64,000 nt of DNA, from assembly GCF_000384395.1 (NCBI RefSeq), contig NZ_ARWE01000001.1, positions 2,826,501 through 2,890,500 on the forward strand, read 5' to 3'. The position numbers were made by a program, and so were the translations under genes. The stretch is from Geopsychrobacter electrodiphilus DSM 16401 (GTDB lineage: Bacteria > Desulfobacterota > Desulfuromonadia > Desulfuromonadales > Geopsychrobacteraceae). Below the pieces are notes generated by a model that was not told the DNA's origin, made no database searches, and saw only the letters and a program-made list of their open reading frames with translations. Below, piece after piece: positions 1-64,000 of this stretch (positions are counted from its first letter, which is position 1; each line of letters starts with the position of its first letter).

Positions 1-321
1 GCCTTCATTGTCGGCCACGATTTCGCTATGCACGGGGCAATCTTGACGCTGATCCAGCTCTTTTCGCTCGTTCTCAGCCTTTTCTACTGGATCTTCTTTA
101 CCGGTTATTGTGGACAGACCCCGGGAAAGATGCTCTTGAGAATCAAGGTGATTGTCACCGACGGCAGTTCTCTGGGTTACGGTAAAGCCTTCTACCGTGA
201 GGTCATCGGTAAATTCATTTCGGGGATCATCCTCGGCATCGGCTATCTGATGGCCGCCTTCGATGGTCAGAAACAGAGCCTGCATGACCGCATGGCCAAA
301 ACATACGTGATTAAACTTTAA
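1..321 (+). CDS. RDD family membrane protein, C-terminal part (5' end outside window)
   Basis: The frame is open from base 1, so the N-terminus lies outside the window and about 106 residues are visible. They hold two hydrophobic segments, one rich in Leu/Phe/Tyr near the first visible Met (base 28) and one Gly/Ile-rich near the end. Between them is the GQTPGKMLLRIKVI stretch typical of RDD proteins. The protein ends with the family-like LHDRMAKTYVI. RDD proteins are small integral membrane proteins of mostly unknown role. argG begins 44 bases downstream on the same strand. The family call is good; the function is not known. Confidence 0.8.
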   Translation, partial: AFIVGHDFAMHGAILTLIQLFSLVLSLFYWIFFTGYCGQTPGKMLLRIKVIVTDGSSLGYGKAFYREVIGKFISGIILGIGYLMAAFDGQKQSLHDRMAKTYVIKL

Positions 322-364
322 AAACGCGCAACAAACGCAGCTTCTATTTCAGGAGAACTAACCG

Positions 365-1588
365 ATGAGTAAAAAAGGACAAGTCAAAAAAGCAGTACTC
401 GCCTATTCCGGTGGACTCGACACCTCGATCATTCTCAAGTGGCTGATCGAAGAATACGGCTGCGAAGTCGTCGCCTACTCCGCCGACCTCGGTCAAGGCG
501 AAGAACTCGATGGCATCCCGGCTAAAGCCAAAAATACGGGCGCCAGCAGCTGTCACATCATGGATCTTAAAGAAGAGTTCGCGCGCGACTTCGTCTTTCC
601 GATGTTCCGCGCCAACGCCATCTACGAGGGACGCTACTTCCTCGGCACCAGTATCGCGCGGCCGTTGATCGCCAAGGCACAGATGGAGATCGCCAAACAG
701 GAAGGCGCCGATGCCGTTTCCCACGGCGCGACGGGCAAAGGGAATGATCAGGTCCGTTTTGAAATTTCCTACTACCACTTCGACCCGTCGGTCAAGGTCA
801 TCGCTCCCTGGCGCGAATGGGACATGAACAGCCGCACCGCACTCGAGGCCTACGCCAAAAAACACGGCATCCCGGTCCCGACCAGCAAGAAGTTCCCCTG
901 GAGCAGTGACCGCAACCTGCTGCACATCTCCTTCGAAGGGGATGTCCTGGAGAACCCTTGGACAGAAGCCCCCGAGGAGATGTATGTCCTGACGACCAAA
1001 CCGGAGAATGCTCCGGATCAAGCCGAATTTGTCGAGATTGAATTCGAAAAAGGGGATGCAGTAGCGATCAACGGCGTGCGCCTCTCACCGGCCAAACTGC
1101 TGGCCAAACTGAATGAACTCGGCGGCAAGCACGGCATCGGCCGCGTCGACCTGCTGGAAAACCGCTTCGTCGGCATGAAAAGCCGCGGCGTCTATGAAAC
1201 CCCCGGCGGCACAATTCTCGAAGAGGCCCATCGCGGCGTCGAATCGATCTGCATGGACCGTGAAGTTATGAACCTGCGCGACTCGCTGGTCGCGCGCTAC
1301 GCTGCAATGATCTACAACGGCTTCTGGTTTGCCCCGGAAAGGCTGGTTCTGCAGGCCCTGATTGACGCCTCGCAGCAGACCGTCAACGGCATGGCTCGCG
1401 TCAAGCTCTACAAGGGGCACTGCCGCCTAGTCGGGCGCGACTCGGCAAACGACAGCCTGTTCAACGTCGACTTCGCGACCTTCGAGGCTGACGAGGTTTA
1501 TAACCAGGCCGATGCCGAAGGCTTCATCAAGCTCAACGCTCTGCGTCTGCGTATTGCTGCAATCCAACGTCAAACCAAAGGCAAATAA
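365..1588 (+). CDS. argG: Argininosuccinate synthase
   Basis: ArgG joins citrulline and aspartate with ATP cleavage to AMP and PPi, the penultimate step of arginine synthesis in the cytoplasm. At 407 residues it has the usual length. The N-type ATP pyrophosphatase P-loop (AYSGGLDTS) is at residues 13-21, and a conserved [14 protein letters not shown] block binds the substrates. AGGAGA lies 8 bases before the ATG. argH, the next enzyme of the pathway, is at 3405 on the same strand, separated by a Nudix gene and a nitrilase-like gene, so the arginine genes are split by two unrelated ORFs. No truncation is seen. Confidence 0.97.
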
Positions 1589-1657
1589 CGAGAAACACGC
1601 GTAGCGAAGTGGGACAAACAAAAAATCCCGTTTCGCGCCGCGCGACTCGTTAAAAAT

Positions 1658-2152
1658 ATGGATTTCACCAAACAGACCATCAAAACCTCGGTCGTCGCTT
1701 GCATCATTGACGACCGACAGCGCGTGCTGTTGACCCGACGCTGCATCGAGCCCTTTTGCAGTCAATGGGTCATGCCCGGTGGCAAGATCGACCACGGGGA
1801 GGCAATCCTCGCCGCCTTGCACCGCGAAGTCCGCGAGGAGGTCGGTCTGGAGATCCGGGCCGAAGGATTGATCGACGTCTACGAACACCTTGGTGTCGGC
1901 TCACGTCAGGATCATTACGTGATCCTCTACTATCGCTGTACGCCGCTGAGCTTTGCGCTGAAACCCAATGGCGATGAGTGCACCGAAGCCCTCTGGGCAT
2001 CCAGTCAACGGCTGCCCGAGATGGCACTCCCCCCTGGTTGTCGCTATATCCTCGCTCAGGTCTACCCGGAATTAGGTTGGGGACAAATCCCCAAACCCGA
2101 GGACGTATACGACGAAATTCCTGATCACTACAGTGGGGGTCGCAATGATTAA
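1658..2152 (+). CDS. Nudix hydrolase
   Basis: The 164-residue protein has a complete Nudix box (G-x5-E-x7-REV-x-EE-x-GL) at residues 42-64, so it should hydrolyse a nucleoside diphosphate linked to another moiety in a Mg-dependent way. The N-terminal half (VVACIIDD, VLLTRR) resembles MutT-type domains, but the substrate cannot be read from sequence. No clear ribosome binding site precedes the ATG. The gap after argG (1589-1657) holds an imperfect inverted repeat (GCGAAGTGGGA at 1604 with TCCCGTTTCGC at 1626) and no U-tract. The 3' end overlaps the first codons of the next gene, which suggests translational coupling. Confidence 0.9.
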   Translation: MDFTKQTIKTSVVACIIDDRQRVLLTRRCIEPFCSQWVMPGGKIDHGEAILAALHREVREEVGLEIRAEGLIDVYEHLGVGSRQDHYVILYYRCTPLSFALKPNGDECTEALWASSQRLPEMALPPGCRYILAQVYPELGWGQIPKPEDVYDEIPDHYSGGRND

Positions 2153-3347
2153 CATCGTTGAAAAAGAGCTCAATCTCACTTTTCCGCCTGGCCATCACCA
2201 ACATTGCCTGGTCTGCCAGGTCCCCAGTAACCTGCAGCGCCGCGACGGCATCTTCAAGATCAGTGATGCAAACAAACAGTGGGCTCAGGTACGTTCCATT
2301 CTGGAACTCGTCGCCGAGGGAAAGGGGAACCTGAAGAAACTCCATTTCGTGTTCCTGCCTGAATCAATTATGCCCGCCTCGGCCGTCCCTGAGGCGTTGG
2401 AGTTGATCGAGCGCAGTTTTCGCCCCAACACGGTGACTGTCTTCGGGGTCGAACACATCCGCCTTAGTGAGTACCGCCAGCACCTGCTCCGCTATCAGCA
2501 GGACAACGCCGAGGCCCTCGCCTCTGTAGATGAGGACATGGAGGCCGGTGACATAGACCCGGTCCCTGTCAACTGGTGCGTCGTTGCAGTCAAGGAGAAT
2601 GATGGCCGCCTGCGGGTCTTTCTTGAGGCGAAAAGTCACCCCTTTGTCGGTGAGGAGACCTTCGATCATCAGCACGACCTCTATCGCGGCAAGATCTTCA
2701 CCCTGTTCCGCTGCCACCCGACCTGTTTCAACTTCATGACCTTGATCTGCCTCGACTACGTCTACCGCGATCTCTACCAGTCCAATATCGGGACCATCAT
2801 CGACAAAGCGAACCAGCTGTTCTTCGAAACCCGGCAGCGACTTGACCTGCTGGCAATCATCCAGTGCAATCCGAAACCGGAACATCGCGCCTTTCGTGAT
2901 GTGGTCAACGGCTTCTATGGCGAATATCTCAGCTATACCCCGGGGGTTCGCGATACCAGCACCGTCTTCTGCAATGTCGCCAACGGCACCAGCTGCGAAG
3001 GGATATCCGCTGACACCAGATTCGGAAACTCCTCGGTTATTTTACACGACAGCCACCGGCTTGAACCACAGAAGTGTGCCGAATTTGCGACCGACGACTT
3101 CGACGGTCTGCCGGTCTGTCGGCTGCGTTTCGGGACGGAACCCCGGCTCTATTTTTTCAACCTGCCGCTGTTTCAAGAGCTCGATCCGCGCACCACGCGT
3201 ATGCAGCTGAAGATTCACAGCATCTACCGCCCCGACCAGCATGAAAACTGGGTTCGAATGGCCGGCGAAGAACTCACCCTCAGCAGTAAAGGTGCCAGCC
3301 CACCCCGTAAAAAAACATCGATTCCCAAGCCAGGGGTGGCAGAATAA
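2145..3347 (+). CDS. Nitrilase-like (carbon-nitrogen hydrolase fold) protein
   Basis: I recognise no named family for this 400-residue protein, but it appears to carry the Glu-Lys-Cys triad of carbon-nitrogen hydrolases. The candidates are E73 in FLPES, K163 in AKSHPFVGEE and C202 in LICLDY, in the usual order and spacing style. The sequence between triad elements is longer than in amidases such as NitA. I chose the ATG at 2145, with GGGGG 6 bases upstream, over the GTG at 2133. It overlaps the end of the Nudix gene by 8 bases. The C-terminal tail is basic and low-complexity. A hydrolase role is inferred; the substrate is unknown. Confidence 0.65.
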   Translation: MINIVEKELNLTFPPGHHQHCLVCQVPSNLQRRDGIFKISDANKQWAQVRSILELVAEGKGNLKKLHFVFLPESIMPASAVPEALELIERSFRPNTVTVFGVEHIRLSEYRQHLLRYQQDNAEALASVDEDMEAGDIDPVPVNWCVVAVKENDGRLRVFLEAKSHPFVGEETFDHQHDLYRGKIFTLFRCHPTCFNFMTLICLDYVYRDLYQSNIGTIIDKANQLFFETRQRLDLLAIIQCNPKPEHRAFRDVVNGFYGEYLSYTPGVRDTSTVFCNVANGTSCEGISADTRFGNSSVILHDSHRLEPQKCAEFATDDFDGLPVCRLRFGTEPRLYFFNLPLFQELDPRTTRMQLKIHSIYRPDQHENWVRMAGEELTLSSKGASPPRKKTSIPKPGVAE

Positions 3348-3404
3348 CAGCCGGCTAAAACCAGCAATACGACTGGATTTACATCATCTGATCATGGAGC
3401 AGAC

Positions 3405-4778
3405 ATGACACAAAACAAACTTTGGGGTGGACGTTTTACCCAGCCGACGAATAAATTTGTTGAAGAGTTCACCGCCTCGATCGAGTTTGACCAGCGTCTT
3501 TACGCATACGATATTCAAGGCTCAAAAGCCCATGCCGAAATGCTCGGGCGCCAATCCATCATCGCGGTTGCCGATGCCGAGCAGATTATTGCCGGGCTGG
3601 ACGGAATTCTGAGGGATATCGAAGCGGGCAAGGTCGAATTTACCGTAGAACTGGAAGACATCCACATGAACATTGAGGCGCGCCTTATCGAACGGATCGG
3701 CGCCGTCGGCGGCAAGCTCCACACCGGCCGGAGCCGTAATGACCAGGTCGCGGTCGATATCCGCCTCTACCTGCGCGATGAAATCGACAGTGTCCTCGCT
3801 TACCTGGCGGCGCTTGAAATCTCACTCATCAAGCAGGCCGAGCGGAATCTCGACGTCATCATGCCCGGCTTCACCCATTTGCAGACCGCTCAACCGATTC
3901 TCTACAGCCATCACATGCTCGCTTATCGCGAGATGATCGCGCGCGACACCAGCCGACTGAAAGACTTACGCGCGCGCTTCAACCTTCTGCCTTTGGGCGC
4001 AGGCGCCCTGGCCGGCACCACCTTCCCCATCGACCGGGAGTGGGTAGCCGACAAACTCGGGTTCGACGGCGTCACCCGCAACAGCCTCGACTCTGTCTCG
4101 GACCGCGACTTCGCCATCGAGTTCTGCAGTTTCGCCAGTATCCTGATGATGCACCTCTCGCGCCTTTCGGAAGAGCTGATCCTCTGGTCGAGCGCCAGTT
4201 TCAATTTTATCGAACTTTCCGATGCCTTCTGCACCGGCAGTTCGATCATGCCGCAGAAGAAGAACCCTGATGTGCCTGAACTCGTCCGCGGCAAAACCGG
4301 CCGGGTCTACGGCAACCTGATGAGCATGCTGACCCTGATGAAATCGCTGCCGCTGGCCTATAACAAGGACATGCAGGAAGATAAGGAACCACTCTTCGAC
4401 AGCATCGACACCATCAAGGGCTCCCTGAAAATCTTTGCCGACATGATCGACCAGATGCAGGTCAAGGCCGACAACATGCGCAACGCCGCCGCCCAGGGGT
4501 TTTCCACGGCCACCGACGTCGCAGACTATTGCGTGCGTAAAGGCCTCCCCTTCCGTCAAGCCCACGAGGTGGTCGGTAAAACGGTGCGCTACTGTGTCGA
4601 GACCGGCAAGGATATCCCCGAACTGAGTCTGGAGGAATTTCGCAGTTTCAGTGGGTTGATTGATGCCGATATCTACGATTACGTCACTCTGGAGGCCTCG
4701 GTCAATGCGCGCAAGGCCACCGGAGGAACCGCCCGTGAAGCAGTCGAACGTGAACTGGCGCGGCTCAAATCTTGTTAA
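3405..4778 (+). CDS. argH: Argininosuccinate lyase
   Basis: ArgH splits argininosuccinate into arginine and fumarate, the last step of arginine synthesis. The 457-residue length is normal for the fumarase/aspartase superfamily. The superfamily signature [12 protein letters not shown] begins near residue 278, and the N-terminal KLWGGRF and the [10 protein letters not shown] substrate loop are intact. GGAGCAGAC sits just before the ATG. The ORF downstream starts 36 bases after the stop in another frame. Nothing unusual is seen. Confidence 0.97.
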
Positions 4779-4813
4779 ACTCGATCTCCAGCGACAGGTT
4801 TGGTGGCGATCCC

Positions 4814-5569
4814 ATGCACAGACTCCAGCTTCTTATCGGCTTGACCCTGTTGATCCTGCTCTGTGCCTGTGGCAAAAAGGGCCCGGTGCGGCCACTGCAG
4901 GAAAAGGTCCCCCAGGCAGTTGAGGCTGCGAAAATCCTGCAGCGGGGGGAGAGTTTCCAGCTCCAGTGGAAGATGCCGAAGCACAATCAGGACGGATCAA
5001 GTCTTAATGATCTCGATGAGATCCTGGTGGAGCGCATCTTCAGCACTGAAGATGAATTCTGTTCAGAGTGCACCACTCCCTGGCCGCTGATTGCACGCAT
5101 CCATCCTCAACTTCCCAAACCAGCGCAGCAGGTCCGTAATCTTTATCTGTTAAGCGACTCTGGCGCACTAAAGGGCCAGGTGGGGCGCTACCGTTTAAGC
5201 GCACGCAATAAGGAGGGGGCGCTTGGTTTGGCGCTTATTCTGAAGCAGAGCTACCGTCAGCCGGTATCTCCGCCAAGCGATGTCCGGATTATACCCCACG
5301 ATCAATCGCTTGAATTGAACTGGAAGCCGACCGAAACACTTGAAGGGGCGGTGCTCGTCGGTTATCAGATCTATCGCCGCAGCGGGACAGAACCATTCGC
5401 CCCACTCTCAACCAATCTGCGCCCGATTAAAGAAACCAGATTCGCCGACTTCGGACTTACAAATGGCCGGACCTATTATTACCGGGTTCGCAGCCTCTTT
5501 AAATTCGGCGAAGAACGACTCGAAAGCCTGCCGAGCATCCCGGTTTCGGCAACCCCAGCGGCGGGTTAA
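4814..5569 (+). CDS. Lipoprotein with a fibronectin type III-like domain
   Basis: The ATG at 4814 gives a clean lipoprotein signal: hydrophobic residues 6-16, lipobox LCAC, lipidated Cys19. It is followed by GKKGPVRPL, the short motif seen at the start of LptM/YifL-type lipoproteins. About 250 residues follow. The last 90 (from about residue 155) look like a fibronectin type III fold, with PPSDVRI, LELNWKPT and the late YYYRVRS strand. An upstream in-frame start at 4772 overlaps argH and would spoil the signal peptide. The gene lies between argH and dapA on the same strand. An envelope location is well supported; the role is unknown. Confidence 0.75.
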   Translation: MHRLQLLIGLTLLILLCACGKKGPVRPLQEKVPQAVEAAKILQRGESFQLQWKMPKHNQDGSSLNDLDEILVERIFSTEDEFCSECTTPWPLIARIHPQLPKPAQQVRNLYLLSDSGALKGQVGRYRLSARNKEGALGLALILKQSYRQPVSPPSDVRIIPHDQSLELNWKPTETLEGAVLVGYQIYRRSGTEPFAPLSTNLRPIKETRFADFGLTNGRTYYYRVRSLFKFGEERLESLPSIPVSATPAAG

Positions 5570-5641
5570 ACCCCAGCCTCAGCCTTGTTGAAGCGGCTTT
5601 ACTTTTAGCCGGGGGCTGTGTTAGCAATACCCTTTAATTAA

Positions 5642-5655
5642 CCCCGGATTCGGGG
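5642..5655 (+). terminator. Weak hairpin between the lipoprotein gene and dapA
   Basis: CCCCG and CGGGG form a 5-bp stem with a GATT loop, followed by a broken T-rich run (CTTTGACTGTTATTTTT). It could be a weak terminator separating the arginine cluster from dapA. The stem is short, so confidence is low. Confidence 0.35.
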
Positions 5656-5736
5656 CTTTGACTGTTATTTTTGAGAGACGCAAGCGGAGAGCCTCAAGGG
5701 CGAGATTCTCCCCCGAACAAGGATGGAGGAAACAAC

Positions 5737-6612
5737 ATGATCAAGGGTTCAATGGTCGCCATCATCACCCCCTTCGACAAGGCCGGGAACTTCGATGAAG
5801 AGAGTTACCGTCAGTTGATCGAATTTCAGATCGAGAACGGCACTGACGTTATTGTCCCCTGCGGGACCACGGGCGAATCGGCCACCTTAAGCTTTGACGA
5901 GCACCCGCGCGTTATCAAGGCCTGCATTGAACAGGTCAATAAACGCATCCCGGTTGTCGCCGGTACCGGTGCCAACAACACCGCAGAAGCCATTCATCTC
6001 TCCCAGAACGCCAAAGAGATGGGAGCCGACGGCCTGCTGCTGGTTTGTCCCTACTACAATAAACCTTCTCAGGAAGGAATCTATCTCCACTATAAGAAAT
6101 TGGCTGAAGAAGTGGCCCTGCCGCAGGTGCTGTACAACGTCCCCGGCCGCACCGGGGTCAACATTACCGCTGCCACTACCATCCGTCTGGCTGAGATCAG
6201 CAACATCGTCGCCATCAAGGAAGCCTCCGGCGACCTGACCCAGGCGAGTGAAATCATCAAATGTGCCGGGGACAAGATTGATGTCGTCTCGGGTGATGAT
6301 TTTCTGACCTTTCCGATGATGGCCTGCGGGGCCAAAGGCGTCATCTCGGTCACCGCCAATATCGCTCCGGCGCAAGTCAAGCAGATGGTCACGGCAGTCC
6401 AGAATGGCGATTATGTGACCGCACGTAAGCTTCACCTGGATCTGCTCGAACTGCATCAGGCGATGTTCATTGAGGCCAATCCGGTCCCGGTCAAAACCTC
6501 AGCCAGCCTGATGGGCATGTGCACTAAAGATGTGCGCCTGCCACTGTGCGAAATGCAGCCCGCCAATTTCGTAAAACTTCAGGCCGTCCTGAAGAAATTC
6601 AACCTGATCTAA
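5737..6612 (+). CDS. dapA: 4-hydroxy-tetrahydrodipicolinate synthase
   Basis: DapA condenses pyruvate with aspartate semialdehyde, the committed step towards diaminopimelate and lysine. The ATG at 5737 has a GGAGG 7 bases upstream and gives 291 residues, the normal length. An upstream in-frame extension to 5671 has no support. The Schiff-base lysine is K161 in AIKEASGD. The CGTTGES phosphate-binding-like loop and LYNVPGRTG, with the catalytic tyrosine, are present. dapB follows after 9 bases and dapL lies further down, so the lysine/peptidoglycan branch is clustered. Confidence 0.97.
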   Translation: MIKGSMVAIITPFDKAGNFDEESYRQLIEFQIENGTDVIVPCGTTGESATLSFDEHPRVIKACIEQVNKRIPVVAGTGANNTAEAIHLSQNAKEMGADGLLLVCPYYNKPSQEGIYLHYKKLAEEVALPQVLYNVPGRTGVNITAATTIRLAEISNIVAIKEASGDLTQASEIIKCAGDKIDVVSGDDFLTFPMMACGAKGVISVTANIAPAQVKQMVTAVQNGDYVTARKLHLDLLELHQAMFIEANPVPVKTSASLMGMCTKDVRLPLCEMQPANFVKLQAVLKKFNLI

Positions 6613-6621
6613 GGCTGACTC

Positions 6622-7425
6622 ATGACCAGAATCGTTGTCACCGGCGCCGCCGGGCGCATGGGCGGACGGATCATCACGCTCATCTCTGAAACTGACGGGT
6701 TGCAGGTTACGGGTGCGGTCGAGATGGCCGGCCACCCGAAACTCGGCGATGATGCCGGCTATGTCGCTGGCTGTGGTGACCTGGGCGTCAAAATCTGCGA
6801 CTCCCTTGAAACAGCCCTCAAGAATTCAGATTTACTGATCGATTTCACTTTTCCACAGGTCAGCCTGCAGAATGCGGCCATCTGCGCCCGCCTCGGCAAG
6901 GCGATGGTGGTTGGCTCGACCGGGTTCACCCCTGACGAACGTCAGCAACTCGCAGAGTTCGCCCACCAGACCCCGATCGTCTTCGCGCCGAACATGAGCG
7001 TCGGGGTTAACGTCTGTTTCAAACTGCTCAAGGATCTGGCCAGGACCCTGGGAGACGGCTTCGACGTTGAAATTGTCGAACTCCATCACAATAAAAAGAA
7101 AGATTCTCCGAGCGGCACCGCGGTACGCATGGGTGAGGTCGTTGCCGAAGCCTTGGGCCGCGACTACAACCAGGTCGCTAACTACCATCGCGAAGGGATG
7201 TGTGGCGAACGCAGTCAAGCCGAGATCGGCATGCAGACCGTCCGTGGCGGTGATATTGTCGGAGAACACACGGTGTACTTCATCGGTATGGGGGAGCGAA
7301 TTGAGCTGACCCACCGCGCCATGAGCCGTGACATGTTTGCCCGCGGCGCTATCCGTGCGGCCGGCTGGCTCAAGGGCAAATCGGCAGGCATGTACGACAT
7401 GCAGGATGTTCTTGAATTAAAATAA
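6622..7425 (+). CDS. dapB: 4-hydroxy-tetrahydrodipicolinate reductase
   Basis: DapB reduces the DapA product with NAD(P)H to tetrahydrodipicolinate. The 267 residues include the dinucleotide-binding GAAGRMGGRI at the N-terminus and the DapB signature ELHHNKKKDSPSGTA around residues 153-167, with the catalytic His pair and the Lys. The gene is 9 bases after dapA and is almost certainly co-transcribed with it. Its product feeds DapL, encoded 254 bases downstream. Confidence 0.97.
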   Translation: MTRIVVTGAAGRMGGRIITLISETDGLQVTGAVEMAGHPKLGDDAGYVAGCGDLGVKICDSLETALKNSDLLIDFTFPQVSLQNAAICARLGKAMVVGSTGFTPDERQQLAEFAHQTPIVFAPNMSVGVNVCFKLLKDLARTLGDGFDVEIVELHHNKKKDSPSGTAVRMGEVVAEALGRDYNQVANYHREGMCGERSQAEIGMQTVRGGDIVGEHTVYFIGMGERIELTHRAMSRDMFARGAIRAAGWLKGKSAGMYDMQDVLELK

Positions 7426-7458
7426 CCAAAGTACAGATCGCCGAACAGGAGTCATGCA

Positions 7459-7584
7459 ATGAAAAGAATTCTGGCACTACTTTTAATCGCCGCCGTTCTC
7501 TGTATTTCCGGCTGTGAGACATTTCGCGGCTTTGGCAAAGACGTCCAAAAAGCCGGGGGCTGGATGCAGGAAAAGGCCAAGTAA
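7459..7584 (+). CDS. Entericidin-like small lipoprotein
   Basis: This 41-residue ORF starts MKRILALLLIAAV and has a lipobox (ISGC) with Cys19, followed by ETFRGFGKDVQKAG. That is the mature-peptide pattern of the entericidin EcnA/EcnB family (GFGKDVQKAG). AGGAGT lies 8 bases before the ATG. Entericidins are envelope lipopeptides described in enterobacteria as an antidote/toxin pair; only one copy is present here, so that role cannot be assumed. It sits between dapB and dapL. Confidence 0.75.
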   Translation: MKRILALLLIAAVLCISGCETFRGFGKDVQKAGGWMQEKAK

Positions 7585-7613
7585 TAACAGCGCACCCCTT
7601 TCAAACGTAACGC

Positions 7614-7640
7614 AGGGCGGTCTGATTCGGGCCGCCTTTT
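7614..7640 (+). terminator. Probable terminator after the entericidin-like gene
   Basis: A GC-rich stem (GGCGG at 7616 with CCGCC at 7632) is followed by TTTT. It lies between the small lipoprotein gene and dapL. The stem is short but the position fits. Confidence 0.5.
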
Positions 7641-7679
7641 GCACAATTTGACACACACCAACATCAGGAGATTATTGCA

Positions 7680-8915
7680 ATGGCACGGATTAACGACAAT
7701 TATCTTAAACTGCAGGCCGGATATCTCTTCCCCGAGATCGGCCGTCGGGTTAAGGAGTTTACCACGGCCAATCCAGAAGCCAAGGTCATCCGATTGGGGA
7801 TCGGCGATGTAACCAGGCCGCTGGTCCCGGCTGTAGTGGCGGCCTTCCACGCCGGCGTCGATGATATGTCCAGGGGGGAGAGCTTTCACGGCTACGGCCC
7901 CGAGCAAGGGTACGACTGGCTGTGCGATCTTATCATTAAAAAATCGTACAACCCCCTCGGCGTCGAGTTAAAAACGGGTGAGATGTTTATCTCCGACGGC
8001 TCCAAGTGCGACAGCGCCAACATCCTCGACATCTTCGATCTGGGCAACAAGGTAGCGATTGGTGACCCGGTCTACCCGGTCTACAACGATACCAACGTCA
8101 TGATCGGCCGCACCGGTCAGATGAACGCCAAGGGTTACTACGAAGGACTGGTCTACATGCCCTGCACCCAGGAGAACGGCTTCACCCCCGAGATCCCGAC
8201 GGAAAAAGTGGATGTCATCTATCTCTGCTCGCCGAATAACCCCACCGGGACAGTGGCGACCAGAAAGCAGCTGCAGGCCTGGGTCGAATATGCGCTGAAG
8301 AACGAGGCCGTCATCTTCTTCGATGCTGCCTACGAAGCCTATATCACCGAAGCCGGTGTCCCCCATTCCATCTACGAGATCGAAGGCGCAAAAAAATGTG
8401 CGATCGAGTTTCGCAGCTTCTCGAAAACCGCCGGCTTCACCGGAGTACGTTGCGGTCTGACCGTGGTACCGGAAGAGCTGATGGGCACGACCGCCAAGGG
8501 TGAAAAATTCAGTTTCAACAAGCTCTGGAACCGCCGTCAGTGCACCAAGTTCAACGGCGTATCCTACCCGGTCCAAAAAGCTGCCGCCGCCGTTTACAGT
8601 GATGAAGGCTGGGCTCAGGTCAAGGAAATCATCGACTACTACATGGATAACGCACGCATCATTCGTGAAGGCCTGTCGAAAGCCGGAATCATCTGTTTCG
8701 GCGGGATCAATGCCCCCTACATCTGGCTGAGAACTCCTGAGGGGATGACCAGTTGGGATTTCTTCGACAAGCTGCTGAGTGAGTGCCACGTCGTTGGCAC
8801 CCCCGGCTCAGGCTTCGGCCCCTCGGGCGAAGGCTACTTCCGCCTCAGCGCCTTCGGCGACAATGAGAAGGTGAGCGAAGCGGTCACCAGGATCGTGAAG
8901 AAGTGGGGAAAATAA
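7680..8915 (+). CDS. dapL: LL-diaminopimelate aminotransferase
   Basis: DapL converts tetrahydrodipicolinate directly to LL-diaminopimelate using glutamate, bypassing the acyl-intermediate route. At 411 residues it matches the DapL length. It starts in the family style ([20 protein letters not shown]) and has the PLP lysine at about residue 249 in [12 protein letters not shown], plus the SPNNPTGT motif. AGGAGAT precedes the ATG. With dapA and dapB just upstream, the window encodes three steps of the DapL variant pathway; lysA and dapF are not here. Confidence 0.96.
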
Positions 8916-8933
8916 AAAAGGCCTCTCCTTAAT

Positions 8934-8984
8934 CACACAAAGCAAAAAGGGCGTGCAGATTGGCCGCCCTTTTTGCTTTGTGTG
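8934..8984 (+). terminator. Strong hairpin terminator of dapL
   Basis: A perfect 20-bp inverted repeat (8934-8953 with 8965-8984) encloses an 11-base loop. The 3' arm holds a T5 run (CCCTTTTTGC), and the matching A-run on the other arm would let it work in both directions. It begins 18 bases after the dapL stop. Confidence 0.85.
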
Positions 8985-9349
8985 CATATTTGTCAATCAG
9001 TATTAAATATTGATCCGCCAACTTCTGCAAATTTAGACCCTCCTTCAGGGGCTAGCCTTAGTCGTTTTTTTTCGAGACAACTTTTCCAGCTTTCATTTTT
9101 AATTTCAGCAATATCATCATTTATGGATCGGACTGCCAGCACCTTGGCTTCAATGATCAGCCCCCTGCAAAAGTTCCTCTCCCAGACGAATCTGAAACAA
9201 TTCTGCAATTACCGAGGTGGGTAAACCGACGCACACATGCCAAATTATCAGTGTTCGAATTCTATTGGCATTTCGATAAACAGTAGACTCCCTGGACATC
9301 ATATGCAAACATAGCGATTCCTTCATGTTTTGTGGGTCATTTAAATTAT
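8985..9349. other. Intergenic stretch without a recognisable gene
   Basis: This region is more AT-rich than its neighbours. Short ORFs on both strands have no recognisable start signals or protein features. It presumably contains the promoter of the LuxR-type gene, but I could not pick a convincing -35/-10 pair. Confidence 0.5.
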
Positions 9350-10519
9350 ATGGATGACGAAAAAAAAATACTGATGTCCGCTCAGTTTGCGCAACAGCGT
9401 GGACGTATGATCGAAAATATTTATTCGACCATCGCTGATCCTGATAATTGGCGCACAGTAATCAGCGAGCTGGCCGCGACGACCGATTCGCGTTCGGCCC
9501 GCCTGTTGGTCATGAATGCCGATGCCACCCATGTCAGCTCCAGCTTCAAACATAATATCGATGAAAATTATCATCGGCAGTACGTCGAGCATTATGTAAA
9601 CGCTTGCCCCTGGCGGCCCGAGATGCGTCAAAAGCGGCCGGGCCGCTTCTATTCGAGCTATCTCCACTTCAGTTGCCCTCAGCCCAACTTTTATCACACC
9701 GAATTCTATAACGATTGGGCCGGCCCACAAGATATCCACCATGGCGCGGCGGGCACCGTTTATCAGGATTCCGGTCAAGCGGTGCAGTTGATGGTGCAGC
9801 GCACCCAGCGGCAGGGACACTACACGGAAACAGATACCGCTTTTTTAAACGAGCTTGTCCCGCATCTGCAACAAGCATTTCAGCTCGCCAGGCAGGTCGA
9901 GGACAGCCATGCCCGGGCTCAGGCGATCGAAATTGCTGCCGGGGCTGAAATACTGCCCTTTATTTTATTGGATTACGCGTTGCGCCCCATTCACTGCACT
10001 TCGGTGGCTGAAGCGCTGATCAACGCGGAATCCACCCTGGTGCTCACCAAAGAGCGCTTGCGGCTTTCCGACCGCGAGCATGACCAACGCCTGCAGCGCT
10101 TGTTGAGGACATGTTTGGCCGCCGCCGATTCACGGACCTTTCAGACCACGGGCGGAACGCTTGCGGTGCCGCGCGCCCAGGGCGCAAATCTTCACCTGCG
10201 GGTGAAACCTGTTCATCCAGATGTTCCGCTCTGGAGCGGCCGGCCGGCCGGGTATGTTGCGGTTTATGTGTACGACCCCGAGGCCGGAATTTCTATCGAT
10301 CGAGAAGGACTGAGCGAACTCTATGCTTTGTCCAAAGCTGAAATCCGCGTGGCCATCGAAATCCTCGCTACGCCCGATCCCGCTGAAGTGGCAAGACGCT
10401 GCTTTATAAGTTTGCACACCGTGCGTTCGCATCTTAAGGCGATCTTTGCCAAAACCGCTGTGAATAACCAGGCTGAACTGGTCAAACTTTTGCTGGCCGG
10501 CTCCGTCCGACAACGCTAG
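9350..10519 (+). CDS. LuxR-type transcriptional regulator
   Basis: This protein of about 389 residues has a C-terminal LuxR/FixJ-type helix-turn-helix in its last 60 residues: LSKAEIRVAIEI, then AEVARRCFISLHTVRSHLKAIFAK, ending NQAELVKLL. The long N-terminal part shows no autoinducer-binding consensus that I recognise and may be a PAS/GAF-like sensor. The start is uncertain: GTG 9332, ATG 9350 and ATG 9374 are in frame and none has a good Shine-Dalgarno. A hydrolase gene begins 12 bases after the stop, so the pair is probably one operon. A 22-bp palindrome lies beyond the hydrolase. Confidence 0.85.
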   Translation: MDDEKKILMSAQFAQQRGRMIENIYSTIADPDNWRTVISELAATTDSRSARLLVMNADATHVSSSFKHNIDENYHRQYVEHYVNACPWRPEMRQKRPGRFYSSYLHFSCPQPNFYHTEFYNDWAGPQDIHHGAAGTVYQDSGQAVQLMVQRTQRQGHYTETDTAFLNELVPHLQQAFQLARQVEDSHARAQAIEIAAGAEILPFILLDYALRPIHCTSVAEALINAESTLVLTKERLRLSDREHDQRLQRLLRTCLAAADSRTFQTTGGTLAVPRAQGANLHLRVKPVHPDVPLWSGRPAGYVAVYVYDPEAGISIDREGLSELYALSKAEIRVAIEILATPDPAEVARRCFISLHTVRSHLKAIFAKTAVNNQAELVKLLLAGSVRQR

Positions 10520-10531
10520 AGGTCTATTCAA

Positions 10532-11347
10532 ATGAGCACTCGAACGACGTCTTCCCCCCTTTGTTCCTTATCCTCCCATGACCAGATACCGCTCGCTTGC
10601 GAGTGTCGCGGTCAGGGCGAACCGCTCCTGTTGTTTATCCACGGCTGGACCTGCCGGCGTTCCTACTGGCGGCCGCAACTTGACCACTTCAGTCAAAACT
10701 ATTCCGTCGCGGCGCTTGACCTGCCTGGACATGGCGATTCCGGACGCGGTGATCGAGTGCGCTGGGGCGTAACCTCCTTTGCCGCCGACGTCGCTTCCTG
10801 TGTCAGGGCGTTGAACGCTGAAACGGTCATCCTGATCGGACATTCCATGGGCGGCGCCGTTGCTCTGGAGGCCGCCCGCCGGGTGGGCACGGCCCTGGCC
10901 GGAGTGGTCCTGGTGGACACTTTCGCCATCGACTACGGCGGGTTATCTGCCGAAACAGTGCAAGCTTTCACCGCGCCCTTTGAGGCGGATTTCCCAGGCG
11001 CCATAGCCTGGCTGATTGAACAGACCTCAACGCCGGCAACGCCACAGAACCTTAAACAACAATTGATTCGCGAAATGGCTGCGGCCGATCCGGCCTGGGC
11101 CCTGCCGGCATGGCACGACCTCCTCTCCTGGAGCCCCCAAGCCGCCTTCGAAGAACTCCAGATCCCGATCCACGCCATAAACGGCGGTTTGATTCCGGAA
11201 GCGGCACGAAACCGTTGCGCCCCCTTCATGACTGAGACGGTTATCCCTGCGGCCGGACACTTTCTGCACATGGAAGATCCGACCGGGTTCAACCATGAAC
11301 TGGAGGAAGTGCTCGTGTCTCGTTTGGTTCATTCAGCAGACCTTTAA
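10532..11347 (+). CDS. Alpha/beta hydrolase
   Basis: The 271-residue protein has the alpha/beta hydrolase order: an oxyanion-hole FIHGWTC segment near residue 32, the nucleophile elbow IGHSMGGAV near residue 108, and a C-terminal His in AGHFLHMED. The acid residue is probably in the LVDTFAID or INGG region. The substrate is unknown. It is the second gene of a probable two-gene unit with the LuxR-type regulator, so it may act on, or make, a small molecule linked to that regulator (inference). Confidence 0.87.
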   Translation: MSTRTTSSPLCSLSSHDQIPLACECRGQGEPLLLFIHGWTCRRSYWRPQLDHFSQNYSVAALDLPGHGDSGRGDRVRWGVTSFAADVASCVRALNAETVILIGHSMGGAVALEAARRVGTALAGVVLVDTFAIDYGGLSAETVQAFTAPFEADFPGAIAWLIEQTSTPATPQNLKQQLIREMAAADPAWALPAWHDLLSWSPQAAFEELQIPIHAINGGLIPEAARNRCAPFMTETVIPAAGHFLHMEDPTGFNHELEEVLVSRLVHSADL

Positions 11348-11375
11348 CTTTCATATATTCGGTTATTTCTATTCA

Positions 11376-11397
11376 AAATCACCCATATGGGTGATTT
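11376..11397. repeat. 22-bp perfect palindrome
   Basis: Bases 11376-11397 form a perfect palindrome (AAATCACCCAT and its complement, no spacer). It lies 28 bases after the hydrolase stop and about 240 bases before the lipoprotein ATG. There is no T-run, so an operator for a dimeric regulator fits better than a terminator. The LuxR-type protein upstream is an obvious candidate, without proof. Confidence 0.6.
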
Positions 11398-11636
11398 CAG
11401 CCCGGCCGGCCTCTGCTAACCTGCCTTTCAACAAAAATCCGTTTTCTCCTTGCGCTTCGCATGTGTTTCCTACCCGCGCAGCGCAGGTCCAAATTGCACT
11501 TTCTGGAAAATTCATGCCACCTCGATCGGAATGCGAGACCGGGGATATTGGCACCTGTCTTCAAGACGATGTAGTCCTGATTTTGGCTTTGGCTGAGCAA
11601 TTACGAGAACTCGAAAACGAAAGGGAGAGGTGGAAA

Positions 11637-14237
11637 ATGAAAAGATTATTCAGGTTATTGACGGCATGTATTTTTATAAGCGCCTTGGCGGCCTGCGGGG
11701 GGGGAGGGGGCACAGACCCAATAGCAAACCAACCCGCGACGACACTCTCTGGAACCGCAGCAGCAGGGGCACCGATCATCGGCCAGGTCACGGTCAAAGG
11801 CAGCCAGGGGCATACCAAGACAGCACTGATCGAAGCAAACGGCAATTATTCCGTTGATGTCACCGGGTTGACGGCACCTTATCGGCTGCGTGCCCAGGGA
11901 ACTGTCGGTGGTATCGAGTACAAGCTGCACTCCTATGCCGAAACGGCTGATCTCGGCAACACGGTCAACATTACCCCTTTTACGGACCTGATCGTCGCCA
12001 ATGCCGCCGGCCAGATCGCGAGCACCTACTTCGATGAGGTCGCCCCCACCGATATTCCTCCCGCTGACCTTGCCGCGCAGGAAGAAGCACTTCAAACCAA
12101 ACTTCAGGCGGTTTTTACCACGCTCGGGGTTGGAACCGCCGTTGATCTCCTGCATACGACGTTCAGTGCCGATCATACCGCGCTGGACGCCGCCCTGGAT
12201 ATTATTCGGATCGAGACGGATAGCACCTCAAACATTGCCACGATCACGAATGTGATCGACAACACCTCAATTACAGATGCCATACTTGATCCATCAGACG
12301 TTTCAGCCCCACTGGTTGTAAATCCTGGTCTGGCTGCCGCCGTCAGCGCGCGACAGGCTATATTCAATACCCTGGATAGTTTTTCAGCTCTGTTTGCAAC
12401 CGCACTCCCAAGTTCTGCACAACTGGGCCAACTCCTATCTGACGATTTCTTACATATGGATATGGGGAAAGCCCAGACCCTCACAGAATGGACGACTGAC
12501 CCGACAATGGTCGGTCTGTCCTTTCAATCCGTAGTCATTAATGCCATTGATGAGGCCGCTGGCACGGCCACCGTATCATTTAATGTAGCGTTTAACGGCG
12601 TGGCTAGACCAACAGAGGTGGAAACCTGGACGCTGACCAAGGCCAGCGGTGCCTGGCAACTTCGCGGGAATCAGGAAATCGTCGATCGCTGGTTTGATTA
12701 TATCTGTGAGACCAGCAGCTATGGCCAAAGCTGTGGTATCAACCTTGGTGCCGACGATTTTGACCCTACCAATAACAACGGGGCCGGTGTTTTGATCGAT
12801 TCGGCCAAGGTGACCCTGATGAGAGCCGGCAACCCGGTTTCAGGAGGAGTGGTTTATATGGGCGTACCTGCAGGCGGGGCCGCAGGTGAGCTGAGGATCT
12901 ATGACACAGACTATAGCAATGATCACATGGCCTTCGGTAGCGGTGCATTGCAAATTGACTCAAGCCTCTTTCAGGTTGGCGATGATCTGCAATTTGAGTT
13001 GTACACTGCTCCGCTGGACCTGACGAATCCGCAGGCACCGGTTGTTACTGGCACCGCAATAGCCACATACAGTACTCCCATCACCACAGTTCCTGTCACT
13101 ATGGCAGACAGCCCAACTTATCCCAGCGCAACCCAGGCCACCCTGACTGCATTTAATGCCTACACCACAGAAGGTGGTAATTTAACTGTCGGATGGACGA
13201 TCCCGACGGGACAGGCTATTGATGAAGTCATGTTTCAAGTGTGCAATAATTCCACCTGCCTCGATGAATGGAAATGGCTTCCGACAGGTAGTGAAGCAAC
13301 TCTTAGCATCGACACTTCAAGTCTGAGCTTGGCGGACGCCCCTTACCGGACAGAACTGCGAGTCTACTCCGCAGATCCACAGGGTCGAACATTCTTGACC
13401 ACTTACCTAGGCACTGCAAACGCGTCGGGTAGTGGCACAACACCACCTGCCGCGGGTTTTACTGCACAAATGCTTGATGCCAGTCCAACCTATTACGTGA
13501 CCTATCCGGGCAACTTCGATGGAACAATCACCGGCGGAACGACTCAGGAATCTTTAGTTGTCAGTGGCAGCGGGCCATATACCGTAACGGATACCGTGGA
13601 TTATTTCGATGCAAACGGCTTGTTTGTAAGTAGTACACCTCTCTCTGGCACGTTTGTTTTGAATACGGATGGGACCCTGACAGCAACGATTAACGGTCTC
13701 CCAGGTCAGTCAATAATGACCTTAACAACCTCGACGACTACATATTTGGGCATTACCGGTACCGATAACACTGGTTCCTGGTCTGATTTCTGGTATTTTG
13801 CACCACCTGCAAGCTGGCTCTCCACTCAGGCACCAACGGTTTTTACCGCACCAATGCTTGATGCTATCAGCACGGTCTATATCCAATACCCCGCAGACGA
13901 CCCTGCTGCGCCAAACTTTCCGGGTGGCACGACGCAGGAGGTGATCACCATGAGCGGCAGTAACGGGAGCTACCAATTGTCCTTCGTCTCATCCTTCTTT
14001 GATGCCAGTGGGGCTTTCCTATCCTCTGAAACGGGGCAAGTCGCAGCCACTCTCGGGCAGGGTGGGACCCTCTCGGCAACATACACGGACGCGAGTGTCA
14101 CTCCAGCTGTTGACGTTACAATTAGCTGGGCGTTGCAGAGCGACAACGGAACAACCCTGGTTGTCAACGGCAGTGATAATTCTGGCACTTGGCAGAATGT
14201 CTGGAATCTGAACACACCGCCGTCAGGTTGGCTTTAG
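11637..14237 (+). CDS. Large lipoprotein with tandem C-terminal repeats
   Basis: The frame is open from 11295, but the ATG at 11637 has GGGAGAGG upstream and yields a lipoprotein signal with lipobox LAAC, Cys20 and a Gly5 tether. Residues 30-110 resemble a carboxypeptidase-regulatory/transthyretin-like fold (GAPIIGQVTVKG, then ANGNYSVDV). The middle has a lipocalin-like or nutrient-binding look (TWTLTKASGAWQLRG). The last 260 residues hold two copies of a module of about 130 residues, starting FTAQMLDA and FTAPMLDA. Each carries a GGTTQE motif, FFDA/YFDA and an ending like GSW-W-F. It is probably surface exposed. I do not recognise the full architecture. Confidence 0.8.
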   Translation: MKRLFRLLTACIFISALAACGGGGGTDPIANQPATTLSGTAAAGAPIIGQVTVKGSQGHTKTALIEANGNYSVDVTGLTAPYRLRAQGTVGGIEYKLHSYAETADLGNTVNITPFTDLIVANAAGQIASTYFDEVAPTDIPPADLAAQEEALQTKLQAVFTTLGVGTAVDLLHTTFSADHTALDAALDIIRIETDSTSNIATITNVIDNTSITDAILDPSDVSAPLVVNPGLAAAVSARQAIFNTLDSFSALFATALPSSAQLGQLLSDDFLHMDMGKAQTLTEWTTDPTMVGLSFQSVVINAIDEAAGTATVSFNVAFNGVARPTEVETWTLTKASGAWQLRGNQEIVDRWFDYICETSSYGQSCGINLGADDFDPTNNNGAGVLIDSAKVTLMRAGNPVSGGVVYMGVPAGGAAGELRIYDTDYSNDHMAFGSGALQIDSSLFQVGDDLQFELYTAPLDLTNPQAPVVTGTAIATYSTPITTVPVTMADSPTYPSATQATLTAFNAYTTEGGNLTVGWTIPTGQAIDEVMFQVCNNSTCLDEWKWLPTGSEATLSIDTSSLSLADAPYRTELRVYSADPQGRTFLTTYLGTANASGSGTTPPAAGFTAQMLDASPTYYVTYPGNFDGTITGGTTQESLVVSGSGPYTVTDTVDYFDANGLFVSSTPLSGTFVLNTDGTLTATINGLPGQSIMTLTTSTTTYLGITGTDNTGSWSDFWYFAPPASWLSTQAPTVFTAPMLDAISTVYIQYPADDPAAPNFPGGTTQEVITMSGSNGSYQLSFVSSFFDASGAFLSSETGQVAATLGQGGTLSATYTDASVTPAVDVTISWALQSDNGTTLVVNGSDNSGTWQNVWNLNTPPSGWL

Positions 14238-14275
14238 CAAGGTTTGAGTCATTTGTGAACCAATTGTGTACATAA

Positions 14276-14303
14276 GCGGTCCGACTTAAACGAGTCGGAC
14301 CGC
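14276..14303 (+). terminator. Hairpin downstream of the lipoprotein gene
   Basis: An 11-bp perfect stem (GCGGTCCGACT with AGTCGGACCGC) has a 6-base loop and begins 38 bases after the stop codon. There is no long T-run, so termination is likely but not certain. Confidence 0.6.
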
Positions 14304-14391
14304 ACTATAGTTAGCAGATGCCTGCCCAATCGGTTTCCAGATTTTTCTTACGACCATAAAACATCATCGGTTCACACCCCTAAGCGCAAAA

Positions 14392-14437
14392 CCATAAAAA
14401 AAAGCGACCCGCTGACGAGTCGCCTTTTTTTTTATGG
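14392..14437. terminator. Bidirectional terminator between the lipoprotein gene and glgP
   Basis: A GCGAC/GTCGC stem is flanked by a long A-run on the left and a T-run on the right (CCATAAAA ... TTTTATGG). It is therefore symmetrical and can stop transcription from both convergent genes. It ends 28 bases from the end of glgP. Confidence 0.75.
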
Positions 14438-14464
14438 TAAACGTTCTCCCAATTTCACGAATAC

Positions 14465-16972
14465 TCAAAGAGTTCCATTCTGCGGTGGTATAGGCTCCAG
14501 TTTCCAGATATCCCGATTATATTCCGCAATCGTTCGATCGCTTGAGAACCGGCCACTGGCGGCAGTATTAAGAATGCTCATCTTCGTCCAGTGTTCCTCA
14601 TCCTTATAAGCCTCGGCAACACGTTGCTGCGCCTCAACATAGCTGCGAAAGTCGGCCGCGGTCATCCAGGGGTCATTGGGGCTGCGGATCGTCTGCAGGA
14701 TCGGATCAAAGATACCAAACTCAAACTGGTTGAAGTATCCGCACTCAAGCAGCTGCATCACCCGGTTTAGATCGGTATCGGCGGCGATGATAGCGGCGGG
14801 ATCGTAATGACTGCGCAACCCCTCCACCTTATCGGCCGTCAGGCCAAAGAGGAAAAAATTCTCCTCACCGACCTCCTCCAGAATCTCGACATTGGCCCCG
14901 TCAAGAGTGCCGATAGTCAAGGCGCCGTTCATCATAAACTTCATGTTCCCCGTGCCGGAGGCTTCCTTGCCAGCGGTAGAAATCTGCTCCGAGAGGTCGG
15001 CCCCCGGGGCGATGATCTCCATCGCCGAGACTCTATAGTTCGGCAAAAAAGCCAGGCGCAGGCGACCATCGGTTACAGGGTCCGCATTGATAACAGCCGC
15101 GACGTTGTTGATCAGCTTGATGATCCGCTTCGCCAGAAAATAGCCGGGGGCGGCCTTGCCACCAATCAGGACACAGCGCGGAGTCCAGTTTTCAGTATCA
15201 CCACGTTTAAGACGATCGTAGAGATGAATAACGTGCAGCAGATTGAGTAATTGGCGTTTATATTCATGGATCCGTTTGACCTGTACGTCAAAGATGGCCT
15301 CAAGGTTAAAAACCACACCACAATCTGCCTTAACAAGCTGTGCCAACCGGCGTTTGTTCTGTAACTTCACCTCACGCCAGTGACCGCGAAAGTCGGCATC
15401 TGAGGCCTGCGGAGCGAGACCGGCCAATAGGGAAAGGTCTGCGACCCAGTCTGGGCCGACGATTGTGGTGATCAGCCCGGAGAGCCCCGGGTTGCACCAG
15501 GCCAGCCAGCGACGCGGGGTGACGCCATTGGTCTTGTTGTTAAACTTGTGCGGCCAGAGCACAAAAAAGTCATTGAACAGCCCCTCGGTAAGCAGTCGCG
15601 AGTGGAGACTGGCGACACCGTTGACCGAGAAACTGCCGACGATGGCCAGATAGGCCATGCGCACCTGCGGCTGCGGACCCTCCTCAATGATCGACAGCCG
15701 CCTCTGCCGCTCAGTATCCCCGGGCCAGCGCCGGGCCACCTCGGCCAGGAAGCGGGCGTTGATTTCGAAGACGATCTCCAGCAGACGTGGCAGCAGGCGG
15801 GCAAAAATCGGGACCGGCCAACGCTCTAAGGCCTCGGGAAGCAGGGTGTGATTGGTGTAGGCCATGGTCGCGCTGGTGATACGCCAGGCGTCATCCCACT
15901 CCAGACCCTGCTCGTCCATAAGCAGTCGCATCAGTTCGGGCACAGCACAACTCGGGTGAGTATCATTGAGCTGAAAGCGGTTCTTGTCCGCAAAGTCTGA
16001 AAAATCGCCGCCGTGCTTGCCGACCCAGCGCGCCACAACATCCTGCAGGCTCGCCGAGGCGAGAAAGTATTGCTGACGCAGACGCAGTTCTTTTCCGCTC
16101 TCGCTGGCGTCATTGGGGTAGAGCACCAGGGTAATCTGTTCAGCCGTGTTCTTGGCCGAGACAGACTCAGGGTAGAGCCCGGCATTGAACTCGCCGAGAT
16201 CGAATTCATCGGTCGCGCAAGCCTTCCACAGGCGTAAGGTGTTTACGGTGCCATTCTGGTAACCTGGCACCGGAACGTCATAGGGGACCGCCAATACGTC
16301 ATGGCTATCCACCCAATGGGCATGTTTTCTGCCGACATTATTCCGCCGCCATTCGGTATGACCCTCAAAACGCACCCGCTGAGTATACTCATGACGTTCC
16401 AGCTCCCAGGCGTTCCCTTCACGCAGCCAGTGATCCGGCCCTTCGACCTGCTCACCAGCGACAATTTCCTGACGGAACATGCCGTACTCATAACGCAGCC
16501 CATATCCCGTGACAGGTAACTGCAGGGTGGCACAACTGTCCAGAAAACAGGCAGCAAGTCGTCCCAACCCGCCATTTCCCAGTCCGGCATCCTGTTCGTT
16601 CTCGACCAGATCCTCCAACTCCATCCCCAGACAACTCACGGCCAGTTCCGTCTCCTCATCGAGCCCGAGGTTGAGAGCAGCATTTCCCAAAGCGCGACCC
16701 ATCAAAAACTCAAGGGACAGGTAGTAAGCATGCCCGGCGTCAGCGGCTTCGTAGCCATAACGGGTATTCTTCCAGCGTTCCATCAGCCGATCCCGCAAAC
16801 TCAGCACCAGCGCCTCGTAGGCATAATGGGCCGACTGACAGTGACGGTCGCGGCCCAGGGTGTGTGAATAATATCGCCGGAAATCTTCCACCAGACTATA
16901 GACATCCATGCCCACCGGCGGCAGGTCGGTCAGGCTCGCTTCAAATGTTTTGCGTAGGGTTTTTACGTCCAT
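14465..16972 (-). CDS. glgP: Glycogen/starch/alpha-glucan phosphorylase
   Basis: This cytoplasmic PLP enzyme releases glucose-1-phosphate from alpha-1,4-glucans. At 835 residues it matches the long, GlgP-type family. The PLP-lysine motif GTGNMKFMMNGA places the cofactor lysine at residue 678. ENEQDAGLGNGGLGRLAACFLDS and FNNKTNGVTPRRW are further signatures. GAGGG precedes the ATG. It stands alone, with no other glycogen genes next to it, and converges on the lipoprotein gene. The upstream 16973-17231 interval shows nothing certain. Confidence 0.96.
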   Translation of the reverse strand: MDVKTLRKTFEASLTDLPPVGMDVYSLVEDFRRYYSHTLGRDRHCQSAHYAYEALVLSLRDRLMERWKNTRYGYEAADAGHAYYLSLEFLMGRALGNAALNLGLDEETELAVSCLGMELEDLVENEQDAGLGNGGLGRLAACFLDSCATLQLPVTGYGLRYEYGMFRQEIVAGEQVEGPDHWLREGNAWELERHEYTQRVRFEGHTEWRRNNVGRKHAHWVDSHDVLAVPYDVPVPGYQNGTVNTLRLWKACATDEFDLGEFNAGLYPESVSAKNTAEQITLVLYPNDASESGKELRLRQQYFLASASLQDVVARWVGKHGGDFSDFADKNRFQLNDTHPSCAVPELMRLLMDEQGLEWDDAWRITSATMAYTNHTLLPEALERWPVPIFARLLPRLLEIVFEINARFLAEVARRWPGDTERQRRLSIIEEGPQPQVRMAYLAIVGSFSVNGVASLHSRLLTEGLFNDFFVLWPHKFNNKTNGVTPRRWLAWCNPGLSGLITTIVGPDWVADLSLLAGLAPQASDADFRGHWREVKLQNKRRLAQLVKADCGVVFNLEAIFDVQVKRIHEYKRQLLNLLHVIHLYDRLKRGDTENWTPRCVLIGGKAAPGYFLAKRIIKLINNVAAVINADPVTDGRLRLAFLPNYRVSAMEIIAPGADLSEQISTAGKEASGTGNMKFMMNGALTIGTLDGANVEILEEVGEENFFLFGLTADKVEGLRSHYDPAAIIAADTDLNRVMQLLECGYFNQFEFGIFDPILQTIRSPNDPWMTAADFRSYVEAQQRVAEAYKDEEHWTKMSILNTAASGRFSSDRTIAEYNRDIWKLEPIPPQNGTL

Positions 16973-17231
16973 GTTTTGACCCTCATAAATTTAAAAATTC
17001 TAGACCCCCAACTCCCTGAACGACGCTGAGCGGAGACACTAAATCTCAATCTACCGCAAAATCGCCCTAGCTGTCGCATGCTGAAACAAAATAAGTTATA
17101 ACACTTAAAAAATTTCTCAAAAGCGGCTCAAGCCATGCCTGACCGTAACGCTCAAAGGAGGAGTCTAAAGACCATGCCCCCTTCCACCACCGGGCGCTGA
17201 AGGAGTAGAATGACAGCGTAAGGAGGTCATT

Positions 17232-17483
17232 ATGTATGCACTGAGAATCGTCAATCCAACCTTTTGGAACAACAACTGGTCTGCTGAGATCGGACAGAAA
17301 CTCAAAATTTTGAACAGCACCTATAACCTGTTTGTCTTCGACAAAGGGACGATCAGGGAGGAGATTATTCAAGTTCTGGAGGAGATTCCACCGGCCGCCT
17401 ACACGCTGCTGCAGATTCATCCATCCGAACCAGGGCACTGTGAAATTTTCACCGACAACGGCCAGTGCTACGAACAGGAATGA
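17232..17483 (+). CDS. Small protein of unknown function
   Basis: This 83-residue ORF has one of the best ribosome binding sites in the window (AAGGAGG, 6 bases before the ATG), which supports it being real. The protein is soluble, with an aromatic-rich N-terminus (NPTFWNNNW), a helix around residues 37-50 (TIREEIIQVLEEI) and two Cys near the end. I recognise no family. It stands alone between the glgP promoter side and the convergent GST gene. Confidence 0.65.
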   Translation: MYALRIVNPTFWNNNWSAEIGQKLKILNSTYNLFVFDKGTIREEIIQVLEEIPPAAYTLLQIHPSEPGHCEIFTDNGQCYEQE

Positions 17484-17528
17484 AGGTCGAAGCTGACCTG
17501 ATTCGACGATAATTACGGCCCTCCTAAA

Positions 17529-18215
17529 TCAGCGCCGCCCCTGCCCGAAAAGTATCGCCTTCGCCTTGTCATCAACAGTTTTGGCCGAATTGATTTCACT
17601 CCCCTTGCGATAAGCCTCGACCACCGCCGGTCTTTGACTGATCAGTTCGAACCAGCGCCTGACCTGAGGAAAGTCGGCGAGACTGATCCCCTGTTTTTCG
17701 TGGGATACCACCCAGGGGTAGATCGCCATGTCCGCCACCGAATAATCTCCCGCAACGAATTCCGACCTGGTCAGTTGGTCATCGAGAACTCCGTAGAGAC
17801 GTTCGCTCTCTTTCTGATAGCGCTCGATGGCGTAAGGGATTTTTTCGGGAGCATACTGACTGAAATGATGGTTCTGGCCGAGCATTGGCCCGAAGCCACC
17901 CATCTGCCACATGAGCCATTGTTGAACCTGATGCCGTGCTCGTGGCGCTACGGGGAGAAATTTACCTGTTTTTTCAGCCAAATAAAGCAGGATCGCCCCC
18001 GACTCGAAAAGCGCCAGCGGCTCACCTTTGTCGAGGGGATCCTGATCGACAATAGCTGGAATCTTGTTATTTGGTGAAATTTTCAGAAATTCGGGTTTGA
18101 ACTGGTCACCAGCACCGATATTTATCGGGTGGATACGATATTCCAGTCCGGCTTCTTCCAGAAAAATTGTTATCTTGTGCCCATTCGGGGTTGTCCAATA
18201 ATAGAGATCGATCAT
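17529..18215 (-). CDS. Glutathione S-transferase, YfcG/YghU-like
   Basis: The 228-residue protein starts MIDLYYWTTPNGHKITIFLEE, the thioredoxin-fold N-terminus of the Ure2/YfcG class. The cis-Pro segment ISPNNKIPAIVD and an ESGAILLYL motif bind glutathione. In that class Thr/Asn residues near the N-terminus (TTPNG) take the place of a catalytic Tyr or Cys, and the E. coli members act as disulfide-bond oxidoreductases. The C-terminal helical domain is complete. It lies 40 bases after the transporter gene on the same strand and may be co-transcribed with it. Confidence 0.9.
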   Translation of the reverse strand: MIDLYYWTTPNGHKITIFLEEAGLEYRIHPINIGAGDQFKPEFLKISPNNKIPAIVDQDPLDKGEPLALFESGAILLYLAEKTGKFLPVAPRARHQVQQWLMWQMGGFGPMLGQNHHFSQYAPEKIPYAIERYQKESERLYGVLDDQLTRSEFVAGDYSVADMAIYPWVVSHEKQGISLADFPQVRRWFELISQRPAVVEAYRKGSEINSAKTVDDKAKAILFGQGRR

Positions 18216-18255
18216 TACTTGCTCCTGATTCTGCCATCAGGCTGAGCCCTGAGGC

Positions 18256-20622
18256 TCAGCCTTTGCTGCCTGGGTTTTCATCGCGAACTCCGGCCTTCAT
18301 TTTAACACTATCAACAGGTTCAGATTCAACCTCCGGTGCAACATCGGCTGCTAGACTGTTTTCGGTTGCGCTCTGGACAACCTCATCCTCATCTTCGGCC
18401 TGTGGCGAGACGAGTTCACCAATAAACAGGCTGCCATTGTGCACCAGAAAACAGCTCGGCAGGCCCTCGGTCAGTTCAGCCAGCCGCTCGGCATATTCCT
18501 CCTCTTTCCCTTCATCAGGACAGGCGAGACCGAGGAGCACCAGATCGGCCCTGGAACTTTCACGCTGCATGGTTTCACGCAGGCTGACACCCGGCTGCCG
18601 CATCTGCACATCGATTTCGGCATTGATGCGGATCTCGGGGATCAACTTCTGCAGAAAAAGCCGCGTCCTCTCGACCATCAGTTCGCTCGAGGCAAGACTC
18701 AGGACACGAATCCTGGCGTTACGCCACTCGATGTTACAGGTCAAAAGGTAGGCGAGCAGCAGCTGCAGATCGCCGTTACGTTGCAGACCGCCCCACCAGA
18801 TATGAATTTCGAGTTGATGTCCTTCGTGCAACGGAGCGATCTTATCGAGACGTCCGATAATCAAGGAACGATTCAGTTGTTTCAGCGGGCGAATGGTTTT
18901 TAAAAATGAGATCAGGCGCTTGCGGCTATCGGGCCAGCCGACCATCACGGTGTTCGCTTCCAGACCGCCGAGACCATTCGCCTGGGCCACCGTAATTAAT
19001 CCACGCGCAATGTCGCGCACGACATCCACTTCGGCAAAGGCCGGGATTCCAGCGTCCTTGAGCACAGCATCCATCTCGGCGGCGCGCTGGATCGGATCAA
19101 ACTCGAGGTGCATGATATCACCTTCGACCAGTTCGCAGACGGTCATCACGCCGCGATTTTCACCGAACCAGGCGGCGAACTGGACAAGATCGAGACGCTT
19201 GCTGACGTCACCGACAAAGACCAGCGGATGCGGTCGCCAGTTGCGTGCGGTCATTGGGCGTGTTGCCAGCCGAAACAGACCCCAGCGTACAATCGTTTCA
19301 TACAGGTCGCGGCGCAGGTCACCCCAACGTTCGCTGCGAACCCGCTTTTTAAGCACCAGCCAGAGCCCCAATTCCACGCCCAGCGCAATGAAAGTCGCCC
19401 AGGGATTAATCAGCAGCATCACCGCAAAACAGGCCAGCGCGCCAAGCAGCGAGATCGCCCAGGGAACATGAATACGCGGCCGCCATGAGGGATTCCCTGA
19501 AATTTTTTCAAGGGCAGCAACCAGGTTGATCACACCATAGACGGTTAAAAAGAACATCGAAACCACGGTCGCAACCGCGTTCAACCCACCAAGAAAAACG
19601 GCGCCGAGCGCAATCACCATGGTTGCCGCGAGCCCAAACAGGGGTTCACCAACCACCCCATAGGTTTTCCCCAGAATCCGTGGAGCCAGACGGTCGTTAG
19701 ACAGCGCCTGAAGGGTGCGCGGTGCACCGAGGATCGAGCCGACCGCCGAGGAGAAGATCGCCCCCCAGAGTCCGGGCAAGACCAGCCAGGGTCCGAGTAC
19801 GGCAATCTTGGCCCAGATCAGCGGCTCGGCACGCAAGGTCGCCGGGTCACTGCCAAAGTTCAACAGAACCGGCACCAGCAGATAAATCACCAGACCGGTA
19901 AGTACCGCCGCCAGGGTCCCGCGCGGGATCGAGCGTTGCGGGTCGGACAGATCTCCCGACAAACTCAAGCCAGCCATGATGCCGGTGACGGCCGGGAAGA
20001 AGACCGCAAACACCGCCCAGAACGGCACGCCGGCTGCGATTTCACCCCCAGCGACGTAATTGGGCAGCAGTAAACTGCCGCCGCCCATGGCCAGCAGCGA
20101 AATAACAATCAGTCCCAGCATCGGCACCTGCACCTTGAGGGCGAAATCGGCGCCCTTCAGCGAGAGCGCGCCGACCAGCAGGATGATAATAAAGGTCGCC
20201 AACTGCAAGGGGAGTCCGGGCCAGATGAACCGGAATGACTCGGCCAGACCATAGGCATACAAGGTCACCGAAAGCGCCTGCGACAAGAAGAGCGGCAAGC
20301 CGATCGCCCCGCCGATCTCAACCCCGAGTCCACGTGAAATAATAAAGTAAGCGCCGCCCACCCCGACCCGCGCATTGGTCGCAATCGCCGACAACGACAG
20401 ACTCGCAGCCAGGGTTATGGCATTGGCCAAAAGCACAATCAGCAGGGTCTTGAGCAGACCGACCTGTCCCAGCACCCAGCCGAAACGCAGGTACATGATA
20501 ACGCCGAGAATAGTCAGAACCGTCGGCGTATAAACCCCGAGAAAGGTGCCAAGCCCAGTTGAGGTCTGGCGGGGGCGTTTTTTATCACGCGAAAAAAACT
20601 GGCGCAAAAAAATGAAGGGCAT
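18256..20622 (-). CDS. APC superfamily transporter, SLC12-like, with cytosolic C-terminal domain
   Basis: This is a protein of about 788 residues. Residues 15-420 hold some 12 hydrophobic helices starting GTFLGVYTPTVLTILGVIMYLRFGWV, the TM1 pattern of cation-chloride cotransporter-like and amino-acid permease proteins. The last 350 residues form a soluble domain like the SLC12 C-terminus (MVGWPDSR, IWWGGLQRNGDL, LLGLACPDE). The ATG at 20622 with GGAG upstream is preferred over a TTG at 20658. Transport of an ion or amino acid across the inner membrane is expected; the substrate is not clear. Confidence 0.88.
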   Translation of the reverse strand: MPFIFLRQFFSRDKKRPRQTSTGLGTFLGVYTPTVLTILGVIMYLRFGWVLGQVGLLKTLLIVLLANAITLAASLSLSAIATNARVGVGGAYFIISRGLGVEIGGAIGLPLFLSQALSVTLYAYGLAESFRFIWPGLPLQLATFIIILLVGALSLKGADFALKVQVPMLGLIVISLLAMGGGSLLLPNYVAGGEIAAGVPFWAVFAVFFPAVTGIMAGLSLSGDLSDPQRSIPRGTLAAVLTGLVIYLLVPVLLNFGSDPATLRAEPLIWAKIAVLGPWLVLPGLWGAIFSSAVGSILGAPRTLQALSNDRLAPRILGKTYGVVGEPLFGLAATMVIALGAVFLGGLNAVATVVSMFFLTVYGVINLVAALEKISGNPSWRPRIHVPWAISLLGALACFAVMLLINPWATFIALGVELGLWLVLKKRVRSERWGDLRRDLYETIVRWGLFRLATRPMTARNWRPHPLVFVGDVSKRLDLVQFAAWFGENRGVMTVCELVEGDIMHLEFDPIQRAAEMDAVLKDAGIPAFAEVDVVRDIARGLITVAQANGLGGLEANTVMVGWPDSRKRLISFLKTIRPLKQLNRSLIIGRLDKIAPLHEGHQLEIHIWWGGLQRNGDLQLLLAYLLTCNIEWRNARIRVLSLASSELMVERTRLFLQKLIPEIRINAEIDVQMRQPGVSLRETMQRESSRADLVLLGLACPDEGKEEEYAERLAELTEGLPSCFLVHNGSLFIGELVSPQAEDEDEVVQSATENSLAADVAPEVESEPVDSVKMKAGVRDENPGSKG

Positions 20623-20730
20623 AGGAGCTCCAGAGGCAAACAAATTGCTGATAATCAACTGAACAACACTCTAGCAGATTTTAGCCGCAGCATATTGCCA
20701 GAGTCAGTGCACACCTGTTACATTTTAGGA

Positions 20731-21318
20731 ATGAAAAGACTAGAGATATTTTTCGATTATGTCTGACCCTGGTGTTACTTCGATGCCGTGCGCATCGACC
20801 AGTTACGCGCCGAATTTCAACTCGATTGCCAGTATCGGGTCTTCCCCCTGCATCCTGAAACCCCGGATGAGGGCATGAGCCTGAAGGAGCTGTTCGGTGA
20901 TCGGATGGATATTCCGGCTGCCCTGGCGCGCCTCAGTCAGGTTGCCGCCTCGCTTGACCTGCCATTCGGCGCGCGCTCCCACACTTATAACAGCCGCAAC
21001 GCCCAGGAGTTGGGGCTATGGGTCGCAGAGCAAGGGAAGTTCGAGGCTTATCTGAAGGCGATTTACCATGCCTATTTTGTCGACGGAGTCAACATCGCTA
21101 GGCCGGAAGAGTTGATAAAAATCGTCAGAACCCTTGGACTGGATGGCACCAGGGCGCAACAGGCGCTGGAGGAGCACAGCTTTGCCGCTTCCCTCGATAA
21201 AGAATTGGATGCGGCCCTCAGTTCCGGGATCCGTGCCGTCCCGACCCTGAGATGCGAAGGACGTGAGCTGGTCGGTTTTCAGACCCTGGAAGCCTGTCGA
21301 CAACTGATAACCGGCTGA
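20731..21318 (+). CDS. DsbA/FrnE-family selenoprotein (in-frame UGA = Sec12)
   Basis: From the ATG at 20731 the frame reads MKRLEIFFDYV, then TGA at 20764-20766, then PWCYF, and stays open to 21318. DsbA-family proteins with this start have DxVCPWCY, so the UGA falls exactly on the first Cys of the CxxC motif, giving U12-P-W-C15. Downstream is the usual family body: a helical insertion (GMSLKELFGDR), LPFGARSHTYNSRNAQEL, and the cis-Pro loop AVPTLRCEGRELVG near the end. A SECIS-like hairpin follows the UGA at 20769-20802. A conventional caller would start at GTG 20788 and lose the active site. The Shine-Dalgarno is weak (AGGA touching the ATG). Total length is 195 residues. The role is probably a thiol/selenol oxidoreductase. 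Confidence 0.88.
20769..20802 (+). promoter_or_regulatory. SECIS-like hairpin of the DsbA-family selenoprotein
   Basis: The lower stem CTGGT/ACCAG (20769-20773, 20798-20802) and upper stem CGATGC/GCATCG (20781-20786, 20792-20797) enclose the loop CGTGC. A seven-base 5' bulge with several U residues lies between the stems. The loop begins 20 bases after the UGA and has G at its second position followed by U, as bacterial SelB-binding SECIS elements require. Confidence 0.75.
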
Positions 21319-21390
21319 CAGAACACCCCGCCGCTAAGGCTCCGCTGCCGGATAAAATGGCCGGCATGACTAAAAAAAGGGACCACACAC

Positions 21391-22308
21391 ATGACTGAGC
21401 AGAACCTCTTCTGCATCGACCTGGATCAACCGAGCCTGCCCGGCTTTCGCCAATTCATCAGCAGCTGGTGCTGGCAGACCGCCGGCAAGCGCCTGCTCAT
21501 TGATCCCGGCCCGCTCTCGACCATCCCACACCTGCTCAAGAGCCTGCAGGCGGCCGGTGTGGACAGGCTCGATTACATCCTGCTGACCCATATTCATATC
21601 GATCATGCCGGGGGGACCGGCGAACTACTGAAATACTTCCCCGAAGCGCGGGTTTTTGTCCACCCGGAAGGGGTGCGACACATGATCGAACCGACCAAGC
21701 TGTGGCAGGGTTCGCTCAAGGTCCTCGGCAAGACCGCCGAAGCCTATGGTGAAATCATCCCGGTTCCGGCCGACAAAATCGGGTTTTCCGAATGGATCGG
21801 AGAAACCGGCATTCGCAGCTATCTGACCCCCGGACATGCCGTGCATCACTGCTGCTACCTTGCAGACGATCTGTTGTTTGCCGGAGAAGTCGCCGGGGTG
21901 CGAGCCAGGATCGACAATGGGATCTACATGCGCCCCGCAACGCCACCGCGTTTTATCCTCGAGGTCGCGCTCGATTCGTTGCAACGCATGATCGAGCTGG
22001 CGCCGAAGCGCATGATCTTTGCCCATTACGGACTGGTCGACGAGGCCCTCACCCACCTGAAGATCGGCAAGGGTCAGTTGCAGCTCTGGGTGCGCGGAGC
22101 TGCCGCCACCCAAGGGCTGGAAGCCGAAGTCCGGGTGGAAGCATTTTTCAACTGGCTGCTTGAACGGGATCCCAACTATGCCCGAATTGACCAACTTGCG
22201 CCCGACCTGCTGGTCCGCGAGCGCGAATTTCTCGGCAACACGTTGCGCGGCATGGCCGAATATATCGGTAGCCTGAGTGACGCCGAACGCCGGGCGCTGG
22301 CGGCCTAG
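21391..22308 (+). CDS. MBL-fold metallo-hydrolase
   Basis: The 305-residue protein has the metallo-beta-lactamase motif THIHIDHAGG near residues 66-75. The second-shell His is in LTPGHAVHHCCYL, the Asp/Glu ligand is expected around FAGEVAGVR (in place of the usual Asp), and the C-terminal His is in IFAHYG. The N-terminus FISSWCWQTAGKRLLIDPGP is typical of the fold. The substrate is unknown; hydrolysis of a thioester or phosphoester is possible. It begins 72 bases after the selenoprotein gene and is followed after 4 bases by a small zinc protein. Confidence 0.88.
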   Translation: MTEQNLFCIDLDQPSLPGFRQFISSWCWQTAGKRLLIDPGPLSTIPHLLKSLQAAGVDRLDYILLTHIHIDHAGGTGELLKYFPEARVFVHPEGVRHMIEPTKLWQGSLKVLGKTAEAYGEIIPVPADKIGFSEWIGETGIRSYLTPGHAVHHCCYLADDLLFAGEVAGVRARIDNGIYMRPATPPRFILEVALDSLQRMIELAPKRMIFAHYGLVDEALTHLKIGKGQLQLWVRGAAATQGLEAEVRVEAFFNWLLERDPNYARIDQLAPDLLVREREFLGNTLRGMAEYIGSLSDAERRALAA

Positions 22309-22312
22309 CCCA

Positions 22313-22516
22313 ATGAACCATAATGAAGCACCAACGCCCTGGATCTGTCATGTCTGCGATACTAAAGGGACCGGCGAAAGCCTGGTCTGCAGCAACTGCT
22401 TCAAGGTCTGCTGCGCCAAACATCTCAAACACGTCACCAGCTACAACCCTGAAAGCGGTCTCTACCAGTTGATGCCCGTCTGCCTCGACTGCGCCATCCG
22501 TGAAACCATAAGGTGA
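22313..22516 (+). CDS. Small cysteine-rich (zinc-binding) protein
   Basis: This 67-residue ORF has cysteine pairs CHVC, CSNC, CC and CLDC, enough for two zinc sites of ribbon or treble-clef type. The ATG at 22313 is 4 bases after the upstream stop, and the next gene starts 9 bases after its own stop, so it is inside an operon. No named family was recognised. It could bind nucleic acid or a protein partner. Confidence 0.75.
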   Translation: MNHNEAPTPWICHVCDTKGTGESLVCSNCFKVCCAKHLKHVTSYNPESGLYQLMPVCLDCAIRETIR

Positions 22517-22525
22517 GTCCTCAGC

Positions 22526-23692
22526 ATGAAATTGTCCATGGCACTGCGGGTTGCAAGCATGCAGCCGACTATCTTCAGCACCATGACCCAACTGGCCATC
22601 AAACATGAAGCAGTCAATCTGGGTCAGGGCTTCCCCGATTTCGACCCGCCGGACTTTATTCGCGACGCGGCGATAGCAGCGCTACGGGGACCCTATAATC
22701 AGTATGCACCCGGCATGGGACATCTCCCCCTGCGCCAGGCGCTCGCCAAACGTTATACCCAGCGTTATCACCTGAATTATGACCCTCAAACTGAAATTCT
22801 AGTGACAGTCGGTGCGACTGAGGCACTGTTCGCGACGATGATGGGGCTGCTCGATCCGGGTGACGAGGTGATTCTGTTTGAACCCTGCTTCGATTCCTAC
22901 CATCCCGCCATCGACTTTGCCGGCGGCGTAGCACGTAGCTGTGTGCTCAGGCCGCCGGACTGGCAATTTTCGTCAAATGATCTCGAAAACCTGATCAGCC
23001 CGCGCACCAAATTACTGCTGCTCAACAGTCCGCAAAACCCTTGCGGCAAGGTCTTCTGCCAGGAAGAGCTGGAATTGATCGCCGCCCTCTGCATCCGGCA
23101 TGATCTGATCGCCGTAACCGATGAGGTCTACGAATTCATCACCTTCGATGGTCACCCGCATATTCCCTTGGCCAGCCTGCCGGGGATGCGCGAACGGACC
23201 CTGACAATCTCATCCCTCGCCAAAACCTTCAGCGTCACCGGCTGGAAAGTCGGCTGGGCCTCCGGCCCGGCAGAGCTGATCGAAGCACTGCTGCGCGCCA
23301 AACAGTTTATCACCTACTGCGGCGCCGCACCGTTACAGATGGCAGGCGCCAAGGCGTTGGAGAGCGTCGAGGAATATTATCTCGATTTGGCAGAGGATTA
23401 TCGCCAGCGCCGCGACTTTCTTTACGCAGTGCTGAGAGACTGTGGCATGCATGTGCTGCTGTCTCAGGGGACCTACTATCTGATGGTCGATATTTCAGCC
23501 CTCGGGCGCGGAGATGATGTCGCGTTCTGCCGCTGGCTGACCACAGAGGTGGGTGTCGCGGCAATTCCAGCCAGCCCCTTCTATGCCGATCCTGCAGACG
23601 GACAGAAGTTGGTGCGTTTTGCCTTCTGCAAGTCCTGGCCGATCCTCGAAGAAGCCGCGCGCCGCTTGAGGCAAAGCTTCACCGCGTCCTAA
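22526..23692 (+). CDS. PLP-dependent aminotransferase, class I/II (YbdL/KAT-like)
   Basis: The 388-residue fold-type I aminotransferase has NLGQGFPDFDPPDFI at the N-terminus and the NSPQNPCGKV motif. The PLP lysine lies in SSLAKTFSVTGWKVGW and the late Arg in VRFAFCK. The pattern is that of the methionine/kynurenine aminotransferase group (E. coli YbdL). Its exact amino donor cannot be read. It is the last gene of the run that starts with the selenoprotein. Confidence 0.92.
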   Translation: MKLSMALRVASMQPTIFSTMTQLAIKHEAVNLGQGFPDFDPPDFIRDAAIAALRGPYNQYAPGMGHLPLRQALAKRYTQRYHLNYDPQTEILVTVGATEALFATMMGLLDPGDEVILFEPCFDSYHPAIDFAGGVARSCVLRPPDWQFSSNDLENLISPRTKLLLLNSPQNPCGKVFCQEELELIAALCIRHDLIAVTDEVYEFITFDGHPHIPLASLPGMRERTLTISSLAKTFSVTGWKVGWASGPAELIEALLRAKQFITYCGAAPLQMAGAKALESVEEYYLDLAEDYRQRRDFLYAVLRDCGMHVLLSQGTYYLMVDISALGRGDDVAFCRWLTTEVGVAAIPASPFYADPADGQKLVRFAFCKSWPILEEAARRLRQSFTAS

Positions 23693-24172
23693 CGCCCATT
23701 GGCCTCAGCATCACGCGATCCTCCACGACCCCCCCTTGCTAACCACCGTTGCCGGCATTCACAGGGCGCAGACGTTGATCATATCGTCGATGATTACCAG
23801 CACCTCCGGCTTGATGAGTGAAGACCAGACCCTCGACAACGGTCAGCCCCTGGCGCCGCACCTGGATGCGCTCGGCCATCGGCTCACTGGCCAGGGTGAA
23901 GAAGGGGGTGAAGGTATACCACCAAATCCAGGGCCACCATCCGGATATAACCCTGTGGCAGGAGGACGCCCCCCTTGTCTCTGTTAAGCCCACAGTCCCG
24001 CTAAAACCCTCGGTATTCTCCCTGACCGCAGCGCTCCGATCATACCCACAGTAAGCGCTCGACCCGACCCGAACAGGCCAGACTTTTTTATCACGACCTA
24101 GCGAACATCATTCTGGACCGCCCACTTCCCTGTTTCAGACGCTATACTGCATAAATCTATAATGGAGGCGCC
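23693..24172. other. 480-base interval without an intact gene
   Basis: Several short overlapping ORFs exist on both strands. None has a good start or a recognisable protein. The GC content and codon-like texture on the minus strand (for example GYIRMVALDLVVYL) hint at a decayed gene, but I cannot name it. The Shine-Dalgarno of the UspA gene is at its right edge. Confidence 0.4.
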
Positions 24173-25009
24173 ATGATTATTCTGGCTCATGATGGGTCCC
24201 TCTACGGCGACTGGGTCGCACGCTATGCTCTCAACTTTGCCGCAATTGAAGTGGACCGCAAACTTCTAGTCCTGCATGTCCTTGATGGGAAAACTGCCCA
24301 CAAACTGGTCTCGACCAAGTTCGCCCATCTTGAAGCGGCCTGCCGCAACCGAGAGATCGAATTCATCCCTCAGCTGCTCCCCCTTGACCAGAGCGTCTAT
24401 CGCACCCTGCGCCATGCCATTCCCCCGGCAGCGGAGAACTTACTGGTCTGCGGCACGCGACTCAAGGCCAAAGGACGGACTTTTTTGCAAAATTCGGTCG
24501 CCGAACAACTGCTGCGCTCTCATCAGTGCCCGGTGCTTGCCCTGCGCGTTGTTCAGCCGGGACTGCTCGGCTCACCACAAGATCTCTTGCTACCCCTCGC
24601 CGGTCATATAGCGGGCTTTGCCCGGGTCTGGCCAATCTTCGCGCGCCTGACCGTCAAATCACAACGTGTCCACCTGTTCCGTTCTCTCCATGTCAACCAT
24701 CTGCGTAGCACCCACCTGAGTCCGACTCAGCAACGAAAACTGCTCGCTGCAGGCCAAAATTATCTGGCCGGGATTGCCGCGGAGATGACGGAAAATATCC
24801 CGGATCAACCCTTCTGCGTTGAGCGACAGGTGATGATCTCGTCCGACTGGCCCAATGCCGTGCTGATGCAGGCCAGCCACTTGAAGGTTCAGATGATCCT
24901 GCTCGGAGTCAGTGAGCGCACCCTGGCCCACCGCTTTTTTTATGGCGTCGGCATTGAACGGGTCTTACGCGAAACCCCCTGTGATGTGGGGATATATCGA
25001 GGACCATGA
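24173..25009 (+). CDS. Universal stress protein (UspA) family protein
   Basis: This 278-residue protein starts MIILAHDGSLYGDWVARYALNFA, the UspA beta1-helix pattern, and has a second Usp-like half (NYLAGIAAEM, LLGVSERTLAHRFFYGVGIERVLRETPCDVGI). It is therefore probably a tandem Usp. GGAGG precedes the ATG. Its stop overlaps the start of the ATPase gene by 4 bases, so the two are translationally coupled. Usp domains often bind ATP or AMP; a regulatory role for the pump is plausible but inferred. Confidence 0.85.
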   Translation: MIILAHDGSLYGDWVARYALNFAAIEVDRKLLVLHVLDGKTAHKLVSTKFAHLEAACRNREIEFIPQLLPLDQSVYRTLRHAIPPAAENLLVCGTRLKAKGRTFLQNSVAEQLLRSHQCPVLALRVVQPGLLGSPQDLLLPLAGHIAGFARVWPIFARLTVKSQRVHLFRSLHVNHLRSTHLSPTQQRKLLAAGQNYLAGIAAEMTENIPDQPFCVERQVMISSDWPNAVLMQASHLKVQMILLGVSERTLAHRFFYGVGIERVLRETPCDVGIYRGP

Positions 25010-27678
25010 ACGAGCCGTTGCAGATTCAGCATCTGGAGGCTGCGCAGGCATTCACCGCCCTGCACAGTAATCCACAGGGACTCGACCCGGCCGAAGCTGC
25101 GGAACGGCTGGCTGAACTCGGACCCAACAGCGTCGAGGTCCGCGATCCCTGGCGCTTGACCCGCAGCCTGCTGCACCAGTTCACAAACTTTTTTACCCTG
25201 CTACTGTTCACTGCCGCGGCGATCTGCTTTATTGCCGAGCACCTGCAACCCGGGGAAAATATGGCGATTCTCGGCTGGGCTCTCGCTGGAGTCGCCCTGC
25301 TCAACGCCACATTCAGCTTTATCCAGGAATACCGCGCTGAAAAGGCGATGGCGGCGCTGCGCCAGTTTCTGCCGCCGCAGGTCGAAGTTGTACGCGCCGG
25401 ACGAGTCATCACCCTTGTCGCGGAAGATCTGGTCCCTGGCGACCTGTTACAACTGAAGGAAGGTGACCGGGTGCCCGCCGACACCCGGCTGGTCTCCGCC
25501 AATGGCTTGCTGGTCAATAATGCGCCCCTGACCGGCGAAGCACAGCCGGTAGCACTCGGCTCGGCTCCCTGTCCAGGACGTCTGGTGGAGAGTAACAACA
25601 TCGCATTCGCCGGCTGCCTGGTTCTGCGTGGCACCGCACAGGGTCTGGTCTTCGCCACCGGACTACGCACCGAATTCGGTAAGCTGGCCCACCTGTCGCA
25701 AGCAATCCGTCGCGCCCCCTCGCCATTAGAAAATCAGACCGCGCACATGGTCCGGGTGCTGACCATCATCGCGGTCAGCCTCGGCTTTTCCTGCTTTCTT
25801 TACGGGGTGTTCAGCGGCCGCCCCTTATGGCTGAACCTTGTCTTCATGATGGGGATTATTGTCGCCAATGTCCCCGAAGGACTATTGCCTACCTTTACCC
25901 TGGCGCTGGCGATGGGCAGCCTGCGCATGGCGCGCAAGAATGTCCTGGTCACCAGCCTCACTGCCGTTGAAGGGCTGGGTGCCGTGCAGGTGATCTGCAC
26001 CGACAAGACCGGCACCCTGACCCTTAACCAACTGGCGGTCAGTCAGATCCATACGCCGTTCGAAACCACCGACAGCACTGATTCCTGCTTCCGTCAGCAA
26101 CTGCTGCGCCTGGCGCTCGGCGCCTCTGACGTGCACCTCACCGACCAAGGCCTGAGCGGTGATCCGCTGGATGTCGCGATTGCGGAAGAACTACGCTCAG
26201 AGGGGCACGACATCTCCGCCGACACCCAGGCGACAGAGCAGCATTTCCCCTTCGATGTCGAAAAAAAGCGCGCGGCCGGCGTCGTCCACTTCGACGGCAA
26301 GCCGGTATTTACCGTCAAAGGGGCCTGGGAAGTGTTGCGCCCGCTACTGAGTCACATCCTCGCTCCGACCGGAAAGCTGCTATCGCCAACCATGACGGAA
26401 CTCGACCGAGCCGAGGCGGTCATGACCAAGCTGGCAGCTAGTGGTCTACGGGTGGTGGCGGTGGCCTATCGCAATCTGGTAGAGGTCCCGCCCTCGACGA
26501 CCCCGCAGGAAGAGCTGGAGCAGGGGTTGATCTTGGCCGGTTTTCTGGCCATCGAAGATCCGTTGCGCGCCGAAGTCCCCGCCGCCATCGCCAGCTGTCA
26601 GACGGCCGGCATTGAGGTCATCCTGATTACCGGCGACCATCCCGATACGGCCCAAAGTATCGCCATGCACTGCGGAATTGTCGCCGACCCCGCGAACAAG
26701 GCACAGATTATGACGGGCGCCGTGTTGGAAGAGTTAAGTGAAGCGGCCCTGGCGGACGCCCTAAGTACAGGGGTGCGGATCTTTGCCCGAACCAGCCCGG
26801 CGCAGAAGATGAAAATCGTCATGGCCCTGAAACAGCTCGGGCAGGTGGTAGCGATGACCGGCGACGGGGTCAACGATGCGCCCGCTTTAAAGGCGGCCGA
26901 CATCGGCATCGCCATGGGCCGGGGGGGAACCGACGTGGCCCGCGCCGCGGCCCAGATTATCCTGCTCGATGATAACTTCGCTTCGATCGTTGCCGGCATC
27001 GAAGAAGGGCGGACGGTCTTCAACAATATCCGCAAGTTCACCAACTATGTCCTGGTCAGCAACGGCCCGGAGATTCTCCCCTACTTGCTCTACGTGCTGT
27101 TTCCGGTCCCCCTGGCACTGACGGTGATTCAGATTCTCTCCATCGACCTCGGGACCGACATTATCCCGTCGATGGCCCTGGGGCAGGAACCACCCGAATC
27201 CGATACGATGAAGCTCCCGCCGCGTGATCGCGAGTTTCACCTTCTTAGTCCAGGGCTGGTTCTGCACAGCTACCTGTTTCTCGGCCTGATCGAGGCGCTC
27301 TGGTCCTTAAGCCTGTTCTTTTACGTGCTGCTGGCCGGGGGGTGGCACTACGGGGAAGAGCTGGCGACTAATCTGCCACTCTACCGTTCGGCCACCGGAA
27401 TCGCGTTGGCGACCATTTTGCTGATGCAGATCGGTAATCTGCTCGGTCGGCGCTACCGATTGAAGTCCGGGCTCGACCGGGGGATCTTCCGCAACCACCT
27501 GCTGTTGGCCGGCATCCTGATTCAAGTTCTGTTTTCCTGGGGTCTGCTCTATCTCCCCCCTCTCCAAAAAGTCCTCGGTACCGCCGCGGTCGACTTGCCG
27601 GTCTACCTGGTAGCCTGGCTCGGTATCCCTTTGATCTTCGGCGCAGACTACCTGCGCAAGCGCCTGTTTCTGCACTAG
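25006..27678 (+). CDS. P-type cation-transporting ATPase, P2 (Na/K- or Ca-ATPase-like)
   Basis: The 890-residue inner-membrane pump has an N-terminal cation-ATPase domain. The actuator motif is PLTGEAQP, the phosphorylated aspartate is D333 in CTDKTGTLT, and the hinge is GDGVNDAPALKAAD. There are about 10 transmembrane helices. The TM4 motif is NVPEGLLPTFTLALAMGS; PEGLL is characteristic of P2C (Na,K/H,K-ATPase-type) rather than P2A pumps. The transported ion is therefore a monovalent cation or Ca, not a heavy metal. It is the second gene of a UspA-ATPase pair and its ATG overlaps the UspA stop. Confidence 0.93.
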   Translation: MNEPLQIQHLEAAQAFTALHSNPQGLDPAEAAERLAELGPNSVEVRDPWRLTRSLLHQFTNFFTLLLFTAAAICFIAEHLQPGENMAILGWALAGVALLNATFSFIQEYRAEKAMAALRQFLPPQVEVVRAGRVITLVAEDLVPGDLLQLKEGDRVPADTRLVSANGLLVNNAPLTGEAQPVALGSAPCPGRLVESNNIAFAGCLVLRGTAQGLVFATGLRTEFGKLAHLSQAIRRAPSPLENQTAHMVRVLTIIAVSLGFSCFLYGVFSGRPLWLNLVFMMGIIVANVPEGLLPTFTLALAMGSLRMARKNVLVTSLTAVEGLGAVQVICTDKTGTLTLNQLAVSQIHTPFETTDSTDSCFRQQLLRLALGASDVHLTDQGLSGDPLDVAIAEELRSEGHDISADTQATEQHFPFDVEKKRAAGVVHFDGKPVFTVKGAWEVLRPLLSHILAPTGKLLSPTMTELDRAEAVMTKLAASGLRVVAVAYRNLVEVPPSTTPQEELEQGLILAGFLAIEDPLRAEVPAAIASCQTAGIEVILITGDHPDTAQSIAMHCGIVADPANKAQIMTGAVLEELSEAALADALSTGVRIFARTSPAQKMKIVMALKQLGQVVAMTGDGVNDAPALKAADIGIAMGRGGTDVARAAAQIILLDDNFASIVAGIEEGRTVFNNIRKFTNYVLVSNGPEILPYLLYVLFPVPLALTVIQILSIDLGTDIIPSMALGQEPPESDTMKLPPRDREFHLLSPGLVLHSYLFLGLIEALWSLSLFFYVLLAGGWHYGEELATNLPLYRSATGIALATILLMQIGNLLGRRYRLKSGLDRGIFRNHLLLAGILIQVLFSWGLLYLPPLQKVLGTAAVDLPVYLVAWLGIPLIFGADYLRKRLFLH

Positions 27679-27833
27679 AAACCTCAGCGCAGCTCACGTG
27701 AAGAAAGAGAGAACGCGAACCGGACACGCCGATATTTTTCACCTCTGACGATAAAAACCTCGCAGTAAATGGTAGAATTATCTTGAGCTGCAACGACAAA
27801 AACGCCAGTACGCCAGCCGTATCGGACTCCACC

Positions 27834-30176
27834 ATGAGCCATGAAAGTCAATCCTACTCCTTATCAATATTACCGCTGAAACACCTGGTCATTTTTCCGT
27901 CCTTTGCCATCCCGATGACGATTCAGCGGATTGAGTCGGTGCGGGCTATAGATGCTGCTCTTTCCAGCGGAAACCGGAGGATTGCGGTTTTTTCGCAGAA
28001 ACCCTCTGAGGTCCTTGTCCCTCAGCCGGAGGATCTCTATACCGTTGGAACCGCAGCGACCGTTCAACTGATCGCGAGATCCGGCAACACTCTGCAGGTC
28101 ATAATTCAGGGCACAGAACGCATCACCTTTGTCCATTTTACCCAAACCGACCCCTTCCTCAAGGCTCAGGTGCAGCCATATCCCCTGGTAATCACCCAAA
28201 ATATTGAGCGTGAGGCCCTCCGGCGCGAGGTTATGGATCTGACCAGTCGCTTCCTGGCCCTCAGTCACCCCGAAATGCAGCTGAACTTTCCACCGCTGGT
28301 CTCCGCCGAGGAAGACATCATGCAACTGATCTATCCGGTGGGTAAGCTGCTCAATCTGGAGTTGGCCAAAGAGCAGGCCTTGCTGGCAGCGGCCAGCGAC
28401 AGCGAGGCGATACGACTGCTCAACGATTTTCTGCATCATGAAATCGAGATCCTGGAAGTGCGCAAAAAAATATCCGAGCAGGCCGAAGGCAAACTGAACC
28501 AAGAACATCGAAAATACATCCTTCGCGAACAGATCAAGGCGCTGCAGCAGGAACTGGGGGAGGGATCCCCTGAAGCGGAAACCAAGGGGTTACGCAAAAA
28601 GTTCGAAGCCTGCGAGCTGCCGGAGACGGTCAAACCCGAGGTCGAAAAGGAGCTTTTGCGTCTCGAACAGGTCCCCCCGACCTCACCTGAATATCAAGTC
28701 GCCCTGGCGCATCTTGAACTGATTCTTGAGCTCCCCTGGCAAGCGCTGACCACGGACAACCTTGACCTCGGCAATGCCCGCCAGGTTCTCGATCAAGACC
28801 ACTACAATCTGAAGGAGATCAAGGAACGCATCATCGAACAGCTGGCGGTGATGAAGCTCAACCCCCGGGCCAGGGCGCCTATCCTCTGCTTTGTCGGGCC
28901 GCCTGGCGTCGGCAAGACCTCTCTGGGGCAATCGATCGCCAAAGCACTGGGACGTAAATTCGACCGCTTCAGCCTCGGCGGCATGCACGATGAAGCTGAG
29001 TTGCGCGGCCACCGGCGCACCTATATCGGCGCCATGCCGGGACGCATTCTGCAGTCGATTCGCCGCGCCGGGGTAAAAAATCCGCTGTTGATGCTGGATG
29101 AAATCGACAAGCTGGGACGCGACTTTCGCGGCGATCCGGGCGCCGCCCTGATGGAGATCCTCGACCCGGCCCAGAACGATTCCTTCCATGATAACTATCT
29201 GGATCTTCCCTTTGATCTGTCGAAGGTTTTTTTCATCACCACCGCCAATTCCACCGACAGTATCCCCAAGCCCCTGCTCGACCGTATGGAGACCCTGCAC
29301 CTGAGCGGGTACAGCGACGAGGAGAAGCTGGAGATTGCACGGCGCTATCTCTTCCCGCGACAGCGAAGCGAAGCGGGGCTGGGGGCCGACCAGTTTGCGG
29401 TACCCGACGAGACCCTGACCGCCATCATCCGACGTTACACCCGCGAGGCCGGGGTGCGCGAGCTTGAACGCATGCTGGGGCGACTGGCGCGCAAGGTGGC
29501 GGTGCGCTTTGCCGAGGGTGAATCCACCGCGGTCAGCATTGCGTTGGCGGATTTGCGCGAGCTTCTCGGCACGGAGCGCGTTTACCTTGAGCAGCTGCGC
29601 AAGCAGCACTCACCGGGCGTCGCGACCGGACTGGCCTGGACCGAGAGTGGCGGGGATGTCCTTTATATCGAAGCCGTCATTCTCCCCGCCGGAGAGAAAT
29701 TCACCCTCACCGGACATCTGGGCGAGGTCATGAAAGAATCGGCCATGGCTGCCAACAGCTACGTTATTGCCCATTGTCATGAGTTCGGCATCGACGGAAG
29801 GTTTAACCCTGTGCATCTGCATGTGCCCTCCGGGGCTATCCCCAAGGATGGCCCCTCGGCCGGGGTGACCATGGCCACGGCCCTGACATCACTCTATCTG
29901 GGGGAGCCGGTCAGGGCAGATACCGCGATGACCGGCGAGATCACCCTGAGTGGTCTGGTGCTGCCGGTTGGCGGTGTCAAGGAGAAGATCCTCGCCGCAC
30001 GCCGGTCCGGCATCACGCGCGTTATCCTGCCGCGGGAGAACGATAAAGACCTGCATTCACTGCCGGAGCAGGTATGCGCCGAGATGGAATTGATTTTCGC
30101 CGACCGCATCGAGGACGTTTTACGCGCCGCCATCCCGGCGTTTAAGGACCTGGACCCGCCGCTGCAATCTGCCTGA
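27834..30176 (+). CDS. lon: Lon protease (ATP-dependent, class A)
   Basis: Lon is a cytoplasmic AAA+ serine protease degrading misfolded and regulatory proteins. From the ATG at 27834 it has 780 residues. The N-terminal substrate-binding domain begins LSILPLKHLVIFP, Walker A GPPGVGKT is near residue 356, and Walker B is LMLDEIDKLG. The catalytic dyad is S675 in PKDGPSAG and K718 in GGVKEK, with the same 43-residue spacing as in E. coli. A TTG start at 27783 would add 17 residues without family support. A second Lon copy may exist elsewhere in the genome. Confidence 0.95.
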   Translation: MSHESQSYSLSILPLKHLVIFPSFAIPMTIQRIESVRAIDAALSSGNRRIAVFSQKPSEVLVPQPEDLYTVGTAATVQLIARSGNTLQVIIQGTERITFVHFTQTDPFLKAQVQPYPLVITQNIEREALRREVMDLTSRFLALSHPEMQLNFPPLVSAEEDIMQLIYPVGKLLNLELAKEQALLAAASDSEAIRLLNDFLHHEIEILEVRKKISEQAEGKLNQEHRKYILREQIKALQQELGEGSPEAETKGLRKKFEACELPETVKPEVEKELLRLEQVPPTSPEYQVALAHLELILELPWQALTTDNLDLGNARQVLDQDHYNLKEIKERIIEQLAVMKLNPRARAPILCFVGPPGVGKTSLGQSIAKALGRKFDRFSLGGMHDEAELRGHRRTYIGAMPGRILQSIRRAGVKNPLLMLDEIDKLGRDFRGDPGAALMEILDPAQNDSFHDNYLDLPFDLSKVFFITTANSTDSIPKPLLDRMETLHLSGYSDEEKLEIARRYLFPRQRSEAGLGADQFAVPDETLTAIIRRYTREAGVRELERMLGRLARKVAVRFAEGESTAVSIALADLRELLGTERVYLEQLRKQHSPGVATGLAWTESGGDVLYIEAVILPAGEKFTLTGHLGEVMKESAMAANSYVIAHCHEFGIDGRFNPVHLHVPSGAIPKDGPSAGVTMATALTSLYLGEPVRADTAMTGEITLSGLVLPVGGVKEKILAARRSGITRVILPRENDKDLHSLPEQVCAEMELIFADRIEDVLRAAIPAFKDLDPPLQSA

Positions 30177-30276
30177 AAATCCGGATAACAAAAGAAATTA
30201 ATTCTGCCATTTAATCTGGATTTTTACCTGCGCGCAAATGGTGCAGAGATTCCCGGCTTGTTGTATAACAGTCCGC

Positions 30277-31209
30277 ATGAATGTGACCTCCAAAGTCCCC
30301 GCCGCCTTTAAGGGCCTAAGTCTTCTCGCGTATCTGACGAGCCGTTTTACCTATCTGCCCGCAGACGACTGGCGGCAACTTATAGAGGATGGCCGCATCT
30401 CCCGCAATGAACTCCTTTGTGGCGCTACAACGACACTGTCCCAGGGCGACAGCATCTGCTGTGAGTTGCCCGACTTCGAAGATCCGGTCGTCAACCTGGA
30501 GTATACGATTGTTTATCAGGATGAATGGCTTCTGGCGATCAACAAGCTGGCGGGGCTGCGGGTTCACAGCGGAGGCAAATTCGTCAAGTCCAACCTGATG
30601 TACCATCTGCGCCAGATCCATCAACCGGCTTACCCCGAGGCCAATCTCGTTCACCGTCTGGACGCTGACACCTCGGGATTGGTACTGCTGGCACGGGATA
30701 AAGTCGTGCTTACAGAGTTGGTGCGCCAGTTTGCCGAGGGGTTGGTAAAAAAACAGTACCTGGCCGTAGTGGAAGGGCGTTTCAGTCCGACAAGCGGCAC
30801 CATCGACCTGCCAATCGGCCCGGTTAAAGATGCGCGCGTTCCCCGCTTCTGGATCGACACCGCAACAGGCAAAGCAGCTCTTACCCACTACACGACCCTT
30901 CGCACTCTCTCTGCCAGATACAGTCTGGTCGAATTACGCCCCGAGACCGGGCGTACCCACCAGCTGCGCGTGCACATGGCCGCCATGGGGCACCCCATCG
31001 CCGGTGATCTGCTGTACACTCTGAACGACACCGACTATCTCGATCGACGTTTAAACCCAAGGCCAACAACAGGGTTACAGCATCAGGCGCTGCACAGCCA
31101 TCAATTGCAGTTTCGCCACCCGATCCATCACACAATCTGCACCCTGACCGCCCCTCTGGCAGCCGACATCAAACAGTTCATACTGAAAGTTTCAGCAGCC
31201 GAAAACTGA
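30277..31209 (+). CDS. RluA-family RNA pseudouridine synthase
   Basis: The 310-residue protein (ATG 30277) has the RluA motif HRLDADTSG with the catalytic Asp, and the later motif RPETGRTHQLRVHMAAMGHPIAGD. A short N-terminal S4-like part (RISRNELLCGATTTLSQGD) precedes the catalytic core. It converts a uridine in rRNA or tRNA to pseudouridine; which site cannot be told. It stands 100 bases after lon on the same strand. Confidence 0.92.
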   Translation: MNVTSKVPAAFKGLSLLAYLTSRFTYLPADDWRQLIEDGRISRNELLCGATTTLSQGDSICCELPDFEDPVVNLEYTIVYQDEWLLAINKLAGLRVHSGGKFVKSNLMYHLRQIHQPAYPEANLVHRLDADTSGLVLLARDKVVLTELVRQFAEGLVKKQYLAVVEGRFSPTSGTIDLPIGPVKDARVPRFWIDTATGKAALTHYTTLRTLSARYSLVELRPETGRTHQLRVHMAAMGHPIAGDLLYTLNDTDYLDRRLNPRPTTGLQHQALHSHQLQFRHPIHHTICTLTAPLAADIKQFILKVSAAEN

Positions 31210-31398
31210 CTCAAATCCTCTAACCAGGAATCCCGCCATTAGAAAACATGCGTTTTCGATCATTTAAGGTAAAATTTTCACAAGACAAGACAAAATTACC
31301 TAAATTTAACAGCATTTTACATCATTCTTCTTGCACCAAACTGATGAGGTTGTTTATTCTGTAGGAAATTACAAGACACGGGAATTCAGATTATCAAT

Positions 31399-33525
31399 GT
31401 GGGGGAGATTGATCGCCAAGATTGGCCACCCCGCCCGGCATCGGAGCCTTGCCTGCGCGTGAGTCAAACACCACCTACTCAACTCAGCCGCAAGTCAACA
31501 GATCAGTTGTTTTCGTGTCCGCGCGTTCTAGTTCAATTCCTCGATGCCTGCTTGCGCCAGGAACCCCGCCAACATTTTGTCGCCATCCTCCAGCAAGACG
31601 CCGCTCTGGCAGTCAGAATACTGCAAGCGGCAACCACTTCCTCCTCTGAACCGATCCCGGCCAATGAACCGCTCTCGACCGCTTTAGACCGTCTCTCTCC
31701 GGCGACCCTGTCGGCAATCGGTCTGCGGGCCGCCGGTCGCTACCTCGAGGAGCATCTGGGCCTCTCCCAAAGCCGTTTCCGCCAAACTCTCTGGCTTCAT
31801 TCACGCGTCGCTGGTATAGCTGCACGCAGCCTGGCTGAAGCCCTCTCCTATGCCCGCAGCGAAGAGGCGCAACTGGCCGGCATGCTGCACAATATCGGCA
31901 TGCAGCTGCTGTTTGCCCAGGACAGCGCTCATTACCACACAAAGGTCGTACACCCTGCCAGTAGCGCTGAGGTATGCCGCCATGAACTAAAAGCTTACGG
32001 CGATGACCATCTACACCTCGCCGCTGAACTTGCTGAGTCCTGGCGGCTTGAATCCTTTCTGCCCGATGCCCTCGCCTCTCTTCACCACCCGCAGGCCGAA
32101 GGGGGCGGGGTTCTGATCCGCCTGCTGCAACTCGCCCACGCCCTCAGTGTTTCACCCGCGCATCTCAGCTGTGAGGCCCTTGACCTGGCTCAGCGTTACT
32201 TCGATCTGGCACCGGCGGCGGTTCAGGAGATCTTCGCCGAGGTCGAACGCCAGTATCGTGGCTTTTCAAAGTATGTCGGGGATCCGGATCGCCTGCAACA
32301 GGAAGAGCTTGATGCGTCATTGCAGCTCAGAAAGCTCTCCTTTTTACTCGCCGAGCGACAGGCCTGCCTGGTGCAACTGGGGCACTGTGACAGCCTGCCG
32401 CAGTTGCTGAGCACCGGACGCAGCCTGCTGTTGCAGAAGCTGGATGTACGAGAGACCATCTTTCTGCTGGCTGACGCGCATAAGGGCGTGCTCTGCGGCA
32501 TGCCGGTCAACGGGCAATCACAGCTGGTTACTGATCTGCAGGTGCCGATGGATCCGGCGTTCAGCCTGGTGGGACGCTGCCTGATCGAAGGTGGTGTCCA
32601 TGACTCTGCGACCATCAGCCCCGGTGAAATCACGGTCGTCGACCGCACCCTGTTGCGCCTGACCGCGAGTTCAAGATTCGCCTGCCTGCCGCTGTCAACC
32701 AAAGATCCGTTCGGGGTCGTGGTCATCGGCCTGGATGAAACTCAGGATATCGAGGCCTTCGCTACCGGCGAAACACAGGTCCTCTGCCATGCCATCGGAC
32801 GGGGCTTAAGAACCTATGTCCAATCCGGTATGCTGCTCGGCCGGCGCGGCGGTGACCGCATCGAACTGCGCAGGGTTGCGCATGAGATCAACAATCCACT
32901 GGCAATTATGGGCAACTATCTACAGGTGTTGCGACAACAGCAGGGGAACGACGAGGTGCTCAGCGCGATGGAAGATGAGATCCAGCGCGTCACTGAAATT
33001 CTGGGGTACTACAGTCGCCAGCAGGAGCGCTCTCCCCTGCCGGTCTCTCTGGTTGATGTCAAGGAGTTGATCGAATCGGTCCTGACCAGTATGAAACCGA
33101 CGACCCTGACCCCGCGTCGCATCGAAGTTGTAGCCGCCTTTGACCAGATGCAACCCATCGCCATCAACCCGATTGTACTCCGTCAGATTTTAATCAACCT
33201 GATAAAAAATGCGGCCGAATCCCTACCCCCCGAAGGGCGCATCGAACTGCAGAGCAGTGAAATGCTCGAAGCGAATGGCGAAAAACAGGTCGAGATTGTC
33301 GTCGCCGACAATGGTCCCGGGATTGCCCCGCAGCTGTTCAATCAGCTGTTCAATCCGGTGACAAGTTCCAAAGGGAGCGGCCATGCCGGCCTTGGTCTCA
33401 ACATAGTACGCAATATGGCCAAGGATATCGGGGTCAGAATCAGTTGTCAGAGTCGTCCTGAGACCGGAACCTGTTTCCGTATTCTTATTCCACGGCATGG
33501 CACTGAGAAACCAGTTTTGGAATGA
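31399..33525 (+). CDS. HDOD domain-containing histidine kinase
   Basis: This 708-residue protein has an N-terminal HDOD domain (about residues 40-250: FVAILQQDAALAVRILQ, QLAGMLHNIGMQLLF). A GAF-like middle follows (about 310-460), then a kinase core with phospho-acceptor H495 in RRVAHEINNPLAIM. The ATPase domain has an N box (NLIKNAAESL), DNGPGIA and GHAGLGLNIV. There is no membrane segment, so it is a soluble sensor kinase. The start is GTG at 31399. The response regulator downstream begins 42 bases after the stop, so the two form a likely two-component pair. Confidence 0.88.
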   Translation: MGEIDRQDWPPRPASEPCLRVSQTPPTQLSRKSTDQLFSCPRVLVQFLDACLRQEPRQHFVAILQQDAALAVRILQAATTSSSEPIPANEPLSTALDRLSPATLSAIGLRAAGRYLEEHLGLSQSRFRQTLWLHSRVAGIAARSLAEALSYARSEEAQLAGMLHNIGMQLLFAQDSAHYHTKVVHPASSAEVCRHELKAYGDDHLHLAAELAESWRLESFLPDALASLHHPQAEGGGVLIRLLQLAHALSVSPAHLSCEALDLAQRYFDLAPAAVQEIFAEVERQYRGFSKYVGDPDRLQQEELDASLQLRKLSFLLAERQACLVQLGHCDSLPQLLSTGRSLLLQKLDVRETIFLLADAHKGVLCGMPVNGQSQLVTDLQVPMDPAFSLVGRCLIEGGVHDSATISPGEITVVDRTLLRLTASSRFACLPLSTKDPFGVVVIGLDETQDIEAFATGETQVLCHAIGRGLRTYVQSGMLLGRRGGDRIELRRVAHEINNPLAIMGNYLQVLRQQQGNDEVLSAMEDEIQRVTEILGYYSRQQERSPLPVSLVDVKELIESVLTSMKPTTLTPRRIEVVAAFDQMQPIAINPIVLRQILINLIKNAAESLPPEGRIELQSSEMLEANGEKQVEIVVADNGPGIAPQLFNQLFNPVTSSKGSGHAGLGLNIVRNMAKDIGVRISCQSRPETGTCFRILIPRHGTEKPVLE

Positions 33526-33567
33526 AACGTTTTGCTTTGAATGACAGGTCGCACAGAGGAGGGCAAG

Positions 33568-35772
33568 ATGTCTGAGCACCGCAGTCTTTGCGAAAAAATA
33601 CTGGTAGTCGATGATGAACTGGCCATGCGTAAAAGCCTCTCCCTGCTGCTGTCCGGCGCAGGGTTTGAGGCCTTGGCGGCAGCCGATGGAGCAGAGGCTT
33701 TGTCTCTGTGCGAGACGGCTGAGTACCCGGTAATGTTGCTCGATTTGCAGATGCCCGGGACCAACGGGCATCAGGTGTTGACTGGCCTGCTGCAGCAAAA
33801 GGCAGGAACCCGCGTGGTTGTGCTCAGCGGTGAGACATCTTTTGACGCCGTCCGCGATTCATTGCAGCTCGGAGCCTACGATTTTGTGCGTAAACCCTAT
33901 CCCGCCGAGGAGTTGTTAACCACCATCCGCAATGCCCTGGCCAGCTATCATCAGGAACAAGAACGGGTGCGCCTTAAAAAGACCATGCTCGAATCAGAGA
34001 AGCTGCACCGCTATATCGTCAACAACTCACCTGATTTTGTCTACGTTCTTGATAAAAACGGACACTTCACCTTTGTCAACGATACGGCTGAAGGACTCCT
34101 CGGGTATACCCGTGATGAGTTGCTCGGACGTCACTACTCCGATCTGGTCTTCGAAGAAGACCTGCCGCTGGCACGCTACGTCTTTAACGAAAGACGAACC
34201 GGCGAACGTTCAACACGCAACGTCGAACTGCGCCTCAAGGTGAATACCGAACAACGGGAAACCCGTACCTTCGACACCCATCTCCTGCCGATCGAGCTGA
34301 GTTCGGTGGGAATGTATAATGCGGGATATACCGGTGACCCCAATAAATTTATCGGCACCTACGGTTGCGCACGTGACATGACGGAACGCAAGCGCGCGGC
34401 AGAATTAATTCATTTCCACGCCTACCATGACCAATTAACCTCCCTCCCGAATCGAGCCCTCTTCGAAGACCGCCTGGGGCTGGCCATTGCCCACTCCAAA
34501 CGTAACGAAAAGATGCTGGCGGTCATATTTCTTGATCTGGATCGTTTTAAACTGATCAACGATACTCTCGGACACAGTCTGGGTGATCAGGTTTTACAGG
34601 GGGTCGCCGAACGGATACAAGGCTGTCTGCGGGCAGAGGACACCCTCTCACGTTTTGGCGGAGATGAATTCACCCTGCTGCTACCGCAACTTGAAGATCA
34701 ACGTGACGCGGCTACTGTGGCCAAGAAGATTCTCATGCGGATCTGTGAACCCTACCTGATCGGCGAGCACGAAATGTTTCTCAGTGCCAGCATCGGCATC
34801 GCCTTGTTCCCTGACGCGGGTGAGACAGGTGACTCCCTGTTACGCGCAGCCGACGTAGCGATGTATCACATTAAGGGTGAGGGTAAGAATGGCTTTGCTT
34901 TTTTCCAGGAGAGTATGACCGCTGGGTGGGGGGAACACCTGTCCCTTGAACGTGATCTACACCGGGCCATTGAAGATGAGCAGTTCTCCGTTTTCTTTCA
35001 ACCCAAGGTCAATTCCTCGAGTAGCCAAATTGTTGGACTGGAGGCGTTGATTCGCTGGCGGCATCCCATACGTGGTCTCATCTACCCGGATCAGTTCATC
35101 CCGCTGGCAGAAACGTCAAAGCAGATCATTCAGATCGACAACTGGGTCCTGCGAACGACCTGCGCAGAGATCAGGCGCTGGCGCGAACAAGGACTCCCGC
35201 CCGTGCCGGTGTCGGTCAATATTTCGGTTGTACAGATTGAACAGCCCAACTTTGTCCAGGGTATTCTCAGCACCCTGGCCGAATTCGGCATCCCGGGCCA
35301 TCTGATCGAGATCGAGGTCACAGAATCTGGAATCATGAAAAATCGCGAAACCACCGCGCTCAAGCTCAGGGCTTTGAGCCAACATGGCATCTCAATTGCG
35401 GTCGATGATTTCGGCACCGGCTACTCGTCCCTGAGCTACCTGCATCAGTTCCCGGTTGACACCCTCAAAATCGACAAATCGTTCGTTCAGCAGATTAAAG
35501 AAGGCACCTCCGATGCCTGTATTGTGGATGCAATCGTAGCGATGGGGCGCGGCCTGCGGCTGCATATCATTGCCGAGGGGGTCGAGACCGAGGCCCAGCT
35601 CAGCTACCTCCAAAAAATCGGCTGCAGCGAGGTACAAGGCTTCCTGTTTGGCGGCGCCCAGTCAGCACAGCAGACGTTTGAACTTTTGCGTAGCGGGGTC
35701 ATGGCAAAGGCTCCAGCCTGTCCCCTCGAAGATTTAAACATTCAGCGATTCCAATTGACGACCTCGTCGTAA
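33568..35772 (+). CDS. Response regulator with PAS, GGDEF and EAL domains
   Basis: From the ATG at 33568 (GAGGAGGG upstream) this is a 734-residue protein. The receiver domain has phospho-acceptor D59 in LLDLQMPG and the switch Lys in RKPYPAEE. A PAS domain follows (about 150-280), then GGDEF with the intact active site RFGGDEF and canonical ND..GH..GD motif, then EAL with EALIRW and DDFGTGYSSL. It may both make and degrade cyclic di-GMP. The GD aspartate argues against the cGAMP-type (Hypr) variant. The HDOD kinase just upstream is the probable phosphodonor. Confidence 0.92.
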   Translation: MSEHRSLCEKILVVDDELAMRKSLSLLLSGAGFEALAAADGAEALSLCETAEYPVMLLDLQMPGTNGHQVLTGLLQQKAGTRVVVLSGETSFDAVRDSLQLGAYDFVRKPYPAEELLTTIRNALASYHQEQERVRLKKTMLESEKLHRYIVNNSPDFVYVLDKNGHFTFVNDTAEGLLGYTRDELLGRHYSDLVFEEDLPLARYVFNERRTGERSTRNVELRLKVNTEQRETRTFDTHLLPIELSSVGMYNAGYTGDPNKFIGTYGCARDMTERKRAAELIHFHAYHDQLTSLPNRALFEDRLGLAIAHSKRNEKMLAVIFLDLDRFKLINDTLGHSLGDQVLQGVAERIQGCLRAEDTLSRFGGDEFTLLLPQLEDQRDAATVAKKILMRICEPYLIGEHEMFLSASIGIALFPDAGETGDSLLRAADVAMYHIKGEGKNGFAFFQESMTAGWGEHLSLERDLHRAIEDEQFSVFFQPKVNSSSSQIVGLEALIRWRHPIRGLIYPDQFIPLAETSKQIIQIDNWVLRTTCAEIRRWREQGLPPVPVSVNISVVQIEQPNFVQGILSTLAEFGIPGHLIEIEVTESGIMKNRETTALKLRALSQHGISIAVDDFGTGYSSLSYLHQFPVDTLKIDKSFVQQIKEGTSDACIVDAIVAMGRGLRLHIIAEGVETEAQLSYLQKIGCSEVQGFLFGGAQSAQQTFELLRSGVMAKAPACPLEDLNIQRFQLTTSS

Positions 35773-35977
35773 GCTGGCCGCCGAGAACACAAAACATCGC
35801 ATCAAACCTCAGCTGTCAACCAGTCATTGATAACACCAGGGGCAGACTTTTATTACGCTTCCCATAAGGTGCCGGCTGGCCAAGATGGTCGCATTTTATA
35901 TACGCCTGCCCTCCTCGTCCCTAACCGCCTGTTTCAACGAATCAATTTTATCTGATCGATATAAAAGGAATGAAAAC

Positions 35978-37456
35978 ATGAGTCAATCAGGGAAGAGCGG
36001 CCTCAGCAAATCGCTGATCCTTAAAGGGTTGCAATGCCAAAAAGCCTTGTGGTTAGCCAAAAATCCCCCCGCTTTTGATTTCCCCACACAACCCGATTTA
36101 GAAGCCAGATTCGCCGCCGGTACCAAAGTCGGAATTCTTGCCCAGCAGCTGTTTCCCGGCGGCACTGAAGTCCCCTACGAAGGGCTTTCCTTTCCGGCAC
36201 AGCTCACCCGGACCAGGGAACTGATCGACAACGGCACCCAAGTCATCTATGAGGCGTCCTTCTCCTTCTCGGCGATCTTCGTCAAGGTCGATATCCTGGT
36301 AAAAGATGGTGACCAGTGGCAGATCTACGAGGTCAAGATGGGGACCGGCGTCAAATCGGTCAACCTGGACGATGTTGCGGTGCAGCAGTATGTGCTGAAC
36401 GGCTGCGGCTTGTCGGTCTCCAAAGCGTTCCTCGTGCATATCAACAACAGTTACGTGCGACAAGGCGGGATTGAAGTCGGCAGGCTGTTTCACGCCGAGG
36501 AGATCAGCGCCAAGGTCTGCGCGCGCCAGCAAAGCCTCCCCGAGATCATGCGCGAGTTTCGTCAGACCATGGCCGAACACCATGAACCTAAGGTCGACAT
36601 CGGGCCGCACTGCACAGACCCTTACGCATGTGACTACATCCCCTACTGCTGGCAGCATATTCCCGAAAATTCAGTCTTCGCGCTGCGCGGCAACGGCCTA
36701 AAGAAGTTCGACTATTACCAGCGCGGACTGATCCGGTTTGAGGATTTACCCCTCGCCGATCTAAACCCCGCCCAGCAGCAGCAGGTTGAAGCCACCCTGA
36801 AGCAGCAGGATTTTATTGATCCCCTAAAGGTCAAAGCGTTCATTGACAGTCTCTGGTACCCGCTCTGCCATCTCGATTTCGAAAGCTTCAACACTCCGAT
36901 CCCCAAGTTTGATGGCACAAGGCCCTACCAGCAGGTGCCTTTTCAATATTCGATTCATGTCCAGTCAACCGCCGGAGCCAAACCGCAGCACTTTGAGTAT
37001 CTTGCCCGGCCGAACATTGATCCACGCCGCGAGCTTATCGAACAACTCCTCACCGTGATCCCGGAAAACGCTTGCATCCTGACCTACAATCAGACCTTCG
37101 AAAAGGGCGTGTTGCGCAACCTCGCCGACCTCTTCCCCGATCTGGCGCAAGCGATTAACCTTCGCCTGCCCAACCTGCGCGACCTGATGGCCCTCTTCCG
37201 GCGGCGAGACGTCTATCGTTGGCGGATGCACGGGTCCTATTCAATCAAAGAGGTGCTGCCGGCGATGGTGCCTGAACTGTCCTATGCCGAGATGGAGATT
37301 GCTGACGGAATGGCGGCGAGTCAGGCCTATCATGAGATGTGCAGGTTGGATGATCCATTGGCGCTGGCTGAGTTGAGGAAAGCGATGCTCGCGTATTGCG
37401 CGTTGGATACGTTGGCAATGGTGAAAATTTTAGAAACCTTGTTAAACATAGATTGA
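35978..37456 (+). CDS. DUF2779 protein: Cas4-like nuclease and exonuclease-like domains
   Basis: The ATG at 35978 follows AAAAGGAA and gives 492 residues. The N-terminal half resembles Cas4/RecB-type PD-(D/E)XK nucleases: an early Cys in LKGLQCQKALW, then D/E..K (VDILVKDGDQWQIYEVKMGTG), and a cluster CTDPYACDYIPYCW that could ligate an Fe-S cluster with the early Cys. The C-terminal half (from HLDFESF) looks like a DEDD 3'-5' exonuclease: DFE, TYNQTFEKGVL, and a late D in AYCALDTLAMV. DUF2779 is a family with unknown role. Nearby genes do not explain it. Confidence 0.8.
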   Translation: MSQSGKSGLSKSLILKGLQCQKALWLAKNPPAFDFPTQPDLEARFAAGTKVGILAQQLFPGGTEVPYEGLSFPAQLTRTRELIDNGTQVIYEASFSFSAIFVKVDILVKDGDQWQIYEVKMGTGVKSVNLDDVAVQQYVLNGCGLSVSKAFLVHINNSYVRQGGIEVGRLFHAEEISAKVCARQQSLPEIMREFRQTMAEHHEPKVDIGPHCTDPYACDYIPYCWQHIPENSVFALRGNGLKKFDYYQRGLIRFEDLPLADLNPAQQQQVEATLKQQDFIDPLKVKAFIDSLWYPLCHLDFESFNTPIPKFDGTRPYQQVPFQYSIHVQSTAGAKPQHFEYLARPNIDPRRELIEQLLTVIPENACILTYNQTFEKGVLRNLADLFPDLAQAINLRLPNLRDLMALFRRRDVYRWRMHGSYSIKEVLPAMVPELSYAEMEIADGMAASQAYHEMCRLDDPLALAELRKAMLAYCALDTLAMVKILETLLNID

Positions 37457-37474
37457 TGATCGGAAGGGATAACA

Positions 37475-37924
37475 ATGGAACTATTCGAGCAACAGGTCAC
37501 AGTGCGCTGGTCGGATCTCGACCCCAACGGCCATGTGCGGCATTCGGTCTATTACGATTACGGCACGTTTGCACGGGTTGCCTATTGGCAGAAATACGGC
37601 TTCGGTCCCGACTGGATGAAGCAGAACAACTGCGGACCGGTGTTGTTTCGTGAAGAAGCGCATTTTCATCGGGAATTGAACTCCGGCGATGAACTCATTA
37701 TAAATGTGAAGCTGAGTGGTCTGTCCGCCGATCACCGTAAATGGAGCATACACCACGAGATTCGCCGCGGCGAAGAACTGTGCGCCACGCTCGATATGGA
37801 TGGTGCCTGGATCGACCTGAAAATTCGCCGTGTCGCCGCACCACCCAAGGATTTGGGAGAGAGATTTGAGGTTTTGGCACATACCGAGGATTTTCGAGTG
37901 ATCGGTTCGGGGAAGGGGTGCTAG
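37475..37924 (+). CDS. Acyl-CoA thioesterase, 4HBT hot-dog fold
   Basis: The 149-residue protein starts with the hot-dog pattern VRWSDLDPNGHVRHSVYYDY (Asp/Glu and Asn/His in the active site) and ends VRRVA-x-PPKDLGERF. It resembles small 4-hydroxybenzoyl-CoA thioesterase-type proteins acting on acyl-CoA or acyl-ACP; the substrate is unknown. GGAAGGG precedes the ATG. It is only 18 bases after the DUF2779 gene, so they may be co-transcribed. Confidence 0.88.
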   Translation: MELFEQQVTVRWSDLDPNGHVRHSVYYDYGTFARVAYWQKYGFGPDWMKQNNCGPVLFREEAHFHRELNSGDELIINVKLSGLSADHRKWSIHHEIRRGEELCATLDMDGAWIDLKIRRVAAPPKDLGERFEVLAHTEDFRVIGSGKGC

Positions 37925-38009
37925 CGAGTGCTCAAATTAAAGTGTATTTGGAACTATGAGACGTATCAGTAGTGTTTTCTTTTCTGCTACGCCTAGCTTT
38001 CGACCAATC

Positions 38010-38044
38010 AAAAAAGGCTGCCATGGAAAATGACAGCCTTTTTT
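38010..38044. terminator. Bidirectional terminator between thioesterase and VWA genes
   Basis: An 11-bp stem has AAAAAAGG on one side and CCTTTTTT on the other (38010-38020 with 38034-38044), with a 13-base loop. It ends 22 bases from the stop of the converging PEP-CTERM gene and can serve both. Confidence 0.8.
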
Positions 38045-38066
38045 AGAATTGAAAACATTGCAGGAT

Positions 38067-38825
38067 CTAACAGGCTTTTTTTCTACGATAGAAAGCAAGC
38101 CCAACCAACCCAATCCCCAGCAACACCCAGGTTGAGGGTTCAGGAACAACCGGATGCACGATAATAATTTCAGAAAGTTTTGCGGAGGTGAAATCTTTCG
38201 TAAAATTCGTTGGATCTGTCCTTAAATACGACAAGTCAAAAAGTCCTGCGTAGCTGGTGGCCATATTTTTAAACACCGCATCATTCCAGTACTGATAATA
38301 ATTTGTCTCGGTGATGACATTCAACAAGATATTGTTGTCACTCATTTTTTTAGCCAACGCAGCTTCACCCGACAGGCCACCGTAGCTGTAAGAATCGCGA
38401 TAATTATTTGGTTCATCCGTAATCAGAACCATCACCTTAGCGAAATTACCTCCACTCCAGCTGAAATTATCAGTCGCCCAATCAAGTGCCTGATAGCCTC
38501 TCTCTGTCCCGCCGTAAGTACGCACTCCCGTTACCGCGTTGACCGTATCGCTTATGTTACTGCTAAGGTCTTGCCAGACGCTGTAGCTTGGGGCGCTGGA
38601 TTGATTACCTGCATACATTTCGTAGCCCGCCACGCCATATGTTGCCGTAATTCCCTTGGCACTGACTTCGGTACCAATACCGCTAATGCTGTTTTTGAGC
38701 CAACTGAATTCGCCTCCCATGCTACCAGATTGATCGATAACAAATCCAATGTCAGCGAACTGTGAAGCAACAGCTGTAGTGCCAAAACAGAACAATAAAA
38801 AGAAAGCCAAAAACAATTTCTTCAT
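38067..38825 (-). CDS. VWA-domain protein with PEP-CTERM sorting signal
   Basis: This secreted protein of 252 residues has an N-terminal signal (KKLFLAFFLLFCFGTTAVASQ). A von Willebrand A domain has its MIDAS motif at DQSGSMGGE and downstream TDEPNNY. The C-terminal tail VPEPSTWVLLGIGLVGLAFYRRKK is a textbook PEP-CTERM signal: the motif, a hydrophobic helix and a basic end. PEP-CTERM proteins are processed by an exosortase (EpsH), which is not in this window. GGAGG is 5 bases before the ATG at 38825. It may be an extracellular adhesion or matrix protein. Confidence 0.87.
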   Translation of the reverse strand: MKKLFLAFFLLFCFGTTAVASQFADIGFVIDQSGSMGGEFSWLKNSISGIGTEVSAKGITATYGVAGYEMYAGNQSSAPSYSVWQDLSSNISDTVNAVTGVRTYGGTERGYQALDWATDNFSWSGGNFAKVMVLITDEPNNYRDSYSYGGLSGEAALAKKMSDNNILLNVITETNYYQYWNDAVFKNMATSYAGLFDLSYLRTDPTNFTKDFTSAKLSEIIIVHPVVPEPSTWVLLGIGLVGLAFYRRKKAC

Positions 38826-38837
38826 CTTTTCCTCCAT

Positions 38838-39128
38838 TGGTTCCCTTTAACGCAAATTTATTTACGGCTCAAATCATGTAAGCTTTGAATTCAAAACATC
38901 ATTTTGCAATACTAATACCAATTTTGTATACCCATGATTTTATTGAACAAATCAAACACTACGAATGGGAACATATGGATATGTAAATTTTATCGACAAT
39001 ATTTTATTGAGGAATATTAAGTAACCCCCAGTTACCTGATTACACTCTAAAGCTAGGGTGTCCACGGGACATTTACCAATCCCCCACTCAGTCTTGTTTT
39101 TCTGTAGCCAGCTAATAAATATGGCTCG
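38838..39128. other. AT-rich intergenic stretch upstream of the VWA gene
   Basis: No gene is supported here. The region is clearly richer in A/T than its neighbours and contains the first copy of a 26-base repeat (39093-39118). It probably holds the promoter of the VWA gene. Confidence 0.5.
39093..39118 (+). repeat. 26-base direct repeat, copy 1
   Basis: Bases 39093-39118 match 39486-39511 at 24 of 26 positions (CTTGTTTTTCTG-AG-CAGCTAATAA core). The two copies flank the transposase remnant 393 bases apart. They may be parts of one older element or of its target. Confidence 0.6.
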
Positions 39129-39446
39129 TCAGCAGAATCTGTGAAGATATTCAGGCTCCGGCAACTTGCCAAGTGCTTGATATAGAAAGGTTTATAGATA
39201 TTTTAAAGTCTTGAAACTGTACGCTTTTCTCATAGTGCGTTTTGCTTTGAGGTTCAACCCCTCAACCGTACCGCTGGAAAGTCGTCCCTTGGCCTTAAAC
39301 CAATTAAGAATCAGCGGTTTGTGCCTGCGCAGCATCTTGACCACATTCTTCATCGGATCCAAGTCGGTTTGCAGCGTTCTTGTTAACCAGTTATCGAGAA
39401 ACTTTCCAGCAAAGTCATAACGCTGATAGTCCCAGAACTACTGTGA
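39129..39446 (-). pseudogene. ISL3-family transposase remnant, C-terminal part with in-frame stops
   Basis: On the minus strand a single frame reads FWDYQRYDFAGKFLDNWL, DPMKNVVKMLRRHKPLILNWF, KGRLSSGTVEGLNLKAKRTMRKAYSF and, after a stop, LGKLPEPEYLHRFC. This is the C-terminal third of ISL3-type DDE transposases in the right order. A TAG at 39438-39440 and a TAA at 39192-39194 interrupt it; both are in frame, so these are nonsense mutations rather than shifts. The N-terminal two thirds are absent. Confidence 0.8.
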
Positions 39447-39485
39447 ATGTTCAGGGATGTTGTTTAATAATCCCTTTACTTAGGA

Positions 39486-39511
39486 CTTGTTTTTCTGCAG
39501 ACAGCTAATAA
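39486..39511 (+). repeat. 26-base direct repeat, copy 2
   Basis: This is the second copy of the repeat at 39093-39118, differing at two bases, on the other side of the transposase remnant. Confidence 0.6.
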
Positions 39512-39633
39512 TTTGAGATGGCGACCTCGATGGTCATAATTCCGGGACTGAAGAGCCAGCGTGCCCCTACAATCACCTACCATTGTCCGCTAGTATCCCA
39601 ACCCCGCAACTAACCACATGGTAATCTTTCGGC

Positions 39634-39908
39634 ATGTGCGGACGTTATTCGCTCAAAACACCTTCTCAACAAATCGTTGACCATTTCGGAGTGTCCGAAC
39701 TTCCCGAGCTTGCCTCCGCTGGAATCTCCCGGGGTAGCGGATTCTCGCGGACAGAACTGGTGATACCAACCAACGCACCGCTGCCCTCATCCACTGGGGT
39801 CCGATTCCACGCTGGGCCAAAGAAAAATCTGTCGGTTACAAGATGTTCAACGCGCGTTTCGAAGCGTGCACCGAAAAACCATCCTTCCGCTCTCACTTGA
39901 AACAATAG
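39634..39908 (+). pseudogene. SRAP (YedK/HMCES-like) protein, frameshifted remnant
   Basis: The ORF starts MCGRYSLKTPSQQIVDHFGV, with the catalytic Cys2 of SRAP peptidases, which form protein-DNA crosslinks at abasic sites. About 25 codons later the frame breaks. The rest appears in another frame as LIHWGPIPRWAKEKSVGYK and FNARFEACTEKPSFRSHLKQ ending at TAG 39906-39908. The middle and C-terminal portions are missing, so it is not functional. Confidence 0.8.
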
Positions 39909-40007
39909 GAACCTAGGTTCGCGATATATTCCGAATTGGATTAGACTTACAATGACAGGGTAGCATCCGATCACTCCCTCTTTGTCTGATCCGTGCGAGG
40001 TCCAGCC

Positions 40008-40892
40008 ATGGTACTGTTTGGTGAGAACTTTATTTCCATTCGACGTAATACCAGCGAAGCGACTATCAATCTGGTGCATGGCGGCTCCGGCCCGCCACTG
40101 CTGCTGTTACACGGTTACCCGCAAACTCACTGCATGTGGCACCTGGTCGCACCGAATCTGGCAAAAAACTTTCATATCATCTGCCCCGACCTGCGCGGCT
40201 ACGGCGACAGCTCCAAACCTGCTGGGACACCCGACCACTCCAACTATTCCAAACGCAAGATGGCGCAGGATATGGTCGAAATAATGGCCTCTTTCGGCTA
40301 CGAAAAGTTCTTCGTTGCCGGTCATGATCGCGGGGCCCGTGTCCTTCATCGCATGGCGCTGGACTATCCGGATCAGGTCGCAAAGGCTTGCGTCATGGAT
40401 ATCGCCCCGACCTACCAGATGTTCAAATCAACAGATCAAGCCTTCGCGACCGGCTATTATCACTGGTTCTTCCTGATTCAGCCCGATGGCCTTCCGGAAC
40501 GGATGATCGGCGCCGACCCCGCTTATTATCTCACCGAAAAACTGAAGCGCTGGAGCGCCCCCGATGCGCTCTTTGCCGAAGCTGCAGTCGCCGAATATAA
40601 CCGCTGCTTCAGCCGTCCAGCGGCAATTCACGCGTCCTGTGAGGATTATCGTGCGGCCGCAAGTATCGACCTGATCCACGACGAAGCGGACCTTGAGCGT
40701 AAAATAGACTGTCCTTTGCTGGTACTCTGGGGTGCCGAAGGATTTATCCAGCGCCGTTACGATGTGCTGAACGTCTGGCGTGAGCGTGCCACAAGGGTCG
40801 AGGGCCGAGGCCTCCCCTGCGGGCATTTTCTGCCCGAAGAGGCCCCTGATGAGGTCATTGCTGAATTACGGCGCTTTTTCATACCGGAATGA
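40008..40892 (+). CDS. Alpha/beta hydrolase, haloacetate dehalogenase-like
   Basis: The 294-residue protein (ATG 40008) has [10 protein letters not shown] near residue 30 and the [11 protein letters not shown] loop. The nucleophile motif [10 protein letters not shown] has Asp in place of Ser, as in haloalkane/haloacetate dehalogenases and epoxide hydrolases. The His lies in [13 protein letters not shown]. Fluoroacetate dehalogenase-like enzymes share [14 protein letters not shown]-halogen hydrolysis is the family expectation, not shown. It is flanked by a pseudogene on one side and cmoA on the other. Confidence 0.87.
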
Positions 40893-41030
40893 CAGCATAG
40901 GCTGCTCCGCGCCTTCTGCGGGCGGAGGGAGAGACTGACGACAGACATCGGCTGAAATGAGCTTTTTTCTTTGACTCTTTTTTTGCTTCAGTCCAAATTG
41001 AGTGCCCATCAGGCGTTACCAGACAATCCC

Positions 41031-41783
41031 ATGAAGGACAAACCCGCCGTGACCAAAAAACAAGATGCCATCTATGCCGCGCCATTAAATGAAATTATCG
41101 ATTTTCAGTTCGATGAGCGGGTTGCCGCGGTCTTTCCCGACATGATTCAACGCTCGGTCCCCGGTTACGGAATGATGATTTCAACTATCGGGATTTTAGC
41201 TGGCCGCTATGCCCAAGCTGACAGCCGCTGCTACGATCTCGGTTGCTCGTTAGGGGCGGTCAGTCTGGCCATGCGACAACGGATTTCTCAGCCAGGGTGC
41301 GAGATTATCGCCATCGACAACTCAGCGGCGATGATTGAGCGCGGCCGCGACTTGCTGGCGCGCGATACGACCTCGACCATCCCGGTGACCATGGTCTGTG
41401 CCGATCTGCAGGAGATCAGCATTGAAAATGCGTCCGTCGTCGTATTGAACTTCACCCTGCAATTTATCCCGCTTACCGAACGCTTAACGCTGATAAAACG
41501 GATCTATCGGGGGTTAAAACCGGGCGGCATTCTGATCTTGTCAGAGAAGATTGCCTTCGAGAAGCAGGCTCGCCAGCAGTTTCATGTGGAGTTGCATCAT
41601 GACTTCAAGCGCGCCAACGGCTACAGCGACCTGGAGGTCAGCCAGAAACGCACGGCGCTGGAAAAAGTGCTGATCCCGGAGACTCTGGACTGTCATCAAC
41701 AGCGCCTGCAAGCAGCAGGTTTTGTTTTTACCGACATTTGGTTCCAATGCTTTAATTTTGTCTCACTGGTGGCGATCAAATGA
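41031..41783 (+). CDS. cmoA: Carboxy-S-adenosyl-L-methionine synthase
   Basis: CmoA turns SAM and prephenate into carboxy-SAM for tRNA U34 modification. The ATG at 41031 yields 250 residues, close to E. coli CmoA. The SAM motif is [10 protein letters not shown], then AIDNSAAM, with the CmoA hallmarks [16 protein letters not shown] and [10 protein letters not shown]. An upstream in-frame ORF extension is unsupported. It overlaps cmoB by 4 bases. Confidence 0.95.
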
Positions 41784-42751
41784 ATTTTTATCAGTCCTTG
41801 TATCCGCAACTTGATGCGCTGGGACTGCAGGCCTGGTCGCAACAGTTGCAACAGACTCTGCCTGACAAACTCTCCCTGGAGAGTCATGGGATGATGGCCG
41901 TCTGGCAGACCGCGCTGCAGGGGTTACCGGGAATCCGACCCTCCCGCATTGAACTGAAAAACGGGGTGGAGATCGGCCGGGCCGAAGATTTGGTCAATGT
42001 CAGCCATGAAGAGTTGACGAACAAACTCAAGGCCTTTCACCCCTGGCGCAAGGGGCCCTACAGCCTGTTCGGGGTGGATATCGACACCGAGTGGCGTTCC
42101 GACTGGAAGTGGGAGCGCGTCCTGCCGCACATCCAATCCCTGACCGGCCGCAAGGTTCTGGACATCGGCTGCGGCAACGGCTATCACGGCTGGCGCATGC
42201 GCGGCGAAGGGGCCGAGTTTGTACTCGGCATTGATCCAACCCTGGTGTCGGTGATGCAGTTTCAGGTGATGCAGCGCTATCTGCGCGATCCGCAGCATCA
42301 CCTCCTCCCCCTGGGGATTGAGGATGTACCGGCCAACCTCGCCTGCTTCGACAGCGTCTTTTCGATGGGCGTGCTCTACCATCGCCGTTCGCCCCTCGAC
42401 CATCTGCTGGAGCTCAAAGGGTGCCTGCGCCCGGGCGGTGAACTCATCCTCGAAACGCTGATTGTTGAAGGGGATAAAGCGACCATCTTCATGCCCGACG
42501 GCCGTTACGCCAAAATGCGCAATGTCTGGTTCCTCCCCTCGATTGAGGCCATGATCCTCTGGCTGCAGCGCTGCGGATTCAAAGATATCGCCTGCGTCGA
42601 TACCAACCGTACCGGCACAAAAGAACAACACCGCACCGAGTGGATGACCTTTGAATCGCTCTCCGATTACCTCGATCCGCAGGATCCCACCAAAACCATC
42701 GAAGGCCACCCCGCCCCCCTAAGGGCGATCTTTGTCGCAACCAAGCCCTGA
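41780..42751 (+). CDS. cmoB: tRNA U34 carboxymethyltransferase
   Basis: CmoB uses the carboxy-SAM from CmoA to make cmo5U34 in tRNA, widening wobble reading. The 323-residue length is normal. The motif [16 protein letters not shown] and family features [28 protein letters not shown] are clear. Its ATG overlaps the cmoA stop, so the two are co-translated. Confidence 0.96.
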
Positions 42752-43100
42752 TCAACCCGGAATCGATTTGCACCCTGTTGATTGCGGATCAGCCTCTGGC
42801 CAAAGACGAACGCTGAAATCCTGCAGGATAAAAGGCCAAAACCGTTGCGTGAAGTGAACATACATGAGCAACTTACTGACATTAAACACTTTCAGAAGGA
42901 CAAGCCAGTCTAGCAACAACGTCCCCAGCCCTTCATGTCTGAGAGTTTCAATGTTGATATCACACTAAACACCGTAATTATCGAGTGGGCCAAAAATAAT
43001 AATTTGCCCGGCCAAGAACAGAACCCCGGATTATTAAGGTCTTAGCGGTTTAAAAACAGAGACAAGACATGATTGACTACCTTTTAGGTATACAAAGGGG
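42752..43100. other. Gene-free stretch between cmoB and the riboswitch promoter
   Basis: No ORF with a start signal and no hairpin with a T-run is seen. Any cmoB terminator is not obvious. The leader promoter begins at its right edge. Confidence 0.5.
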
Positions 43101-43130
43101 TTGACTCGAAAAATCTGCTCAAGCTATGGT
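43101..43130 (+). promoter_or_regulatory. Probable sigma-70 promoter of the riboswitch leader
   Basis: TTGACT at 43101-43106 and TATGGT at 43125-43130 are separated by 18 bases. The expected transcription start is about 43137, about 14 bases before the first aptamer. Confidence 0.55.
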
Positions 43131-43150
43131 CGTAGTAACGCAAAAGGGGG

Positions 43151-43233
43151 AGATACACGACAATACTAAACCACTCGCAAGGGTGGGGCGGAAAGCCCAT
43201 TGGGTCTCTCTGAGATAGCCGGGTTGCCGAAAT
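43151..43233 (+). promoter_or_regulatory. GEMM-I-type cyclic dinucleotide riboswitch, aptamer 1
   Basis: The element has the GEMM order: ACTAAACC, a stem closed by a GCAA tetraloop (CCACTC/GGGTGG), GGGGCGGAAAGCC with the conserved AAA, a second stem GTCTC/GAGAT, and the terminal GCCGGGTTGCCG strand. Some Geobacter GEMM RNAs bind 3',5'-cGAMP instead of c-di-GMP, and I cannot tell which here. The 3' strand of the aptamer is also the 5' arm of the terminator at 43219. Confidence 0.85.
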
Positions 43234-43265
43234 ATCACGAAGATATTCGGTGACCCGGTTTTTTT
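43219..43265 (+). terminator. Riboswitch-controlled terminator 1
   Basis: CCGGGTTGCCGAAATAT pairs with ATATTCGGTGACCCGG (two wobble pairs), followed by T7. Because its 5' arm is the aptamer's closing strand, ligand binding should block it, which implies an ON switch. Confidence 0.8.
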
Positions 43266-43289
43266 GCGACCTGTGCCGAAGGTCGCACA

Positions 43290-43372
43290 GGATACACGAT
43301 AATACTAAACCATTCGCAAGGATGGGGCGGAAAGCCCATTGGGTCTCTCTGAGATAGCCGGGTTGCCGAAAT
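43290..43372 (+). promoter_or_regulatory. GEMM-I-type cyclic dinucleotide riboswitch, aptamer 2
   Basis: This is a near-copy of aptamer 1, shifted by 139 bases. The GCAA-capped stem reads CCATTC/GGATGG; compared with copy 1 a C-G pair has become U-A, a compensated change that supports the fold. The core GGGGCGGAAAGCC, the GTCTC/GAGAT stem and the GCCGGGTTGCCG strand are identical. Confidence 0.85.
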
Positions 43373-43404
43373 ATCACGAAGATATTCGGCAACCCGGTTT
43401 TTTT
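43358..43404 (+). terminator. Riboswitch-controlled terminator 2
   Basis: The stem CCGGGTTGCCGAAATAT/ATATTCGGCAACCCGG is followed by T7. It has no wobble pairs in the lower part, so it should be stronger than terminator 1. The cytochrome ATG is 115 bases further on. Confidence 0.85.
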
Positions 43405-43519
43405 GTGACCAAAATGGCAGGTTAGAGCCAACACGTGGGGTAGACATGCTTTTCTGATGTGAGGGTGAAAAGTGCCATTCACCTGGAGACATGAATTTCC
43501 ACAAACAAGGAGTTTGAAA

Positions 43520-46006
43520 ATGTTCAAAAATAGAATTGATCTTTTGTTGCTTGTCTTTGTTGCTTCGATTTTGATGACGGCTTGTGGTGGCGGGGGCTCG
43601 GGTGGAGACTCTCCCATGGGGACCTCTGCAAATACTTTATCTGCGGGGGTTGTTGTCGATCCCTATATCAGTGGTGCCGTTCTTCAGGAAGTTGCAGCCG
43701 ATGGGACAGTTATCCAGCGCTCATCAACAGGAGTTTCAGATGCGCGCGGCCATTTTCATTTTCCAAAGCCGTTGACCGTCGGGTCTGTTGTTGAAATCAA
43801 AGTCGGTAACCGAGGAGATCATGTTGGCGTCAGCAATCAGGTTATTTTACGACGCAAGGTTCTTTCTGGTGACAGCGGTGATTTGATCGTTTCGCCCTTG
43901 ACGACATTGCTCGCCAACGGCAGCACAGAAACGGAACTGGTTGACCTGTTGCATTCCGCCGGTCTGAATGATGTCTCGGACAAGGATCTCTATCTCGATC
44001 CGATGGCCAATCTTAGCGATCTGACCACCAGCCCCACAGCTTCCAGCCTCAGCAGGCTTCAAGCCGCGATGACAGTCAGTAACTATTTGGAAGCTGTTAA
44101 CAATCAGCCAGTTACGGTTTCCGATCTGAATAATGCGACGGATTTTCAAACCCTGACGACTCTGCTCGATACGGTTCAGCACACCCTGAATGCCAGCTTA
44201 TTCCAGAGCATCAAAACCCAACTCGCGACAGATAGTACCGTTTCAAATCTGACCCTGGGTGATTTTATTGATGCCGCTGTTGTTCAGAACCGTGCGGTTG
44301 TCGCCCTGGTGAAATCACAGTTGTCGGCCAACGGCCAGATCGATCCAACGCTCATTGCTGCAGGGATGGTCGCTGCAGCTAATAACATGATGACTGCGAC
44401 TCTGACCCAGAATCACACTTCTCAGGGGTATACTCCGCCGTCATTAATCGGTGAGTCCTTGTATGCAAACTACTGTGCGACCTGTCATGGCGCCCTCGCT
44501 GTAACGGCCAAGCCCGGACGCAGTGCAGCTGCGATCCAGAGCGCTATTAATAATATTGGCGCTATGAGTTCCTTGAGCAGCTTGACCTCTACCCAGATTC
44601 AGGCGATTGCCAATGCGCTGCCTGCGGCACCTGTCGTTGGTCCGGGCACGCCACCTGATGGCACCGCCCTGTATGGCACCAACTGTGCCAGTTGTCATGG
44701 GAGCCTGGCGACGACCACAAAACCTGGCCGCAGTGCAGCTGCGATTCAAAGCGCGATTAATAATGTCGGCGCTATGGGTTCATTGAGCAGCTTGACCTCT
44801 GCCCAGATCCAGGCGATTGCCAGTGTGCTGACTGCGGCACCGGTTGTTGGTCCGGGCACGCCACCTGATGGCGCCGCCCTGTACGCGAGTGAATGCGCCG
44901 GGTGCCATGGTCCGCTGGCGACCACATCCAAAACCGGACGCACCGCCGCAGCGATTCAGACCGCTATTAATAATAATACCGGCAATATGAGCTTTCTGAC
45001 CTTGACGCCAGCAGAGATCCAGACGATTGCCGATGTGTTACCACCAACGCCGGTCGTTGATCCCGGCACCCCGCCGAACGGCACGACACTCTATTCGAGT
45101 AACTGTGCCAGCTGCCATGGCGCGCTGGCAACGACCACCAAACCGGGACGAACCGCAACCGCGATTCAGAGCGCTATTAATACTGTCGGCGCTATGAGTT
45201 CATTGAGCAGCCTGACCACCGCAGAGGTTCAAGCGATTGCCGATGCGCTGCCGCCGGCACCGGTTGTGGATCCCGGCACACCACCTGATGGCACCGCCCT
45301 GTATGGCACCAAATGTGCTAGTTGCCACAACGCCTTGGCGTCCACCACAAAGGCAGGACGAACTGCAACCACGATTCAGACCGCCATTAATAGTGTTAGC
45401 GCTATGGGTTCATTGAGCAGCCTGACTCCCGCAGAGGTCCAGGCGATTGCCGATGTGCTGCCAGCCGGAAGCGGCGGGCCTGATTACAGCGATTGCACCG
45501 CTTGTCATTCACAACCACCGAACGGCTCAGTTTTCCCGAACACGGCCGGTGCCCACCTGGCTCACCAGGCGATCGGAGCGATCGGGACCAATTGTTCGAT
45601 CTGTCATTCCGGTGCGACTCATAACGGCACGGTTGAACTGGTTTTCCCTGCGGCGTATAACTCTCCAGGCAGTGTCGCTACGGAAAATCAGGATGGCACC
45701 TGCAGCAGTATCCGTTGTCATGGCGGCATTACTACTCCAAACTGGTGGACCGGTACGATTAATTTGGCTTCGGATTGTACGACCTGTCACGTCCGGCCCT
45801 CGACCGGGAGACATGGCGACCATAGATCTAAAAGCTGTACAGTTTGCCATAACAGCAGCAGAATGGCGACTCACATCGGCGACCCAACAACCTCCAGCTA
45901 TGAAGTGACAGCCGCTTCGACGATCGGCGGCAGCGGCACCAGTATTAAGTCTTATAATACCAGTACCCGCTCGTGCGTCGGTTGTCATGATACCGAGACA
46001 TGGTAA
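43520..46006 (+). CDS. Multihaem c-type cytochrome lipoprotein with five tandem haem modules
   Basis: The ATG at 43520 (AAGGAG upstream) gives 828 residues. The lipobox is LMTAC with Cys22 and a Gly/Ser tether; residues 50-300 lack haem motifs. Five cytochrome c modules of exactly 70 residues follow, each with CAxCH, GRxAxxIQxAIN and VVxPGTPPxGxxLY. Their first Cys codons are at 44474, 44684, 44894, 45104 and 45314. The C-terminal part adds CTACH, CSICH, the CX4CH site CSSIRCH, CTTCH, CTVCH and CVGCH. The total is ten CXXCH plus one CX4CH, so up to 11 haems. CX4CH...CXXCH pairs are known from Geobacter cytochromes. It is probably an outer-membrane or extracellular electron-transfer protein, controlled by the upstream riboswitches. 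Confidence 0.92.
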   Translation: MFKNRIDLLLLVFVASILMTACGGGGSGGDSPMGTSANTLSAGVVVDPYISGAVLQEVAADGTVIQRSSTGVSDARGHFHFPKPLTVGSVVEIKVGNRGDHVGVSNQVILRRKVLSGDSGDLIVSPLTTLLANGSTETELVDLLHSAGLNDVSDKDLYLDPMANLSDLTTSPTASSLSRLQAAMTVSNYLEAVNNQPVTVSDLNNATDFQTLTTLLDTVQHTLNASLFQSIKTQLATDSTVSNLTLGDFIDAAVVQNRAVVALVKSQLSANGQIDPTLIAAGMVAAANNMMTATLTQNHTSQGYTPPSLIGESLYANYCATCHGALAVTAKPGRSAAAIQSAINNIGAMSSLSSLTSTQIQAIANALPAAPVVGPGTPPDGTALYGTNCASCHGSLATTTKPGRSAAAIQSAINNVGAMGSLSSLTSAQIQAIASVLTAAPVVGPGTPPDGAALYASECAGCHGPLATTSKTGRTAAAIQTAINNNTGNMSFLTLTPAEIQTIADVLPPTPVVDPGTPPNGTTLYSSNCASCHGALATTTKPGRTATAIQSAINTVGAMSSLSSLTTAEVQAIADALPPAPVVDPGTPPDGTALYGTKCASCHNALASTTKAGRTATTIQTAINSVSAMGSLSSLTPAEVQAIADVLPAGSGGPDYSDCTACHSQPPNGSVFPNTAGAHLAHQAIGAIGTNCSICHSGATHNGTVELVFPAAYNSPGSVATENQDGTCSSIRCHGGITTPNWWTGTINLASDCTTCHVRPSTGRHGDHRSKSCTVCHNSSRMATHIGDPTTSSYEVTAASTIGGSGTSIKSYNTSTRSCVGCHDTETW
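44451..45480 (+). repeat. Five tandem 210-base repeats within the cytochrome gene
   Basis: The haem-codon positions are spaced exactly 210 bases, with long near-identical stretches between units (for example GGCACGCCACCTGATGGC). The third unit is the most diverged. Recent or homogenised internal duplication is implied. Confidence 0.85.
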
Positions 46007-46039
46007 AAGTACTACGTCAGACTAGAACATAGCCCTATA

Positions 46040-46080
46040 AAACCGGGACGGATCTTTGGATTCGTCCCGGTTTCTTTTTT
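46040..46080 (+). terminator. Terminator of the multihaem cytochrome gene
   Basis: An 11-bp stem (AAACCGGGACG with CGTCCCGGTTT) has a 12-base loop and is followed by TTTCTTTTTTT. It begins 34 bases after the stop. Confidence 0.85.
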
Positions 46081-46218
46081 TGACATTGACGACTGGAGTT
46101 GGTGTGCATTTATTCACTGGAACTTTTGCCTAACTAGAATAAATTTAATAATTGAAAGTTCCGGTGGCACCTCCCTTAATTGACGATGAACGGTAAATTC
46201 TATTCGTAAGTGCACCAC

Positions 46219-46424
46219 TCAAAGACTGAGCAAAAATCTTCTTACGGCTTTTACCCGATACCTCAACGCCGCCCTTTCAGTATGGGAGCGATAGAAATAC
46301 TCTCTGCAGCATCCTTTTCAAACGTGACACCAGATACTCCTTTCTCAATGGCGCAACCCCCAATAGCGACAAAAAGCGATTCTATCTTCGCCCATTTTAA
46401 TTTGCAATTTTGCAAGTCAAGCCC
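46219..46424 (-). pseudogene. HicA-like toxin remnant, frameshifted
   Basis: On the minus strand one frame reads KLKWAKIESLFVAIGGCAIE and continues to a stop at 46263-46265. A second frame takes over with HTERAALRYRVKAVRRFLLSL, ending at 46219-46221. Together they follow the HicA mRNA-interferase order (W..IE.L..ALG, then the HRPH-like block, then V.R.FL). The His-rich catalytic end is altered (RSH). No HicB antitoxin is seen nearby. The remaining gap (46081-46218, 46425-46553) has no gene. Confidence 0.6.
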
Positions 46425-46553
46425 TTGATTTTCTGAGGTTTACCCCCGGTCAAATCATACCAACTCTTCAGGCGCGGTTTCGAAACCGCCATGATTGACC
46501 GTTGATTGGGCGTTGGCACAGTTCGCTTTTTCGCTGATACCGCAAAGGGCTAG

Positions 46554-47246
46554 TTAATAGAACCTGGAGAAAGACAGGAAGCCCTGGACGCCGCTCAGAC
46601 CTGAAGACGCTCCCGGGGCGCTATCGAATTCGATGTTGGTCTTCAACTCGCGGACACCAAAACCAACGAAGCCCTGATCACGCAGGCGATATTCGATGCC
46701 GGCACGGATATAGGCGCCGACGCCGAATTCCGAGTCACTATTCCCTGCTAATGTCTGCTCGGGCGAATCTGCGGAGAGATTGTTCTTTTCGTCGTATTCC
46801 CCGAAAACAACGGCCGGACCGGCTGCGACATAAGCCCGCCAGTGGCGGGAGCTGTGTGCGATATAGAGTCCGGCAGCAAGATCCGCCAGCCAGAGTTCGG
46901 TGTCGACGCTGATCGCCAGCTGATTGTTAGACGCCACCACGTGCGTGTTGCGGGAGCGCCAGCCGTACAGGAAGCTACTGTCCAATCCCCACGAGATATT
47001 TCCCCCGCCGAACGGAACCTGAACGGCCAGACCCAGGTAAGGCATGTTCGACAAATCGTTTTCAAGGGCGGTTGACGTATCGCCGCCGACCGATCTCTGG
47101 AAGGATAGATCGTCCCGGCTAAACTGCGCCGCCCCAACCAGCGCCTGGACATATACAGCCGGGGTGACATCCAGAGCCTGAGCCCTTGGCGCCTGAAGCG
47201 TTAGTAAGAACGCCAGCATCGCTGAGAAAAACAATAATTTCACCAT
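46554..47246 (-). CDS. Outer-membrane beta-barrel protein
   Basis: The 230-residue protein has an N-terminal signal peptide (LLFFSAMLAFLLTLQAPRAQA). Strands with alternating hydrophobic and polar residues follow, rich in aromatic and Gly residues (GLAVQVPFGGGNISWGLDSSFLYGW), and the chain ends in F-SRFY, a classic barrel terminal aromatic. The pattern is that of small OmpA/OmpW-like barrels. The exact family was not recognised, and no pore or enzymatic motif is visible. Confidence 0.8.
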   Translation of the reverse strand: MVKLLFFSAMLAFLLTLQAPRAQALDVTPAVYVQALVGAAQFSRDDLSFQRSVGGDTSTALENDLSNMPYLGLAVQVPFGGGNISWGLDSSFLYGWRSRNTHVVASNNQLAISVDTELWLADLAAGLYIAHSSRHWRAYVAAGPAVVFGEYDEKNNLSADSPEQTLAGNSDSEFGVGAYIRAGIEYRLRDQGFVGFGVRELKTNIEFDSAPGASSGLSGVQGFLSFSRFY

Positions 47247-47383
47247 GAGTATTTATGACCTTCCCCCAACCCTTTAAAAGACGGACCAGGTTGGTGCTTT
47301 GTCTCTCCGCTTATTTTATTCCCACCTCCCGGTGAACCAAAGGCTCATGAAGCTCGTGATCATTTGCCCCGGGAATGATTCAG

Positions 47384-47659
47384 CTACGGAACGAGATCCT
47401 GATAATCGGGATGACGGTCGATATAACTCCTGACAAAGGGGCACCGGGGGACGATTTGCAATCCCCGGCTTTTTGCATAATCAAGAGCAAATTGAACAAT
47501 TTTGCTTCCCAGCCCCTGGCCGCCGAGCACGGCAGGAACCTCGGTATGAACCAGCGTCAGGACATCGTCATCCCGATTGTAATTGATATGCACCATATGC
47601 CCGGAGATGATCGTCTCGAAGCGCTGGGCACCAGGGTTATTGAGGAACTCATATTCCAT
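47384..47659 (-). CDS. GNAT-like N-acetyltransferase domain protein (YidJ/YjdJ type)
   Basis: The 91-residue protein matches the short N-acetyltransferase group: VHINYNRDDDVLTLVHTEVP, then the acetyl-CoA loop LGGQGLGSKIVQFALDYAKSRGL and the end CPFVRSYIDRHPDYQDLV. The Shine-Dalgarno GGAAGGAAG is about 10 bases upstream. The acceptor is unknown. It stands alone. Confidence 0.88.
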   Translation of the reverse strand: MEYEFLNNPGAQRFETIISGHMVHINYNRDDDVLTLVHTEVPAVLGGQGLGSKIVQFALDYAKSRGLQIVPRCPFVRSYIDRHPDYQDLVP

Positions 47660-47984
47660 AGTCTGCTTCTTCCTTCCCCCAAAAAAGCCGAGGTATTAAC
47701 TGGCCGGTGAGATTATCTTTCCTTAAAGCTTACCCCTATTTTCAGATAAATACTCAGCGACGATCAGGCGCAAAAATCCGCACTCACCTGCTAACTCTGG
47801 GAGGGACGGCCCAGTAATGACTCTCCCTCGGTCGAGTGAGATAACCAGGACCACTGACGGCGCGATCTGCACCGGTCATTGAAGCACCTGAGAACAATAA
47901 GGTCAGGCCTGCAAAGTTGCAAATTTGAATTTTCAATATGAGGAGTAAGGAACATCGCTAAATAAGCTGCCAACGGAGAACAAC
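47660..47984. other. Intergenic stretch with the TTGCAAA repeat
   Basis: No gene is supported here. Near 47910 lies GCAAAGTTGCAAATTT, related to sequences at 46400 (minus) and 49121. It precedes the truncated NnrU copy. Confidence 0.5.
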
Positions 47985-48074
47985 GTGAACCTGCTGCTCG
48001 CCGGACTGGTCATATTTTCCACCGGACACTCAGCGTGGATATCGGGGACGCTGGTAACGTACGCAACTCATTAA
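47985..48074 (+). pseudogene. Truncated NnrU N-terminus (duplicate of the gene at 49194)
   Basis: GTG at 47985 opens a 29-codon frame starting MNLLLAGLVIFSTGHSAWI, which aligns with the first residues of the intact NnrU (SILIAGLIIFFTLHSVSI). The preceding 75 bases, including CTGCCAACGGAGAACAAC, also match the region before the intact copy. The rest of the gene is gone. It is a decayed duplicate. Confidence 0.7.
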
Positions 48075-48095
48075 TGGAATCAGGCCCTGGTGATT

Positions 48096-48245
48096 TCAGC
48101 CCGACTCGTCGTAATGACAACTGAGATCTTCGTCTTCCAAAAGCCCTGAACACTCGGGGCAGATCAGTTGGCCGTTGTCTTCGCGCTTCAACAGTTCATC
48201 TTCCGACCAGAGTATTCCACATTGGTCACAAGCAACTTCCTTCAT
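48096..48245 (-). CDS. Small zinc-ribbon-like protein
   Basis: From the ATG at 48245, with AAGGAG upstream, there are 49 residues. The CDQC and CPEC pairs 24 residues apart form a probable zinc ribbon, and the C-terminus is acidic (LLEDEDLSCHYDE). No family name was recognised. The small size and good Shine-Dalgarno support it. Confidence 0.65.
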   Translation of the reverse strand: MKEVACDQCGILWSEDELLKREDNGQLICPECSGLLEDEDLSCHYDESG

Positions 48246-48392
48246 CGCATACTCCTTAACTGGCTGAAAACTATTCATCTAAGAGGGTCGGTGCCCTAAA
48301 TAATTTTACCAACACCTGTAAATATAACAAAAATGGTGATATTTTTAAGTTCACCACAATATGGAGTCACTGATTTTACAAAGGACGACGGC

Positions 48393-48746
48393 ATGAACGA
48401 GATGAAAGCAACACGCAAGATTTCAATTCATGAGCTGAAAACCATGATGGCGACAGGCGATAAGCCACTGCTTCTCGACGTTCTCCCCCAGACACGCTAC
48501 CAGCAGAAACATATCGCAGATGCCGAGAATACCTGCGTATTTGAGGTCAATTTTCTTGAGCAGGTTGCGTCACACTGCGCCGCTAAAAACCAACCGATCG
48601 TTTTCTATGGGTGTAATGACAAGACCCTTGACGCCAAAACCGCTGCTGATAAATTGCACCGCGCTGGCTACGCCCAGGTTTCGGTTCTGGATGGTGGTCT
48701 CGCTGCCTGGCAGGCGGCAGGAAACCCTGTAGACTGTGGAAGGTGA
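48393..48746 (+). CDS. Rhodanese-like domain protein
   Basis: The ATG at 48393 (AAAGGA upstream) gives 117 residues with a single rhodanese fold: HELKTMMATGDKPLLLDVLP, then the active-site Cys in YGCNDKTLDA, and the end LDGGLAAWQAAGNPV. Rhodaneses carry persulfide on that Cys. Its last bases overlap the start of the YceI ORF by 11 bases, suggesting coupling. It is the first of three adjacent genes. Confidence 0.85.
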   Translation: MNEMKATRKISIHELKTMMATGDKPLLLDVLPQTRYQQKHIADAENTCVFEVNFLEQVASHCAAKNQPIVFYGCNDKTLDAKTAADKLHRAGYAQVSVLDGGLAAWQAAGNPVDCGR

Positions 48747-49197
48747 TGCGACCGCCGCGGCTGAATTGCAAACAGAGCAGATTAAAGACGGGACCTACCA
48801 GATTGATAGCGAGGCCAGTGTCATCGAATGGACAGGGCGCAACCCGAACAGCGCACATTGGGGGAGACTGCGGCTGGCGGCCGGTGAGGTTAAGATTGAA
48901 ACTGGACAGGTCTCGGGTCAGTTCACCATCGATATAAATTCGATCGAAAACGCGAATTTAGTCGGCAGTGAACTGAAACCGGTGCTCGAAAACCATCTGA
49001 AATCAGATGATTTTTTCTTCGTCAAAAAGTTTCCTCAGGCGCACTTCGAAATAACCGCAATAGCAACCTCAGCGGCGCAGCCTGTCAGTGCACCCAATTA
49101 CACCATCAGCGGCCAGCTTGCAAAATTGCAAACTTGCGCCTTTAATGTGAAGCATCAGGCCACGTTGCTGCATAATCTGCCAAAGGAGAAAACTTGA
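48736..49197 (+). CDS. YceI-like protein, C-terminally altered
   Basis: The YceI lipocalin-like core is clear (YQIDSEASVIEWTGRN, FTIDINSIEN, HLKSDDFFFVKKFPQAHFEI). After the YTISGQL strand, where YceI proteins continue for about 60 residues, the sequence changes to an unrelated tail (AKLQTCAFNVKHQ...), giving 153 residues. The break falls on the TTGCAAAATTGCAAA sequence. It may be a disabled or rearranged gene. The start (GTG 48736) lies inside the rhodanese gene; no signal peptide is present. Confidence 0.6.
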   Translation: MEGDATAAAELQTEQIKDGTYQIDSEASVIEWTGRNPNSAHWGRLRLAAGEVKIETGQVSGQFTIDINSIENANLVGSELKPVLENHLKSDDFFFVKKFPQAHFEITAIATSAAQPVSAPNYTISGQLAKLQTCAFNVKHQATLLHNLPKEKT

Positions 49198-49775
49198 GTA
49201 TTCTCATCGCCGGACTCATCATATTCTTTACGTTACACTCGGTGTCGATCATCAACGAAGGTTGGCGTAATCGCATGGTGGCAAGCATCGGCGAAGGTCC
49301 TTGGAAAGGGCTCTATGCGCTGGTCGCCCTTCTCGGGTTTGTGCTGATGGTCTGGGGTTATGGGCTGGCCCGGCAGGACTCTGCTGTTCTCTATTCTTCG
49401 GCCCATTGGCTGCGGCATCTGGTGATGTTACTGCTGCTGCCGGTCTTCCCCTTGCTGCTGACCACCTATTTTCCCGGGCGCATCAAAGCGCTGGCCAAAA
49501 ACCCGATGCTGATCGCGACGATTCTCTGGTCCTTTGCACATCTGCTGGTTAACGGCAGGCTGGTCGATGTCCTGTTGTTCGGCGCCTTTCTGGTTTGGGC
49601 TGCCCTGGATCTCTACTCCATGCGCCGGCGTGTGCCACGCACCCTGCCCGGAGCACCGATTGCCAAAGTCAACGATGTCATCGCCCTAACGCTTGGTCTC
49701 GGGCTCTATGGCCTGTTTATTGTCTGGCTGCATGGCCTGTTGATCGGAGTTGCGCTTATTTCGCCAATTTCATGA
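49194..49775 (+). CDS. NnrU family membrane protein
   Basis: The TTG at 49194, overlapping the YceI stop and preceded by AAAGGAG, starts a protein of 193 residues with about five hydrophobic segments. It has the NnrU pattern (LHSVSIINEGWRNRMV, LYALVALLGFVLMVWGYG, AKNPMLIATILWSFAHLLVNG). NnrU was described next to nitric oxide reduction genes; no nor or nir genes are here, so that role is only a family association. Confidence 0.85.
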   Translation: MSILIAGLIIFFTLHSVSIINEGWRNRMVASIGEGPWKGLYALVALLGFVLMVWGYGLARQDSAVLYSSAHWLRHLVMLLLLPVFPLLLTTYFPGRIKALAKNPMLIATILWSFAHLLVNGRLVDVLLFGAFLVWAALDLYSMRRRVPRTLPGAPIAKVNDVIALTLGLGLYGLFIVWLHGLLIGVALISPIS

Positions 49776-50150
49776 AATTTACTCTGTAACGCGGCAGGGC
49801 AGGTATTCAGGGGACAGTTTATTCATTGGCGATTATAACCATTTTGCTATCTTCGCAGGATCAACTTCAACGAAGGCTGACCTGGTTACCTTTGGCAAGA
49901 GCATTTTACTTCCTTTCCTATAAATATGAGCTATCTGCCCGCCGCCCACTCTGTCGAAATGAATCTCTTGAACCTCAGATGGAAATCAGCTGATTCTCGA
50001 TGTCATGATCTCCCTGATGAGGTGTCGACTGACAGCCCTGACTTCTGATTTTATTGCACATCTGCTTCGGACTTTGCTACATTGCATGGAACATGCTTTG
50101 TTTTCATTAGCTCCCCGGCTCAGCTAACCCTGTCGGCGAAGGACCCGCGC
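49776..50150. other. Gene-free stretch before the HEAT gene
   Basis: No ORF with support is seen. A possible promoter for the HEAT/HD-GYP pair should lie in the right half, but I see no convincing hexamers. Confidence 0.5.
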
Positions 50151-52310
50151 ATGTTGCAGGAGGAAAGATCAGATCTTATTACGCACAGCACAGGCATCCT
50201 GAACACGATGTTTCTGCTGTGCAAACACCTGAGTCTCTACAGCGAAGACAATTCGGTGGTGGTGAAGACCACGGACAAGCTGATGCAGGCCCTCGCACAC
50301 AGTCACGCCTCTGGTACCGCTCTTCTTGTTACTGTCTCCAAACATGGGTTCCTCTTTCATGGTGAATTTTTAAACCAGAAGAACCAGCTCTTCAGCAAGT
50401 TTGCCCAACGCATGTTTCAACACGGAATTTCCTCCTTTACCCTGACCGAAGAGCTCACCGTTCCTTCACTCTACGCCTTTCTCAAGGTGATCATGCGCAA
50501 TGGCACAGATACCTGGGATGAGGGCGGGATCGGGGCCTGCCTGCAGACCAGAAACATTATCGGCCTCCAGATCACCGAGATGTCCGAAAGGGATTTTCGT
50601 CTGCTCGATTCTGTTGTAGATCAGGATCAAATTAATGAAATCCCTCCGACAGCCGACCTTTGGAACAAGTTCGCTCACTCAATATTCAACGCTCTGACGG
50701 GTGGAGAACAGGAGAGTCCCACTGATGGCGAGATAACTCCAGCAGAACTCGCCGATCGGGTCAGTGAACATCTGGTTGGAAAATCAAAATTAGAAAAAGA
50801 GGTTATCACGCAGGAACTGACCCGCTTTGCGGCAACCCTGCAACGTGAAAAGACAAAAACTGTCAGAGCGGCAGCGTTAGCCAATCTGGCCGATCTCATC
50901 AATCATCTCAGTGATGACTTGCGTCAAGCCATCTTGAGCAGAATTTGTAACCTGCAAATGACAGAGGATTACGCCGAAGATTTTTTCAATGGTTTGACCA
51001 ATAAAGCTATTCTGGACGCTTTCCGCGAGACAACAATGAAGCCGGGGTACACCCCACCGGTGGTCATGGCTCTAATCAACAAACTGGCCGGGAGCAGAAA
51101 ACTTGTTTCCGAGATGGATCTGGCCATACAACTTTCAGCAAACGCTGATATGGCTCAGAATGTAAAAGAACTCTTCCGTCCCGACGAATTCAAAAAATAT
51201 GTTCCGTCTCGTTATCAGAATGCCCTGATGCAGGTTTTAAACAACCAGCAGGTCCCCTCAGCCTTAAGCTCTAAGCTGCAGAGCCTCAAAGCATCTCTGG
51301 AAGATTCCCCTCTTGGGCAGAAGATGGGCCGTCTGGCGCAGTTTATCCTGGAAAACAATCCGGACGAAAACCTCATGGAAGGCCTGCGTAACCAGCTGAT
51401 CGGATCCATGCAATTTCATCTCGATGCCGTGGATTATCCCGCCCTGGTCGATCTCTGTCGCACCTGTTTTGTCGATAAGACAGACGAAAAGACCAAACTT
51501 CTGGTGGACCTGATCCCTGATTCTTTTATGGAGCAGGTTCTCGGTGATGCCTCCCGGTTCGGGAAGGACCATCAGATGGACATCGCCGAAGTGGTCGCCT
51601 TGATCGGGCCCCCTTTCATTAATCCACTGATCGAATGCATCAACCTGGAAACTGATCGCTCAACCCGCTATTTCTATCTGGAGCGTTTAAAACGACTCGG
51701 CCCCCAGATTGTGGACCACATTGCTTTTTTCCTTCAAGATGAGCGCTGGTTCGTACAACGTAACATGCTGAGCCTGCTCGGCGAACTTGGCGCTGCAGAC
51801 AAACTTTCAAAGATTAAACCACTGCTCAAACACAGCCACCAGAAGGTCCGCCAGGAAGCGCTGAAAACCTGTCTGCTGTTGCGTGACGAAGACTCAATCC
51901 AGGAACTGGTTCATGCCCTTTCCTCGGAAAACCGACAAGACCGGCTGCACGCCATAACCCTCAGCAAGCTGGTGAATCATCCGAAACTCGCCACCAAGTT
52001 GCTGGCCATATTAAAAACAAAAACCCTGTTTCGTTTTGATTTTGATATTAAAAAAGCCTTGGTCCATACTCTTGCAGAGCACAAAAATGCTGAGGCCCTT
52101 GGCGTTTTCTCAAACCTCCTGAAATCCCGCAAGCTGTTTCAGGCCAGCTCCTACAAAAAATTCAAACTTGAGATCATCAAGGTTCTGCCAAAATACCCCG
52201 CTACTCAGGTCGTGCCCCTGCTGCGGCAACAACTCAACAGCGGGACCAAGGAAGCAGCCGACCAGGCCAGGCAGATCTTGGCAAAATTGTCGGTGGAGGA
52301 TGCCCAATGA
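50151..52310 (+). CDS. HEAT-repeat protein with an N-terminal domain shared with the next gene
   Basis: From the ATG at 50151 there are 719 residues. Residues 10-130 (LCKHLSLYSEDNSVV, VSKHGFLFHGEFL, FAQRMFQHGISSFTLTEEL) resemble the N-terminus of the HD-GYP protein that follows. The remainder is helical, and the last 250 residues contain HEAT-type repeats (FFLQDERWFVQRNMLSLLGELG, HSHQKVRQEALKTCLL). HEAT repeats mediate protein contacts. The 3' end overlaps the next ATG by 4 bases, so they are coupled. No enzyme motif is seen. The protein appears soluble. Confidence 0.8.
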   Translation: MLQEERSDLITHSTGILNTMFLLCKHLSLYSEDNSVVVKTTDKLMQALAHSHASGTALLVTVSKHGFLFHGEFLNQKNQLFSKFAQRMFQHGISSFTLTEELTVPSLYAFLKVIMRNGTDTWDEGGIGACLQTRNIIGLQITEMSERDFRLLDSVVDQDQINEIPPTADLWNKFAHSIFNALTGGEQESPTDGEITPAELADRVSEHLVGKSKLEKEVITQELTRFAATLQREKTKTVRAAALANLADLINHLSDDLRQAILSRICNLQMTEDYAEDFFNGLTNKAILDAFRETTMKPGYTPPVVMALINKLAGSRKLVSEMDLAIQLSANADMAQNVKELFRPDEFKKYVPSRYQNALMQVLNNQQVPSALSSKLQSLKASLEDSPLGQKMGRLAQFILENNPDENLMEGLRNQLIGSMQFHLDAVDYPALVDLCRTCFVDKTDEKTKLLVDLIPDSFMEQVLGDASRFGKDHQMDIAEVVALIGPPFINPLIECINLETDRSTRYFYLERLKRLGPQIVDHIAFFLQDERWFVQRNMLSLLGELGAADKLSKIKPLLKHSHQKVRQEALKTCLLLRDEDSIQELVHALSSENRQDRLHAITLSKLVNHPKLATKLLAILKTKTLFRFDFDIKKALVHTLAEHKNAEALGVFSNLLKSRKLFQASSYKKFKLEIIKVLPKYPATQVVPLLRQQLNSGTKEAADQARQILAKLSVEDAQ

Positions 52311-53512
52311 AGACGGTCCTTGGTCGACAGGCGATTCAGGAAACGCTCCGCCTGCTTTCCTCCGCCCTGGCGGCGTCAAGCCTTTACTCCCCTGAGCACA
52401 AACAAGTCCAGTCGCTTGTCCCTCAGATCCTTGAGAGTCTCCATCGCTTGTTGGACCAACAGAGCGAACTGACTTTCCTGTTCGTCAAAAATGATCTGCT
52501 GTTCGATGGTAAACCACTGGATCGCACCCCTTACACCGAGCGAATTTCCCGTCTGTTTTACGGCCGAAATATCGGATTTATCCGGCTTCAACAAGGGATT
52601 GAGTCCAGGGAAGTTGAACTGCTGCTACGGGTTGCCATTGGGCTGGAAAAAGTAGAGAATCTCAGCGTGCTGACCCCCAACATCGATTATGGTGCCGTCG
52701 AAACCCAGAATGATCTTGACGATGTCCTACCGATCACTGGTTTTGAATTGCTGACAGACGAAGAGCTGAAAAGTATCAGCGATTTTTACGATGTCATCGC
52801 CGACAAAGACAATCTCGACATCCGTAAAGTCTCATCCATTATCGCCGGATTCGTAACCGCCTTCCAGCAAGAGGCCAATCCCCTCCTGGCTCTGGTCCCG
52901 CTGCGCATGGAGGACGAATACACCTTCACCCATTCGATCAATGTCTCTATCCTCAACCTCGCCCAGGGGACTTCACTCGGGCTACAGGAGCAGCTGCTGC
53001 ATGATGTTGGCATTGCCGGCATGCTGCACGATGCCGGGAAAATTTTTATCGACAATGAGATCATCCGCAAGCCGAGCAGTCTCGTCGATGCAGAATGGGA
53101 ACAGATGATACAGCACCCGATACGCGGCGCACAGTATCTGATGAACCAGGAGGGAATTCCTCAAATCGCTATCTGCACGGCCTTTGAACATCACATGCGC
53201 TATGACAAAACCGGCTATCCAACGGTACCAAAAAACTGGAAACTCAGTCTGTGCAGCGAAATGACCATGATCTCCGACACATTCGACGCACTTAGAACCA
53301 GGCGTGCCTACAAGGAACCCTGGGATTTTCCGAAAATAAGCGGATTAATGCTGGAGTTGGCCGGAACGCGGCTTAACCCTTACCTGGTTTTGAACTTTCT
53401 CAAGATACTTGAAGAATTAGGCGAGCGGGTCATTGAGGACGGGATCAACCTCTCTGCTGATGCTCCCGCTCTTTCAGAAGCTCAACTCGCTACCCGTCAT
53501 GTGTGTGAATAA
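52307..53512 (+). CDS. HD-GYP domain protein (putative cyclic dinucleotide phosphodiesterase)
   Basis: This 401-residue protein has an N-terminal domain (about 10-130: SLYSPEHKQV, FVKNDLLFDGKPL, YGRNIGFIRLQQGI) like that of its upstream neighbour. A C-terminal HD-GYP domain follows: H241-D242 in GMLHDAGKIF, the helix with HPIRGAQYL, HHMRYDKTGYP and DTFDALRTRRAYK. The HD pair and the GYP motif are intact, so cyclic dinucleotide hydrolysis is plausible. The ATG overlaps the HEAT gene. Confidence 0.9.
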   Translation: MKTVLGRQAIQETLRLLSSALAASSLYSPEHKQVQSLVPQILESLHRLLDQQSELTFLFVKNDLLFDGKPLDRTPYTERISRLFYGRNIGFIRLQQGIESREVELLLRVAIGLEKVENLSVLTPNIDYGAVETQNDLDDVLPITGFELLTDEELKSISDFYDVIADKDNLDIRKVSSIIAGFVTAFQQEANPLLALVPLRMEDEYTFTHSINVSILNLAQGTSLGLQEQLLHDVGIAGMLHDAGKIFIDNEIIRKPSSLVDAEWEQMIQHPIRGAQYLMNQEGIPQIAICTAFEHHMRYDKTGYPTVPKNWKLSLCSEMTMISDTFDALRTRRAYKEPWDFPKISGLMLELAGTRLNPYLVLNFLKILEELGERVIEDGINLSADAPALSEAQLATRHVCE

Positions 53513-53636
53513 CAACAAAATGGCGCCTGAACCTGGCTCGACAGGTTGCCAATTTGCCGGAATTTTATTTTAGAGACGGCCTGGGATCAACGCGATTTTT
53601 TGTCGTTTCTCTGACTCTACGAACCTCACCGGAACT

Positions 53637-53954
53637 ATGAAAAAACTTCACGTTTTTGATATCTGGCAGCGACCAATTGCAGGAATGCTTAAGGATCAAC
53701 TGGAAAACGAGGGGGTTGCCTGTCTGCTGCGGAATGATCAGCTGTCTACCGCTATGGGTGATATCCCGTTTATTGAGTGCTATCCCGAACTCTGGGTCAT
53801 TGATGATGAAACCTATCCGCGCGCCCGGATGCTGCTTGACAGCTGGCTGACCAGGCAGGAATCGGATAAAGAACCATGGACCTGCCCCTTTTGTGGTGAA
53901 GTTTCTGAGGGACAATTCTATCTCTGCTGGCGCTGCGAGAACCAGCGGCAATAA
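53637..53954 (+). CDS. DUF2007-type protein with zinc ribbon
   Basis: The 105-residue protein starts like DUF2007 (signal-transducing-protein family): AGMLKDQLENEGVACLLRNDQL, then ELWVIDDETYPRARMLLDSW. It ends with a CPFC...CWRC zinc ribbon. The biochemical role of DUF2007 is not established; the ribbon suggests a contact or sensing function. It lies 124 bases after the HD-GYP gene on the same strand. Confidence 0.8.
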   Translation: MKKLHVFDIWQRPIAGMLKDQLENEGVACLLRNDQLSTAMGDIPFIECYPELWVIDDETYPRARMLLDSWLTRQESDKEPWTCPFCGEVSEGQFYLCWRCENQRQ

Positions 53955-54102
53955 TTCATGCTGTATAACATCCCATCATATTCTGAGCCTGCTCAGATAA
54001 AAGTTGGTTGTTGACATCTGAACCTCCTTGGTCAAAATATCCTCAGGCGAATTAACCTCAACCAAATACCTGCTCATCAATAATCAAACGGGAGAAACGA
54101 TT

Positions 54103-54738
54103 GTGAAAGTTCTGGCATTTAACGGGAGTCCCCGCAGAGAAGGCAATACCTGTCTAGCCATCAGCCTGGTCACCGCTGAACTCGAAGCGGAGGGAATTGA
54201 AACAGAGGTCATTCAGGTCGGAAGCAAGGTGATCCGAGGCTGCACCGCTTGCGGCAAGTGCAGGGAAAACAAGGATGAGCGTTGTGTGTTGCCAGGCGAT
54301 GATGTCAATACGTGGATTCAAAAAATGAAAGCGGCTGATGGCATACTTTTAGGCTCACCCGTCCATTTCGCAGGGATGAGCGGGGCCATGAAATCGTTTT
54401 TGGATCGAGCCTTTTATGTCTCTGGATCGAACGGCAACCTGCTGCGCCACAAGGTCGGCGCTGCGGTGGTAGCAGTCAGACGTTCCGGCGGTCTGCCAAC
54501 CTTTGAGCAGCTGAATAATTTTCTGCTCTACTCAGAGATGCTGCTGCCAACCTCCAACTATTGGAACGTGATCCACGGAACCCAGCCCGGCGAAGCGGCG
54601 CAAGACCTCGAGGGCGTTCAGATCATGAGGGTGCTGGGGAGGAATATGGCCTGGCTGATGAAACTGGTTGAAAACGGCAAAGGGAAGGTTGTCCCTCCAG
54701 CGAAAGAAGCCAAAGCGTTTATGAGCTTTATTCATTAA
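54103..54738 (+). CDS. NADPH-dependent FMN reductase-like / iron-sulfur flavoprotein
   Basis: The GTG at 54103 (GGGAGA upstream) gives 211 residues with the flavodoxin-like start KVLAFNGSPRREGNTC, a Cys-rich GCTACGKCRENKDERC motif, and the FMN/quinone face GILLGSPVHFAGMSGAMKSFLDR. The Cys cluster matches iron-sulfur flavoproteins that bind [4Fe-4S] next to FMN. It is a redox enzyme of unknown partner. An upstream in-frame start at 54028 has no support. Confidence 0.85.
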   Translation: MKVLAFNGSPRREGNTCLAISLVTAELEAEGIETEVIQVGSKVIRGCTACGKCRENKDERCVLPGDDVNTWIQKMKAADGILLGSPVHFAGMSGAMKSFLDRAFYVSGSNGNLLRHKVGAAVVAVRRSGGLPTFEQLNNFLLYSEMLLPTSNYWNVIHGTQPGEAAQDLEGVQIMRVLGRNMAWLMKLVENGKGKVVPPAKEAKAFMSFIH

Positions 54739-54815
54739 CACAGATCAGAGGTTTTCCTGACATCACTCACTCTGTCTTGCAAGCCGCTATGCCCGTATTA
54801 TTTTCAGGAGAAAAT

Positions 54816-55457
54816 ATGAACAGGTTGCACAAACAAGGACTTGCATTACTGATCATTCTGTTGCTGACCGCTTGCAGCCACTACGTCACAGAATTGGTCC
54901 CGCCGGTCATTGACCTGCGCAACTATAAGACTGTCGCGGTAGTCGATTTCCCTGTCAGTGCTTCCTTCCCCGCTCAGGCCGAGGTAACTCGCCGCTTTCT
55001 TGCCGCGCTTCAGGCCGCCCAACCCGGGGTCAAGATCCTTGAGCTCGGCAGCGCACAGCAGGTTTTGACCACCATAGGCCGGACCAGCTTCGACATCGGT
55101 GCTATTAAAATGATCGGTCAACAATACGGGGTGGACGCTGTGCTGACCGGAGAGATGACAGTCACCGTCATGCAGCCGAGTCTGTCATTGAACAATGCCC
55201 TTACCCAGCTTAGTGCCAGTGCCAAGGTCAAAGGAGCGCTCAACAGCAAGGTGCGCGAAACCAGCAATGGGGCAACGGCCTGGACAAATGGTGCCCACGG
55301 CACCTGGACACTTGCCGGATTCAGCATGGATGAGCATGGGCTGACCGGAGGCAGGGTGAACGATGTGAATAGCAAATATGAAGAGATGTTGAGTGATCTG
55401 GTTAACGTCGCTACCAGGGATTTTCGTCCGACCTACAAACGGCGCCAGGTAGACTGA
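54816..55457 (+). CDS. CsgG-like lipoprotein
   Basis: The ATG at 54816 (CAGGAG upstream) gives 213 residues with lipobox LLTAC and Cys20. The mature part (YKTVAVVDFPVSASFPAQAEVTRRFLAALQ, QQYGVDAVLTGEMTVTV) has the alternating alpha/beta pattern of CsgG/TolB-N-like or GNA1162-like lipoproteins. It is probably in the outer membrane or periplasm. The specific role is unknown. Confidence 0.75.
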   Translation: MNRLHKQGLALLIILLLTACSHYVTELVPPVIDLRNYKTVAVVDFPVSASFPAQAEVTRRFLAALQAAQPGVKILELGSAQQVLTTIGRTSFDIGAIKMIGQQYGVDAVLTGEMTVTVMQPSLSLNNALTQLSASAKVKGALNSKVRETSNGATAWTNGAHGTWTLAGFSMDEHGLTGGRVNDVNSKYEEMLSDLVNVATRDFRPTYKRRQVD

Positions 55458-55485
55458 TTGCGTTCAGTTAACATGATGACCGAAG

Positions 55486-55517
55486 TTGCCCCATGGGTCG
55501 GGCGAACCATGGGGCAA
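55486..55517 (+). ncRNA. Unexplained 11-bp hairpin upstream of the cytochrome c7 gene
   Basis: TTGCCCCATGG (55486-55496) and its complement (55507-55517) enclose a 10-base loop. No T-run follows. It may be a terminator of the CsgG-like gene or part of a structured 5' leader; AGACC and GGTCT further on could close another stem before the ATG at 55633. Confidence 0.45.
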
Positions 55518-55632
55518 GAGTTGCAGGACCGCAAACAGACCCGAGCGTAGCCGAGCTTTCGAGGATAAGAGCTGGTCTATGGCGCGAGCCCCTCTTTATC
55601 TGGCACGATTTCACCCTTTTTAGGAGACGAGC

Positions 55633-56274
55633 ATGCGACCGATCAACACAATCCTTTTTACTCTGCTGGCAGCAACCCTCTTCAGCGCCTGTTCGCAGGA
55701 GACACCACCCGCCGTAAAACCAGCCAAACCGGTCACGGCGGAATCCCAGCCAGTCAGCGCCCAAACAAAACAGGCTGTGGCTGAAGCCAAACAACAGGTC
55801 AAAGAAGCGGTTGCCGAAGTTGAGCAGGAGGCAACCAAGCAGGTTGACGCGATCAAGGCGGAAGCCACCAAGCAGGTTGACGCGATCAAGGCGGAAGCGA
55901 CCAAACAAACTGCCGCCGTCAAGGCAGAGGTTTCCACGGCCATAGAACAGGCAAAAACAACCACCATGGCGACGGTAGACACCGCCAAAAAGGAGACGAT
56001 CTCAGCCCTCTCGGAGTTAACCGACAGTAAACCGGCGGCCTCATCAGCGGCGACACCCTCCCCCGGAGTAGTTGTTTACGCCGCTTCGATGGGAAAAGTC
56101 ACCTTCGACCACACCGCGCATTCCGGCCGTCTTGAGTGCAGCAAGTGCCACCTGACCGACCCGCCACAAAAGATTGTAATTTCCAAGGAGATTGCTCACG
56201 CCCTGTGCAAGGGATGCCACAAGATCAGTGGTGGCAAGGCGCCAACCGCTTGCATGGGCTGTCACAAAAAATAA
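55633..56274 (+). CDS. Lipoprotein: coiled-coil spacer plus cytochrome c7-like tri-haem domain
   Basis: TAGGAGACGAGC precedes the ATG of this 213-residue gene. The lipobox is LFSAC with Cys20. Residues 25-125 are an Ala/Lys/Glu/Val-rich helix with two exact 11-residue repeats (TKQVDAIKAEA), typical of a coiled-coil or stalk. The last 60 residues form a class III cytochrome: FDHTAH, CSKCH, then IAHALCKGCH and CMGCHKK. With three CXXCH motifs it should carry three haems, like cytochrome c7. This fusion would hold a c7 module off the membrane. A terminator follows directly. Confidence 0.87.
   Translation: MRPINTILFTLLAATLFSACSQETPPAVKPAKPVTAESQPVSAQTKQAVAEAKQQVKEAVAEVEQEATKQVDAIKAEATKQVDAIKAEATKQTAAVKAEVSTAIEQAKTTTMATVDTAKKETISALSELTDSKPAASSAATPSPGVVVYAASMGKVTFDHTAHSGRLECSKCHLTDPPQKIVISKEIAHALCKGCHKISGGKAPTACMGCHKK
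55834..55899 (+). repeat. Tandem 33-base repeat in the c7 lipoprotein gene
   Basis: Two copies of a 33-base unit (55834-55866, 55867-55899) encode TKQVDAIKAEA twice. This is replication-slippage-like duplication within the helical spacer. Confidence 0.8.
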
Positions 56275-56281
56275 TTCAAAT

Positions 56282-56316
56282 AAAAGGGACGGGCCCCTAG
56301 AGAGCCCGTCCCTTTT
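56282..56316 (+). terminator. Terminator of the cytochrome c7 gene
   Basis: A perfect 13-bp stem (AAAAGGGACGGGC with GCCCGTCCCTTTT) has a 9-base loop. It begins 7 bases after the stop. Confidence 0.85.
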
Positions 56317-56348
56317 CTGCTCTTCCACCCAAAAATAAGACAGACGAC

Positions 56349-56861
56349 ATGCCCGAAACCATTATCCTCAACTACCGACTCACCAAAGAGCTCTGGAGCC
56401 AGTTTTTCGAAGCCCATTACAGCTGTGACCGCGCGCTGAAACTGCGCTACTTCTGGGGGGCCATCTGCATTGTGATCGGTTCGCTCGGGTTTGGTGGATT
56501 CTATGGATCGCGGCTCATCGCCGGGCTGATGCTGGCTACCGGTTTTTTCGGGGTTTTGTCGAAACATCTGCTGATATATAAGTCGCTGCGCACTGCCGGC
56601 AAGCATCCTTTTTTCGGTAAGGAATTAACGGTCGCAATTTCACTGACCGAGATCTCGGTGCGGAATGAAATGTCCGGCTACCGCCAGCCTTGGGATAATT
56701 TTGTTGCCTACCGCAAGCTGGCTCCCGGATTTTTGCTCTACCACGATAAAAACGCCTTCTTTTTCATCCCGCTTGTCGCGATGACGGCAGGCAACGCCAA
56801 CCGTCTGGTGCAGATTCTTACGGCAGCCAGAGTGCCTGACCTGGCGGGCAAAAATATTTGA
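56349..56861 (+). CDS. YcxB-like membrane protein
   Basis: The 170-residue protein has two adjacent hydrophobic segments (YFWGAICIVIGSLGFGGFY and LIAGLMLATGFFGVLSKHLLIY). A soluble tail follows with the YcxB-type pattern VRNEMSGYRQPWDNFVAYRKLAPGFLLYHDKNAFFFIP. It is probably an inner-membrane protein. The function of YcxB proteins is unknown. It stands alone before a convergent gene. Confidence 0.75.
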   Translation: MPETIILNYRLTKELWSQFFEAHYSCDRALKLRYFWGAICIVIGSLGFGGFYGSRLIAGLMLATGFFGVLSKHLLIYKSLRTAGKHPFFGKELTVAISLTEISVRNEMSGYRQPWDNFVAYRKLAPGFLLYHDKNAFFFIPLVAMTAGNANRLVQILTAARVPDLAGKNI

Positions 56862-56909
56862 AAATCTGGCATCGCAACTCCGTCAAGGCTTCGACCGCAC
56901 GCAGAGGGT

Positions 56910-57338
56910 TCAGGTGGTTTCAGCAGAGCTGAGCTCAGTGATCAAACGGTTCTTATACTCCAGAATCGCTTTGACCAGATCGCCGATCGAAATAAAATCA
57001 ACCATATCCTCATTCTCGAGGATCGGCAGATGTCGTACGTGCCGCTGAATCATGATATCAAGACAATCCTCCAGCGAGGTCTGCGGGTCGACCGAGATAA
57101 GTCGCGGCGTCATAATTTTCTTGACCATCGTGTCAAGAGACGAAGCCCCTTTAAGGATGACTTTTCGCGCATAATCCCGCTCTGAAAGAATCCCCACCAG
57201 ACGGCGCTCCTCCATCACCGGCAAGGCCCCAACATTCTTTTCGGCCATCAACATCAGGGCTTGGTAAACGGTCTGTGAAGAATTGATGGTGAAAATTTCC
57301 CTCTTTCTGGTCTTTATCAAATCCCGAACGGTGCTCAT
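56910..57338 (-). CDS. CBS-domain pair protein
   Basis: From the ATG at 57338 with GGAGGAG upstream, this 142-residue protein consists of two CBS domains: IFTINSSQTVYQALMLMAEKNVGALPVME, and the second with ISVDPQTSLEDCLDIMIQRHVRHLPIL. CBS pairs bind adenine nucleotides (ATP, AMP, SAM) and act as energy sensors. The target is not visible; the histidine kinase upstream on the same strand is 122 bases away. Confidence 0.9.
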   Translation of the reverse strand: MSTVRDLIKTRKREIFTINSSQTVYQALMLMAEKNVGALPVMEERRLVGILSERDYARKVILKGASSLDTMVKKIMTPRLISVDPQTSLEDCLDIMIQRHVRHLPILENEDMVDFISIGDLVKAILEYKNRLITELSSAETT

Positions 57339-57460
57339 GGCTCCTCCTGACGCTAAAGGGGTAATTTCTTCATATTTCGTTAATGACATTCCAACAACTT
57401 ACGGCACCGGCAAGACTGCCAGCAATAAACCGAGAGACAGCGCCGACCCTCTTCAGTCCT

Positions 57461-59365
57461 TCAGCTTAGCCTGGCGATCATGGCTTTATCGGCCAGAGCC
57501 CCCTCATTTGGGCAGCAGAGGGCTGATTCGGGAAACTTGAGCTTGAAGGTACTCCCGCCACCAGGAGTTTCTTCGACCCAGACATCGCCATGATAAAGTC
57601 GGGTAATTTTACGCACGGTAGCCAGCCCGATTCCTGTGCCACGGATCTTTTTAGCTGCCGCGCCGCGATAAAAAACTTCAAAGATGCGAACACGTTCCTC
57701 TGGCGGGATGCCCGGGCCGTGATCCCTGACATAAAAGATAACCTGACGGTCCAGGCGTTCTTCTCCGACTTCTATAGGCCTTCCTGCGTCTCCGGCGTAG
57801 CGGACCGCATTACCGATCAGATTGGCGAACAACTGACTGATCAGGGTTTCAGGCAGACAGAGGGAGGATAAGGGGCCGACTTTGACTTTGACCTTGGCGG
57901 CGATTATCTGATTGGTCAGATTTTGCAGGACCTGATCAATCATCCGGCGCGTATCAACCGGAACAGCAGGTTGCTGAACATGCCTGACCTGGGCCAGATC
58001 CAGTAAATCCTCAAGCAGGGCCAGCATATGCTGACCGGATTTTTCAATATCTGCCAGCAGATTGAGCGCGTCAGGATCAAGGGCTCCCGAGACGTAACTC
58101 TGAAGAATTTCGGCGATGCCGATAATCGGGGTCAACGGAGTGCGCAGATCATGGGCAACGGTCCGAACAAAGGCGTCGAGTTCATCGTAAGCTTGCTGCA
58201 TTTTCGCTTCGGTCACCTTGTGGTTGGTGATGTCCTGCACCAGACCGATACAGTAATTTTTACTCTGGTCACGCTCTGAGACACAGGCGATCGAAACATA
58301 GCCCCAGCGAATCTGACCATCCTTGCATAGATAGCGTTTTTCGATATTGATAATCGGATCCTGTGCCTGACGCAGTGTGGCGTAATAATCAATCGTCATT
58401 TCACGATCATCGGGATAAGTCACCTCTTCGATATTCCGTCCAATCAACTCCTCTGCCCGGTAGCCGCTGAAGTTGCAGAAATAGGGGTTGACCTCTTGAA
58501 TTTGGCCATAGGGAGAGAGGATGACGATCCCCGCTGCGGCGGTATCAAAAATCGAACGAAAGCGGGCTTCGCTGACCCTCAGCCTTTCTTCAGCCCGCTT
58601 GCGCTCGCTGATGTCAAGTATGACGGCAACGAAGATCGGGGTTTCGGTTCTAAGCAACTGCAGCTGAACAGCGACCGGGTAACGCGAACCATCCTTGCGT
58701 TGATGCAGGGCTTCGAAAACGATCGTCTCTTTCTTGCCCATCCGCAAGGGGTGCACAAGAGCGAAAAAATCTTCTTTACTCAGCAGAGGGTTAAGATCGA
58801 GCAAGGTCATTTTGGCGAGTTCCTGCTTGCTGTACCCGAGATTATTTCTGGCGCCCCGGTTGGCCCGGAGAAGTTGCAGGGTTTCGGTATCAACGGTGTG
58901 AATTTCGGTGAGCGAGGAATCGAGGATACGCCCGAAACTGGCCGCTTTGTCTATGGCCAGTTGCTCTCTATGATGCATGGTCCATTCGGCCAGGCTGTTA
59001 TCAATGATCTGGCGAAGACGCTTCAACAGGTCCGGGGACTCAACCAGCACGTCGACAGCACCGGCTTTGATCAGCTTGACTGCGGCCTGGGTGTCTTCCT
59101 TGTCGAGCAGAACCAGCAGAACAAACTCTGGAGAACCGTTGCAGGATTTGAGCAGCGAGACAGCATCAGGGGCTGACTGGAGCGAAAGGACAACGAGGCG
59201 ATCCGCTTGGTTTTCAGCGATATAAGCCCTGACATCTGCCGAACTGCCCACAATATGCAGCGAGCAGCCTGATTGATTCTCCAGGCTCCCGACAACAAGC
59301 TCGAGTCGTGCCGGAGAGGTGCCGACCACTAACAGCTTTATCGCTGATTTCATTATTTTTATCAT
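57461..59365 (-). CDS. PAS sensor histidine kinase with degenerate receiver-like N-terminus
   Basis: In this 634-residue protein, residues 10-125 resemble a response-regulator fold (IKLLVVGTSPARLELV, VLLVLLDKEDTQAAVKLIKAGAVDVLVES). The expected phospho-Asp is not convincing, so it is probably a degenerate receiver. Two PAS domains follow (about 150-280 and 280-400), then a kinase core with VAHDLRTPLTPIIG and an ATPase domain ending GTGIGLATVRKI. No membrane helix is present, so it is cytoplasmic. There is no partner regulator beside it. Confidence 0.88.
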   Translation of the reverse strand: MIKIMKSAIKLLVVGTSPARLELVVGSLENQSGCSLHIVGSSADVRAYIAENQADRLVVLSLQSAPDAVSLLKSCNGSPEFVLLVLLDKEDTQAAVKLIKAGAVDVLVESPDLLKRLRQIIDNSLAEWTMHHREQLAIDKAASFGRILDSSLTEIHTVDTETLQLLRANRGARNNLGYSKQELAKMTLLDLNPLLSKEDFFALVHPLRMGKKETIVFEALHQRKDGSRYPVAVQLQLLRTETPIFVAVILDISERKRAEERLRVSEARFRSIFDTAAAGIVILSPYGQIQEVNPYFCNFSGYRAEELIGRNIEEVTYPDDREMTIDYYATLRQAQDPIINIEKRYLCKDGQIRWGYVSIACVSERDQSKNYCIGLVQDITNHKVTEAKMQQAYDELDAFVRTVAHDLRTPLTPIIGIAEILQSYVSGALDPDALNLLADIEKSGQHMLALLEDLLDLAQVRHVQQPAVPVDTRRMIDQVLQNLTNQIIAAKVKVKVGPLSSLCLPETLISQLFANLIGNAVRYAGDAGRPIEVGEERLDRQVIFYVRDHGPGIPPEERVRIFEVFYRGAAAKKIRGTGIGLATVRKITRLYHGDVWVEETPGGGSTFKLKFPESALCCPNEGALADKAMIARLS

Positions 59366-59429
59366 CCCTGAATTCTAACCTCCCGTGCCGATTTCTCAAG
59401 GGGAGGTCTTTACCCCAGACGAGCGCATG

Positions 59430-60203
59430 TCAATACAGAAAATGCTTGATCTTCTCACCTTTCTCACCAATTTGGGTCATCGCGTCAATGCCGATCTGCA
59501 AGTGGCTGGCGGCCCAGAGCTTGGTCACCTGCTGATCCGACTCCTCGGTCTTCACCCCTTCCGGAGTTAAGGGCACATCCGAAATAAGCAGAAGCGCACC
59601 ACGCGCGATGGCATTGTAATGGCCGACGATAAAAATCGTCGCCGTCTCCATGTCAATCCCGATGCTGGTGGTTTTTTTCAGTTTCTCGCGGAACACCGAA
59701 TCATGTTCCCAGAGCCGACGGTTTGTCGAATAGACCACGCCAGTACGGTAATCATGGCCGTGCTCAAGGATCTTTTCCGAGACAAATTTGTGCAGCTTAA
59801 AGGATGGCAAGGCCGGGACCTCGGCGGGATAATAATCGTTACTCGTCCCCTCACCCCGAATGGCTGCGATCGGCAAAATAAAATGTCCGATCTCGATCGA
59901 TTTTTTCAGCCCGCCGCATTTACCCAGAAACAGCACACCCTTCGGCTGAATGGCGCTGAGCAGGTCCATGATGGTAGCCGCGTTCGCCGACCCGATGCCG
60001 AAGTTGATGATCGTCAGGCCACTGCGATTGGTGGCCGACTGCATCGGCTTGTCTTCGCCCTGAATATCACAACCGAACATCTCCGCGAACCTGACGACGT
60101 AATGGCGGAAGTTGGTCAACAAAATATACTCGCCGAAGCCTGAGAGCGGCATCCCCGTATAGCGCGGCAACCAGTTTCTGGTAATTTCAAGGCGTTCCAG
60201 CAT
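59430..60203 (-). CDS. amn: AMP nucleosidase (short form)
   Basis: The 257-residue protein belongs to the nucleoside phosphorylase superfamily with the AMP nucleosidase pattern: TIINFGIGSANAATIMDLL, FLGKCGGLKKSIEIGHFILPIAAIRGEGTSNDYYP, and IGIDMETATIFIVGHYN. It hydrolyses AMP to adenine and ribose-5-phosphate. It lacks the extra N-terminal domain of the E. coli enzyme (484 residues), as in other bacteria with short forms. GGGGAGA precedes the start. Confidence 0.88.
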   Translation of the reverse strand: MLERLEITRNWLPRYTGMPLSGFGEYILLTNFRHYVVRFAEMFGCDIQGEDKPMQSATNRSGLTIINFGIGSANAATIMDLLSAIQPKGVLFLGKCGGLKKSIEIGHFILPIAAIRGEGTSNDYYPAEVPALPSFKLHKFVSEKILEHGHDYRTGVVYSTNRRLWEHDSVFREKLKKTTSIGIDMETATIFIVGHYNAIARGALLLISDVPLTPEGVKTEESDQQVTKLWAASHLQIGIDAMTQIGEKGEKIKHFLY

Positions 60204-60521
60204 TTGATTCTCCCCGCTATGAATCGGACTGCGTCCTGGTTCTCATTACCGACAATAATCTTTAAAAAAGGATAGAAGTTGGTGAAATAATTAACAAACG
60301 ACCCTGACGGAAACTTCAGAGTCCGTCCTAAATAGTTTTTAGCTAAAAAACAGGGTGCGCCCAGTGGCATAAGAAATGGGTTTAATTTCTGTTGACCTCG
60401 CAAACCCGAAATGGCCACCCCAACTGCAGAGGTGGCCATTTCCCCCATCGGTAACCAGCAAAGCGGTTGCTTTTATCAACAGCTTCAGCGGAGATTTACG
60501 GGATGGCTATCGGCTGAGACG
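60204..60521. other. Gene-free interval with a 12-bp hairpin
   Basis: GAAATGGCCACC at 60408-60419 pairs with 60431-60442. It lies about 80 bases beyond the peroxiredoxin stop on the minus strand. There is no T-run, so it is a possible terminator only. Nothing else is seen. Confidence 0.5.
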
Positions 60522-61139
60522 CTACTCGTTCAACGCTTCGTGAACCCTGCCGACCATCTCTGGAGAGGGTTTGAGGGTCTTGTCCCCCTCTTCCTGCCAT
60601 TTCGACGGGCAGCCCTCATCTTTCTTTTTCGCCAGATAGAGGTTGGCTTTAAATTTACGCATCAATTCGTCAATATTCCGGCCCATGTTATAAAAGTTGA
60701 CCTCGGAATTCATCAGGATTCCCTCGGGGTTAATGATGAATGTGCCCCTTAAGGCAAGGCCGGAGGACTCATCATACACGCCGAACATACGGGACAGATT
60801 CCCGGTTGGATCGGCTCCCATGGGAAATTTCACCTTGGCGAGTTCTTTCTCATGCCGCTGCCACGCCAGGTGGACATACTGAGTGTCGGTGCTCAGGGTA
60901 ACAACCTCGGCACCCATTTTACTGAAACGCGCGTACTGCTCTGACAGAGCAGCAAATTCGGTCGCTCAGACAAAGGTAAAGTCGGCGGGATAAAAAAACA
61001 GGATAGTCCATTTACCGGCAGCTTTTTGCCCTGCAAGGCTCAGCTTGCCGAAATTCTTTACGCCCGGTTCGTACGTGTCGATCGCAAAGTCCGGAACCGG
61101 ATGCCCCAATTTCAGATAACTTTCATAACAATCACCCAT
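60522..61139 (-). CDS. Selenocysteine-containing peroxiredoxin (in-frame UGA = Sec58)
   Basis: On the minus strand the ATG at 61139 (GGGAGG upstream) starts MGDCYESYLKLGHPVPDFAI. The frame runs to ILFFYPADFTFV, then UGA at 60966-60968, then ATEF, and stays open to 60522, 205 residues in all. Typical 2-Cys peroxiredoxins have FTFVCPTE here, so the UGA replaces the peroxidatic Cys. The resolving Cys is in EGCPSKW near residue 185, and STDTQYVHLAW and GLALRGTFIINPEGI complete the AhpC/Prx pattern. A SECIS-like hairpin follows. An ordinary caller would start at 60917 and miss the N-terminal third. Role: reduction of H2O2 or organic peroxides. Confidence 0.9.
60936..60952 (-). promoter_or_regulatory. 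SECIS-like hairpin of the Sec-peroxiredoxin
   Basis: On the minus strand CTGCTCT and AGAGCAG form a 7-bp stem with loop GTC. It starts 14 bases after the UGA, with the loop at the 21st base, the same offset as in the DsbA-family gene. The loop begins G-U. Confidence 0.75.
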
Positions 61140-61448
61140 GCCAGTACCTCCCTTAAGGTTGAATATCTTCCAGAGACCCTGATTGGTTTCTCCGAGGAAA
61201 GATCCGCCGCCTTCCTATTCAGGAAGGTTGACCTCGCCGGAGAATTTTCTCTTTACAGAAAAAAGGATAACGCGAATGAAAGGTCAGTCAAGACAAGCAG
61301 ACAAACTAAGCCATGAAGTTTCCAGATTTTGACCGCCTCTCTGCCTCAGGCGGGAGCCCTGTCGTGCTTCTCCCCGTGCGAGAGAGTTAACCATTCGGAA
61401 AATATCGCCGAGGCCGTCCTGATGAGAGGCTGGAGGTCGCACCCCGGA
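61140..61448. other. Interval upstream of the Sec-peroxiredoxin gene
   Basis: No gene is supported. The peroxiredoxin promoter should lie here, on the minus strand, but no convincing hexamers were identified. Confidence 0.45.
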
Positions 61449-61583
61449 TTACCCCTCCGCGCGTTGAATCAGCCTCATCGTACTGGCAGGATAGCGCTCG
61501 CCGTAAAAATCTGACATCCCCATACAGCCCAGTCCCTGGGCTGAGACACTCAACCCCTGACTCCCCAAATTTCTCCGTTTCAT
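61449..61583 (-). pseudogene. Aldo/keto reductase N-terminal stub
   Basis: On the minus strand the ATG at 61583 opens 44 codons: MKRRNLGSQGLSVSAQGLGC, then MGMSDFYGER, the exact N-terminus of AKR-family proteins (R.LG..GL.VS..GLGCMGMS). A stop follows before the NADPH-binding barrel. A remnant of a truncated gene is the simplest reading. Confidence 0.75.
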
Positions 61584-61716
61584 AATTTTTCTCCCGCTGA
61601 TTTTTTTTAGTCCTGTGGCTAAGAATACCAGTGTACTCTGCTTGACGGATGGTTTCGTGGCTCACCTATGAAATGCGCTGAACAGGGGTTCGAACCCGCA
61701 CGTCCGCCGAGGTCGT

Positions 61717-61746
61717 AAAAAAAAGGGCATCCACTTCTGGATGCCC
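61717..61746 (-). terminator. Terminator of isocitrate lyase
   Basis: On the minus strand GGGCATCC pairs with GGATGCCC (loop AGAAGT), followed by T8. It lies about 36 bases after the stop of the lyase gene. Confidence 0.85.
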
Positions 61747-61782
61747 CTTTTCATATCGGCACGCTCAAGGGTTCGATCCCCC

Positions 61783-64000
61783 TCAGGCCTTGGCAATGAG
61801 TTTGGCTAACGCCTCACTCTCCGGTTTGACCAGCTCCTTCACGCAGTCGGCGTTGACCTGGGCGACGATAATCTCGCCCACCTCCGTCCGAATATCCCCA
61901 TAAAGCCCCAGCGCGCGCATCCCCTCGGCCTGCAGCTGATTATCCTCAGTCGGGGTGACGTAGTGAACCGAAACCGCCTTGTAGCGATGGATAAGGAAAA
62001 GCGAGATCAAGGTCATCAGGCGCTTCTGGCGAAAGTCTTCGCTGAAGGTGTTCTGATCGCGAATCGACAGCATATTGCGCAGGCGCCGGTCCTGGAGTAC
62101 GGCGAAGATGATATTGGCCATTTTGTTATCTTTATTGTCGACCAGGGTCAGCTCCAGCAGTTCCGAGCCGGCGGTGTGCGGCCGCAGGATAACCCGCAGC
62201 TTGCCGTCCAGGTTGTAATGGCCAGCCCATTGTTTGAGCCAGTTTTCCAGTCGCCGCGGTGGAACTTCGGTCTCGATCAGGTGCTGGAACTGGGTCGAAC
62301 CCTTACCCATCGCCTTGGTGGTCGCAGTGCCGCCGGTGGTCGCCATGAGTCCGGCGTCAGAGCGCGGGCCGCCGACGTAGGTCTGCGGCGTCTTGTAGGG
62401 AGAGTCGATCAGGCGCAGCTTACGTTGCAGACGGGCCAGCGCCAGCATACCGTCTTCCTTGAGCGCCCGGGCAAACTCTTCGCCAGCCAGGCCGTCGACC
62501 TGATGTCCGCCGTAGGTGATGAAGTTGAAGACAAAACCGAGCTTGCCGATCTCGACCGGAAAGTTGCGCATCTCCTCCTCGCTCATACCGGTCGAATCCC
62601 AGTTGAAGGAGGGGGACAGGTTGTAGGCCATCATCTTGTCAGGATAAACCGCGCGGATCGCATCAGAGAAGATTTTGGCATCATGCAGATCGGCGGTCTT
62701 GGTCTCCATCCAGATGATATCGGCAAAGGGCGCCACGCCGAGGGATTTGGCAATCGCGTAGGAGATACCGCCGCGGACCTGATAATAACCTTCAGGGGTG
62801 CGCGCAATATCGCAGTTCCAGATGATGTTGAACCCCAGAGAACGGGCCTTCTCTCGCGCCTCGACAAAAGACGCGGTCTCGACGAAGGCATGCCACTCGT
62901 CGACGGTCATAGCGATCTCGGCCCCTTCATCGATATGAAAGGCCATGACATCAGCGACCGCCTCGCCGTAGGTCTTGAGGCTGGCCTCCATCTGCCAGAG
63001 TTCAAGCAGACGGGTCGAGGCATCATCAAGAGCCGCTGTGATCGCTGCGGTACTCCGGTTGGACATCGCCTTGATTCTGGCCTTGATTTCGGTCGTGAGG
63101 CCGATCTTGTCGAGCCAGGCATCGGCTTCGGCGTAAGCCTCATCCGAAATGCGGTACATCAGGTGGCCGTTGATCTCCGCCACTCCCCCGGTATGGAACT
63201 GGCGCATGACGGCCAGAAAAGCGGTCTTGTAGTTAGGGATGTTGGTACTGGTCGCACCGAGGATGAAGCGCTGATCTCGTTCGTCGCCACGTCCGTCGAG
63301 AAAGGTCGCCGCCTCGGCATCGGTGCGCGCGACGATGATCCCCGGCACCTTCATGACGTCGAGTTGAAAGCGTGCGGCGTTGAGGCGCTTGATCTGTTCA
63401 TCGACCGGCACCAGCACCTTGCCGGCCTGATGCCCGCATTTCTTGACCCCCGGTTTCTGATCTTCAATATGGTAACCCGGCACCCCGACCTCGGCAAAAC
63501 GCCGGATCAGGTTGCGTACGTGGGCGTCGCCGCCGTGGCCGGTATCGGCGTCGGCAATAATAAAGGGGCGATAATCGATGGCGGGGGTCTCCTTGCGCTC
63601 CTGTTCGGTCATACGCAGGCGCAGATAATACTGATTGCGATCGGCCGCCATCAGGGCACGCACCAGGGGCGCGGCCTCATCGGGCACCTGACTTAAAGGG
63701 TAACTGGCCAGGTCGGGCCCCGGATCTTCATTGATTGAACCCTTGGCCGAAGTCGCCCAGCCACCCAGATAGATCCCCTCGATCCCCATGCGCTTGATCG
63801 TCACCGCCTGACCGGGTGAATAAGGACCAAAGGTGGTGATCGATTTCCCCGCCTTGAACAGTTCACGCAGGCGCTGGTGAAAAGCCTCCGCAGCATCGCG
63901 CGCGATGGTGTAATCAACCGCGATCGTGCCGCGTTGCTCGACCACCTGATCGGCGGTAAACAGCCGTAAAATCCCTGCGAACCGCGGACTATTGAACCAG
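61783..64000 (-). CDS. aceA: Isocitrate lyase, long form (5' end outside window)
   Basis: Isocitrate lyase splits isocitrate into glyoxylate and succinate, the entry to the glyoxylate bypass. The frame stays open to base 64000, so the N-terminus lies outside; about 738 residues are visible. That makes it the long ICL2/AceA2-like form (usual short form about 430). The catalytic motif is KKCGHQAGK, with [16 protein letters not shown], and [12 protein letters not shown] and [19 protein letters not shown] are further signatures. The C-terminal third ([15 protein letters not shown]) is the extra domain of the long form. Confidence 0.93.

Follow-up and report, generated by a model that had tools for sequence, protein, structure and literature searches.

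Two predicted GEMM-Ib riboswitches in series upstream of a multiheme cytochrome gene of Geopsychrobacter electrodiphilus

Tandem aptamers and terminators before the cytochrome gene

The window analysed here is a stretch of 64,000 nucleotides from Geopsychrobacter electrodiphilus DSM 16401 (contig NZ_ARWE01000001.1, positions 2,826,501 to 2,890,500 of the forward strand). Its forward strand carries a gene (43520-46006) encoding a cytochrome lipoprotein of 828 amino acids, with ten CxxCH motifs, five stretches matching PF13442, two matching PF14522 and, as judged by eye, a lipobox-like sequence (LMTAC) at its start. An AAGGAG motif resembling a ribosome-binding site (43507-43512) is read in the sequence seven bases before the ATG. 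Upstream of this gene an initial annotation had placed two GEMM-I aptamers with a period of 139 bases, each ending in a hairpin terminator that uses the closing strand of the aptamer, and this arrangement was confirmed by the analyses described below. Elsewhere in the window, on the reverse strand (38067-38837), lies a gene whose translation, as judged by eye, opens with a von Willebrand-A-like region and ends in a PEP-CTERM-like tail.

An Rfam scan of the whole window matched the c-di-GMP-I (GEMM-I) family RF01051 twice, at 43155-43231 (47.2 bits, E 4.1e-6) and at 43294-43370 (47.8 bits, E 3e-6), with a gathering cut-off of 35 bits, and gave no other match above a family cut-off. The repeat period is indeed 139 bases, and a comparison of the two copies from aptamer start to terminator end gives 111 identical bases out of 118. 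A degenerate core pattern, written from the two copies themselves, found only these two sites and none in 100 shuffles. Folded by themselves, the aptamer segments do not stand out in stability from shuffled sequences (z -1.65 and -0.52, with 16 and 59 of 200 shuffles as good), so that their identification rests on the covariance model.

The fold was further examined in related aptamers carrying, like both window copies, an A at the position equivalent to position 20 of Vc2 (hereafter A20, or G20 for a G). The difference noted in the initial annotation within the P2 stem is a real compensated change, the pair 43174/43183 being C-G in copy 1 and its counterpart 43313/43322 U-A in copy 2; among 15 related A20 aptamers this pair is CG in ten, UA in five and broken in none. 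In the same 15 aptamers, 94.7% of the cells of the alignment are paired, versus at most 48.3% when the partners are slid, with 100% pairing in P2 and 95.0 and 89.2% in the two parts of P3. In two pairs both partners vary; 65 of 500 shuffles reach this number too. The P1 stem is formed by GAUA and UAUC, at 43152-43155 and 43233-43236 in copy 1 and at 43291-43294 and 43372-43375 in copy 2. Over 56 A20 units, from which both units of locus L156 were left out as a repeat of the doublet of genome G017, true partners give better P1 pairing than permuted ones (0 of 300 permutations equal), but two of these units lack a favourable P1 duplex.

Each aptamer is followed by a stem-loop and a T-run. Terminator 1 (43218-43265) has its stem-loop at 43218-43259 (-26.9 kcal/mol), and terminator 2 (43357-43404) at 43357-43398 (-29.8 kcal/mol). 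The 77-base segments holding them fold much better than shuffled sequences (z -4.94 and -6.17); a scan limited to loops of up to 8 bases and perfect stems called neither. In both copies the 5' arm begins 13 bases within the 3' end of the aptamer and takes the 3' strand that includes the ligand-pairing C (the equivalent of C75, at 43227 and 43366). As the terminator uses the aptamer's own 3' strand, the two folds are mutually exclusive and ligand should switch transcription ON, which is also the sign that the initial annotation had proposed for both copies. The locus thus holds two complete units of aptamer and terminator with no gene between them, 28 bases separating the first T-run from the second aptamer. 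A promoter-like sequence upstream of copy 1 (TTGACT-18-TATGGT, 43101-43130, 9 of 12 consensus matches) might start the transcript; it is weak evidence, two sites of this class occurring in 42750-43560 versus a shuffle mean of 1.3, which is not significant.

The overlapping terminator recurs in related aptamers. It is present in all six A20 aptamers of the window genome, with the 5' arm 13 to 14 bases inside the aptamer, and in 41 of 43 A20 aptamers from 29 loci of other genomes; in the remaining two the finder called no terminator, the sequence looking alike with a shorter T-run. GEMM aptamers were searched with two models, R1 and R2, a crude regular expression having been dropped because of its many false matches. 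The 29 loci are the best-scoring ones with R2, and all 43 aptamers share an ACU core faced by GG, a uniformity that is partly by construction as R2 was built from such aptamers. In twelve of these loci, chosen by score, there are two or three aptamers whose starts lie within 300 bases of each other, and a further locus has two at a distance of 465 bases.

Ligand, putative cGAMP source and response

The genome (4.24 Mb, one contig) contains 15 matches to RF01051. Position 20 is a G in nine of them and an A in six, namely the window doublet (43165 and 43304), a triplet at C1:501-848 and a single aptamer at C1:2561272. A at position 20 points to GEMM-Ib for both window copies, and a review of tandem riboswitches gives the same rule, A at 20 marking the cGAMP subclass (PMC9481103). 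Ten ligand-contact nucleotides have been reported for a cGAMP riboswitch from a simulation of its crystal structure (PMC6274999); with the numbering mapped by hand, all ten are matched in both copies, most of them being common to c-di-GMP aptamers too and few discriminating. Contact A14 of that numbering, which is A20, sets the window copies apart from each of the genome's nine G20 aptamers, and among A14, C15 and G40 the G20 aptamers with a GCC or GCU core differ from the window only at A14.

A candidate enzyme is encoded in the same genome. Of its 26 GGDEF matches, 22 could be read by motif at the residue in question; at least 21 domains carry the canonical Asp and one a Ser, which is the signature of Hypr enzymes when found in place of Asp (PMC6456294). 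This one, a protein of 457 amino acids (C1:2170098-2171468), combines GHLAGS with an intact GGDEF motif and has an N-terminal part that looks, by eye, like a receiver domain. Orthologs at E <= 1e-60 were found in 57 of 60 genomes, its own included, and Ser is present in all 50 in which the residue was read. This GacA-like protein is presumably the maker of the cGAMP that the window switches would sense. A CBASS-type source was rejected on a search for the SMODS family, which gave no match at E 0.001. The window itself holds another GGDEF domain (34420-34890, forward strand), in an open frame of 743 amino acids, some 8 kb ahead of the tandem aptamers and with the canonical Asp at the Hypr position. 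Eight genomes (G001, G005, G009, G022, G038, G040, G042 and G058) have the Hypr-type ortholog and gave no R2 match when strict filters were applied; any cGAMP made in them may act on other receptors or on A20 aptamers of another core.

Taken together, A20, the ten contacts and the Hypr-type enzyme point to 3',3'-cGAMP, which is very probably the ligand of both aptamers. The choice of ligand, left undecided in the initial annotation, is thereby narrowed by prediction, and the dinucleotide of the subclass, given there as 3',5'-cGAMP, is corrected to 3',3'-cGAMP. We therefore consider it probable that two complete GEMM-Ib riboswitches in series control transcription of the multiheme cytochrome lipoprotein gene.

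A less likely reading, to which we still grant some weight, is that in the cell both copies answer to c-di-GMP, alone or along with cGAMP, A20 not being decisive for the physiology. Position 20 has been described as influencing selectivity without acting as a strict filter (PMC9262584), the OmcST riboswitch of Geobacter sulfurreducens responds to both cGAMP and c-di-GMP (PMC6456294), and with at least 21 canonical GGDEF domains the cell probably makes much c-di-GMP. However, both copies carry A20, and the A20G mutation shifts the selectivity of the Gmet_0970 riboswitch from cGAMP to c-di-GMP (PMC6456294); moreover, the nine separate G20 aptamers of the genome would be there to serve c-di-GMP.

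With 3',3'-cGAMP as the predicted ligand, the device would work as follows. Without ligand each nascent aptamer would yield to its terminator, which captures the strand with the ligand-pairing C together with the closing strand of P1, and transcription would stop. Once cGAMP is bound, the pocket and P1 would keep that strand, the terminator would be blocked and the polymerase would read through. As the polymerase must pass both sites, the leak should be multiplied down and more ligand should be needed for full expression. In an ideal-binding calculation EC90/EC10 fell from 81 for a single unit to 40 with two in series and 32 with three; if each site is assumed to leak 10%, the total leak becomes 1% with two units and 0.1% with three. 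According to this model the benefit of the tandem would thus be mainly a tighter OFF state, with a modestly steeper curve. The annotation had foreseen an AND-like, steeper response; the steeper part agrees with the calculation, in which the leak is also squared, whereas "AND-like" is too strong, since identical contact residues in both copies mean a single input.

Could one of the two copies be redundant, the doublet being a recent duplication in which only the other matters? The 111 of 118 shared bases are what a recent duplication or conversion would leave, yet all contacts and a strong terminator are kept in both copies, the P2 change between them is compensated, and doublets with both copies intact recur in other genomes (decayed copies being invisible to a model search); we regard this reading as very improbable. 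A true two-input gate, in which the aptamers would bind different ligands, deserves even less credence and was rejected: each copy does have its own terminator, as a gate would need, but both carry identical residues at all ten contacts, and only one of 38 tandem arrays is mixed, in another genome.

Leaders of homologous cytochromes and other arrays

Homologs of the window cytochrome (E <= 1e-40) were found in 22 of the 136 genomes of the order, its own included, and R1 was run on each of the 22 loci. A GEMM-I aptamer was found directly upstream of the window gene and of its homologs in four of the 21 other genomes (G017, G015, G133 and G117), absence being uncertain where contigs or flanks end near the gene start (that of G056 is missing). 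Eight named records contained two GEMM-I leaders, in N3D-Bin_15 (like that of G015) and in 24_Oct_SF_Bin9 (with the aptamer of G133), and none additional.

These four leaders are built differently. Each has one single aptamer of the G20, c-di-GMP type, and a separate terminator 45 to 48 bases past it, and the pairing of the aptamer's 3' flank with the 5' arm of the terminator is equalled by just 1 to 4 of 1000 shuffled flanks. They are predicted OFF switches with a likely antiterminator, the same plan as in Cd1, in which the aptamer and the terminator can form side by side, in competition with an antiterminator (PMC9262584). For G133 a hairpin that overlaps the aptamer (-19.3 kcal/mol) was called as well, which makes the sign of that leader less clear. 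The window gene thus seems to differ from its four homologs in both ligand and sign.

In a tree of 13 proteins, from which G117 was left out, a split with a support of 100 sets the window protein and those of G017 and G015 apart from all others, their inner order having a support of 82. Shared gene order was rejected as a proof of orthology: the few neighbours scanned differ, being methyltransferases and an outer-membrane barrel in the window, a histidine kinase in G017 and an alcohol dehydrogenase in G015, and for this reason we speak of homologs and not of orthologs.

The window leader resembles leaders of other genes. Positions 43118-43410 are 81% identical over 294 bases to the leader of the triplet in the same genome, and positions 43149-43410 are 83% identical over 263 bases to an A20 doublet of G017. 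The simplest reading, presumptive as to direction, is that a cassette spreading within the genome replaced a c-di-GMP OFF switch; we give about an even chance to the proposal that the window cytochrome in this way exchanged a c-di-GMP OFF switch for a cGAMP ON switch while the sense of the gene's regulation was kept. A tree of the riboswitch units had low support at most nodes and was not used for the order of duplications. If the exchange took place, it is the presence of cGAMP, and no longer the lack of c-di-GMP, that would allow expression of the cytochrome. This comparison of homologous cytochromes with different leaders is the unexpected part of the analysis. Should it hold, they would be natural variants of one regulatory slot, c-di-GMP OFF elsewhere and cGAMP ON here, and leader swapping could test how cGAMP and c-di-GMP share their tasks. 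In literature listings whose coverage leaves most subscription journals outside, we noticed no account of homologous genes having swapped the ligand or sign of their riboswitch.

The triplet mentioned above (C1:501-848, reverse strand, locus L042) consists of A20 aptamers spaced by 135 to 136 bases, with an overlapping terminator at each. It precedes two genes: one, extending past the contig end, encodes a secreted one-heme protein with PT repeats that we take to be PgcA-like, and the other encodes a protein of 712 amino acids. The A20 doublet of G017 precedes genes for a one-heme protein of 193 amino acids and a protein of 743 amino acids, and by eye this locus resembles that of the triplet. 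A second triplet of the A20 type, with a spacing of 145, lies in a genome of the same class (G156:C10:17164-17530, forward strand, L157/L275), and two A20 aptamers of the AGC core stand in tandem at G050:C109:3293-3648 (reverse strand, L300). The window genome also has a doublet of G20 aptamers of the GGC core with the OFF plan and a spacing of 282 (C1:2071198-2071557, reverse strand, L045), before genes for a secreted repeat protein of 695 amino acids and a lipoprotein of 401 amino acids, the latter weakly similar to the N-terminus of the window cytochrome.

In a genome of the same genus (G007:C45:2300-2568, reverse strand, L285/L314) a mixed tandem precedes a gene for a secreted protein: a G20 aptamer of the GGC core with the OFF plan is followed 189 bases later by an A20 aptamer of the AGC core with the ON plan. 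This is the one mixed array among the 38 tandem arrays, and from its sequence it could possibly act as a "NOT c-di-GMP AND cGAMP" gate. No such pair appears in the part of Table 2 of PMC9481103 that was consulted.

The terminator plan was compared by core and position 20 over 38 tandem arrays, picked for two matches lying close together. By position 20 these comprise 21 GG, one GGG, 12 AA, one AAA, one GA and two that could not be classed. Among their 29 ACU aptamers the terminator is overlapping in 26, of both kinds in two and not called in one. The 47 GGC aptamers have only a separate terminator in 29 cases, both kinds in ten, none in six, another arrangement in one and only an overlapping one in one, and four A20 aptamers of the AGC core have an overlapping terminator (one), a separate one (two) or none (one). 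In the window genome, three of five G20 aptamers of the GCC or GCU core have an overlapping terminator, one of these with a second hairpin, and for two none was called. These mixed plans mean that G20 alone does not equal OFF, nor A20 alone ON. The tendency suggested by these sequences is that ACU-core A20 aptamers nearly all follow the ON plan and GGC-core G20 aptamers mostly the OFF plan, a simple rule open to a bench test. A Fisher test of ACU versus GGC (28/0 versus 1/29) was set aside as lopsided, for the two ACU aptamers with both kinds had been entered as overlapping, while the ten GGC aptamers with both kinds, seven other GGC aptamers and one ACU aptamer had been left out.

Comparison with known systems

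A close parallel is the leader of the OmcAHG operon (GSU2885) of G. sulfurreducens, a tandem GEMM-Ib in which deletion of gacA leads to loss of RNA by the second riboswitch (PMC6456294). Like the window, it has two riboswitches of the cGAMP subclass in series before outer-membrane cytochrome genes; it belongs to another genome and another cytochrome, and its response was measured (PMC6456294) whereas ours is predicted. The pilM riboswitch of Geobacter metallireducens shares the switching principle, being turned ON by cGAMP, with a terminator that sequesters the ligand-pairing C75 and folds exclusively of the aptamer, but it is treated as one riboswitch and not as a tandem in the text seen (PMC9262584).

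Serial complete GEMM-I ON switches are also known from Bacillus thuringiensis, in the triple tandem Bc3-5, whose terminators overlap P1, P3 and the ligand-pairing C as in the window and whose measured background was lower with more copies (PMC4759541). Bc3-5 differs in its ligand, c-di-GMP, in its three copies and in its unrelated downstream genes (PMC4759541). Tandems as such have been catalogued, with 347 doublets and 12 triplets of c-di-GMP-I (PMC9481103) and an enrichment of tandem c-di-GMP riboswitches in Thermodesulfobacteriota and Deinococcota (PMC12452182), in counts that, in the portions seen, do not set the cGAMP subclass apart. Tandem GEMM-Ib riboswitches and serial GEMM-I ON switches are therefore already published, and the device of the window adds one member to them.
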